From the NCBI GenBank assembly GCA_015163855.1, contig JAAOIK010000013.1:1-38042 (forward strand): a stretch of DNA of 38,042 nt, read 5' to 3'. The stretch comes from Pseudobdellovibrionaceae bacterium (GTDB taxonomy: Bacteria > Bdellovibrionota > Bdellovibrionia > Bdellovibrionales > UBA1609). The notes under the pieces are model-generated. The model had not been told where the DNA came from and searched no databases. It saw only the letters and a list, made by a program, of their open reading frames with translations. This document shows, piece by piece, positions 1 through 38,042 of the stretch (its first letter is position 1; each line of letters begins with the position of its first letter). Both the position numbers and the translations under genes were made by a program.

Positions 1-489
1 AGCAACATCAATCCCAATGTCTTTTAACATATTTTTAGCTTCTTTACTGAAATGAATAGCAAACACTTGTTCCGCTTTTTGGTCTTCTCCTAAAGAAGAA
101 GATTCCATTTTAGGAACTAAAACAATGTGTTGCTTACCTAAAGTTAGGCTTCCACCAGCTGCTTCAAAAGTGATGTAGGCTTCGTCTAATAAACGAGCTA
201 AATCATCAGGATGCGTATCTAGTTGTTCTCCATTTTCACTGAAAACTTTTCCGTACCACTGACCAACATCTAAAGTCAATTTAGCATTGAACTTTTCTGT
301 TTCAATGTTTAAAGACATTTGTGCTTTTTGAGCAATAATGTTATGACGGCTCCATTTTTTTTTGTTCTCTTTACGGGTTTCTACATCCACTTTTACTCTA
401 CCAGAAGTGGAAATCTTAGCGGCTGCATAAGCACTTAAGCTAGCAGAAGCTAACAACATTGCTGTTGTATATTTTATTACGTTTTTCAT
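1..489 (-). CDS. Porin-like outer-membrane protein, N-terminal part (runs off window)
   Basis: Only the first 163 codons lie in the window; the frame is open to base 1. The ATG at 489 is preceded by a strong AGGAG-type ribosome binding site. The protein begins with a classic signal peptide (K-rich start, hydrophobic stretch, cut near SAYA-A at residues 21-24). Short alternating stretches follow: GRVKVDVET, AQMSLNIET, AKLTLDVGQWYGKVF, and then LLDEAYITF with a GSLTLGKQ turn at about residues 119-137. In porin-like families the pattern 'DEAY-hydrophobic-F ... GKQ' marks a strand pair and its loop, so an outer-membrane beta barrel is likely. I cannot name the substrate or the exact family (LbtU-like porins are one possibility). 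The barrel assignment is inference from pattern; the export signal is directly visible. Confidence 0.7.
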   Translation of the reverse strand, partial: MKNVIKYTTAMLLASASLSAYAAAKISTSGRVKVDVETRKENKKKWSRHNIIAQKAQMSLNIETEKFNAKLTLDVGQWYGKVFSENGEQLDTHPDDLARLLDEAYITFEAAGGSLTLGKQHIVLVPKMESSSLGEDQKAEQVFAIHFSKEAKNMLKDIGIDVA

Positions 490-821
490 CTTTCTCTCCT
501 TTTTTTGATTCTGCTTTTTTTAGCTAGAATCTTTATTTGTGTTAGCTCATCCACGGCTAACCCTAAAAGAAAAGCATTAAACACACCAAAAAACGAAAAG
601 TGAACTTAAGTGCTAAAAATACTAAAGAATTTGTAATTAGGCCCTTTTATTTTTTGGTATCAAGGGCTAAAAATTTTACTAAATAGGCCAATGTGATTCA
701 CTTTTAAACACTATAGTATAACAAAAATGGTCACCCTAAAATTTTTACAAACGCGATTTGTACTTTTTGCATAAAAAAGATAAACCTAGCCTACAGTCTT
801 TCTTATCTGCATACACAAGGC
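490..821. promoter_or_regulatory. Divergent intergenic region with weak promoter and hairpin candidates
   Basis: This 332-base gap separates two divergently transcribed genes and holds no convincing ORF. On the minus strand a possible promoter for the porin-like gene is TTGATA (658-663) and TAATTA (634-639) with an 18-base spacer, giving a long leader. A 6-bp inverted repeat GTTAGC/GCTAAC (541-546 and 556-561) lies in that leader. A second one, GCCCTT/AAGGGC, spans the promoter area near 641-667. On the plus strand I see no clear promoter for the gene at 822, only an AAGG ribosome binding site just before its ATG. All these assignments are weak. Confidence 0.3.
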
Positions 822-3185
822 ATGAAACATTATATATTAGTAATAAGCGCATTTCTTGTTTTTTTTAACAATACCAAAAGCTTGGCCAACGCCAGTGACA
901 GCGAGCCTAGCTTAAGTGAAAAAATTAAAAGCACCCACCGCTACGAATTAGACTCTAAATTGTGGGATTTTTTCGAAAACATTTCCTTTGGTGATTTAAT
1001 TAAAAATAATCGATGGCGATCGTCTTTAAATTTTCAAAGAACAGTAATCGACTATTATGATAATAAAGGGGTTATAATTGATACCACCAGCCTTCCTTTT
1101 GCATGGAATGTGGCCAGTAAAGATATTAAAAACTTATTGCCCGACAACTTACCTTCTGCCTTATCTGCGGATTTAAACTACAACTTAAATTTTGGTTTAA
1201 TTGCCCAAAGAATTTTAGTTATACCCGAAAAAGAAGTTTTTAAAAAACAAGCAAAAAAAGATTGGGTGCTAGAAACCCACACACAATTATTACAAACCAT
1301 AGAATCTTCGCCTTTAATTTTACAAAAAAAATTAAATCAAGGCAGCTCAAAGCCAGTCTCTTCTAAAAGCTTACTAGAAGAGGTGGATATTGCTCCCATA
1401 TCTTCAGATGGAATAAAAAGAGATGACTGGCGACACAGAACCTCAGACAGCTTATCTCAAAAATGGGACCAATTTTTATACACACTACAATTTAATTTTG
1501 ACAGTATTCAATACGAGCATTTTTTTAGCCGCTTTTTGCATATATTTAAAATTCCTTTGCGAGCACGCTTAGCCAAAAAATTATCTATGCAAGAAACCAT
1601 TAACTACACCGTTTATGGCGTGCATACCTTAGGCCCTTCTTTTAACTATAAAGGCAATTTAAATCTCAACATTACTGCTAACCCCTTTTATATAATCCGC
1701 AACGGGCAATTTAAAGTACAAGTACTAAGAACCGACCCTAATGATGTTAATAAGGTTTTATTAAAGTTTTCGCATTTAATTAGCAAAGGTGTTGGGTCTG
1801 GCATCAGCCTAAGCAATACCTCTTACTTGGTTAATAGCGTAAAAAACACCTTAAACTTAAATGGCGGAAATTTTTTAAAAAAAGCACTTACTTACCACAT
1901 TACTCCTTTAGTGTATTTTTCTAAAAACCAAACCAAATTGTCCATTGACGAAAGAACGCAAACTTATGTTTTTGATTTAAGCCACCCCAAGGCGGTAAAG
2001 GCTTATAACTATGCGGCTTTAGGAATGACTCACAAAACCGAAGAGATTATAAAAAGTTTAAAATATCTAGGGGAAAAAGCTCCTGTAAAAATTAAACAAC
2101 ATAGCCAGCGCAAGGGAGAAAGTAACTCCACTAGCTCGCGATTTCATATATTGGGCTCTACTTATCAGTGGAAACAAGATTGTGCTAAACAACTTAACCA
2201 CACCACTATTACTTTTAAAAAGAAAAACAAACACTTTTTAGATGTAGAGGGAAATATTTCTTGCGACGAAAAATCGGATTTAAGTTTTTTAAATTTTAAA
2301 AAAATTCGTGAAGAAAAAAAACTGCACTATATTTCTGGAGGAGTTTTAAAAGATCTCGACCAACCTAAAAAAGAAAGAGAAATTTATATCACTGCCATTT
2401 ATGCCTACAAATTTAAAGTTGCAAAAAATAGCGATAACTCTGCACACTATAATGATGTTAAAAAACAAATAGAGTATTTTAATTTAATTAGTAATCAATC
2501 GATAAAATTACCTTGCCCCGAATATAAAATACAAAACAAGAAGTTTTTTAACAATAAGTACAATTGGAACAGCCCCAAACTGGTAAAATATAATAAAAAA
2601 GTAAGCCAATGTATAAGCAAACATTTAAAAAATATAAAAATTCAACTAAAAATTTTTTATGATACCAAAAGTATTAAACATTTTTATTCTTACAAAAATA
2701 CATTTATTGTTAGTGCCATTCAAAAGGCTTTTAAAGAATATATTAATAGTGCTATTTTATCTGATATAGAAAACTCTTATTTGTTATCAAAAAAAGAAAA
2801 ACAAGAAAAAATACAGCAATACCAATCCAGCCCAAAAGAAACTTATAAACAGCAATATCGCTTTGTAGTTCGCGCGCTTAATAATAGCAAAAATGGGGCC
2901 TTTTTTAGCGCTCTTTCGGGGGGGCTTAAAGTTGTTGCTAAATCTTTAGAATATCTAGGCCTACCCTACAGCAAAGAACTAAGGCTAAAAGCAGCTATGC
3001 GACAATTATTTATTTCTTGGAAAGATATAAAAGCCTTAATTAAACAGCAACCAGAAACAGAAACAAAAAAAATAACCAAAGCTTTTTATAACATGTTTCG
3101 CTTTCCTCATTTTAGTAAAGAATATATTCATTTTTTAAGCATTACTAGCCAATACAAAAATGTAAACGCCATTCGCATAAAATAA
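822..3185 (+). CDS. Large exported protein of unknown function (787 aa)
   Basis: I do not recognise this protein. Residues 1-24 form a signal peptide (hydrophobic LVISAFLVFF core, cut likely near SLANA), so it is exported. The mature part is lysine- and asparagine-rich with no membrane segments. It contains a long region with alternating polar/hydrophobic stretches (about residues 230-430, such as NLNLNITANPFYI and HITPLVYFS) that could be beta-rich. Four to five cysteines fall in the middle third (DCAKQL, ISCDEK, LPCPEY, SQCISK), suggesting disulfides in the periplasm or outside. The C-terminal third looks helical and charged. The ATG is four bases after AAGG. The gene stands alone, convergent with the thiP-like gene. 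The reading frame is long and intact, with codon use like its neighbours, so it is a real gene. Confidence 0.8.
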   Translation: MKHYILVISAFLVFFNNTKSLANASDSEPSLSEKIKSTHRYELDSKLWDFFENISFGDLIKNNRWRSSLNFQRTVIDYYDNKGVIIDTTSLPFAWNVASKDIKNLLPDNLPSALSADLNYNLNFGLIAQRILVIPEKEVFKKQAKKDWVLETHTQLLQTIESSPLILQKKLNQGSSKPVSSKSLLEEVDIAPISSDGIKRDDWRHRTSDSLSQKWDQFLYTLQFNFDSIQYEHFFSRFLHIFKIPLRARLAKKLSMQETINYTVYGVHTLGPSFNYKGNLNLNITANPFYIIRNGQFKVQVLRTDPNDVNKVLLKFSHLISKGVGSGISLSNTSYLVNSVKNTLNLNGGNFLKKALTYHITPLVYFSKNQTKLSIDERTQTYVFDLSHPKAVKAYNYAALGMTHKTEEIIKSLKYLGEKAPVKIKQHSQRKGESNSTSSRFHILGSTYQWKQDCAKQLNHTTITFKKKNKHFLDVEGNISCDEKSDLSFLNFKKIREEKKLHYISGGVLKDLDQPKKEREIYITAIYAYKFKVAKNSDNSAHYNDVKKQIEYFNLISNQSIKLPCPEYKIQNKKFFNNKYNWNSPKLVKYNKKVSQCISKHLKNIKIQLKIFYDTKSIKHFYSYKNTFIVSAIQKAFKEYINSAILSDIENSYLLSKKEKQEKIQQYQSSPKETYKQQYRFVVRALNNSKNGAFFSALSGGLKVVAKSLEYLGLPYSKELRLKAAMRQLFISWKDIKALIKQQPETETKKITKAFYNMFRFPHFSKEYIHFLSITSQYKNVNAIRIK

Positions 3186-3201
3186 AACAATAAGTGATTT
3201 T

Positions 3202-3297
3202 TTAAATTACTTAGTTTTTAAATTGCTTAGTTATTAAATTGCTTAGTTTTTAAATTGCTTAGTTATTAAATTGCTTAGTTATTAAACTACTTAGCTT
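3202..3297. repeat. Tandem repeat, six 16-bp units, between convergent gene ends
   Basis: Six consecutive 16-base units start at 3202, 3218, 3234, 3250, 3266 and 3282. The consensus is TTAAATTGCTTAGTTA, with the first and last units most diverged. The last unit overlaps the final codons of the minus-strand permease gene, whose stop (TAG on the minus strand, 3287-3289) lies inside it. Sixteen is not a multiple of three, so the TAG/TAA triplets in the array fall in all frames. The core AAATTGCTTAGTTA also occurs in the repeat at 17827-17939. Confidence 0.9.
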
Positions 3298-4813
3298 TTA
3301 AAGCTTTTTTGTTAGTCGTATTGTAGCCTAGCATGTATGGCAGGCCTGTTTGCAATAGGTAAAATAAAAAAAGGCCCAGCAGCAGCAATAACAAAGAATA
3401 AACGCCTGCTTGCTCCCATCGATAAGAAGACAACAAAGAATGTATAACCAAAGATAGCGATACATCTTTGGGTAGTAAAATGGCACTTAAGGCAAAGTCG
3501 CCACAGCCCCATAAAGCCGCCACTCCCGAAGAAAAACTAATATATTTTATTGTTTGTGGAAAAATAATTTTTTTTAAAATAAAAAAATGCGAAGCCCCTA
3601 AGCTTTGTGCTAAATAAAATTGCTCTTTTAAAGACTCTAACAAAGTCTCTAACTTTAAGCGATAAAAAATTGGCCAAAATAAAACACTTAAGGCTATAAA
3701 TAACAAAGCATACTTAATAAATGCAAAATTATAATTTTGTGCTAATAACAAATAAGCAAAACCTATTAAAACTAAGCTGGGACTAATATAAAAAGTTAAA
3801 AAACGACGAAAACAAGAGCTAAAGCCTAAACTGGCGGTTAATAATAATAAAATAAACACCCCTAAACCCACAAAAAAACCTTGTAAAAAAGAATAATAAT
3901 ACAAAGACCAATCCATAGTATATAAATGACTACTGCTAATATTAAAAGCCATAGATAAAAACCCTAATATAATTATAATAGATATTAAAAAAGGAATGCT
4001 TAATAACCAAATGTTAGAAAAATAAAAAAGCCCCTTAACAGAATTTACCGACATTTTAGAAGTGGAAAAAACACTATGTTTTTTTTTAAAAAAATAAACG
4101 GCTATACCAAAACCTAAAAAAACCAAGGCTTGTGTTATAGATAAAAGCACTGCTTGTTTCCATTGACCATATAATGCAATTTTTTCGTAAATAAAAACTT
4201 CTAAAGTGCGCTCAATACCAGAACTTAATAATAAAGGAATAGAAAAACTAGTAAAATACAATGCAAAAAAAAATAAAACCGAAATAAATAATTCGTATTT
4301 TAAAAATTTTATAACTGCATACCAAAAAGCAAAGCCCCCACTTCCCTCCACACAAGCTAAATCGGCCATGCCTGCTATTTTTTTAGAAAATAAACTGCAA
4401 AGCAAAATAGTGCACAAACCCGTATTAATAAAAACATGCACTAAAACAATAGCTGGAAAGCCATAAAATATAACAGAAAACCAAGAGCTAATAGAAAAAA
4501 AAGATAGCACTACAAATAATGAAGGGATAAAATTAGGCAATAAAAAGAAAAATATAATCTTTTTCTTTAACCTAGAGTTTTTAACAGCCAGCAAACCCAA
4601 AGCCCCTAAAAAGCCCAAAACGATGGTAATAAAGGTGCTTAAAAAAGATTGTTTAAAAGTAAAAAGAAAACTTTGCCAAAAAGCAGTATCAAACATAGCA
4701 TAAAAGCCCGTGTGTGACGAAAAATTATACAATAAATAAGTGCCTAAAATTAAAAAAGGGCTAAGTAACAAAAGATAAAGAAAAGTAGATAAACTATTGG
4801 TGTATAATTTCAT
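3287..4813 (-). CDS. thiP: ABC transporter permease, ThiP-like (double permease domain)
   Basis: This 508-residue protein is almost entirely hydrophobic, with about twelve membrane segments arranged as two permease halves, as in ThiP and FbpB-type importers. Each half has a cytoplasmic coupling loop: around residues 150-170 (ACVEGSGGFAFWY) and around 400-420 (AQSLGASHFFILKKIIFPQ). The second is a good match to the EAA-loop pattern A-x-x-L-G-A-x-x-x-x-x-x-x-I-x-x-P. The next gene upstream encodes a ThiB-like binding protein and ends 7 bases before this start, so they form one operon. Family knowledge makes thiamine (or thiamine phosphates) the likely cargo. The ATPase (ThiQ) expected third is absent from this window and must be encoded elsewhere or shared. 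The last codons lie inside a 16-bp tandem repeat. Confidence 0.8.
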   Translation of the reverse strand: MKLYTNSLSTFLYLLLLSPFLILGTYLLYNFSSHTGFYAMFDTAFWQSFLFTFKQSFLSTFITIVLGFLGALGLLAVKNSRLKKKIIFFFLLPNFIPSLFVVLSFFSISSWFSVIFYGFPAIVLVHVFINTGLCTILLCSLFSKKIAGMADLACVEGSGGFAFWYAVIKFLKYELFISVLFFFALYFTSFSIPLLLSSGIERTLEVFIYEKIALYGQWKQAVLLSITQALVFLGFGIAVYFFKKKHSVFSTSKMSVNSVKGLFYFSNIWLLSIPFLISIIIILGFLSMAFNISSSHLYTMDWSLYYYSFLQGFFVGLGVFILLLLTASLGFSSCFRRFLTFYISPSLVLIGFAYLLLAQNYNFAFIKYALLFIALSVLFWPIFYRLKLETLLESLKEQFYLAQSLGASHFFILKKIIFPQTIKYISFSSGVAALWGCGDFALSAILLPKDVSLSLVIHSLLSSYRWEQAGVYSLLLLLLGLFLFYLLQTGLPYMLGYNTTNKKALKAK

Positions 4814-4820
4814 AAACTAA

Positions 4821-5882
4821 TTATTGCGTATGCAAAAAATATTTTTTCCAAAACTGCAAAGAAGTATTTACCAATTTTTTGTTTATAAAATAATCCAATA
4901 ATGCCGGTTTAGTTAATTTAGCAAAAACACTATGGTCGCTAACTCCTTTAATAACCGGAAACATAAAATTTTTAAACATAATTTGTTTTTGCACTTTTTT
5001 AGTTAATAAAAAAGCCAGTAATTTTTTAGCTAATAAACAATTTTTACATCTGTTGGGAATAGCCATCATTTCGATTTGATAAGGGTGAGGGCTTTTAAAA
5101 ATAGCCATTTTATAGTTAGGGTTATTTTCTTCTATAATGTGATAAGCTATAGAACTTAAATACGAAAACACAATGTCGCGATAATTGGCCTTAAATAAAG
5201 TATAAGATTTAGACCAAGAATTAGAAATATGCCCAACCTGTTTGCGCAATTGCTTTAAAAAAGGCGGTGGTTTTTTTACGCTTAAGTTTAAATGAATTAA
5301 AAATTGTAAACCCGCAGAACTGGTTAGTGGATTTTGCAAAGCAATTTTATTTTTTAATTTTGGGTTTAATAAATCGCCAAAAGATTGTGGAATATTTTTT
5401 AAACCCTTTTTGTAAATAAACCCCATAGGCGACCAATCATAGGGGAAAAAATAAGTTCCAATTAACGGATTTTTTACACTGCTATTTTTAATAGCTTTTA
5501 CCCACCGAGCTTTAAGATTTACTTTTTTCCAAGAAAATAAAGAGGCTGCCTCTAGCATAGAAAATTGATCTAAACCAATAACTAAATCGACTCTGTCGTT
5601 ACCTAATAACTGCATTCTTCTTAATATCATTCTAGCATCACCTGCACGAACCCAATGCAGCCTGCAATTGCAAGTTTTTTCAAATTCGGTTTTAATATAC
5701 TTACCCACTCCCCACTGGCTAATAAAACTAGAGTAGGTATAAACATACACCGCAGGCTTTAATGGTTTGTTTTTTTGAAGTTTACTATATAAAAGAAAAG
5801 GCGAATTAAAGAAAAAAAAAGCGATTAACACGAAAGCAAAAGCAAAAGCGCCAACTACAAACCGCTTATTTACCACAGCCAA
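4821..5882 (-). CDS. thiB: Periplasmic thiamine-binding protein, ThiB-like
   Basis: This 353-residue protein resembles ThiB, the binding component of thiamine/TPP ABC import. Landmarks in family order are: VYTYSSFISQWGVG near residue 47 (ThiB: VYTYDSF-x-S-E-W-G), a C-N-C pair at about 71-73 in an FE-x-x-C-x-C context, DLVIGLDQ near 98, FFPYDWSPMGFIY near 145, and SWSKSYTLF, FSYLSSIAYHI and EMMAIPNRC further on. The N-terminus is one uncut-looking hydrophobic segment (residues 8-26), so the protein may be membrane-anchored. The start is TTG at 5882, supported by AAAAGG eight bases upstream; it overlaps the 3' end of the DoxX gene by 13 bases, suggesting coupled translation. Thiamine as ligand is inferred from similarity. 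Confidence 0.8.
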   Translation of the reverse strand: MAVVNKRFVVGAFAFAFVLIAFFFFNSPFLLYSKLQKNKPLKPAVYVYTYSSFISQWGVGKYIKTEFEKTCNCRLHWVRAGDARMILRRMQLLGNDRVDLVIGLDQFSMLEAASLFSWKKVNLKARWVKAIKNSSVKNPLIGTYFFPYDWSPMGFIYKKGLKNIPQSFGDLLNPKLKNKIALQNPLTSSAGLQFLIHLNLSVKKPPPFLKQLRKQVGHISNSWSKSYTLFKANYRDIVFSYLSSIAYHIIEENNPNYKMAIFKSPHPYQIEMMAIPNRCKNCLLAKKLLAFLLTKKVQKQIMFKNFMFPVIKGVSDHSVFAKLTKPALLDYFINKKLVNTSLQFWKKYFLHTQ

Positions 5883-6352
5883 CCATTATACCTTTTGTAA
5901 AAAAAGTAATCCATTCCTAAACAACGGCCTGCCCCAATAAACCCCATGGAAATAAAACTTAAAAGTAAAATTTGAAAAAAAGGAGTAATAGAAGACACCT
6001 CTATTAATAAATAAAAAGTGCATAAAACCACACCTAAAATAGAGCTTATTCGAACTAAAAACCCACTAATAAAACTAAAGCCAATAAATAACTGTAAAAA
6101 AAATAAAAGATAAGCAAAAAATTGCCAAGAAGGAATGACCGCTTCGCTAATAAAATATTTAAAATTAACCGAAGCTTGCGAGCTACTTAATAATTCGCTT
6201 AAATCTCTAGCTAACCGAGGTGTTACTAAATAATTAGTATTTAATTTGTCCATGCTTTGGTTTAAAAAATAAAACCCAATGCCAATTCTAAAAATAGCTA
6301 AAGGAAAAATATGTGCTGTAAATTTAATACTTTCTAAAAAAGAATAAAACAT
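5870..6352 (-). CDS. DoxX-like small membrane protein
   Basis: This 160-residue protein has four hydrophobic segments. Near its start is the pattern AIFRIGIGFYFLNQSMDKL, which matches the DoxX family opening (a-R-i-g-l-G-x-x-F-l-x-x-G-x-x-K-L). DoxX relatives are quinone-linked or redox-associated inner-membrane proteins whose exact role is usually unknown. Here it is the first gene of a unit with thiB and thiP-like genes (it overlaps thiB by 13 bases). This suggests a role connected with the imported compound, but that is inference. It begins with ATG at 6352 and has no ribosome binding site. A near-consensus promoter ends five bases upstream (see 6358-6387). Confidence 0.65.
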   Translation of the reverse strand: MFYSFLESIKFTAHIFPLAIFRIGIGFYFLNQSMDKLNTNYLVTPRLARDLSELLSSSQASVNFKYFISEAVIPSWQFFAYLLFFLQLFIGFSFISGFLVRISSILGVVLCTFYLLIEVSSITPFFQILLLSFISMGFIGAGRCLGMDYFFYKRYNGWLW

Positions 6353-6357
6353 AAAAT

Positions 6358-6387
6358 ATAATAGTAATAATTATAAAAAACTGTCAA
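6358..6387 (-). promoter_or_regulatory. Promoter for doxX-thiB-thiP operon, apparently leaderless
   Basis: On the minus strand TTGACA (6387-6382) and TATTAT (6363-6358) are separated by 18 bases, a near-consensus sigma-70 promoter. Only five bases separate the -10 box from the ATG at 6352, so transcription should start at or within the start codon. No Shine-Dalgarno sequence is present. Confidence 0.6.
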
Positions 6388-6405
6388 GACGGTTGGGCTT
6401 TCTGT

Positions 6406-7053
6406 CTAGCTTTGCCTTAACTCACTGTAGTAAGGACACTCTTTTTTAAAAAAACAAAGTTTGCACTGGGGAGAGCGCGCCTTACACAAAGCTCTACCAT
6501 GAAGAATTAGCCAATGTGATAAAATAATCCAATATTTTACAGAAATAACTTTTTGCAACTGCTTTTCGATAATTACGGGGTTGTTAGACTTAGTCCAACC
6601 AAAACGAAATGCTAGCCTTTTTACATGAGTATCTACCACTATACCTTCTGGCTTGTTAAAAATAACTCCTAAAACAACATTGGCCGTTTTGCGACCCACC
6701 CCTGCTAATTGAATTAAATCTTTTAAATTATCGGGAACTTGTTTGTTAAAATGTTTTACAAGACTTTGGCTACAACTAATAATATTTTTTGCTTTATTAT
6801 GATAAAAACCAGTGCTGTGTATTAACTTTTCTACCGATGCTAACCTAGCCTTAGCCATTAACTCGGCAGTGGGGTATTTTTTAAATAACAACGGTGTAAC
6901 TTGATTAACTCTTTTATCTGTACACTGCGCACTTAAAATAGTAGCGATTAATAACTGAAAAGCCCCTTTGTGAATAAGGGCGCACTGTGCATCTGGATAA
7001 TTTTTTTTTAAAGCACGAAAAGCTTTGTTATAATCTAAAGGAAGATTTTTCAT
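6406..7053 (-). CDS. nth: Endonuclease III (DNA glycosylase/AP lyase)
   Basis: This 215-residue enzyme removes oxidised pyrimidines in base-excision repair. It has the full set of Nth landmarks. The helix-hairpin-helix LAGVGRKTANVVLG is at residues 116-129, with catalytic Lys122. Catalytic Asp141 lies in VVDTHVKR. The C-terminal 4Fe-4S cluster ligands are Cys190, 197, 200 and 206 with the canonical C-x6-C-x2-C-x5-C spacing. SAQCTDKRVN at 41-50 is also typical. Length matches the family (E. coli 211). It follows gltA by 26 bases on the same strand and may be cotranscribed with it. The ATG at 7053 lacks a ribosome binding site, the upstream bases being a run of T. Confidence 0.95.
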   Translation of the reverse strand: MKNLPLDYNKAFRALKKNYPDAQCALIHKGAFQLLIATILSAQCTDKRVNQVTPLLFKKYPTAELMAKARLASVEKLIHSTGFYHNKAKNIISCSQSLVKHFNKQVPDNLKDLIQLAGVGRKTANVVLGVIFNKPEGIVVDTHVKRLAFRFGWTKSNNPVIIEKQLQKVISVKYWIILSHWLILHGRALCKARSPQCKLCFFKKECPYYSELRQS

Positions 7054-7079
7054 AAAAAAAAATACTTACTTTTAATAAT

Positions 7080-8210
7080 TTAGCGTTGGTCAAAAGGCTT
7101 CCATAGCTGACCCGCCTTTCCTCTCCACTGACCTTTTGGGCGGTAAATGCGATTGTCCTCCCATTGCTCTAAAATATGAGCTAGCCAACCAGAAATTCTA
7201 GACGCTGCAAAAATAGGTGTAAATAAATCGCTGGTAATACCTAAACTATAATAAACCGTTGCTGAATAAAAATCGACATTGGGTAAAATATTTTTTTCTT
7301 TTTTCATTAAGCTTTCTAATAAATTAGACATTTCAAATAAATGTGCATTACCAGATTTTTCACACAATGACTGGCTCATAGATTTTAGTACTTTTGCCCG
7401 AGGGTCTCCATTTTTATACACGCGATGACCAAAACCCATAATTTTATATTTATTTGCTAATGCATTTTTTAACCAAGCCTCTACATTGTCTACCGATCCA
7501 ATGTCTTTTAAAGTTTTTAAAACTTCCTCATTAGCTCCACCATGCAAAGGCCCTTTTAAAGCACCAATAGCACTTACAATACTAGAGTACATATCGCTTA
7601 AAGAAGAAGCGGTAACTCTTGCTGTAAAAGTAGAGCAATTTAAACTATGGTCGGCGTGTAAAATTAAACAAGTATCAAATACCTTTGTTTGCTCTTCGGT
7701 AGGCTCCTCCCCTTGAAGGCAATTTAAAAAATTCCAAGCCATAGAATATTCTTTTTGAATAGGTAGTAAATCACGACCTTGCCTTAAACAATTAAACAAA
7801 GCCACCAAAGACAACATTTTTCCAGTTAATGCGTTTCGGATAAATAATTGATCTTCCTTTTGTGTAGATTGTGATTTTGGGTCTAGTAAAGCCAAAACAG
7901 AAATTGCTGTTCTTAACCACGCCATAGGGTGAACTTCCTTTACTGGCAAAGCCTTTAGCTGAAGTATTTCTGCATCAGAAAAGCTCATATTAGATAATAA
8001 GTTTTGTTGTAAAACTTGCAGCTCTTCCTTATCAGGCAACCGGTTATTCCACAATAAAAAGATAACCTCTTCGAAAGAAGAATGAGCTGCTAAATCTTCA
8101 ATCGTAAAACCACGATAAAATAAAGTTGCATCTATAATAGAAGATACTGCAGTACTACAAGCCACTACCCCTTCTAAACCTCTGTCCATTGCACCTTCAT
8201 ATTTTTGCAT
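7080..8210 (-). CDS. gltA: Citrate synthase (short type)
   Basis: This 376-residue protein belongs to the citrate/2-methylcitrate synthase family and condenses oxaloacetate with acetyl-CoA. Catalytic His223 (GPLHGGANEEV), His262 (MGFGHRVYKNGDPRA) and Asp313 (NVDFYSATVYYSLGI) are present, as is HADHSLNCSTFTARV at 185-199. RIYRPKGQWRG near the C-terminus forms the oxaloacetate/CoA site. It is the short, probably dimeric form. A second paralogue at 33181 sits beside prpB and is the better methylcitrate synthase candidate; its equivalent segment reads LDFPAGPAYF. So this copy is most likely the TCA-cycle enzyme. GGGG-T-AGG just upstream of the ATG at 8210 is the ribosome binding site. Confidence 0.9.
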   Translation of the reverse strand: MQKYEGAMDRGLEGVVACSTAVSSIIDATLFYRGFTIEDLAAHSSFEEVIFLLWNNRLPDKEELQVLQQNLLSNMSFSDAEILQLKALPVKEVHPMAWLRTAISVLALLDPKSQSTQKEDQLFIRNALTGKMLSLVALFNCLRQGRDLLPIQKEYSMAWNFLNCLQGEEPTEEQTKVFDTCLILHADHSLNCSTFTARVTASSLSDMYSSIVSAIGALKGPLHGGANEEVLKTLKDIGSVDNVEAWLKNALANKYKIMGFGHRVYKNGDPRAKVLKSMSQSLCEKSGNAHLFEMSNLLESLMKKEKNILPNVDFYSATVYYSLGITSDLFTPIFAASRISGWLAHILEQWEDNRIYRPKGQWRGKAGQLWKPFDQR

Positions 8211-8306
8211 AACCTACCCCTTTTATACTATGTCTATACTTATTTTTTAATAATCAGCGATTAATAACTAACTTGGAATTTAATAAATGTAAATAGGAAT
8301 AATGTA

Positions 8307-9164
8307 TTAAAAAGTCCAAATAAAATTTAACTGATTAAAACCTATAAAAATAGAATCTGGTTTTAACCCAGTGCGCTTATGTTTTGTATATTTTGCTGTA
8401 TTTCTTTTATATAAAGCATAGGCATAAGAATAACTAACCAAGGCTGCTGCGGTGACATCGTGCAAGTAATGCCGATTGCCCTGAATGCGAGCAAGTGCTG
8501 TTCCTGTGGCTGCGATATTGGCCAGTACTCCCACATACCAGGGGTGGGTAAAGCTAATCGCCGCTGCCAAAGTAAAGGCCCTTCCTGCATGACCCGAGGG
8601 AAAAGATCGGTAATCTGCACCATCTGGTCTTTGCTGATGCGAAATGGTCTTTGCCACTTGAGTAAACACACCAGCGGCTAAAATGTTTTCTAAATAAAAC
8701 TGCGCTTTATTAAAAGAGGAATTAGATTGAAACCAGTAAGAATGCGCATAATAAGCTGCAACATAAAGCAAAGCCGCTGTGTTTTCACCAAACTGATTTC
8801 CGTAATTTTCCACATTTTTACTGATAACTTGGTGTTCTTGAAAATGTTTTTGAATTTTTGGACTTATTAAAGACCTTCCTGCAAAAAGAGAAACCAAAGT
8901 TAAGGCCTGCCATTTCCATTTATCAGGAGTGTAAATATAGGGAGCAATGCTAGATTTTTTAACCCTCTTCCATGACCAAGATTTTTTCCATTTTTGCTTA
9001 AAAAATATATTTTTATTAAAAATTTTATTTTTAAAACTTATAGACTGAAAATTTCTTTTACTAGCAGAAAAAGTGAGTTTTTTAGACAATTTAGGATTTG
9101 CAAATAAACTAACAGACCCGAAAAAAACTAAAAACCCTAAAAAACAGCTAACTCTTTTACGCAT
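8307..9164 (-). CDS. Exported PAP2-family phosphatase
   Basis: This 285-residue protein has a signal peptide (residues 1-22, cut near SLFA-N). It carries the three PAP2/acid phosphatase motifs in order: K172-x6-R179-P180; SFPSGHA with catalytic His192; and R226-x5-H232-x3-D236. Family members dephosphorylate lipid phosphates such as undecaprenyl pyrophosphate, phosphatidate or lipid A, on the periplasmic side. The mature N-terminal 50 residues are very basic and aromatic (KQKWKKSWSWKR). The protein ends NQLNFIWTF, an aromatic end common in outer-membrane proteins. The gene lies 12 bases downstream of icd on the same strand and may be read from that transcript. Phosphatase class is secure; the substrate is unknown. 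Confidence 0.88.
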   Translation of the reverse strand: MRKRVSCFLGFLVFFGSVSLFANPKLSKKLTFSASKRNFQSISFKNKIFNKNIFFKQKWKKSWSWKRVKKSSIAPYIYTPDKWKWQALTLVSLFAGRSLISPKIQKHFQEHQVISKNVENYGNQFGENTAALLYVAAYYAHSYWFQSNSSFNKAQFYLENILAAGVFTQVAKTISHQQRPDGADYRSFPSGHAGRAFTLAAAISFTHPWYVGVLANIAATGTALARIQGNRHYLHDVTAAALVSYSYAYALYKRNTAKYTKHKRTGLKPDSIFIGFNQLNFIWTF

Positions 9165-9176
9165 GCCTATTGCCTG

Positions 9177-10496
9177 TTACATTAAAGTTACCATATTGTC
9201 TGCAAATACAGAACATTTTACCTCTTGCACACCGCTAACTCCATCGCTTTTCATTAAACGCGCAAAATCGTAAGTTACGGTTTTATTAGTAATTACCTCT
9301 GCTAAAGAACTTAAAATTAAGTCGGCGGCCTTGTCCCAACCCAAATGTCTTAACATCATTTCGCCAGACAAAATAATAGAACCTGGGTTAACCTTATCTA
9401 AGCCTGCATATTTAGGAGCTGTACCATGAGTGGCCTCGAAAACCGCAAGCCCTGTGGTATAATTAATATTTCCTCCAGGGGCAATACCAATCCCTCCCAC
9501 TTGAGCAGCCAAGGCATCGGATAAATAATCACCATTTAAATTTAAAGTGGCTATAACATCAAAATCTTTGGGACGAGTTAAAACCTGTTGCAAGGCAATG
9601 TCTGCAATCGCATCTTTTACTAAAATTTTACCAGAGGCTAAAGCTTTTTCTTGTTCTGCGTTAGCTGCATCCACCCCTTTTTCGGCTTTGGTTTTATCAT
9701 ACTGTCCCCACGAGTAAGTGTGGTTAGCAAACTCTGTTTCGGCCAATTCGTAAGCCCAATTTCTAAATGCCCCTTCTGTAAATTTCATAATATTGCCCTT
9801 ATGAACAATAGTTACCGAAGCTTTTTTGTTGTCGATGGCGTACTGAATAGCAGCCCTTACCAAGCGCTGCGTACCTTCTTTAGAAACGGGTTTAATTCCA
9901 ATGCCACAAGACTTGGTAAATCGTAATTTGGCATAAGATTGAGGATCATTGTCTTTTAACCAGCAAATTATTTTTTCTGCCCCAGGAGTGTCGGCCTGAA
10001 ACTCTATACCTGCATAAATATCTTCGGTATTTTCTCTAAAAATAGCCATATCCACCGCTTCGGGATTTTTTACAGGAGAAGGAACTCCCGTAAAGTACTT
10101 TACAGGGCGCAAACAAACAAATAAGTCTAAAGTTTGACGGATACTTACATTTAAAGAGCGCATTCCCTCGCCAATGGGAGTAGTTAAAGGTCCTTTTATA
10201 GATACTAAATATTCTTTAAAGGCTTTTAGTGTGTCTTCTGGTAACCAAGACTTGTATTTATTAAAAGCTTTTTCTCCGGCATAAATTTCGAACCATTCAA
10301 TTTTTCGATCTCCACCATAAGCTTTTTTAACAGCAGCATCTAAAACTTTTTGAGCCGATTTCCAAATGTCTACACCAATTCCATCCCCCTCTATAAAAGG
10401 AATAATAGGATTTTTTGGAACATTTAAAACTCCATTACTAAAGGTAATTTTTTTCCCTTGAGTGGGTGCTGTTAACTTTTCAAAACTTACAGACAT
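9177..10496 (-). CDS. icd: Isocitrate dehydrogenase, NADP-type
   Basis: This 439-residue enzyme converts isocitrate to 2-oxoglutarate in the TCA cycle. The substrate loop [11 protein letters not shown] (residues 111-121) contains Ser114, the equivalent of the serine phosphorylated by AceK in E. coli. Arg120, Arg130 and Arg154 ([15 protein letters not shown]) are the expected isocitrate ligands. [17 protein letters not shown] carries the Lys-Tyr pair linked to NADP preference. The frame can be read further upstream, but that extension runs back into the tRNA-Val gene. The ATG at 10496, preceded by AAGGAG, is clearly the start. Only 30 bases separate it from the tRNA 3' end, so tRNA and icd probably share a transcript with lipB. 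Confidence 0.95.
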
Positions 10497-10526
10497 AAAT
10501 ACTCCTTCTTTAAACGATTCGGTTTC

Positions 10527-10603
10527 TGGTTGGGATAAGCAGACTCGAACTGCTGACCTCCACCATGTCAAGGTGGCACTCTAACCAACTGAGCTATATC
10601 CCA
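10527..10603 (-). tRNA. tRNA-Val (anticodon GAC)
   Basis: The minus strand folds into a full 77-base cloverleaf with encoded CCA (10529-10527). The acceptor stem is TGGGATA/TATCCCA, seven pairs. TA follows at positions 8-9, then a D arm with GCTC/GAGT. The anticodon stem is CCACC/GGTGG with loop TTGACAT (anticodon GAC, valine). The T arm is AGCAG-TTCGAGT-CTGCT. The anticodon-arm sequence closely resembles E. coli tRNA-Val(GAC). The first ten bases overlap the 3' end of lipB, and icd starts 30 bases downstream. Confidence 0.95.
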
Positions 10604-11289
10604 TTTTCGTGTTTATTTATATGCTTTATTTGCTCATAGCTCAAGCCTGTTTTAGCTATTAAAAAGATTTTTAAATGTTCTAGCCAATTTTGATAAATTT
10701 CTTTTAAATTGGCTTCAAACCCCAACTCTTCACACAAGCTAGTAACCGGTAAGTTGTCTTGCCCACAAGGCTTAATCCACGAAAAAGATTCTAAATTATT
10801 ATTTACATTTAATGAAATGCCATGATAACTAACACGCTTTTTTACCCTTAAGCCTATAAATAACATTTTTTTACCCTTAAAATATAAGCCATCCTGTTTA
10901 GCGTTTAACTTTAAACCGTACTTTTTGCTAATAACCTTAGCAAAACTGGTTTTTAAAAAATCCACCCAGTCTTTTATACCCAAATCAAACACATCTAAAG
11001 CCAAAATAGGATACACCACTAGCTGCCCAGGCATATGTAGCGTTACTGCTCCCCCTCGATTTACCTTAGTAAAAAAAAAGTGCTTTTGTAGTAATTTTTC
11101 TTTATAAGAAAAATCTTGATCCCCTTGTGAGCGCAAACCCGAAGTCACCACAGAAGGATGCGAACCTGCTAGTACATAAACTACTTTTTTATTCGCATTT
11201 TTGCTTAAAATATTGGATACGCATTTTTCTTGAAAAGACAAAGCCTTTAAATAAGGAGAAAGTTCGGCCCACTGACTATAAATGTTCAT
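10594..11289 (-). CDS. lipB: Octanoyltransferase LipB
   Basis: This 231-residue enzyme moves octanoyl groups from ACP to lipoyl domains, the first step of lipoate synthesis. Motifs are NRGGAVTLHMPGQLVVYPI (residues 77-95), the catalytic Lys141 in GKKMLFIG, SYHGISLNV at 154-162, and catalytic Cys175 in WIKPCG. The ATG at 11289 lies 8 bases after the stop of the upstream exported-protein gene, with no clear ribosome binding site, so translation may be coupled. The 3' end is odd: the stop codon TAG uses bases 8-10 of the tRNA-Val gene, so gene and tRNA overlap by ten bases. LipB supports the 2-oxoacid dehydrogenases next to the TCA genes encoded here. Confidence 0.93.
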   Translation of the reverse strand: MNIYSQWAELSPYLKALSFQEKCVSNILSKNANKKVVYVLAGSHPSVVTSGLRSQGDQDFSYKEKLLQKHFFFTKVNRGGAVTLHMPGQLVVYPILALDVFDLGIKDWVDFLKTSFAKVISKKYGLKLNAKQDGLYFKGKKMLFIGLRVKKRVSYHGISLNVNNNLESFSWIKPCGQDNLPVTSLCEELGFEANLKEIYQNWLEHLKIFLIAKTGLSYEQIKHINKHENGI

Positions 11290-11297
11290 AGGCTTAA

Positions 11298-12764
11298 TTA
11301 CTTATTTTTGTGCTTTTTTAAAAAAAATCCAATTTTACTTTTGTCAGAAAATAAAGACACTGCCTTAATTGTGTAATTGGGTAAATTTAAGTGCTTAATT
11401 TTTTTTGCAATGTCTTTAGGCTTTAAGGTAGATGCTACTTTTAAATGAAATTCTGAACGGCTTAATGTTTGCACCTTTATGTTTAAAACTTCTCGTATAT
11501 GAAATTTTACGATAGATATAAATTGATACAAATCTGCAGGAGCTAAAGAGCCTTTTACTACCAAAACCACTGGGTAAGCTTGTAATAAGGCTTTGTTTTT
11601 TACTCCCACCAGCTCTTTTAAAATGGTATCTCCCGCCTCTTTAAAAAATTTTAAAATTTGTGTTTTTATTTTTCTGCTGGGGCTTATATCTACTGTATTT
11701 GATTCTAAACTCCACTTTTTTTCTTTTTTAAAAACCACGACAACTTCTTTGCTAGCCGTTTTAAAAACTTTTAACGAAAGCAATATAGTTAATATTCGCT
11801 TTTGTTCGTTAAAAGAATAAGTAACATCGCCTTGTAATATTAAATCTGGCTCTAAATAAGAAGCTATTTTAATAGGATAAAATGCCGATTTTTTTAATAA
11901 CGAACTAGAAAGAAAATTTTTAAAATAAAACCGGCTTGGTCGAAATAGATACAACGACAAGGGTTGGGCTTGTTCGGCAAAGTGATTTAAAAATTGTTTT
12001 TTAACATTAACCAAAAATTTATCTAAGCTAGTTTCTTTAGTTAATGGGCTTATGTTTTTAATAGTCAATGCTGTTGCTGTAGAGTTTTTATTAGCTGCAT
12101 TAGCCTTTTCCACACTAACTGCCAAAGAAAACAAGGGCTCTGTACTACTTTGCCACCAATTTTTTGCATAGCCCGTTGTTGTATTTAATAAGTTAAACAT
12201 GGGCAACACATTAAATTTAGACTTAATGCCATGAAGCAAGCCTTCTTTATCTAAAATTTGTTTTAAATTTACAAAAGATATTTTTAAATGCACTTTAGCC
12301 GTAGATATAAACGAAAATTGTGAATGAACTTGAAATTGAAACACTTTTTCGGAAAAAATATAATACTTAGCCTTTTCTTCTATTATGGATTGTAAGCGTT
12401 TTTTTAACAAAGACGATTTTTTTTTCTCTAAAATTAAATTAAACAAAACTTGAGAAACTTTATACCTAGCCTGCTTTAAAGCTAAAAAATAAACTTGGTT
12501 TTTAGACAAGCTAGCCCATCGAGAATTATTTTTTTTAACATTAACATGGTAAAACGGAAACTCTAGAACAAAGCTAGAGCTTCCCTGCAAGGCCTTGTTT
12601 TTAACAAAATTTAAAAATTGCTTTTGCTTTTCTTTTTGAGCGTCAATAACACTTTGTGCTTCTAACTCCATATTTTGAGGAAGTTTTAAAGCAGAAAGGT
12701 TTTGCTTACACCAAACTTTTGAAGAAAGCAAAAATATTGCAAAAACAGCAAAAACCTTAAACAT
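11298..12764 (-). CDS. Exported protein of unknown function (488 aa)
   Basis: I do not recognise this protein. It starts with a signal peptide (MFKVFAVFAIFLLSSKVWC). A GTG three codons further upstream (12773) is possible, but AAGG eight bases before the ATG at 12764 favours the shorter start. The mature protein is lysine-rich and hydrophilic, helical in its first third. It has alternating beta-like stretches in the middle and a final segment with repeated alpha/beta-like patterns (AYPVVLVVKGSLAPADLYQF and FHLKVASTLKPKDIAKKI) that could be one or two small periplasmic domains. It is the first gene of a unit with lipB, tRNA-Val and icd. The intergenic region upstream holds TATAAT on the minus strand at 12822-12817 but no clear -35 box. 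Function cannot be assigned. Confidence 0.75.
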   Translation of the reverse strand: MFKVFAVFAIFLLSSKVWCKQNLSALKLPQNMELEAQSVIDAQKEKQKQFLNFVKNKALQGSSSFVLEFPFYHVNVKKNNSRWASLSKNQVYFLALKQARYKVSQVLFNLILEKKKSSLLKKRLQSIIEEKAKYYIFSEKVFQFQVHSQFSFISTAKVHLKISFVNLKQILDKEGLLHGIKSKFNVLPMFNLLNTTTGYAKNWWQSSTEPLFSLAVSVEKANAANKNSTATALTIKNISPLTKETSLDKFLVNVKKQFLNHFAEQAQPLSLYLFRPSRFYFKNFLSSSLLKKSAFYPIKIASYLEPDLILQGDVTYSFNEQKRILTILLSLKVFKTASKEVVVVFKKEKKWSLESNTVDISPSRKIKTQILKFFKEAGDTILKELVGVKNKALLQAYPVVLVVKGSLAPADLYQFISIVKFHIREVLNIKVQTLSRSEFHLKVASTLKPKDIAKKIKHLNLPNYTIKAVSLFSDKSKIGFFLKKHKNK

Positions 12765-12918
12765 GCTTTTCACCTTAATAAGCCACCCTGACTATGTCAA
12801 AAAGTATGTTTTTTCTATTATATGTTCTTTCGTTAAAAAAATAGGCTTTTCTGGTACATAAAGTCGGCTTGAGCAAAAGCTTTGGTAATGAAAAAATGCC
12901 TTTACAATTATAAGAGAA

Positions 12919-12945
12919 TTGACATAAAGGCACCTTTGCTACAAT
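12919..12945 (+). promoter_or_regulatory. Promoter for tRNA-Leu
   Basis: A perfect -35 box TTGACA (12919-12924) is followed after 15 bases by TACAAT (12940-12945). The predicted start is near 12952 with GAGG close by, leaving a short leader before the tRNA at 12966. The 15-base spacer is shorter than usual; reading the -10 as CAATAT (12942-12947) would give 17. Confidence 0.65.
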
Positions 12946-12965
12946 ATTACGAGGAATGTCTACTT

Positions 12966-13053
12966 GCCCCGGTGGCGGAATTGGTAGACGCACAGGACTT
13001 AAAATCCTGCGGCCTTTTTGGCCGTGCCAGTTCAAGTCTGGCCCGGGGCACCA
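12966..13053 (+). tRNA. tRNA-Leu (anticodon TAA)
   Basis: The sequence forms an 88-base class II tRNA with encoded CCA. The acceptor stem is GCCCCGG/CCGGGGC, with D-loop bases GGTAG. The anticodon stem is CAGGA/TCCTG with loop CTTAAAA (anticodon TAA, leucine). A long variable arm GCGGCC-TTTTT-GGCCGT and the T arm GCCAG-TTCAAGT-CTGGC complete it. The discriminator A is at 13050. It stands alone behind its own promoter. Confidence 0.96.
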
Positions 13054-13082
13054 TTTCTACAGTATCTTCATTAGAAAAAACC

Positions 13083-13111
13083 TAGACAAATTGGCATAAG
13101 CTTTTTAGTAT
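13083..13111 (+). promoter_or_regulatory. Promoter for beta-barrel gene, apparently leaderless
   Basis: TAGACA (13083-13088) and TAGTAT (13106-13111) are separated by 17 bases. Six bases separate the -10 box from the ATG at 13118, placing the expected start at the start codon. No ribosome binding site is visible. Confidence 0.5.
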
Positions 13112-13117
13112 AAAGCT

Positions 13118-13624
13118 ATGTCTATATTAAAAAAACCCATTATTAGCCTTTTTATCATTGTATTTTTTAGCCTAAATAGCCAAGCTACCGATTTGTTGCA
13201 TAAAATTGGTGTGGGTTATCAAAATACTAAACTACCCGCCTTATCCACTCGCTATTACTTTCAACCCACGCTATCGGTAACTATTAGCTCGGGCTTTACC
13301 ACTCAACAAGACCATACTCAATTTCTTTTAGAAGGAAAAATACAAAAAGTTTTATTTATGGAAAAGTATTTACACTTTTTTATTGGAGCAGGCTTAGGTT
13401 TAATTAATGAAAACATTAAAGGAAACAATTTATCTATCCCCAATGTTAAAAATAATGGTTTTAAAATAGAGGGAACCATGGGTGTCGAATTCTTTTTAGT
13501 AAACTTACCCAGCCTTGGTTTTTTATTAGAAACAGGGCTAAGCTTACAAAGCAAGTCTGGTAATATTCAAGTAAACACCTTAGCTCACATTCCTTTTAAA
13601 GCTGGCGTTTATTTTTACTTTTAA
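13118..13624 (+). CDS. Small exported beta-barrel protein of unknown role
   Basis: This 168-residue protein has a signal peptide (residues 1-23, cut near SQA-T). About eight amphipathic strands with glycine-rich turns follow (KIGVGYQNTK, LSVTISSGFTT, HFFIGAGLGLI, FKIEGTMGVEFF, FLLETGLSLQ, FKAGVYFYF). It ends in phenylalanine after alternating aromatic residues, the usual BAM recognition signal of outer-membrane barrels. No enzyme motif is visible. The size suits an eight-stranded barrel of the OmpA/OmpW type, but no specific family is recognised. It is the first gene of a plus-strand group with ridA and a LolC/E-type permease. Its promoter suggests leaderless translation. Confidence 0.7.
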   Translation: MSILKKPIISLFIIVFFSLNSQATDLLHKIGVGYQNTKLPALSTRYYFQPTLSVTISSGFTTQQDHTQFLLEGKIQKVLFMEKYLHFFIGAGLGLINENIKGNNLSIPNVKNNGFKIEGTMGVEFFLVNLPSLGFLLETGLSLQSKSGNIQVNTLAHIPFKAGVYFYF

Positions 13625-13644
13625 AAGCTAAAAAAGGAGCCTCC

Positions 13645-14022
13645 ATGTATCAAATCATAAACAGCCCTAAAGCGGCCCAGCCCATTGGCCCTTACTCACA
13701 GGCTGTGGAAGTAAATAATTTTATGTATCTGTCTGGACAAATCCCCTTAGACGAAAAGGGCAATTTGGTTTCAAACAACATTGAAGAGCAAACCCATCAA
13801 GTTTTTAAAAATATAGAAAATATATTAAAAGCCAACCACTGCAATTTAACGCAAGTATTTAAAAGCCTTATTTTTTTAAAAAATATGAATGATTTTTCTA
13901 AAGTAAATAGTATTTACTCGCAATATTTTAAAAAAAACTTTCCTGCAAGGTCTTGTGTAGAAGTCTCTCGATTACCCAAAGATGTATTGGTCGAAATAGA
14001 GGTTATTGCCTATAAAGCATAA
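13645..14022 (+). CDS. ridA: RidA-family enamine/imine deaminase
   Basis: This 125-residue protein is a typical YjgF/RidA trimer subunit, which hydrolyses reactive enamines and imines released by PLP enzymes. The family start APxxxGPYSQAV appears here as AAQPIGPYSQAV (residues 10-21), followed by LSGQIPLDEKG at 29-39. The catalytic Arg102 lies in PARSCVEVSRLPKDVLVEIE, with the conserved Glu in LVEIE. AAAGGAG precedes the ATG. It lies 20 bases after the beta-barrel gene. A possible terminator overlaps its stop codon. Confidence 0.93.
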   Translation: MYQIINSPKAAQPIGPYSQAVEVNNFMYLSGQIPLDEKGNLVSNNIEEQTHQVFKNIENILKANHCNLTQVFKSLIFLKNMNDFSKVNSIYSQYFKKNFPARSCVEVSRLPKDVLVEIEVIAYKA

Positions 14023-14045
14023 ATGCTATTTATGGGCTTTTTATA
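14014..14045 (+). terminator. Possible intrinsic terminator after ridA
   Basis: The segments AAAGC and GCTTT, with ATAAAT and ATTTAT inside them, form a hairpin around a three-base loop with a two-base bulge, followed by TTTAT. It overlaps the ridA stop codon. The T-run is short, so it may only weaken readthrough into the next gene. Confidence 0.4.
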
Positions 14046-14052
14046 ACTACCT

Positions 14053-15288
14053 GTGATAAAATTATTTTTAAAAAATTATCTTTTTAATTCTGCTAACAAC
14101 TCGGTTATTAAAATAATTTCTTATATTTGCTTAATTAGCTCTGCCCTTTCTGTAGCGGGCCTTATTATAGTGCTTAATATAATGAACGACATGTCTTCTA
14201 AAATTCAAAAAAGGTTATTGGGCTCAAAGCCACATATTAGTATTAATATTAATGCCAAAAAATTACCTGCACACAATTATAAAAGCCAGTGGATAAAATT
14301 AAATGCCTTTTTAAAAAAACAAAAAAATATTGAACATATACGCTCGGTTAAAAAACAAGAGTTAATTATTAAAACAAATACTTCGGGCTTGCAAAGTGTT
14401 ATTGCTAAAGAATTTAATGATAAAGATTTTTCTGTGTTTTTAAAAAATACTTATGCGCAATACCCTTACCTAAAACCTTTAGATAGCTTTCAGTATCAAG
14501 AAAGTCATCTTAACCCTGTTTATATCGAAGAAAGTTTAGCGCAGTATTTACAAATTCAAGAAGGTGACAGTATATTATTGTTTCAACCACAGTCTTTATT
14601 AACTAGCATAGAAAATGTGCAGCCTTATACACAATTACAAGTAAAAGGCTTGCTTCCCTCGGAGGCAAAAACCAGCTCTGAACAATTTATTTATTTTAAA
14701 AACTTAGACAAAAACCTATCTAAAAAAATAGTACCTATAGAAGTACAACTGTATGAACCCTATCAGTACGAAAAAACTTTTAAAGATATAAAAGTATTTG
14801 CTAAATCAATTAACCTGCCCCTTTTAATAACTAACTGGAAGCAAGATAACCATATTTTATTTTTTTCTTTAAATATGGAAAAATCAATAATGGGTTTATT
14901 TTTTATAATTAGCTTAGTTATCAATTCTTTATCTATTATGACTTTAATTTTTTTATTAATTACACAAAAAAGAAAAGATATTAGGCTGCTTTATGCAATA
15001 GGCTTTTCGCAAAATCACATTAAACAGTTATTTATGAAAATTAGCTTTATATTGTCTCTTTGCGGCATGCTTTCTGGCTTAGTAATAGGTTTGGGCATTA
15101 GCTTTTATTTACAGCATAACCCCTTACAAATACTACCCGATATTTTTTACAATAATTCTTTGTCGGCTAAAGTAGATTTTTCTATTTTAGGATTAAGCTT
15201 ACTTTCTATATTATTTTTTGCCTATATTGGCGCTTGGATTCCTATAAAAATACAATTTCAAAAAATGAAAATTCAATACCAAGTATAG
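14053..15288 (+). CDS. LolC/LolE-type ABC permease (FtsX family)
   Basis: This 411-residue protein has one membrane segment near the N-terminus (about residues 19-41). A large periplasmic domain follows (about 45-270), then three C-terminal segments (about 275-300, 325-350, 370-395): the FtsX/MacB topology. The start with small loop residues NDMSSKIQKRLLGSKPHISI after the first helix matches LolC/LolE, which extract lipoproteins from the inner membrane for LolA. The length equals that of LolC/E. The start is GTG at 14053 without a clear ribosome binding site. No LolD ATPase gene is next to it, so its ATPase partner must be elsewhere. It is convergent with the Lpt permease, only 2 bases apart. 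Confidence 0.75.
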   Translation: MIKLFLKNYLFNSANNSVIKIISYICLISSALSVAGLIIVLNIMNDMSSKIQKRLLGSKPHISININAKKLPAHNYKSQWIKLNAFLKKQKNIEHIRSVKKQELIIKTNTSGLQSVIAKEFNDKDFSVFLKNTYAQYPYLKPLDSFQYQESHLNPVYIEESLAQYLQIQEGDSILLFQPQSLLTSIENVQPYTQLQVKGLLPSEAKTSSEQFIYFKNLDKNLSKKIVPIEVQLYEPYQYEKTFKDIKVFAKSINLPLLITNWKQDNHILFFSLNMEKSIMGLFFIISLVINSLSIMTLIFLLITQKRKDIRLLYAIGFSQNHIKQLFMKISFILSLCGMLSGLVIGLGISFYLQHNPLQILPDIFYNNSLSAKVDFSILGLSLLSILFFAYIGAWIPIKIQFQKMKIQYQV

Positions 15289-15290
15289 TA

Positions 15291-16367
15291 TTAATGTTTA
15301 GCTCTCTTCCACAAAAGAATACTGGCAAGTAAAAGCAATAAAGCTGGTATAAAAATAATAAATGTATTGCCAAGCGTTAGCGCCATTTTAACGCTACTGG
15401 TATAAATAAACCAATAAAGAGCAGCAAAAACTATTCCTAAAGTGCTTTTTTTGTAAGTTTGAAAACGATTTACCAAGGGCCCCACACTAAGAGGAACAAA
15501 TGCTAATAATAACAATAAACTAGAAAAAGATAATAAAAACCGAGAATAATATTCGATTTCATACTTAACGGTATCTAAACCTAAGTTTTGATTATTTTTT
15601 ACAAACTTATACAGCTGAAAGCTATTCATGTATTTGTAAAACTCTACGCTAAAATTAAAAGTTTTAATTTTAGGAGGCTCACTAATGGTTTTTTCTAAAA
15701 ACGGCGTAACCAAAACTAACTGGTTTTTATCCTCTATGTAGCTTTTACCATCATATAGCTTCCACAAAGACTTAGAAGAAAAATCTACAAACTTGGCTTG
15801 AATAAAATAATCTAAGTGCCATTGAGAGGAAAACTTATACAAAGACAATCCTTTTCCACTTTTTTCTGATTTTTCTACAGATTGTAAATTAAAAATAAAA
15901 TTATTGGATTCATACCAGATTTTATTACTATTTAAAGATAATACAGGAGTTTTTTCTTTCCAAACTTCTTCGTAGTAGACTCTCTTTGCTTTTTTTAATA
16001 ATATGGGATTAACATAAGTTAGCACTACCAAAAAGGTTAAGCTTAAAGCCGCAGATAGCAAAAATATGGGCTTTAAAATGCTAAATAAAGGCTTACCTAA
16101 GCTTTGGCACACTAAAAGTTCTTTTTTGCTTTGTAACTGGCCCATAGTCAGGCTAATTGCTAATACACTAATAATACCAGATATTTGCATAAATATCTCG
16201 GTAGATAAATATAAAAAATATTTTATTATTACAAATAATGAGACCTCTATTCTTAAGGCTAGCTCTAAAATGCTTACCGCATAATAAACACCCATTAAAA
16301 CTATCAAAACAGTGAGCCAATTTTTAAAAAAATTTACTAATAAATAACGCTCTAGAAGATTAATCAT
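15291..16367 (-). CDS. lptG: LptF/LptG-family lipopolysaccharide export permease
   Basis: This 358-residue protein matches YjgP/YjgQ permeases of the LptB2FG exporter. It has the typical opening INLLERYLLVNFFKNW, three N-terminal membrane segments with ELLVCQSLGKP as the coupling-helix region (about residues 83-93), a periplasmic beta-jellyroll portion (about 125-260), and three C-terminal segments from about 270. The line VPLSVGPLVNRFQTYKKSTLGIVFAALYWFIY resembles LptG/F segment 5. I favour LptG over LptF because of the overall size and the isolated position, but the distinction is tentative. AAGG precedes the ATG. It is divergent from the response-regulator gene across 65 bases. Confidence 0.82.
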   Translation of the reverse strand: MINLLERYLLVNFFKNWLTVLIVLMGVYYAVSILELALRIEVSLFVIIKYFLYLSTEIFMQISGIISVLAISLTMGQLQSKKELLVCQSLGKPLFSILKPIFLLSAALSLTFLVVLTYVNPILLKKAKRVYYEEVWKEKTPVLSLNSNKIWYESNNFIFNLQSVEKSEKSGKGLSLYKFSSQWHLDYFIQAKFVDFSSKSLWKLYDGKSYIEDKNQLVLVTPFLEKTISEPPKIKTFNFSVEFYKYMNSFQLYKFVKNNQNLGLDTVKYEIEYYSRFLLSFSSLLLLLAFVPLSVGPLVNRFQTYKKSTLGIVFAALYWFIYTSSVKMALTLGNTFIIFIPALLLLLASILLWKRAKH

Positions 16368-16396
16368 AAACCTTATTAAACTCTAAAACGAAGCTC

Positions 16397-16426
16397 TTGA
16401 CTACTGAATAAAAAATTTCTTAACAT
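16397..16426 (+). promoter_or_regulatory. Promoter for response-regulator gene, apparently leaderless
   Basis: TTGACT (16397-16402) and TAACAT (16421-16426) are 18 bases apart. Six bases lie between the -10 box and the ATG at 16433. No Shine-Dalgarno sequence is present, which fits a leaderless mRNA. It shares the 65-base gap with the divergent Lpt permease gene. Confidence 0.5.
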
Positions 16427-16432
16427 AGTAGT

Positions 16433-17233
16433 ATGTCGCCAAAAATATTACTTGTTGATAAAAGCCCCGCTATAAAACAAGCTTTTACTGTTGCTTTAAA
16501 GGGGTACGATTATAGCCTAAAAGCTACTGATAAACCCCAACTTGCCCTAGAACTTATTAATAGTTTTCAACCTCATCTTATTTTTGTAGATTCTTTAATT
16601 CAAAATACACAAACGGCAGAGTTTATTCAAAAATGTCACACCTTTATAAAATCTCCTATTATTTTATTAAAAAATAATTTTTCAGAAAATACAGAGGCGA
16701 TGCAAAAACTTCTTCAAAAAAAAGTTATTCATAGTGTTTTAGAAAAACCTTTTAAAAGGCAATTTTTACGAGAAATTATACATAAGTGTATTTATCAAGA
16801 AAGTTTTGAAGAATCTTTAGAAGAAGACTTAGATACCCCCGTTACATTAGACCCTATTGTAAAATGGGAGAACACCCAAGACGAAGACCCCGCAGTAGCT
16901 TTAACCTACACCCAAGACGAAGAAGACAGTGCAAAAAAAAATGCGGATTCGCAAAAAATAAATAATAACATAAAAAATAACACAAAGAAAAAAATAGCAA
17001 AAAAAATAAAAAGATTAGACGAAACTAATCAGTCCATAGAAGAAATAATACTAGAGCAATTGCATTTTTTTTTTAAAGACCAGTCTAAAAACATTTTAAA
17101 AGAAGTAGCTACTCCCATTGTGCAAGACTATGTGCAAGAACAAGTAAAACTTTTAGCAAAAAATCTTATTGAAAAAGAAATTCAAAAAATGCTTAATCAA
17201 GAAGACTTGCCTTCTAAAAAAGGTTTATTATAA
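16433..17233 (+). CDS. Response-regulator-like protein with charged linker and C-terminal helical domain
   Basis: Residues 1-120 form a receiver-like domain: ILLVDKS at 5-11, HLIFVDS with phosphoacceptor-type Asp52, and EKPFK near 105 carrying the conserved Lys. It is not canonical: the acidic pair before the phospho-site is reduced to one Asp (VDKS), and the usual Thr/Ser before the 'switch' loop is replaced in PIILLKN. Phosphorylation is therefore uncertain. An acidic then lysine/asparagine-rich linker follows (about 125-200). A C-terminal helical segment (about 205-255, ILKEVATPIVQDYVQEQVKL) resembles the short V-x-D-x-x-E-x-x-I-R-E-E-I type domain seen at the ends of many deltaproteobacterial response regulators and PopZ-like polar proteins. 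No DNA-binding domain is seen. It is followed 14 bases later by birA. Confidence 0.65.
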   Translation: MSPKILLVDKSPAIKQAFTVALKGYDYSLKATDKPQLALELINSFQPHLIFVDSLIQNTQTAEFIQKCHTFIKSPIILLKNNFSENTEAMQKLLQKKVIHSVLEKPFKRQFLREIIHKCIYQESFEESLEEDLDTPVTLDPIVKWENTQDEDPAVALTYTQDEEDSAKKNADSQKINNNIKNNTKKKIAKKIKRLDETNQSIEEIILEQLHFFFKDQSKNILKEVATPIVQDYVQEQVKLLAKNLIEKEIQKMLNQEDLPSKKGLL

Positions 17234-17247
17234 ATACTATTGCCACT

Positions 17248-17838
17248 ATGATAAAACCAGTTAATACAGTGGGCGAATTTAGCCTTCGGTGGGCAAAACA
17301 AAATAATTTAACTTATGATTATAGTAAATTTACCAAAAGCACTCAAGATTTAGCCAAAGCAGAAGCCTTTAAACTAAATACCAATTTAAAACTATATATT
17401 ACCGAATACCAAGAGCAAGGCCGAGGACGGATAGATAAAAGAACTTGGATATCAAAAGCGGAAGATAATTTTTTAAGTACATGGTCTTATAAATTTTTAC
17501 CCACTAATATTTTGCCCTCATTATCCGAACAAATTGCACAACAAGTTATTATTTCTGCTAAAAAAACTTGGCCCAACTTACCTTGGAAGCTGCAGTTGCC
17601 TAATGATATTTATATAAATGATAAAAAAATTGCCGGTTTATTAATTGATATTTTAAATCAAGGTAAGCAAAACCGCTTGTTAATAGGCTTGGGATTTAAT
17701 ATTTATAGCTCGCCAGAAAATTTAGCAACCACTAGTACTTGCTTGTTTAAAGAAACTTCTTTGCCTATGGAAAAATGGCAAATATTTTTAGATTCTCTTT
17801 TTTGTAATTGGAAAAAATTATTAGCAAAAAATGCTTAG
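17248..17838 (+). CDS. birA: Biotin-protein ligase, minimal catalytic form
   Basis: This 196-residue protein has the biotin-binding signature GRGRIDKRTWIS (about residues 54-65). The lysine/Asn site is WKLQLPNDIYINDKKIAGLLID (KWPND in most members), and LIGLGFNIY matches the family VGIGINV. It attaches biotin to carboxylase carrier proteins. It lacks an N-terminal winged helix, so it is not a repressor, and also the usual C-terminal SH3-like domain of about 50 residues, making it shorter than most. Its lipid-metabolism link would be acetyl-CoA or propionyl-CoA carboxylase. There is no ribosome binding site before the ATG. The stop codon lies inside the first unit of a repeat array. Confidence 0.78.
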   Translation: MIKPVNTVGEFSLRWAKQNNLTYDYSKFTKSTQDLAKAEAFKLNTNLKLYITEYQEQGRGRIDKRTWISKAEDNFLSTWSYKFLPTNILPSLSEQIAQQVIISAKKTWPNLPWKLQLPNDIYINDKKIAGLLIDILNQGKQNRLLIGLGFNIYSSPENLATTSTCLFKETSLPMEKWQIFLDSLFCNWKKLLAKNA

Positions 17839-17939
17839 TTAAAAATGCTTAGTTAAAAATTGCTTAGCAAAAAATGGAAAATTACAATTGGCTTAGTTAA
17901 AAATTGCTTAGTTAAAAATGGAAAATTACAATTGGCTTA
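17827..17939. repeat. Compound repeat array between convergent birA and nifS ends
   Basis: Two perfect 14-base units AAAAATGCTTAGTT (17827 and 17841) begin at the birA end and include its stop TAG. Diverged copies with GCTTAG at 17862, 17890 and 17905 follow. A 22-base segment occurs twice, at 17874-17895 and 17918-17939 (period 44). Its second copy is the end of the cysteine desulfurase gene, including that gene's stop codon. So both converging genes have had their final codons duplicated into the gap. Confidence 0.88.
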
Positions 17940-19113
17940 AATGTTTTACCACAGCAATTAACTCTTTAACAAAAAATACAATATCTTTTTTGCTGGTTTG
18001 CCACCCTAAACTAATACGCAAAGACGAATTGGCTTGTTCATCACTATAACCCATGGCTTTTAATACCGAGCTAGGTTCGGAACTGCCCGAGCTACACGCC
18101 GATCCGGTGCTTAAACTTATAGATTTTAAATCTAAACTAACTAACAAGCTATCGCCATTTAAATTAGAAAATAAAATATTAGAAGTATTGGGTAACCTTG
18201 CGCAATCTTTTCCGATAATTGTAGCGATTTTAATGTTTTTTATAATTTCTTCTTCCATAAAATCACGCAAATTTTGCATTTGTGTAAAATAATTAGAAAT
18301 TAGCTTTTCTTTTAACATATGTTCGGCCATTAACCCCAAAGAGGCTATGGACAAAGTATTTTCTGTGCCCGCCCTTCTAAAGCGTTCTTGCCCTCCACCT
18401 TGAATTAAAGCATTTAAATGCACACCTTTTTTTACATATAATAAACCCGAGCCTTTTAGGCTATACACTTTATGAGAAGAAAAAGAAACAAGGTCGGCAC
18501 CCAATGTGTTTAAATTTAATGGTAACTTACCAAAGGCTTGAACAGCATCGCAATGTAACAAAGCACCACAGCTTTTTAGCATTTTACTAATTTTATTAAT
18601 AGGAAAGATATGACCCGTTTCGTTATTGGCATACATTATAGAGGCCATAGCTACATCCTCGCCCAATAAAGATTGCAACTGATTTAAATCCACTTGCCCG
18701 TTTTTATTTATCGGTAATATATCTAACTTTAGTCCAAATGTTTTTAAATATTCTGCTGTTTTAAAAACGCTAGGGTGTTCTACTGCACTAATAATAAATC
18801 GATTACGAAAAACAGTATCCTTATTTTTAAAAGAAGATAATAAGTGTGGTAATATCTGAGAGAAAAAAATGCCTTGCAAAGCTAAGTTGTTGGCTTCGCT
18901 ACCTCCCGAGGTAAAAATTAGCTCTAAAGGACTGACTTTTAGCAATTTTGCTAAATTTTGACGAGCCTCGCGTATAATTTTTTTAGGCCCTCTACCTGCA
19001 TAATGAACAGAACTGGGGTTGCCCCATTCTTCCATTTTTTGAATTAAAGGATTTTTTAAAAAGGGAGCTAAGGGAGTGGTTGCATTATTATCAAGATAGA
19101 CTAAAGACTTCAT
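17926..19113 (-). CDS. Cysteine desulfurase (NifS/IscS family)
   Basis: This 395-residue PLP enzyme takes sulfur from cysteine for Fe-S clusters or tRNA thiolation. It has YLDNNATTPL (6-15), NPSSVHYAGRGP (32-43), TSGGSEANNLAL (68-79), VEHPS with His112, HCDAVQAFGK with Asp189, the PLP lysine Lys215 in SFSSHKVYSLKG, GGGQERFRRAGTEN (239-252) and the catalytic Cys340 in STGSACSSGS. The longer active-site loop places it with the IscS/NifS group rather than SufS. It lies 16 bases downstream of phnE on the same strand without a ribosome binding site, so it seems to ride on the phn transcript. A SufE protein is encoded at 34309. Its end is duplicated in the adjacent repeat. Confidence 0.93.
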   Translation of the reverse strand: MKSLVYLDNNATTPLAPFLKNPLIQKMEEWGNPSSVHYAGRGPKKIIREARQNLAKLLKVSPLELIFTSGGSEANNLALQGIFFSQILPHLLSSFKNKDTVFRNRFIISAVEHPSVFKTAEYLKTFGLKLDILPINKNGQVDLNQLQSLLGEDVAMASIMYANNETGHIFPINKISKMLKSCGALLHCDAVQAFGKLPLNLNTLGADLVSFSSHKVYSLKGSGLLYVKKGVHLNALIQGGGQERFRRAGTENTLSIASLGLMAEHMLKEKLISNYFTQMQNLRDFMEEEIIKNIKIATIIGKDCARLPNTSNILFSNLNGDSLLVSLDLKSISLSTGSACSSGSSEPSSVLKAMGYSDEQANSSLRISLGWQTSKKDIVFFVKELIAVVKHLSQL

Positions 19114-19129
19114 AAGTTAAAAACTACTT

Positions 19130-20212
19130 TTAGTAAATAGCTTCTCTTAATTTTGCACTTAAATAATCCATCAACCATACCACCGAGGCAATGACAATAA
19201 CAATGGTGCCCACTTCGTTCCATTGAGCCAAGCCTTGATACTGAACCAAAAGAGTACCAATCCCCCCACCACCAACTAAACCAATTACTGTGGCCATGCG
19301 AATATTAATATCCCAGCGATAAATAGTAAAAGACAAATACGGTAAAATAATTTGAGGAACAACAGCATACCATATTACTAAAACAGGATGGGCCCCTGTG
19401 CTTTCGATAGCCTCTAAAGGACCTTTACTAACCGATTCAATTTGCTCGGAGTATAATTTAATTAAAGAAGAAACAGAGTGAATAGATAAAGCTAACATTC
19501 CTGCAAAGGGACCAACCCCTACCCAAACAGAAAAAATTACTGCCCATACTAAAGGTTCTACCGAACGAGTAAAGTTAGAAAAAAACCTAATGACCGTATA
19601 GATAGACTTTCCAAAAGGAAATTTGCTAGCTAAATTTCGAGCGGCAAAAAAACTAAAGAAAAAAGCAATGGGCACAGCAATAAAAGTCGCTAAAAATGCA
19701 ATATAAATAGTATCTACCATGCTAGACAGCACTTGAACAATAATGCTCCAGTTAGGTTGTAACAAAGCAGAAAATATTCGCTTAGCACCACTTAAACCTT
19801 GTGAGCTAAATAATAAATAAAGATTAATATCTACTAAAATACTTCCCAATAAAACATTTAAAACAAAAACTAAGAAAAGGAAAATTCCAGAAAAAGAAAA
19901 AAATTGAAACTCAGAGTGTAGCTCTGGTCGATTTTTTAAAAATTTATTGGTTTTGTACACAGCCATAGCTCCTAAAGAGCTGTTTTTAGAAGTCCACCAA
20001 AAAGCAAAAATAAGACTAGTAATTAGTAAGATAATATAAGAAAAAGCTGGTAAAATATTTTTTTCATAAATCATATGAGAGGTAAAAAAAGACAAAGCAA
20101 AAAATAAATAAAAAGTTAATAAAAAATTAATAACAAAAGCTTTAACTTTTCCTCTTTTCTTTTCTTCGGAAACATGATTTTCAAAACCCTCTACGGTTGT
20201 AAAATTATTCAA
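19130..20212 (-). CDS. phnE: Phosphonate-type ABC transporter permease PhnE
   Basis: This 360-residue inner-membrane protein has an extended N-terminal part with two or three extra segments, then the PhnE permease core. The coupling loop GPLEAIESTGAHPVLVIWYAVVPQ (about residues 263-286) has the EAA-like pattern, and TVIGLVGGGGIGTLL (about 313-327) is a family hallmark. The start is TTG at 20212, inside the last codons of phnC (8-base overlap), with AGG-TAGGA just upstream; this indicates translational coupling. Together with PhnC and PhnD it would import phosphonate, phosphite or phosphate esters. Which of these cannot be read from sequence, and no C-P lyase or phosphonatase gene is present in the window. 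Confidence 0.88.
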   Translation of the reverse strand: MNNFTTVEGFENHVSEEKKRGKVKAFVINFLLTFYLFFALSFFTSHMIYEKNILPAFSYIILLITSLIFAFWWTSKNSSLGAMAVYKTNKFLKNRPELHSEFQFFSFSGIFLFLVFVLNVLLGSILVDINLYLLFSSQGLSGAKRIFSALLQPNWSIIVQVLSSMVDTIYIAFLATFIAVPIAFFFSFFAARNLASKFPFGKSIYTVIRFFSNFTRSVEPLVWAVIFSVWVGVGPFAGMLALSIHSVSSLIKLYSEQIESVSKGPLEAIESTGAHPVLVIWYAVVPQIILPYLSFTIYRWDINIRMATVIGLVGGGGIGTLLVQYQGLAQWNEVGTIVIVIASVVWLMDYLSAKLREAIY

Positions 20213-20975
20213 TTCCTACCTCTTTTGCTTGCTCGCCATAAATTTTTTTAAACCAAGCTTCATCAATATCTAAAGGAGAGCCTTCAAAAACTAACTTTCC
20301 CGCCTTTAAAGCAATTACTCTGGTAGCGTATTTTCGAACTAAACTTAAAAAATGCAGATTACAAATTACTGTTTTGTTTAATGTTTTATTAATATAAGCC
20401 AAGTGATCCATAACCAAATGCGAAGTGGCTGGGTCAAGACTGGCTACTGGCTCGTCGGCGAGTAAAATTTCTGGATTTTGCATAAGCGCTCGAGCAATAG
20501 CTACTCGCTGTTGCTGGCCTCCACTAAGTTCGTCGGCTCTAACATAGGCTTTGTCTTTTAAGCCCACCAGTTCTAAACTACCCATAGCTTTATCAATGTC
20601 TTCTTTAGAAAATTTAGAAAAAATACCTTTCCATAAAGCCGTTTTTGCTAAAGCCCCCGAAAGCACATTAATTAAAACACTTCTTCTAGAAATTAAATTA
20701 AAATGTTGAAAAACCATAGCTATGGATTTGCGGGCTGATCTTAACTCTTTTGCCTTTAAACCAATTATATTTTGATTTTGAAAGTAAACCTCCCCAGAAG
20801 AGGCAGGTACCAAACCATTAATACACCTAAGCATAGTCGACTTACCCGAGCCACTTAAACCAATGACTGCCAAAAATTCTCCTTGCTTAACAGTAAAGGA
20901 GACGGAACTTAAAGCATGGACGCCATTTTCGTAAAATTTTTCTAAATTTTTAACTTCTAAAGCGGTATTGCTCAT
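20205..20975 (-). CDS. phnC: Phosphonate-type ABC transporter ATPase PhnC
   Basis: This 256-residue ATPase is complete: Walker A GLSGSGKST near residue 39, Q-loop VFQHFNL near 88, signature LSGGQQQRVAIARAL near 145, Walker B ILLADEPVASLDP near 168, and the switch histidine in VICNLHFL near 203. The PhnC-type features are 'MLRCINGLVPASSGEVYF' after Walker A and 'IAMVFQHFNLISRRSVLINVLSGAL' around the Q-loop, typical of the phosphonate subfamily. It sits between phnD (3-base gap) and phnE (8-base overlap). The order D-C-E is one of the common arrangements. Confidence 0.92.
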   Translation of the reverse strand: MSNTALEVKNLEKFYENGVHALSSVSFTVKQGEFLAVIGLSGSGKSTMLRCINGLVPASSGEVYFQNQNIIGLKAKELRSARKSIAMVFQHFNLISRRSVLINVLSGALAKTALWKGIFSKFSKEDIDKAMGSLELVGLKDKAYVRADELSGGQQQRVAIARALMQNPEILLADEPVASLDPATSHLVMDHLAYINKTLNKTVICNLHFLSLVRKYATRVIALKAGKLVFEGSPLDIDEAWFKKIYGEQAKEVGIE

Positions 20976-20978
20976 AAT

Positions 20979-21983
20979 TTACTTTTTCTTTATTTTTTTA
21001 TCTTTCTTTTTTAAAGTGCCTTCTAAATCTAACTTTGTGCTTAAAATCATTTTTCTGATGTCATCATAAACGCTGTCTTTTACTTCTACCAAACGGTTCA
21101 TGTCATAAAGTGCTTTTAAGGCTTTATAACCTTCTTTACTTTTTTGAAATTCTAATAATGCTTGTTTAACTAATTTTTTTACTTTTTTATTTTTTTCTTT
21201 ATCTTTATAAAGGTTAGACCGTATCATCCAGGGCTCATTAGGTATGCCTTGCGATATTTTTAAAATTTTTATTTTTTTTTCTACATCAGGAAATTGTGTT
21301 AGCACCCGTGCTCGCGCATCTCTTAGTACTCTTACTTTTTTTCCATTTATGGTTTTAACTATGGGGTTGTCGTAAAAGGTAGCCCCTGCATCTACCTGCT
21401 TTTGGTAAATCATGGCCACTACATTGTCATGCTTTTGTGCAAACACATGAGATTTTAACTTTACCCCTGCCTTTGTTAACATATTATGGGGAACAATATA
21501 GCCCGATGTAGAGGCTGGGTCAGAAAAAGCAAAACGCTTACCATTTAAATCTTGCAAAGTTTTAATATTGCTATCGGCTCTTACCAAAATTTGCGAATGG
21601 TAGCTTCTTTTTCCCTTTTCTCGCTCTACGGTTAAAATGGCTTCTACAGGATATTTTTTAACATCTTTTGCTAAAATATATCCAAAAGTGTTAAAAATAG
21701 CAAAATCAGCCCTTTGTGTTCCAAAAGCTTCTACAATAGCTATGTAGCTAGAAGGTATAGAGCCTTTTACATAAAACCCTGTTGGCTTATTATAAAGGGC
21801 TTGAGAGACATACTTTGCCACATAATCCACCACTTTATCTGTAGTTACAGAAATGGTTCTGGCATCAATGGCTGGCACAAAATACATGGTAAAGGGGCGG
21901 TTTTTAGAGCCCACTGTGGGGTCTGAACAAGCAGCCATGTAAAAAAACAACAATAAATAACAAGCTTGCATTAACCTTTTCAT
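20979..21983 (-). CDS. phnD: Phosphonate-type substrate-binding lipoprotein PhnD
   Basis: This 334-residue binding protein starts with a lipoprotein signal (MKRLMQACYLLLFFYMAAC, with lipidated Cys19 after M-A-A). The PhnD/PtxB fold is marked by RPFTMYFVPAIDA at about 29-41, RADFAIFNTFGYI near 94, and LNGKRFAFSDPASTSGYIVP near 143. The S-T-S-G segment is the phosphonate-group binding loop in PhnD proteins. The C-terminus is an unusual run of lysines (KKKDKKIKKK). The ATG is preceded by AAAGGA. It is the first gene of phnD-phnC-phnE-cysteine desulfurase, so this unit starts within the 143-base gap shared with the ETF-QO gene. The ligand is unproven. Confidence 0.9.
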   Translation of the reverse strand: MKRLMQACYLLLFFYMAACSDPTVGSKNRPFTMYFVPAIDARTISVTTDKVVDYVAKYVSQALYNKPTGFYVKGSIPSSYIAIVEAFGTQRADFAIFNTFGYILAKDVKKYPVEAILTVEREKGKRSYHSQILVRADSNIKTLQDLNGKRFAFSDPASTSGYIVPHNMLTKAGVKLKSHVFAQKHDNVVAMIYQKQVDAGATFYDNPIVKTINGKKVRVLRDARARVLTQFPDVEKKIKILKISQGIPNEPWMIRSNLYKDKEKNKKVKKLVKQALLEFQKSKEGYKALKALYDMNRLVEVKDSVYDDIRKMILSTKLDLEGTLKKKDKKIKKK

Positions 21984-22126
21984 TGTTTTCCTTTAAGCTA
22001 TTGTTAATTTAAGCATTAAATACAACAAGAACCACCACTTTGCAAATAATAAAATGCCAAGGCTTTTAAATAATAGACATTTATAAAAGTAAGATTTATT
22101 CTAAAGTTCCTAATATTGAGAAAACT

Positions 22127-23770
22127 ATGAGCAAACCCTTAGACAAGCAAAAAAAACTAGATAGCAACCCCTTTTTAATTTCTGATTCTCAATTTTCAGG
22201 AGAAGAAGAAATACCCTTAGATGTGCTTTTTATAGGCGCGGGACCTGCAGGCCTAGCTGGAGCTATCAAACTAGCTCAACTCTCCAAAAAAGAAAATTTA
22301 AATTTAGAAATTGGAGTTTTAGAAAAAGCTGCCGAGTTGGGTGGCCATAGCTTGTCTGGAGCGGTAGTTAACCCCAAAGCCTTTTTAGAACTATTTCCAG
22401 AAAAATCTATAAAAGACCTTCCTTTTAAAGATAAAGTGACTAAAGAAAAAGTGCTTTTTTTAACAAAAAACAAAGCCTTTAAGCTGCCCACCCCTCCCAC
22501 TATGCGCAATAAAGGCAATTACACCGCCTCGCTATGCGAAATGCTAAGGTTTTTAGGCCAAGAGGCAGAAAGTTTAGGGGTTAATATTTTTACGGGTTTT
22601 CCGGCAAAAAGCTTACTGGTAAATGGAAAGCAAATTACTGGTGTACGCACCACTCCTAGTGGATTAAATCGCGATTCTAGCCCCGGCGCGCAATATACGC
22701 CGTCTGTAAATATTAAAGCGAAAGTTAGTGTTTTGTGCGAAGGCACTCGCGGGCTTTTAACTCAAGCTTATATACAAAAAGAAAACTTAGCGGGAGAGTC
22801 TAAGCAGATTTATGCCTTAGGAGTTAAAGAGCTTTGGAAGGTTCCTAAAAATTTAGAGCATATTATTCATACCTTAGCATGGCCTTTAGATACTTCTGAC
22901 TTTGGAGGGTCTTGGATATATCCTATGGGAAAAAACAAGGTTTCTATTGGCTTGGTTATTGGGTTGGATTACAAAAAACACTCGGTAGATGTGCATAAAA
23001 AATTACAACATTTAAAACAACACCCCGTATTTCAAAAAATTTTACAAGGTGGAGAAATTTTAGAATGGGGCGCTAAAACCATTCCCGAAGGTGGCTGGGG
23101 GGCTTTGCCCACAAGACTTTATGGCGATGGTGTTTTAATGGCTGGTGATACGGCGGGGTTTGTTAATGTTCCTGCCCTTAAAGGAATTCATTACTCTATG
23201 TACTCGGGTATGTTTGCAGCAGAAAGTGCCTTTGAAGCTTTACAAAAAAATGATTTTTCTAAAGAACAACTATCTTCTTATCAAAAAAAAATTAACCAAA
23301 GTTTTATAAAAAGCGATTTACAAAAGGTCAGCGAAATACGACCTAGCTTTAAAAAAGGTTTTATTACAGGAGGTATTAAAGCCGGTTTATTAAGTTTAAA
23401 ATTAAATGCCTTAGTTTTTAAAAACCCTCCCCTAAAAGAAGATGCCGAAGAAGACAAAACTTTTAATACAAAATTAGAAAGTCTTCCGTTAAACCCTAGT
23501 ATCCCTGTGATTAGTAAAGTGGATGCTGTTTATTTATCTGGAAACAAAACCAGAGATGATATTCCTTGCCATTTAAGTAGCGTAAAAGATATAGATAAAA
23601 GCACTGCAGAGTTTTATAGTGCTCTTTGCCCTGCGGGAGTTTACGAATGGAAAGATGAGCAACTAATAATTAATGCTCCTAACTGTATAGATTGCAAAGC
23701 CACTGATGTGTTAGGCCCACGGTGGGAACCGCGTGAAGGGGGAAGTGGCCCCAATTACAAAGAAATGTAA
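22127..23770 (+). CDS. Electron-transfer flavoprotein:ubiquinone oxidoreductase
   Basis: This 547-residue enzyme passes electrons from ETF (fed by acyl-CoA dehydrogenases) to the membrane quinone pool. The FAD fold opens with DVLFIGAGPAGLAGAIKLAQ (32-51). GDTAGFVNVPALKGIHYSMYSGMFAAE (about 343-369) matches the quinone/FAD segment of the family. The C-terminal ferredoxin-like part has Cys501 (CPAGVYEW), Cys520 and Cys523. The fourth expected ligand, Cys in C-x-x-C-K-x-C, is Thr526 here (NCIDCKATD). The 4Fe-4S cluster may use another ligand or be altered. The protein fits functionally with FadE at 25850-28291. It is followed by the RNase Y-like gene 28 bases downstream. Confidence 0.92.
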   Translation: MSKPLDKQKKLDSNPFLISDSQFSGEEEIPLDVLFIGAGPAGLAGAIKLAQLSKKENLNLEIGVLEKAAELGGHSLSGAVVNPKAFLELFPEKSIKDLPFKDKVTKEKVLFLTKNKAFKLPTPPTMRNKGNYTASLCEMLRFLGQEAESLGVNIFTGFPAKSLLVNGKQITGVRTTPSGLNRDSSPGAQYTPSVNIKAKVSVLCEGTRGLLTQAYIQKENLAGESKQIYALGVKELWKVPKNLEHIIHTLAWPLDTSDFGGSWIYPMGKNKVSIGLVIGLDYKKHSVDVHKKLQHLKQHPVFQKILQGGEILEWGAKTIPEGGWGALPTRLYGDGVLMAGDTAGFVNVPALKGIHYSMYSGMFAAESAFEALQKNDFSKEQLSSYQKKINQSFIKSDLQKVSEIRPSFKKGFITGGIKAGLLSLKLNALVFKNPPLKEDAEEDKTFNTKLESLPLNPSIPVISKVDAVYLSGNKTRDDIPCHLSSVKDIDKSTAEFYSALCPAGVYEWKDEQLIINAPNCIDCKATDVLGPRWEPREGGSGPNYKEM

Positions 23771-23798
23771 AAAGTGTTTATTATTTAAAGGATAAAAA

Positions 23799-25364
23799 AT
23801 GATTACATATATTATGCTTGGATTAATTTTAGGTTTGTTTTTTTTCTTTTTTTCTATTTTTTTAAAAAATAAAAAAATATTTTTTAAAGCGCATCGGCAA
23901 GCAAAAGATATTCTTTTACAAACCGAACAAAAAAATAAAGCGCAATTAAAAAAACTGCAAGAAAGAGAAAGCGTTTATAGGCAAGAAAACAGAGACTTTC
24001 TTTTAAGAAAAAAAAATCGACTAGAACATAAAAAACAGCAATCGCAATCTTATTTAAAAAGACAAGAACGCTTTTATTCGGAAAAAATTGTAGAAAAAAC
24101 AAAAATATCTAAAAAAATAAGCAGTATTATTGAAAAAAATACATTAGAAATGAAAACTAAAGAAAAAGAAGTAGAGCAAACAAAAAAAGATAATCAAGTA
24201 CAAAAAAATATATTAAAAACTAATTTAGAAAATTCTGCACAAGCTAATGTTGTTGATATGAAGGAGTACTTAAAAGAAAAAAGAGGAAATCAATTAGAAC
24301 AAAATGCAAAAATACAAAGCAAAGAATTACTAGAAAGCCTTAGTGTTATGGCAGAAAAGAAAGCGAAAAATATTTTACACAACGGTTTAAATCGCTTTAC
24401 CATGCCTTATTGCCCTCATAGAGGTATTGGGATTATTACTTTTAATAGCGATGAACATTTTCATTTTTTTTGCGAAACCCACTCTCATTTATTCCCTAAA
24501 CTAGAAAGCATTTGCGAACTAACTATTAAAACCACAGAACAAACCGTGGAGGTTTTAACCCGAGACCCTATGAGAAGAAAATGGGCCAGCGACTTTTTAG
24601 AAAAAATTCTTTTTTACAAAAAACCTTTGCAAGACGGACAGATGGAAGAAATACTAAAGAAACAAAAAAACTATTTATTAAAAACTATTCAAGATGATGG
24701 AAAAAAAGCCTTTCAAAAACTGCAACTTAAGCCTCTTCATAATAATATTTTAAATGTTTTTGGCACTTTACAGTATCGTTACTCTTTTACACAAAACCAA
24801 TATGCTCATTGCCTAGAGGTGGGGTTTTTGTGTGGTTTATTAGCTTCAGAAATTGATGCAGAAGTAAAAAAATATCGACTTTCTGGCCTGCTACATGATT
24901 TAGGAAAGGCCATTGACCACAACAAGCAAGGGGGTCATGCAGTAATTGGTGCGGATTTATTAGCCCGACATGATGTAAACCCCGATGTGGTTTATGCTAT
25001 TCGATCGCATCATCACGATACTCCTCCAAAAAGCAGTTTAGATTTTTTAGTTATTGCTGCTGATGCCCTTTCGGGAGCAAGGCCTGGAGCCAGAAGGTCT
25101 ACTGCCAATAGTTATAATCAAAAAATGGATCAATTAGAAGAAATTGGTAATAGCTTTAACGAAATTACACACACCTTGGTTTTAAATGCAGGTAGAGAAC
25201 TGCGCGTGTTTGTAGATAGCAAAAGAGTGTCTGATAAGCGCATTTTAGACTTACATAAAGAGCTGGTGGAAAAAGTAGAAACCGAATGTAAATATCCCCA
25301 TCAAATTAAAATAATGATTATCCGAAAAAGCTCTGCCATTCAAAAAGCAGGAAGAGCTAGTTAG
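23799..25364 (+). CDS. rny: RNase Y-like HD-domain endoribonuclease
   Basis: This 521-residue protein has the RNase Y architecture. It has an N-terminal membrane anchor (residues 3-22) and a long charged coiled coil (about 30-195). A KH-like region (about 205-275) and an HD phosphohydrolase domain (about 330-430) follow. The HD domain is convincing: His337, H366-D367 in LLHDLGKAIDH, HAVIGADLLARH, RSHHHD at 402-407, and AADALSGARPGARR at 420-433, which is the RNase Y signature. RNase Y starts mRNA decay. The KH part is odd: the usual GREGRNI loop is missing and the region reads GIGIITFNSDEHFHFF, so RNA binding there may be lost or changed. AAAGGA precedes the ATG. The stop codon begins a 20-base duplication. 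Confidence 0.88.
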   Translation: MITYIMLGLILGLFFFFFSIFLKNKKIFFKAHRQAKDILLQTEQKNKAQLKKLQERESVYRQENRDFLLRKKNRLEHKKQQSQSYLKRQERFYSEKIVEKTKISKKISSIIEKNTLEMKTKEKEVEQTKKDNQVQKNILKTNLENSAQANVVDMKEYLKEKRGNQLEQNAKIQSKELLESLSVMAEKKAKNILHNGLNRFTMPYCPHRGIGIITFNSDEHFHFFCETHSHLFPKLESICELTIKTTEQTVEVLTRDPMRRKWASDFLEKILFYKKPLQDGQMEEILKKQKNYLLKTIQDDGKKAFQKLQLKPLHNNILNVFGTLQYRYSFTQNQYAHCLEVGFLCGLLASEIDAEVKKYRLSGLLHDLGKAIDHNKQGGHAVIGADLLARHDVNPDVVYAIRSHHHDTPPKSSLDFLVIAADALSGARPGARRSTANSYNQKMDQLEEIGNSFNEITHTLVLNAGRELRVFVDSKRVSDKRILDLHKELVEKVETECKYPHQIKIMIIRKSSAIQKAGRAS

Positions 25365-25401
25365 AAATTAGAAAAACAAAGTAGAAATTAGAAAAACGAA
25401 G
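25362..25401. repeat. Two tandem 20-bp copies starting at the rny stop codon
   Basis: TAGAAATTAGAAAAACAAAG (25362-25381) is followed directly by a copy with one change (25382-25401). The first three bases are the stop codon of the RNase Y-like gene, so the second copy repeats the stop in another frame. The array lies in the 38-base gap to the convergent rpmE2 gene. Confidence 0.85.
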
Positions 25402-25402
25402 T

Positions 25403-25672
25403 TTAGCTAGGTTTTTTAACAGACTTAGCACGACTGCCGTATTTTTTACGGAAGCGCTCTGCTCTGCCTTCTGTGTCTAATAAACGATTTTGGCCTGTAT
25501 AAAAGGGGTGAGATTGACTAGATACTTCTACCTTTACTAAAGGGTATTCTTTGCCGTCTTCCCACTGGATAGTTTCTTTGGTGTGCACTGTAGATTTAGT
25601 TAAGTAACTAAAATCACAAGACATATCTTGAAAAACTACAAAACGGTTGTTGGGGTGAATAGATTTTTTCAT
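25403..25672 (-). CDS. rpmE2: Ribosomal protein L31, type B (zinc-free)
   Basis: This 89-residue protein matches L31 type [22 protein letters not shown] at the start, [29 protein letters not shown] in the middle and [10 protein letters not shown] near the end. Type B L31 lacks the CxxC zinc site of the standard protein; only one Cys (residue 19) is present. In many bacteria this form is made under zinc limitation, but in others it is the only L31. No Zur box is evident upstream. AGAGG precedes the ATG at 25672. It lies alone between two repeat-bearing gene junctions. Confidence 0.95.
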
Positions 25673-25779
25673 ACAAACCTCTTTATTAATTCCACTTATT
25701 TTGTTTACAAATATAAGTACCAGAAAAATAAACCATATTTTAAGAAACTAAGCAAGGCTTGTTTACGCCTAAAAGGCCC

Positions 25780-25857
25780 AACACTTAAACTTTGTACTTA
25801 AGCTTGGCGCTTAAGCTTTGTACTTAAGCTTGTCACTTAAGCTTGTCACTTAAGCTT
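25780..25857. repeat. Tandem 13-bp repeat, about six units, at the fadE 3' end
   Basis: Units ending in CTTAAGCTT recur every 13 bases: TGTACTTAAGCTT (25793), GGCGCTTAAGCTT (25806), TGTACTTAAGCTT (25819), GTCACTTAAGCTT (25832) and GTCACTTAAGCTT (25845). A diverged first unit lies before 25793. On the minus strand each unit reads AAGCTTAAG, which contains the last bases and TAA stop of fadE (stop at 25852-25850, inside the last unit). With a 13-base period, the copied stops rotate through all three frames. CTTAAG is self-complementary, so alternative hairpins are possible. Confidence 0.9.
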
Positions 25858-28291
25858 GGCGAAATTCTTCTTCAGAAAAGTCATTCACTTGAATACAGTC
25901 CCAACGCATTTGGTGAGCCTTTAAAAGAAAGTCATATTCTTTTTGAGTTAGTAGATTCTTTTCTAATGCTTGTTTTAACCTAAGGTCTATTTTCCCTTTT
26001 GGAATAGCATTTTTTTTACACAAAGCTTTAAATTTTTTCTCTAAACTTTTAGACTCATGAGTTATTTTAAAAGCTTGGGTTTGCTTAAAAAAATCATCAT
26101 CAGAGTTTTTAGACAAAAAGATTCCTTCAAATAAAGAGTCTCGAAAATCCGAATCTCTTAGCAAAACTTTAGCTGCCTTATGAGACAAGGCATCAGAAGA
26201 AGGTACTCCTATAATATTAAAAGACGACCAATACTGAATAAAGTGCGTAAAAAACCAGCTAACAAAAGGCACTTTAAAATTAACAAAAATACCATCAAAG
26301 GCTTTTTGAATATCATAAAACACTTGGTTTAAACTATTTTTTACCACCGACAACTCTTCTTCTGTTTGATAAGCACTATGTGAATATTTGTGAAAAATCG
26401 CCGAGATGGTATACAAATTATATAAAACATCGGCAAACCGACCTGTCATTTTTTCTTTACGCTTTAAACTTCCTCCCATTAAAGCCATGGCCATATCAGA
26501 CATTAAAGAAAATACACTGGTAGCCCACATAAATTTTTGTACATAGCGTTTTAAACCAGGCACCGAATTTTTTTGGTAAATATAGCCTCTACTAATACTA
26601 AAAAGAAAAGTGCGACAAATGTTGGTAAAAATATGCCCTAAGTGAGAAAAAAAGGCTTTATCAAATTTTTTCACATCTCCTTCTGCTAAAGCTTGCATCT
26701 CTAAAAGTGCGTAAGGGTGAGCCCGAAATACCCCTTGCCCAAAAATAATAAGGGTGCGCGTTAAAATATTAGCCCCCTCTACAGTAATCCCTATGGGAGA
26801 GGCAATATAAGACATAGCCACTTGATTTTTTGGGCCCATGGAAATACCACTACCTGCTAAAATATCCATAGCCTTGTTACAACCCGTTCGGCACCATTCC
26901 GTGGTGGAATATTTGGCCATTGCTGTAACTACCGGTGGACTTATTTCTTGGTTTAATGCGCTTAATGTATAAGCTCTAACGGCCTCGGCTTTGTAACAAA
27001 TTCCGCTCATCTCTGCTAAAACTTCTTCCACACCCTCAAAGTTACCAATAGGCATGCCAAATTGTCGTCTAATTAATGCGTGGTTAGAACTAGTTTTGGT
27101 AACCAGCTTTATTCCTCCTGTGCTGGTAGCTACTAAAGAAATTCCACGGCCTACTGATAAACATTTCATTAACATCTTCCAGCCTTGTCCAGCCTCTTTA
27201 AGACCACCAATAATGCTAGTCTCTGCCTCGACAACCACATCTTTTCCTTGAGTAGGACAATTGTAAAAAGCTATAGACATAGGGTCGTGACGACGGCCCA
27301 ATACTACACCCTCTGTTTTAGAAGGAATTAAGGCACAAGTAATGCCCAAATCTTTCTTCCCCCCTAATAAAGCTTCTGGGTCTTTTAAGCGAAAGGCTAA
27401 ACCAATCACTGTAGAAATACTAGCTAAAGTGATCCACCGCTTATTCCAATTTAAACGAATTTTAATAACTCCATCTTCTTTAAACAACACCCCTTCAGAG
27501 GTAATAGAGCTTGCGTCACTACCCGCGCCTGGCTCGGTTAATCCAAAACAAGGAATTTCTTTTCCTATGGCTAATCGAGGAAGGTAGTAATCTTTTTGTT
27601 TTTGTGTTCCATAATGAATTAATAATTCGGCGGGCCCTAAAGAATTAGGAACCATAACAGTAATACCTACCACCACAGAGCGAGAAGATATTTTTTGAAT
27701 AACCGCACTATGTGCTGCGGCCGAAAACTCTAGCCCCCCCTGTGCTTTAGGGATAATCATTCCTAAAAATTTTTTTTCTTTGATAAATTGTAAAGTTTCT
27801 TCTTCTATGTCTCTGCTTTTCCAAATTTTCCAATCATCTATTTTTTCACACAACTCTTGGGTAGGACCATCTAAAAAGGCTTGTTCCTCTTGGGTTAATA
27901 CCGCAGGCTTTTGGTTTAAAATTTTTTTTATACTAGGTTTAGAAGAAAAAAATTCTTTTTCTATCCAAGTTTGCCCCGCCTCTAAAGCTTCTCTTTCGGT
28001 GGAAGAAATTTTTGGAACAACTTTCCATTTATTTAACAAACGCAAAACTAAAGAAGAAATGATTCTAGACCGTACAAAGGGGATAAATAATAAAATGCTC
28101 GCCGCCACTCCCAAAGCAAAACATAACCAAGAACTGCTCCATAAGGAAACTTGAAATACTAAAAAAATAAACCACACTGTGGAAGGCAGCGAAAAGTAAG
28201 CTGCAAATATAATACTAACTAAAGATAAACCTATTACCAAACTGCTAGATAATCCAAATAAAAACTCTAAATTAAAGATCTGCGTTAACAC
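25850..28291 (-). CDS. fadE: Acyl-CoA dehydrogenase, FadE type
   Basis: This large acyl-CoA dehydrogenase (813 residues from the chosen start, against 814 in E. coli FadE) does the first step of fatty-acid beta-oxidation. Two or three membrane segments occupy roughly residues 10-75. The dehydrogenase fold follows: FLGMIIPKAQGGLEFSAAAHS, the FAD/substrate loop CFGLTEPGAGSDASS, AFYNCPTQGKDVVVE, GRGISLVATSTGG, RRQFGMPIGNFEGVEE and the VEGANILTRTLIIFGQG helix. A FadE-specific C-terminal domain follows. The start is the GTG at 28291, with GGGAGG upstream. A longer reading to 28360 has no ribosome binding site and adds nothing conserved. Its electrons would go via ETF to the ETF-QO encoded at 22127. 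The 3' end is inside a 13-bp repeat. Confidence 0.9.
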   Translation of the reverse strand: MLTQIFNLEFLFGLSSSLVIGLSLVSIIFAAYFSLPSTVWFIFLVFQVSLWSSSWLCFALGVAASILLFIPFVRSRIISSLVLRLLNKWKVVPKISSTEREALEAGQTWIEKEFFSSKPSIKKILNQKPAVLTQEEQAFLDGPTQELCEKIDDWKIWKSRDIEEETLQFIKEKKFLGMIIPKAQGGLEFSAAAHSAVIQKISSRSVVVGITVMVPNSLGPAELLIHYGTQKQKDYYLPRLAIGKEIPCFGLTEPGAGSDASSITSEGVLFKEDGVIKIRLNWNKRWITLASISTVIGLAFRLKDPEALLGGKKDLGITCALIPSKTEGVVLGRRHDPMSIAFYNCPTQGKDVVVEAETSIIGGLKEAGQGWKMLMKCLSVGRGISLVATSTGGIKLVTKTSSNHALIRRQFGMPIGNFEGVEEVLAEMSGICYKAEAVRAYTLSALNQEISPPVVTAMAKYSTTEWCRTGCNKAMDILAGSGISMGPKNQVAMSYIASPIGITVEGANILTRTLIIFGQGVFRAHPYALLEMQALAEGDVKKFDKAFFSHLGHIFTNICRTFLFSISRGYIYQKNSVPGLKRYVQKFMWATSVFSLMSDMAMALMGGSLKRKEKMTGRFADVLYNLYTISAIFHKYSHSAYQTEEELSVVKNSLNQVFYDIQKAFDGIFVNFKVPFVSWFFTHFIQYWSSFNIIGVPSSDALSHKAAKVLLRDSDFRDSLFEGIFLSKNSDDDFFKQTQAFKITHESKSLEKKFKALCKKNAIPKGKIDLRLKQALEKNLLTQKEYDFLLKAHQMRWDCIQVNDFSEEEFRQA

Positions 28292-28425
28292 AACCCCTCC
28301 CTTTCTTGTCAAAATTGCTTGCTGTGTCCTTATAGTTAACAAAATACAAAAGAAATACAAATAATTATTGCATTTTTATTCATATTCGTTATGGTAGACT
28401 GTTTTTGAAAGGAAAAGAAATAACT

Positions 28426-28455
28426 TTGACTCGGGCTATATAAATAAATTATAAC
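28426..28455 (+). promoter_or_regulatory. Promoter for rpsD
   Basis: TTGACT (28426-28431) and TATAAC (28450-28455), spaced by 18 bases, precede rpsD. The start would be near 28462, giving a leader of about 25 bases that contains the AAGGA ribosome binding site. The gene therefore appears to be transcribed on its own. Confidence 0.6.
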
Positions 28456-28486
28456 CCATAAAAAAGAGCGAAAAGGAAATAGCAGT

Positions 28487-29122
28487 ATGGCAGCAAAAAA
28501 CACAAGACAAATCGTAAGATTTAAAACACAAAGACGACTGGGTACAGAACTACCCGGCTTAGGAAAACCAGGAGCCTTAGATCGCCGCCCCTACCCTCCT
28601 GGCGAAAATGGAAACAAAAGGCGCAAATATTCTGATTATGCTTTACGATTAGAGGCAAAGCAAAAAATTCGTTTTCATTATAATATAAAAGAAAAGCAAT
28701 TAAGAAACTTTATTAAAAAAGCAAAAAAAGGTTCTTCTACTAACTGGGTAAATACTTTAGCTGGGTTACTAGAAAGCCGGTTAGATAATGTGGTTTTTCG
28801 TTTAGGAATGGCACCAAGTATTCGTGCAGCTAGACAATTGGTTTCACACAAACATGTACTAGTAAATGATGTGGTTTTAAATATTGGTTCTGCCATTGTT
28901 CCCCAAGGAGCAAGCGTTAGTATTTCTGAAAAAGCTAAGGAAAACCAAGCGGTTGTTCAAGCTACTAATAGCCCAAGGTTAGAAGTTCCTGACTTTTTAA
29001 GAAGAGAAGACAAAGGCAACTTACCTTCTGGAGTTTTACAAGCCGTACCCACTGTGGGACATATTCCTTTTGAATTTGAACCCGGTTTGTTTACAGAATA
29101 CTACGCAGCTCGCAAAGTATAA
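28487..29122 (+). CDS. rpsD: Ribosomal protein S4
   Basis: This 211-residue protein nucleates the 30S body and binds 16S rRNA. Recognisable parts are RQIVRFKTQRRLGTELPG at the start, RRPYPPGENGNKRRKYSDYALRLEAKQK (about 34-61), and the S4 RNA-binding domain LESRLDNVVFRLGMAPSIRAARQLVSHKHVLVN (about 94-126). It ends PFEFEPGLFTEYYAARKV. It is the version without N-terminal zinc cysteines. It stands alone with its own promoter rather than in the usual rpsM-rpsK-rpsD-rpoA cluster. AAGGA lies upstream of the ATG. Confidence 0.97.
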   Translation: MAAKNTRQIVRFKTQRRLGTELPGLGKPGALDRRPYPPGENGNKRRKYSDYALRLEAKQKIRFHYNIKEKQLRNFIKKAKKGSSTNWVNTLAGLLESRLDNVVFRLGMAPSIRAARQLVSHKHVLVNDVVLNIGSAIVPQGASVSISEKAKENQAVVQATNSPRLEVPDFLRREDKGNLPSGVLQAVPTVGHIPFEFEPGLFTEYYAARKV

Positions 29123-29124
29123 TT

Positions 29125-29152
29125 GGTGCTTTGGCACTTTTATATTTTTTTT
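29125..29152 (+). terminator. Weak intrinsic terminator after rpsD
   Basis: GGTGC-TTTG-GCACT forms a short stem (four pairs plus one G-T) followed by a T-rich tract (TTTTATATTTTTTTT). The stem is short but the position and T-run fit a terminator for rpsD. Confidence 0.45.
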
Positions 29153-29181
29153 CAAAAATTTTAAAAAAGACTATTGAAAAA

Positions 29182-30366
29182 TTAATACAGTAAATAGTCT
29201 TTTCGACTATTTACCCACTGTGCTTTATCAGACTGCAATTTGTCTTCTAACAAATCTATAGAGTCTGTAGATTCCACCCACTTTCTTAAAAAATCACAAC
29301 CGCTAATTAAATCAATGGGTAATTTTTTATATTCATACTCATAGGGAGGCTGAGACCACAACTCTTTGTTGGGGTAAAGGCTTTTAATAATTTTTAATAG
29401 TATAGCGACTAAGCGAAAAGCTTGAAAATCTTGAGTGTAACCAGGGTGGTCTACATGAATTTGTAAAGCTTTGCAGGTTTGCGCTTTAAATTTATGAAAA
29501 CTGGGTTCAAAGTGCATTTCACGAATAACACAATGTTGTGTATATTTAGCAAAATCATTTTTTAAAATTTCTAAGATTTTTTTTGTATTTAAATAAGGAG
29601 CCCCTATAACCTCTAAGGGCCTAGTGGTGCCACGGCCCTCTGATAAAGTCGTTCCCTCTATTAATACACTTCCTGGGTAAACTATTGTGCTAGAAAGCCT
29701 TGGTAAATTGGGGCTGGGGTTAATCCAACTTAAATGTTTAGGCCACGGCTGGTCGTTAATATTATAATTGACCATGGGAATAATAGTTAAATGCGTTTTT
29801 AAATCTTTTTCCTTTTTATACCACAAAGCGGCCTCTGCTAAAGTTAAACCGTGTTGTAATAAAATAGGTGCAGCACCCACAAAACTTTTCCACTGTTTTT
29901 GTAACAAAAAGCCTTCTGCTTTTCGCCCCACAGGGTTAGGACGATCTAATATCCAAACTTCTTTATTAGCCGCTTCGCAATCTTCTAAAATATAAAATAA
30001 ACTAGTTAAGTAAGTATAAATGCGACAACCAACATCTTGAATATCAAACAGTAGTACATCAAACTGACTAAGCATTTCTTTACTTAAACGGCGGGTTTTT
30101 GAATACAAACTATACACAGGAAGTGCATTATTTTTATCTAGCTGGTGAGGAGTTTCTACCATATTGTCTTGCTTATCTCCATCAAAACCATGCTGCAGTC
30201 CAATGAGTATATTAATAGATAGGCCTGCTTTTAAAAATTCCTTAAAAGAATTTTGTAATTGCGAATTTACCGAGGCGGGCCCCACCACCATAGCGATTTT
30301 TTTTCCTTTTAAATTTTGTATTTTTTTACTATCTGCTAGTAAAGCTTCGCAACCTAAAATCATCAT
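29182..30366 (-). CDS. DUF1343/NamZ-family protein (exo-beta-N-acetylmuramidase type)
   Basis: This 394-residue protein matches the DUF1343 family, whose characterised member NamZ releases MurNAc from the ends of peptidoglycan fragments. Landmarks are LKGKKIAMVVGPASV near 19, GLQHGFDGDKQDNMVE near 56, LPVYSLYS near 82, DVLLFDIQDVGCRIYTYLTSL near 103, WILDRPNPVGR near 138, LQHGLTLAEAALWY near 169, and SVLIEGTTLSEGRGTTRPLEVIGAPY near 232. From memory most members have Glu before HGF (EHGF); here it is Gln (QHGF), so activity should not be assumed. There is no clear signal peptide, so it may act in the cytoplasm on imported muropeptides. No ribosome binding site is evident. An 8-bp hairpin overlaps the 3' end. 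Confidence 0.85.
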   Translation of the reverse strand: MMILGCEALLADSKKIQNLKGKKIAMVVGPASVNSQLQNSFKEFLKAGLSINILIGLQHGFDGDKQDNMVETPHQLDKNNALPVYSLYSKTRRLSKEMLSQFDVLLFDIQDVGCRIYTYLTSLFYILEDCEAANKEVWILDRPNPVGRKAEGFLLQKQWKSFVGAAPILLQHGLTLAEAALWYKKEKDLKTHLTIIPMVNYNINDQPWPKHLSWINPSPNLPRLSSTIVYPGSVLIEGTTLSEGRGTTRPLEVIGAPYLNTKKILEILKNDFAKYTQHCVIREMHFEPSFHKFKAQTCKALQIHVDHPGYTQDFQAFRLVAILLKIIKSLYPNKELWSQPPYEYEYKKLPIDLISGCDFLRKWVESTDSIDLLEDKLQSDKAQWVNSRKDYLLY

Positions 30367-30613
30367 AACGCTAGAGGGGAAAACGGAGTTTAAGACAGTC
30401 TTATTGTGTGTAAAAACTTATACCCCCATTTTCCCACAAGTCAAAAAAAAAGAAATGTTTTTATATTGCCATTAATGAACCTTACCTATTGAGTACGAAG
30501 CAGCCATCTTGTGCACACATTTAATGCAAAATTAATAACTTATTGACTTAATTGCTAATAATCTAAGATAATAATAACGAACGATAAATATTAACAAACT
30601 AAGAGGTTTTAGC

Positions 30614-31549
30614 ATGAGCTTTTTTACCAATACTAACCGTTTTTCTGTCTTGATTGTTACTGTTCTTTTTTCTACAACCTTTCTAATGTCCTCTTCTTTT
30701 GCTTTTAACTTTTACTCCTCCCCTGCATTACAAAAAAGTTTTAAAAATGTGCAACAGAGGTATGAAATAGCAAACACACAACCTTGGAATGTTTTAGCTT
30801 TACTTCCTTCTGAACAATTAAAACAATTAAAAAAACGATTTACCCTACAGCTAGCTAAGCTTTTTCCAACCTCTAAATACAAAACCTGCAAAAATAAAAA
30901 ACCTATACTTGCCTGTTTCTTAAAACGACAACAAGCCTATCGCGATGCAAGAAAATTACTTTTTGGAAAGCTACATTTAAAAGGCCATTCTAAAAATACT
31001 TATTCCATAGATGGTATTTATTGTAGCAAAACTTTTACTAATAAAGATTTTAAAAAATCCTATTTAGGTCCAAATCAAATTCCTAGCCCTTCTGTTCTGA
31101 ACACAGAGCATATTTGGCCACAAAGTCGCTTTACTCACCAATTTTCTAGAACAATACAAAAAACAGACCTCCATATTCTTTATCCCGCTGATGCCCCCAC
31201 TAACAGCCAACGAAGCAATCATCCTTTTGGAGAAGTTGTTAACTCTGTATCTAAATCTTGTGGAACGGCAAAATTAGGTTTAACTAAAAATAGCTCGAAA
31301 ACTCATTTCGAGCCCCCTCATAATTACAAAGGGAATGTTGCCCGAGCTATGCTTTATTTTTCCTTACGATACCAAATGCCTTTATCTAAAGAAAAAAGAA
31401 AAATGTTTAACCGCTGGAGTCAGTTAGACCCTGTGGACGCATTTGAAAAACAAAGAAATGAAGCCATTTTTGCTATCAATCAAACAAGAAACCCATTTAT
31501 CGATCAGCCAGAAAGTATTTTATACATATCTGACTCTTGGGGAAACTAA
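30614..31549 (+). CDS. endA: Secreted endonuclease I (EndA family)
   Basis: This 311-residue nuclease starts with a signal peptide (hydrophobic 11-28, cut near SFA-F). It carries the endonuclease I core: NTEHIWPQSRF with catalytic His166; KTDLHILYPADAPTNSQRSNHPFGEV at about 183-208, which binds the metal; FEPPHNYKGNVARAMLYFSLRY; and W-x-x-LDPVDAFEKQRNEAIFAINQTRNPFIDQPE near the end. Enzymes of this family cut DNA or RNA non-specifically in the periplasm or medium. Paired cysteines (such as 92/101, and 137 in GIYCSK) fit periplasmic disulfides. AAGAGG lies upstream of the ATG. It is divergent from the NamZ-like gene. Nucleic-acid scavenging is the likely role. Confidence 0.92.
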   Translation: MSFFTNTNRFSVLIVTVLFSTTFLMSSSFAFNFYSSPALQKSFKNVQQRYEIANTQPWNVLALLPSEQLKQLKKRFTLQLAKLFPTSKYKTCKNKKPILACFLKRQQAYRDARKLLFGKLHLKGHSKNTYSIDGIYCSKTFTNKDFKKSYLGPNQIPSPSVLNTEHIWPQSRFTHQFSRTIQKTDLHILYPADAPTNSQRSNHPFGEVVNSVSKSCGTAKLGLTKNSSKTHFEPPHNYKGNVARAMLYFSLRYQMPLSKEKRKMFNRWSQLDPVDAFEKQRNEAIFAINQTRNPFIDQPESILYISDSWGN

Positions 31550-31570
31550 TTTAACTATAAAAACTTCACC

Positions 31571-32197
31571 GTGAAATTAATTAGCGCTGATGGATTTTTA
31601 GATTTAGAACTTATTCAAGAACAAGAATCCTTTTCGTTAAAAGAAAGTGATCTTGCTTACACCTCTTTAGTTAAAGACTTAAAAAGCCACTGTACTTTTC
31701 AAGACTTTATTATTGAATTAAGCATTACTCCCATGGGTAAAAATAATTTTCTGCTAGAAGCTTTTAATACGGGAAATTTAAACACTGTTTGCGGAAAATG
31801 TGCTCGTAATTTTAATCAAGAGATAAGCTTTTCTTTTAAAGAAATTCTTTTATTTACAGAAAAAGTTCGCGTATCAAAAAATAAAAATGCGACACAAAGC
31901 TACTCGCTAAATAAAACAAAAGCCTCTGATAAGCAGCACCATAACTTAGGAACAGAGTCTGACACTTTTGTACAAGAAATTACCAATTATAAGTTTTCTA
32001 TTATCCAGTGGTTATACGAAAACATTACCATGGCTATTAGTGAACAAAACTTTGTTTGTAAAAAAAAGGACTGCAAAAGTGTTTTTCAAAATCTTTTAAA
32101 AACTACAAATACCAATTACAAAGCCACAACAGAATCTAGCAAACCCAATACACATAAAATTCTTGCAGACTTATTAAAACCCTTAAAAAAACACTAA
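31571..32197 (+). CDS. YceD/DUF177-family protein
   Basis: This 208-residue protein fits the YceD (DUF177) family. Key features are a C-G-K-C pair at 74-77 within NTVCGKCARNF, a long acidic/polar insertion, then QWLYENITMAISEQNFVCKKKDCK near 147-170. The second pair of cysteines makes a likely metal-binding or zinc-ribbon-like set. YceD in E. coli and plants is linked to 23S rRNA accumulation and is normally encoded next to rpmF (L32). Here no rpmF follows; prpB is next, after 48 bases. The start is GTG at 31571 without a clear ribosome binding site. It follows endA by 21 bases. Confidence 0.75.
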   Translation: MKLISADGFLDLELIQEQESFSLKESDLAYTSLVKDLKSHCTFQDFIIELSITPMGKNNFLLEAFNTGNLNTVCGKCARNFNQEISFSFKEILLFTEKVRVSKNKNATQSYSLNKTKASDKQHHNLGTESDTFVQEITNYKFSIIQWLYENITMAISEQNFVCKKKDCKSVFQNLLKTTNTNYKATTESSKPNTHKILADLLKPLKKH

Positions 32198-32211
32198 AGC
32201 TTTTCAAAGCC

Positions 32212-32239
32212 TTGCTCACTGTTGCTTTTTTTGTTATAA
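32212..32239 (+). promoter_or_regulatory. Promoter for prpB, apparently leaderless
   Basis: TTGCTC (32212-32217) and TTATAA (32234-32239) have a 16-base spacer. Six bases separate the -10 box from the ATG at 32246, and there is no ribosome binding site. The methylcitrate genes therefore seem to have their own promoter and a leaderless first gene. Confidence 0.45.
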
Positions 32240-32245
32240 AACATC

Positions 32246-33160
32246 ATGCTTTTCCCAACCACTACAGCCCAAGAGAAAAGACAGCTTTTACAAGATAAGC
32301 TAAAGCAAAACACCCTTTTACAGTTTCCAGGAGCTTTTTCTCCATTAGTTAGCATGCTTATTGAAGAGCTAGGCTTTGATGGCATTTATATATCTGGCGC
32401 TGTACTATCTAATGATTTAGCTCTACCTGATGTTGGGCTAACCACTTTAACAGAAGTTAGCCTAAGGGGGCGCAGTATTGCTAGGGCTAGCTGCCTTCCT
32501 TCTATAATCGATGTAGACACAGGCTTTGGCGAACCTATGAACTTAGTGCGTAGTATTCAAGAATTAACAGAACTAGGCCTTTCGGGTTGCCACCTAGAAG
32601 ACCAAGTTAACCCTAAACGCTGTGGGCATTTAGATAATAAATCTTTAGTGAGCGTGGCCGAAATGACTAAAAAAATTAAAGCCGCAACTAATGCAAAAAC
32701 GGATTCTAATTTTTTATTAATTGCTCGCACGGATTCTCGTAGCTCTGAAGGATTTAGCAAGGCTGTGGATAGAGCAAAGGCTTACATGGATGCTGGAGCC
32801 GATATGATCTTTCCCGAAGCCTTACAAAGTGAAAAAGAATTTGAAGACTTTAAAAAGCAAGTGGATGCGCCAATAATGGCCAACATGACCGAGTTTGGAA
32901 AGTCTCCTCTTTTAACAAAAAAACAATTAGAAAATATGGGTTACTCTTTGGTGATTTATCCTGTTACCACTTTACGCCTGGCTATGAAAGCCGTAGAAGA
33001 GGGTTTGCAGCATATTAAAACGACGGGAGATCAAAAAAGCATTGTTAGTAATATGCAAGAAAGAAAAAGGCTTTATGAAATTTTAAAGTATAAAGATTAT
33101 GAAAGCTTTGATAAAAGTATATTTAATTTTGATTTAAAAAATAATAAAGAAGGTAACTAA
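32246..33160 (+). CDS. prpB: 2-Methylisocitrate lyase
   Basis: This 304-residue enzyme splits 2-methylisocitrate into pyruvate and succinate, the last step of the methylcitrate cycle for propionyl-CoA. It belongs to the isocitrate lyase/PEP mutase superfamily: FPGAFSPLVSMLIEELGFDGIYISGA at 27-52, the metal site DVDTGFGE (89-96), LEDQVNPKRCGH (117-128, with the catalytic KRCGH loop), IARTDSR and QVDAPIMANMTEFGKSP. The length matches E. coli PrpB (296), and the Pro/Met/Glu around NMTEFG fit PrpB rather than isocitrate lyase. prpC follows 20 bases later; acnD/prpD and prpF are not in the window. Confidence 0.92.
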   Translation: MLFPTTTAQEKRQLLQDKLKQNTLLQFPGAFSPLVSMLIEELGFDGIYISGAVLSNDLALPDVGLTTLTEVSLRGRSIARASCLPSIIDVDTGFGEPMNLVRSIQELTELGLSGCHLEDQVNPKRCGHLDNKSLVSVAEMTKKIKAATNAKTDSNFLLIARTDSRSSEGFSKAVDRAKAYMDAGADMIFPEALQSEKEFEDFKKQVDAPIMANMTEFGKSPLLTKKQLENMGYSLVIYPVTTLRLAMKAVEEGLQHIKTTGDQKSIVSNMQERKRLYEILKYKDYESFDKSIFNFDLKNNKEGN

Positions 33161-33180
33161 TAAAATAGTAAGGAGAGGAT

Positions 33181-34302
33181 GTGCAAAATACAGAAATCAA
33201 AAAAGGTTTAGATGGTGTTATAGTTGATGAAACCAGTATTTCTAAAGTAATGCCAGATATAAACTCTTTGGTTTACCGCGGTTATAAAGTTCAAGACTTG
33301 GCGGAAAAATGTAGCTTTATTCAAGTGGCTTACCTTTTGTGGCATAACGAATTACCCAGCCCTTCAGAATTAAAAAAATTTATCGCCAAAGAAAAAGAGT
33401 ATAGAAAATTAAGTAGCAGTGTTACAACAAGCCTTAATACTTTAAGTAAAAAAGCCCATTATATGGATACGCTTAGAACAGCGATTAGTATTATTGGCTC
33501 TAATGACGAAAGAACTTGGGACTCTTCCCTAAATATCAATTTAGACAAAGCCATTTCTTTGCTTGCAAAAATTCCTACTATTATCGCTTATGATTACCGT
33601 AGAAAAAAAGGCTTAGCGATGATTGAGCCCGACCAAAACTTAAACTTTGTCGAAAACTTTTTTAATATGTGCTTTGGAAAAATTCCCGAAAAAGAAGTTT
33701 TAAAAGCTTTTGAAGTGTCTTTAGTTTTATATGCAGAACATAGTTTTAATGCCTCTACTTTTACCACTCGAGTGATTAGTTCCACACTGTCTGATCTTTA
33801 CAGTGCGGTTGTGGGCGGAGTGGGCGCTTTAAAAGGCCCGTTACACGGAGGAGCTAATGAACAAGTTATGTATATGCTTAAAGAAATTGATTCTGTACAA
33901 AATGCAGAAGCATGGATGCTAAATGCCATTAAAGCTAAGAAAAAAGTAATGGGTTTTGGACACCGCGTTTATAGAAAAGGAGATTCTCGAGTACCTACAA
34001 TGACCAAGTATGCTAAAAAAATGGCAGAAATTACTAATCAAAAAAAATGGATGGATATTTCTGATACTTTAGCAACAGTTATGTTAAAAGAAAAAAATAT
34101 TCACCCCAATTTAGATTTTCCTGCAGGGCCTGCTTACTTTATGATGGGTTTTGAAATCGAAATGTTTACTCCTATTTTTGTAATGAGCCGAATTACTGGC
34201 TGGGCTGCCCACATTATGGAACAAAACTCTGCCAATAGAATTATTAGACCTTTAAGTCATTATGCTGGTTTCGAGGCGCGCGAGTTACCACAAACCCACT
34301 AA
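33181..34302 (+). CDS. prpC: 2-Methylcitrate synthase
   Basis: This 373-residue citrate-synthase-family enzyme most likely condenses propionyl-CoA with oxaloacetate. Catalytic residues are His222 (GPLHGGANEQV), His261 (MGFGHRVYRKGDSR) and Asp312 (NLDFPAGPAYFMMG). The LDFPAGPAYF segment and the neighbouring prpB mark it as methylcitrate synthase, though these enzymes usually also accept acetyl-CoA. About half of its positions differ from the GltA-like paralogue at 7080. The start is GTG at 33181 after a strong AAGGAGAGG. It is followed 6 bases later by sufE, implying one transcript prpB-prpC-sufE. Confidence 0.9.
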   Translation: MQNTEIKKGLDGVIVDETSISKVMPDINSLVYRGYKVQDLAEKCSFIQVAYLLWHNELPSPSELKKFIAKEKEYRKLSSSVTTSLNTLSKKAHYMDTLRTAISIIGSNDERTWDSSLNINLDKAISLLAKIPTIIAYDYRRKKGLAMIEPDQNLNFVENFFNMCFGKIPEKEVLKAFEVSLVLYAEHSFNASTFTTRVISSTLSDLYSAVVGGVGALKGPLHGGANEQVMYMLKEIDSVQNAEAWMLNAIKAKKKVMGFGHRVYRKGDSRVPTMTKYAKKMAEITNQKKWMDISDTLATVMLKEKNIHPNLDFPAGPAYFMMGFEIEMFTPIFVMSRITGWAAHIMEQNSANRIIRPLSHYAGFEARELPQTH

Positions 34303-34308
34303 AGCACA

Positions 34309-34743
34309 ATGTTAAAAACTTTAGACCCTCAACAAAAAATTATTAATAGCTTTCGTAATTATGAAAGTTGGGAAGATAAATACAAGCACATTATTCAGCT
34401 GGGAAAAACCTTAACTCCTTTACAGGAAAAATTAAAAACCGAAGACAATATTGTCAAAGGTTGCCAGTCACAAGTATGGCTTGTGGCTTCTATAAATTCT
34501 CAAAACAAAATAGAATTTAAAGGCGACAGCGACGCTATTATTGTAAAGGGTTTACTGGCTTTAGTTTTGTCTGTTTACAATGGGCTAAGTGCTTCAGAAG
34601 TTTTAGCCACCGAACCCCTTTTTTTAAAAAAACTACAACTGTCCGAACACCTTTCTCCTTCTCGCAGTAACGGCCTTTTTGCTATGATTAAAAAAATTAA
34701 GTATTACGGTTTGGCTTTTCAAGCTTTAGAAAGGCAGAATTAG
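34309..34743 (+). CDS. sufE: SufE sulfur-acceptor protein
   Basis: This 144-residue protein is a SufE, which accepts persulfide from a SufS-type desulfurase. It has the sequence WEDKYKHIIQLGKTL (21-35), DNIVKGCQSQVWL with acceptor Cys52, FKGDSDAIIVKGLLALVLSVYNG (about 73-95) and HLSPSRSNGLFAMIKKIK near the end. The gene follows prpC by 6 bases without its own ribosome binding site, so it is probably translated by coupling. The only desulfurase visible (17926-19113) is of the IscS/NifS type, so its partner may be elsewhere. Confidence 0.93.
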   Translation: MLKTLDPQQKIINSFRNYESWEDKYKHIIQLGKTLTPLQEKLKTEDNIVKGCQSQVWLVASINSQNKIEFKGDSDAIIVKGLLALVLSVYNGLSASEVLATEPLFLKKLQLSEHLSPSRSNGLFAMIKKIKYYGLAFQALERQN

Positions 34744-34745
34744 CA

Positions 34746-35414
34746 TTGTTTGCCTTACCCAGCACTATTATTTATTTTATTAGTTTTATTGTAGCCTTAT
34801 GCAGTCTTAGTTATGAATTAATTTTATCTCAACTTTTAGCAGTGAGTTTTGGAGGAACCCTTTTTTATTACTCTGTTACAATGGGTATTTTTATGTTTTC
34901 TTTGGGCCTAGGGTCTTTGTATTATACTTATAAAAAATCAAAAAACTTAATTTCCTTACTGGTTAAAACAGAAATTATTTTAACCGCCCTTGGGCTTCTT
35001 AGCCCTTATTGGATACTATATACTAGCTCTTTTCAAAATAAAATTTACCCTATGCTTTTTTATTTTTTAATTCACTTACCCTCTATATTAATTGGTTTTT
35101 TTTCTGGCTTAGAATTACCTAACTTATTAGATCTTTCTAGTAAAAAAAATCTTTGCCTTTATTATGATTACTTAGGAATGTTTGTATCTAGTGTTTTGTT
35201 TTATGTATTAATTAAGCAATTAAACTTAATTAATATTACTTTGTTAATTACTAGCTTAAATTTATTTGTCGCCTTGTTGCTGTTATCTTTTAATAAAAAA
35301 TATTTTCATTTAGAAAAAATAATCAGCATTATTTTACTACTAGTTTTAATTTTTCATTGGATATATAGCACTAAAATAGCCACTTTATGGCAATATTTAA
35401 TTTTATTAACCTAA
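34746..35414 (+). CDS. Membrane domain of a membrane-type spermidine synthase, without catalytic part
   Basis: This 222-residue protein has about seven membrane segments. It closely follows the N-terminal half of multi-pass spermidine-synthase-like proteins: ALCSLSYELILSQLLAVSFG (about 17-36), YYSVTMGIFMFSLGLGS (about 41-57), a GFFSGLELPNLLDL segment (about 117-130) and YYDYLGMFVSSVLFYVLI (about 138-155). In those proteins a cytoplasmic aminopropyltransferase domain follows the last helix. Here the frame stops at TKIATLWQYLILLT, exactly at that junction. The start is TTG at 34746, three bases after the sufE stop. The catalytic half is seen on the opposite strand at 37072-38042. This may be one half of a split gene. 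The membrane-domain match is good; its role alone is unknown. Confidence 0.7.
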   Translation: MFALPSTIIYFISFIVALCSLSYELILSQLLAVSFGGTLFYYSVTMGIFMFSLGLGSLYYTYKKSKNLISLLVKTEIILTALGLLSPYWILYTSSFQNKIYPMLFYFLIHLPSILIGFFSGLELPNLLDLSSKKNLCLYYDYLGMFVSSVLFYVLIKQLNLINITLLITSLNLFVALLLLSFNKKYFHLEKIISIILLLVLIFHWIYSTKIATLWQYLILLT

Positions 35415-35428
35415 TTTTAATTTATATA

Positions 35429-36166
35429 TTAAAAATGAGGGTTACACCACTCGCAAAGGTAACGACCTCCCCCTACTGAATAGCGTTTATAAGGAAGCCT
35501 GCAAATATTAGGGTTGTTATAAAAGCATTGAAAATAAGGCTCGCATACACCTTTTTGAGCATTCCAAACATTTTGTAAATTTTCACAAACATAGGCCACA
35601 GATAGTTCGGTATAGCAAGAGTGTATTTTATTAGCAACATCTATGTTAACAAATAAATCTATAGGTATAGGTTTAAAACTGTATTTTAAATGTGATTTTA
35701 CTGCAATGAAAAGCTGAACCACTTTAGTTTTTAATTTTAAATTTAAATCTCTAGCCCATTGTTTGTTAGAATTATTTAATACAAACTCGCCTTGAGATAA
35801 AGAAGCATAAGGTTTTCGTTTTAATTGAATGCTAGAAATACTTAGGCCTGAGCCTATTTGCACATTGGTAGTAATTTTAGAAAGCTCTCTGTATGAAACA
35901 TTTTTTAAAACCACTGAATTACTACTTCCTTCACGATAATACTGCCCTTTCAAGGCTATATAACATTGGTCAGGCCAAGACATTTTCCTTTTAATATCTT
36001 TAATAAAGTGTGCATATAAAGTTTTGTCACGCAATTGTTTTTGTGCTTTATAAGCAAAATCTTGCCCCATGAATAAATAAAATAAAACAGTTCCAGCAAC
36101 TATGGTAAGCATGATTACCATTAACAAAGCAGAACCTTTAGAATGCTTTAGTTGCATTTCATACAT
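35429..36166 (-). CDS. Prepilin-like protein with cysteine-rich tail (second of pair)
   Basis: This 245-residue protein has a short basic leader (MYEMQLKHSK) followed by GSALLMVIMLTIVAGTVLFYLFMG (11-34), an N-terminal helix of the kind in PilX/GspK-type minor pilins. There is no Glu at position 5 of the helix, as in GspK, which caps pseudopili. The middle is a polar soluble domain. The last 65 residues are cysteine-rich: Cys184, 194, 208, 214, 222, 238 and 241, plus Cys68 earlier. Cys184-194-208-214 and the final CxxC repeat the spacing found in the upstream gene product. The start overlaps that gene by 19 bases, implying coupled synthesis. No enzyme motif is seen. I call it a minor pilin or pseudopilin by topology, not by clear homology. 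Confidence 0.65.
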   Translation of the reverse strand: MYEMQLKHSKGSALLMVIMLTIVAGTVLFYLFMGQDFAYKAQKQLRDKTLYAHFIKDIKRKMSWPDQCYIALKGQYYREGSSNSVVLKNVSYRELSKITTNVQIGSGLSISSIQLKRKPYASLSQGEFVLNNSNKQWARDLNLKLKTKVVQLFIAVKSHLKYSFKPIPIDLFVNIDVANKIHSCYTELSVAYVCENLQNVWNAQKGVCEPYFQCFYNNPNICRLPYKRYSVGGGRYLCEWCNPHF

Positions 36167-36999
36167 AAATAACTTTTAATTCGCCTTTCAACACTTCTGC
36201 TACACTTTTTGCCGCAAGACTCTCTATAATTATTTTCATAGCTACCAATAAGGGTAGGAGAAACTCCCAGAGGACAAGAATAGCCTTGTGTTATTGGGTT
36301 AACTCGAGCAGCACCGCTTTTCTTACACCGACTGCCCCTTTCGCAACGCTCTACAGTAAAAAAGCCTTTCAATAAACATCGATGCTGTGGCACACAGGAA
36401 TGAGTCGCTTGTTTATACCTTAACCCTAAGGCCGAGCAAAAATAAGGCAACTTAGTTCCTGCATAGCAAGAATCTATTTTATTATAGGGGAACTTTGTAA
36501 ACACTGGTAACTCTATATAAAAGGGAGAAAATAACTTAGAACTTAAATGCTTAAGTTTAAATTGTATTTTAATTTGGATAATATAAATTTTATAACTTAC
36601 AGATCCATCATTAAAAGAATCTGTTAAGGTTCCTGGTTTTTTTCGAATACTTAACTCTTTTATTTTCATTTTTCCTAAATTAGCACCAGATTTTAAAACT
36701 CCTTCCCAGTCTCCAAAGCCTTTATAACGAGTTAATGTTAAATTTTTCCAAACCACGCCTGGTAAATTTTTGTTAGAAAATTCTTTAGAGCAAGATGCAG
36801 TATTATACAAGTAGGTGGAAATAGCAGATTGAATATTATGAACTTCACTTTCTGTAACAAATTGCTCTTTTTGCTGAAATAATGAAGTAAATCCTGTAGC
36901 AATACTGACACTGATAATTCCCAATATAGACACTGCGATCATTAGTTCTATTAAATTAAAAGCTTTATTAGTAAGTATAGTATCTTTCATGACTAACAT
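36148..36999 (-). CDS. Prepilin-like protein with cysteine-rich tail (first of pair)
   Basis: This 283-residue protein has a type IV prepilin N-terminus: a short leader, then NKA-FNLIELMIAVSILGIIS, with cleavage expected before Phe14 and the conserved Glu at mature position 5. A globular part of about 140 residues follows, then a cysteine-rich tail with Cys178, 188, 202, 208, 219, 225, 242, 262, 266, 279 and 282 (also Cys70). The tail segment KIDSCYAG...C-x-P-x-x-x-C is matched in spacing by the next gene. The start could be ATG at 36999 or the internal ATG at 36990; neither has a clear ribosome binding site. It is a minor pilin candidate; no assembly ATPase, PilC or PilD gene is in the window. 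Confidence 0.75.
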   Translation of the reverse strand: MLVMKDTILTNKAFNLIELMIAVSILGIISVSIATGFTSLFQQKEQFVTESEVHNIQSAISTYLYNTASCSKEFSNKNLPGVVWKNLTLTRYKGFGDWEGVLKSGANLGKMKIKELSIRKKPGTLTDSFNDGSVSYKIYIIQIKIQFKLKHLSSKLFSPFYIELPVFTKFPYNKIDSCYAGTKLPYFCSALGLRYKQATHSCVPQHRCLLKGFFTVERCERGSRCKKSGAARVNPITQGYSCPLGVSPTLIGSYENNYRESCGKKCSRSVERRIKSYLCMKCN

Positions 37000-37071
37000 A
37001 ATAGCATTGCTATATAATATAGAAAAGCCTTAATTATAAAAAAATAACTATTGCCGATTTGTTTTAATAAA

Positions 37072-38042
37072 TTACGGAGAAAACTTTAGGGGCTTAAAAA
37101 TAGAATTACTATTTTTTAAATTATTGTGTATTTTTAGGTATTTAAAGCTTAGCTGTTTTAAATTTTTTCTGGTATTTAAACTAATCTTATTAGAAAATTT
37201 CTTCTCATCAAAGAACAAAGACTGTTTGTTAACTTGGGCAAATACAAAAGGCTCGTTAATACCATAAAAAAACAAAGACTTAAACCCCGCCGCTTTTAAA
37301 GTCGCACTAATAATAGATTGAGGTAAAATAAAATTAGAGGGAAGAACATAATTTTTTTCTGTAAGCACTAATGCATCTGCAACAATATAAGACTCTTTAG
37401 ATAAAAGTTTTTTTAATAATGTATAAAACTCAACACTATACAGCCTAGATATATCTTGATTAAAGGGGAAGGGGAAATCTAAAAAAACCGCATCATATTT
37501 ATTTTTAGTGTTTTTTACAAAATGGAAAGCATCGTCTATATAAGAGTGCACTTTTTTGCTAGAAAAAGCCGATTTATTAATTAAATTTATAGGGTAAAAA
37601 TTTTTAAAAAAGTAAAGAAGTTGAGAATCTAACTCTACCCAGTCAATACTTTTGCTTTGTGGTATGAACTTTAAAATTTGCGAAACAATTAACCCGTCCC
37701 CTCCTCCTAAAACTAGAATTTTTTTAGGAGTTTTTTTAAATAGGTTAATAGACCCCTCTACCATAGACTCGTGATAAACCTTCCAACTAAATAAATTCAT
37801 TTGAGGGTTTTTGTTTAAAAAAATACTAAAAGTTTTAAAAATATCTGGTAATTTTCTAGTAGTATAGGGTGAAATAATATCTACTGACTGATAGGGAGTG
37901 CGAAAATGCTTAATAAAAGAAACTTTATTTAAAATATTTTTAACATTAACTAGATTGTTATTTTTATTTAACTGAACATTAAAATAATGCGCTTTTAAAT
38001 AAAAATGATAGATGGAATCTTTATACAAAGTAGAGAAAAATA
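37072..38042 (-). CDS. Spermidine-synthase-type aminopropyltransferase domain (5' end open at window edge)
   Basis: The protein contains the spermidine/spermine synthase core: FRTPYQSVDII near 42, YHESMVEGS near 85, KILVLGGGDGL at 103-113, DWVELD near 129-134, IDDAFHFV at 164-171 and YDAVFLDFPFPFN at 178-190 (numbered from the TTG at 38028). E. coli SpeE has D-x-T-D-P at the last site; here the first Asp (184) is kept but the second is Phe187, so the substrate may differ. The frame stays open for four more codons to the window edge (FFST before LYKDSI). The TTG at 38028 may therefore be internal and the gene incomplete here. LYKDSIYHF matches the junction just after the last membrane helix in multi-pass relatives. 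The pilin-like gene follows 72 bases downstream. Confidence 0.8.
   Translation of the reverse strand, partial: FFSTLYKDSIYHFYLKAHYFNVQLNKNNNLVNVKNILNKVSFIKHFRTPYQSVDIISPYTTRKLPDIFKTFSIFLNKNPQMNLFSWKVYHESMVEGSINLFKKTPKKILVLGGGDGLIVSQILKFIPQSKSIDWVELDSQLLYFFKNFYPINLINKSAFSSKKVHSYIDDAFHFVKNTKNKYDAVFLDFPFPFNQDISRLYSVEFYTLLKKLLSKESYIVADALVLTEKNYVLPSNFILPQSIISATLKAAGFKSLFFYGINEPFVFAQVNKQSLFFDEKKFSNKISLNTRKNLKQLSFKYLKIHNNLKNSNSIFKPLKFSP

Follow-up and report, generated by a model that had tools for sequence, protein, structure and literature searches.

A paralogous pair of putative pilus-tip minor pilins in a conserved Bdellovibrionota locus, one ending in a module that is very probably a relative of the first P2 repeat of perforin-2

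Two overlapping genes for prepilin-like proteins with cysteine-rich tails raise the question of what kind of pair they encode and what such tails could do on a filament. The genes are located on the window, the whole stretch of 38,042 nucleotides analyzed here (contig C13, 33% GC), which is part of a 1.24-Mb draft genome that is 95.5% complete (G000). Both are encoded on the minus strand. Gene A (36148-36999) codes for a minor prepilin of 283 amino acids with 12 cysteines, and gene B (35429-36166) for one of 245 amino acids with eight. An earlier, sequence-only reading had described two minor pilins that share a disulfide-type module and could form a tip complex. Homologues were sought in 141 genomes of the order and in 369 of the phylum, and our analysis is based on alignments of 39 A and 28 B homologues.

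Protein A contains a prepilin domain (TIGR02532) that scores 23.8 bits and thus lies above the cut-off of 16.3, and the Pfam family N_methyl matches 34 of the 39 A homologues. The leader is of the GF-x3-E type; in the window, the site falls between Ala and FNLIE, with Glu at position +5, and is followed by the pilin N-terminal helix (residues 14-65; 36805-36960, minus strand). This Glu5 is kept in 34/39 A homologues and absent from all 28 B homologues. Protein B has a leader-like site between Gly and SALLM and matches no prepilin family; its status as a prepilin derives from the homology of its profile to that of A, which extends across 229 columns, those of the helix among them. In the AlphaFold2 models of both A (pLDDT 88.7, pTM 0.65, helix H16-65) and B (pLDDT 86.4, pTM 0.75), a long helix at the N-terminus packs against a domain of beta sheet. 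Using VIA-align, the pilin core of A could be aligned with the Streptococcus sanguinis minor pilins PilB (7ba2; Z 5.3, 90 residues, rmsd 3.1) and PilA (7o5y; Z 3.4). For the B model, Foldseek gave no match with E < 0.2 and the top VIA-align Z was at most 4.4, so this protein has no clear structural relative in these searches, which leaves room for the existence of one. The tails of A and B did not match any Pfam or NCBIfam family. By their sequences, A and B are minor pilins, which would be processed by a prepilin peptidase and assembled into a filament.

The cysteines are located at positions 70, 178, 188, 202, 208, 219, 225, 242, 262, 266, 279, and 282 in A, and at positions 68, 184, 194, 208, 214, 222, 238, and 241 in B. 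All positions given in the sequence-only reading were found in the translations, as were the pattern C-x9-C-x13-C-x5-C with a terminal CxxC in both proteins, the lead-ins KIDSCY in A and KIHSCY in B, and the overlap of 19 bases between the two genes (36148-36166, minus strand). The four-cysteine pattern comprises residues 178-208 of A (36376-36468, minus strand), where the cysteines are kept in the 39 homologues, and opens the framework of B, which extends from residue 184 to the CxxC at residue 241 (35444-35617, minus strand). Six further cysteines (Cys219, 225, 242, 262, and 266 of A and Cys222 of B) had been left out of that reading, and most of them build the more informative part of the tail. 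Across the alignments, Cys178, 188, 202, 208, 242, and 279 are invariant in A, and Cys68, 184, 194, 208, and 222 in B. The spacing C1-x9-C2 occurs in all B homologues and in about 33 of the 39 A homologues; together with C3-x5-C4 it represents the stable part of the framework, and the CxxC is also widely conserved. The distance between C2 and C3 is mostly 11-17 residues in A and 13-24 in B, where 17 is common. The proposed identity of spacing therefore persists in orthologues with regard to x9, x5, and CxxC, but the exact match at x13 is peculiar to this genus. Other minor pilins of the phylum have a lead-in of the form N-x-I-x-x-C-x9/10-C-x(11-15)-C as well, and hence the opening half of the framework belongs to a broader group of pilins and is not specific for this pair.

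Apart from the cysteines, the two proteins had been called very different. This is correct for a pairwise comparison, but their profiles align over 229 columns (hhalign, probability 99.6%, E 1.2e-23), and the A profile itself retrieves B with an E of 9.9e-12. Judged by these profiles, A and B are paralogous along their length and do not merely have similar tails. A chance origin of the common spacing can be ruled out, since the framework of paralogues is inherited. When only strong scores are counted, the genomes of the order that contain A are precisely those that contain B (19 of 141), and both also occur in further Bdellovibrionota outside of it. The two genes are mostly neighbors, and many homologous pairs again overlap, by 19-28 bases. 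Such an overlap had been taken to suggest fixed stoichiometry, a conclusion that goes too far: it supports at most translational coupling. Scanning genome contigs with A returned the congener (Bdellovibrionales bacterium TC_Bin3) as the only match, and plasmids and phages gave no match. When the tail was used alone, it was found in 29/369 genomes of the phylum, and 40 of 41 matches were prepilins of this locus, with prepilin starts verified in the newly added ones. Within the phylum, we can therefore rule out that the tail is a widespread module of soluble proteins. The one exception, a weak match (6e-4), is a secreted protein of genome G091 (L196:1297-2409, minus strand) without a Pfam match. 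The idea of two minor pilins with a common disulfide-type module, conserved as a pair, thus stands.

Where in a filament would such a pair be placed? GspK, the most distal pseudopilin, and proteins similar to it typically lack Glu5. Because B resembles them in this respect, we propose it as the distal subunit. Furthermore, some homologues carry varied extra domains at the C-terminus, as expected of an exposed tip: HYDIN-type Ig domains in a B homologue of G039 (L049:7435-9189, minus strand), a DUF1554 domain in a B homologue of G218 (L133:4-2007, minus strand), and a Hint domain, above the Pfam cut-off, in A of G121. Weaker intein/Hint matches were obtained for A of G238 and B of G242. Taken together, the absence of Glu5 from 28/28 B homologues, its presence in 34/39 A homologues, and the variable fusions argue for a tip complex, as had been suggested, and we regard the tip position of the pair as likely. 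The A or B homologues with Hint- or intein-like ends come from three genomes (L140:8147-9658, minus strand; L132:1557-3314, plus strand; L141:3869-5734, minus strand), and these ends could possibly represent a self-cleaving or pretoxin-type terminus on a pilus-tip protein.

The sequence-only reading knew of no described pilin module with this pattern. The tail of A does have a known relative, since it matches the P2 domain of perforin-2 (MPEG1) in both sequence and fold. In profile searches of the PDB, the A alignment matched MPEG1 ahead of any pilin (E 2.7e-8), and the tail alone matched only MPEG1 (E 6.3e-8; next match, E 0.8). Single A sequences from three genera (the window, L135, and L121) gave MPEG1 as the best match or the best non-pilin match, with E-values of 0.2, 0.23, and 0.0096, respectively. 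A Foldseek search with the A model returned MPEG1 for all of the top 14 chains, and the P2-domain chains reached a probability of 1.00. The corresponding E-value was modest (1.1e-3), and we therefore place the weight on the agreement between sequence and fold. VIA-align superimposed residues 209-283 of the A model on residues 377-466 of 6sb4 with a Z of 9.2 on the DALI scale (rmsd 2.7 A, 74 residues); the best unrelated match was the pilin one with a Z of 5.3, which concerns a different part of the model. As a control, we fixed the cysteine columns of the A profile and shuffled all other columns 300 times. The true profile scored 29.5 bits against the first repeat of mouse MPEG1 and 25.8 bits against the human one, while the shuffled profiles had a mean of 1.3 and a maximum of 7.2 bits, so that none of the 300 came near the true score. 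This loss indicates that the likeness is not just a matter of cysteine spacing or composition. From sequence profiles and models, we consider it very probable that the tail of A is homologous to the first repeat of P2.

The related module comprises residues 208-283 of A (36151-36378, minus strand). Like the first repeat of P2, a MABP beta-prism (6sb1, 6sb4, 6u2j), it follows the pattern G-x-[YF]...C...C...NPxTGxxSCPxG...C-x3-C and is modeled as a repeat of three strands, the long beta hairpin of which is basic and braced by disulfides. The P2 domain of MPEG1 consists of three pseudo-symmetric repeats, the first of which carries a 45-A hairpin with two additional disulfides, an abundance of positive charge, and a hydrophobic LKIF tip (PMC6989145). 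It binds phosphatidylserine, cardiolipin, E. coli lipid extract, and LPS (PMC6989145; see also PMC6753088), and removal of Y427-V452 abolishes its binding to phosphatidylserine, cardiolipin, and E. coli lipids (PMC6989145). By chain numbering, the conserved C-x3-C should lie within this deleted segment. In contrast to MPEG1, the bacterial protein A has a single repeat instead of three, after which it ends, so that the pseudo-threefold prism is not formed; the LKIF-type tip is lacking, and the turn reads CGKKC instead. We therefore use the term P2-first-repeat-like module rather than P2 domain. Moreover, the module of A is fused to a pilin and not to a MACPF pore former: MACPF (PF01823) is absent from A and from all 141 genomes of the order.

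In the A model, the hairpin strands comprise residues 247-263 and 266-282, with CGKKC (residues 262-266; 36202-36216, minus strand) at the turn. Judging from the strand boundaries and the joint loss of the two cysteines, Cys262 and Cys266 probably form a disulfide staple. These two residues are present or absent jointly in 38/39 A homologues, and the same is true for Cys219 and Cys225 in 35/39, as expected of disulfide partners. In homologues that have lost the hairpin pair, GKK is usually kept. Homologues differ in the net charge of the hairpin, which ranges between -4 and +5.

The sequence-only reading was silent on the surroundings of the pair, which turned out to be conserved. By iterated profiles and gene order, we identified an arrangement T-M-S-Y-Z/A-B, in which the set from T to Z is usually divergent from A-B. 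T is a protein of about 250 amino acids with one transmembrane segment; it was assigned by position and similar layout, and a search with the T profile found only itself. M (34746-35414, plus strand) is a membrane protein of about 220 amino acids with four transmembrane segments and a relative of the membrane part that forms the N-terminal half of PRK03612-type spermidine synthases (NF002956, E 1.5e-22 over residues 7-212). Iterated profiles place M and S in the same family, and the two are fused in several genomes. S, linked to A and B across the phylum, combines a membrane domain with a spermidine-synthase domain in about 530 amino acids. In the window it is cut by the end of the contig (37072-38040, minus strand; PF01564, E 2.8e-23); the complete gene of the congener codes for 531 amino acids (L056:3261-4856, plus strand). 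Y, about 250 amino acids long, looks secreted (signal peptide) and ends in YYP. It occurs in 19 of the 369 genomes of the phylum, all 19 of which have A (chance about 7e-25, ignoring phylogeny). Z is a membrane protein of about 340 amino acids that is linked to A and B, and one member matches Acyl_transf_3 below the cut-off. The genus of the window has A, B, M, and S, and a T-like gene is present in the congener. Y is absent from both the genome of the window and its congener, though both keep A and B; this absence is in keeping with the small genome of the genus. We are highly confident that A and B are paralogous pilins of a tip type that form a pair within a conserved locus, which as newly defined combines two tip pilins with a membrane spermidine-synthase-like enzyme and its membrane half, and with a secreted YYP, a single-transmembrane, and an acyltransferase-like protein.

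Spermidine synthases carry a DxxDP motif. S resembles PRK03612-type membrane spermidine synthases in its membrane domain and GGGDG-type nucleotide-binding motif. In contrast to them, it scores 192.6 bits against a curated cut-off of 472, which makes it a relative rather than an equivalog, and it is tied to prepilins. While S keeps GGGDG and LVELD, it nearly always has DFPxP at the position of DxxDP, and an aromatic residue replaces the second Asp in nearly all full-length homologues. Therefore, S is probably not a plain spermidine synthase, and its substrate probably differs.

Neither a pilus motor nor a major pilin or a T2SS core gene is part of the locus. From ORF sequences and matches to the T2SSE family, we located T4P-type genes for PilB, PilC, PilT, PilS, and a PilR-like protein on contig C43 of the same genome, T2SS genes on C7, and a Flp/Tad-type set on C41 and C43. 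Of the N_methyl-type prepilins, four belong to the T2SS-like cluster, a further one is a weak match that falls below the cut-off, and the last is A; beyond these, the N_methyl family did not detect a PilA-type major pilin. Despite its 1.24 Mb, this small genome still has T4P-, T2SS-, and Tad-type genes (C43, C7, and C41).

Modular minor pilins are already known, and A and B resemble several of them. S. sanguinis PilB and other bimodular adhesive minor pilins likewise combine a pilin with an extra C-terminal module of an adhesive type, and PilA and PilC of this organism work as an interacting pair (PMC8179133, PMC9934059), as we propose for A and B. The extra module of A differs from those of PilB-type pilins, as it is rich in disulfides and similar to P2 rather than to a VWA or lectin domain, and A and B, unlike PilA and PilC, carry one common cysteine framework. 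A second parallel is provided by the Kil/Tad tip complexes of Myxococcus (KilLMN; TadEFG-like), for which tips have also been proposed in Bdellovibrio: there, the proposed tip of a predation pilus is built from several minor pilins, which carry additional distal domains and numerous predicted disulfides (PMC12075869). A and B resemble these pilins in such domains and disulfides and in their proposed place at a tip. However, the leader of A is of the T4a/T2SS GF-x3-E type and not of the TadE/F type, and the gene neighborhood differs. The A/B locus holds no Tad gene, and a Tad/Flp locus is present elsewhere in the genome. The distal module of KilN4 has no relative in the PDB (PMC12075869), whereas that of A is related to P2 of MPEG1. 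Finally, B is similar to GspK/PilX-type tip pseudopilins in the lack of Glu5 in 28/28 homologues, but neither a sequence nor a fold match was found for it.

We propose that A and B most likely sit together at the end of a type IV-type filament, as its cap or tip, in which B would probably be the distal subunit, like GspK- and PilX-like proteins, and A, with its Glu5, probably the partner. The C-terminal 75 residues of A would fold into a disulfide-braced beta module that projects the long hairpin, with the stapled, basic CGKKC at its turn. On extension of the pilus, this hairpin would most likely touch a surface or another cell, the latter at its membrane or LPS, and S, M, Z, T, and Y would serve the maturation, modification, or display of the tip. 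For the proposal as a whole, a tip complex with a disulfide-stapled hairpin that binds target envelopes, we see the chances as evenly balanced. Because A has one repeat and lacks the LKIF tip, lipid binding is not transferable from MPEG1, and binding of a target membrane or LPS by the hairpin, suggested by analogy, seems to us plausible at somewhat less than even chances.

Four other explanations compete with this proposal. Convergence of cysteine-rich hairpins could account for the likeness to perforin-2, since both are small disulfide-rich beta structures and the alignment with A covers no more than one third of P2. But MPEG1 was the sole significant sequence match among all cysteine-rich proteins of the PDB, and the score disappeared upon shuffling of the non-cysteine columns, which makes convergence very improbable. 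If the homology is accepted, the cysteine tails might still do nothing but stabilize exposed pilins, the P2 likeness being scaffold ancestry without membrane binding and the adhesive part lying elsewhere. The varying charge and sequence of the hairpin would fit this explanation, as would the lack of conservation in A of the P2 tip residues that matter in MPEG1, and disulfide-rich tips are known from Kil/Tad systems (PMC12075869). However, GKK is usually retained at the turn even where both flanking cysteines are gone, which is beyond the needs of a scaffold, and we consider a purely stabilizing role rather unlikely.

The remaining two explanations start from the neighboring genes instead of the tail. 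A and B could be accessory pseudopilins or tip pilins that handle the secreted protein Y, which would be bound by the filament or exported with it, the hairpin of A binding Y or an outer membrane channel instead of a foreign membrane. Y is confined to genomes with A, where it belongs to the same locus, and the genome of the window has a T2SS besides its T4P and Tad genes; but precisely this genome and its congener keep A and B in the absence of Y, and the locus is devoid of T2SS core genes, so that handling of Y appears unlikely. Alternatively, the locus could serve surface modification, S, with its SAM/dcSAM fold, and Z making or attaching a group carried by the A/B tips, e.g., on the conserved lysines of the hairpin turn. 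Both genes are linked to A and B, and in S, which keeps GGGDG, the aromatic residue that replaces the second Asp of DxxDP makes a different substrate probable. However, pilin tails are periplasmic, whereas the catalytic domain of S is expected on the side of the cytosol, where SAM is found. As the acyltransferase match of Z is also below the cut-off, we regard such a modification as improbable.

In the open-access literature that we searched, we found no paper that links pilins to perforin-2/MPEG1, and prokaryotic relatives of P2 are not mentioned in one MPEG1 review and one paper on MPEG1 evolution. P2 reportedly shares hardly any sequence similarity with the other proteins known to adopt its fold, and the tail of A is a possible bacterial relative of it. 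This link provides a direct, testable hypothesis on what a Bdellovibrionota pilus tip binds. A role of A and B in predation is doubtful: given their patchy distribution (19/141 genomes of the order) and a locus with neither motor nor major pilin, they are not general predation genes. Equally tentative is the further-reaching idea that the pilus tip of a predatory phylum holds Gram-negative envelopes by a membrane-gripping hairpin homologous to that of MPEG1, and that the animal P2 domain and the bacterial tip derive from one module.

A is duplicated in tandem in L123, L126, L129, L132, L139, and L141. In second or tandem copies of A (L122:5575-6561, L123, L126, L139, and L141), the cysteine pair of the hairpin is often lost and GKK usually retained. 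In genomes with two A copies, a division of labor between tip versions is possible.
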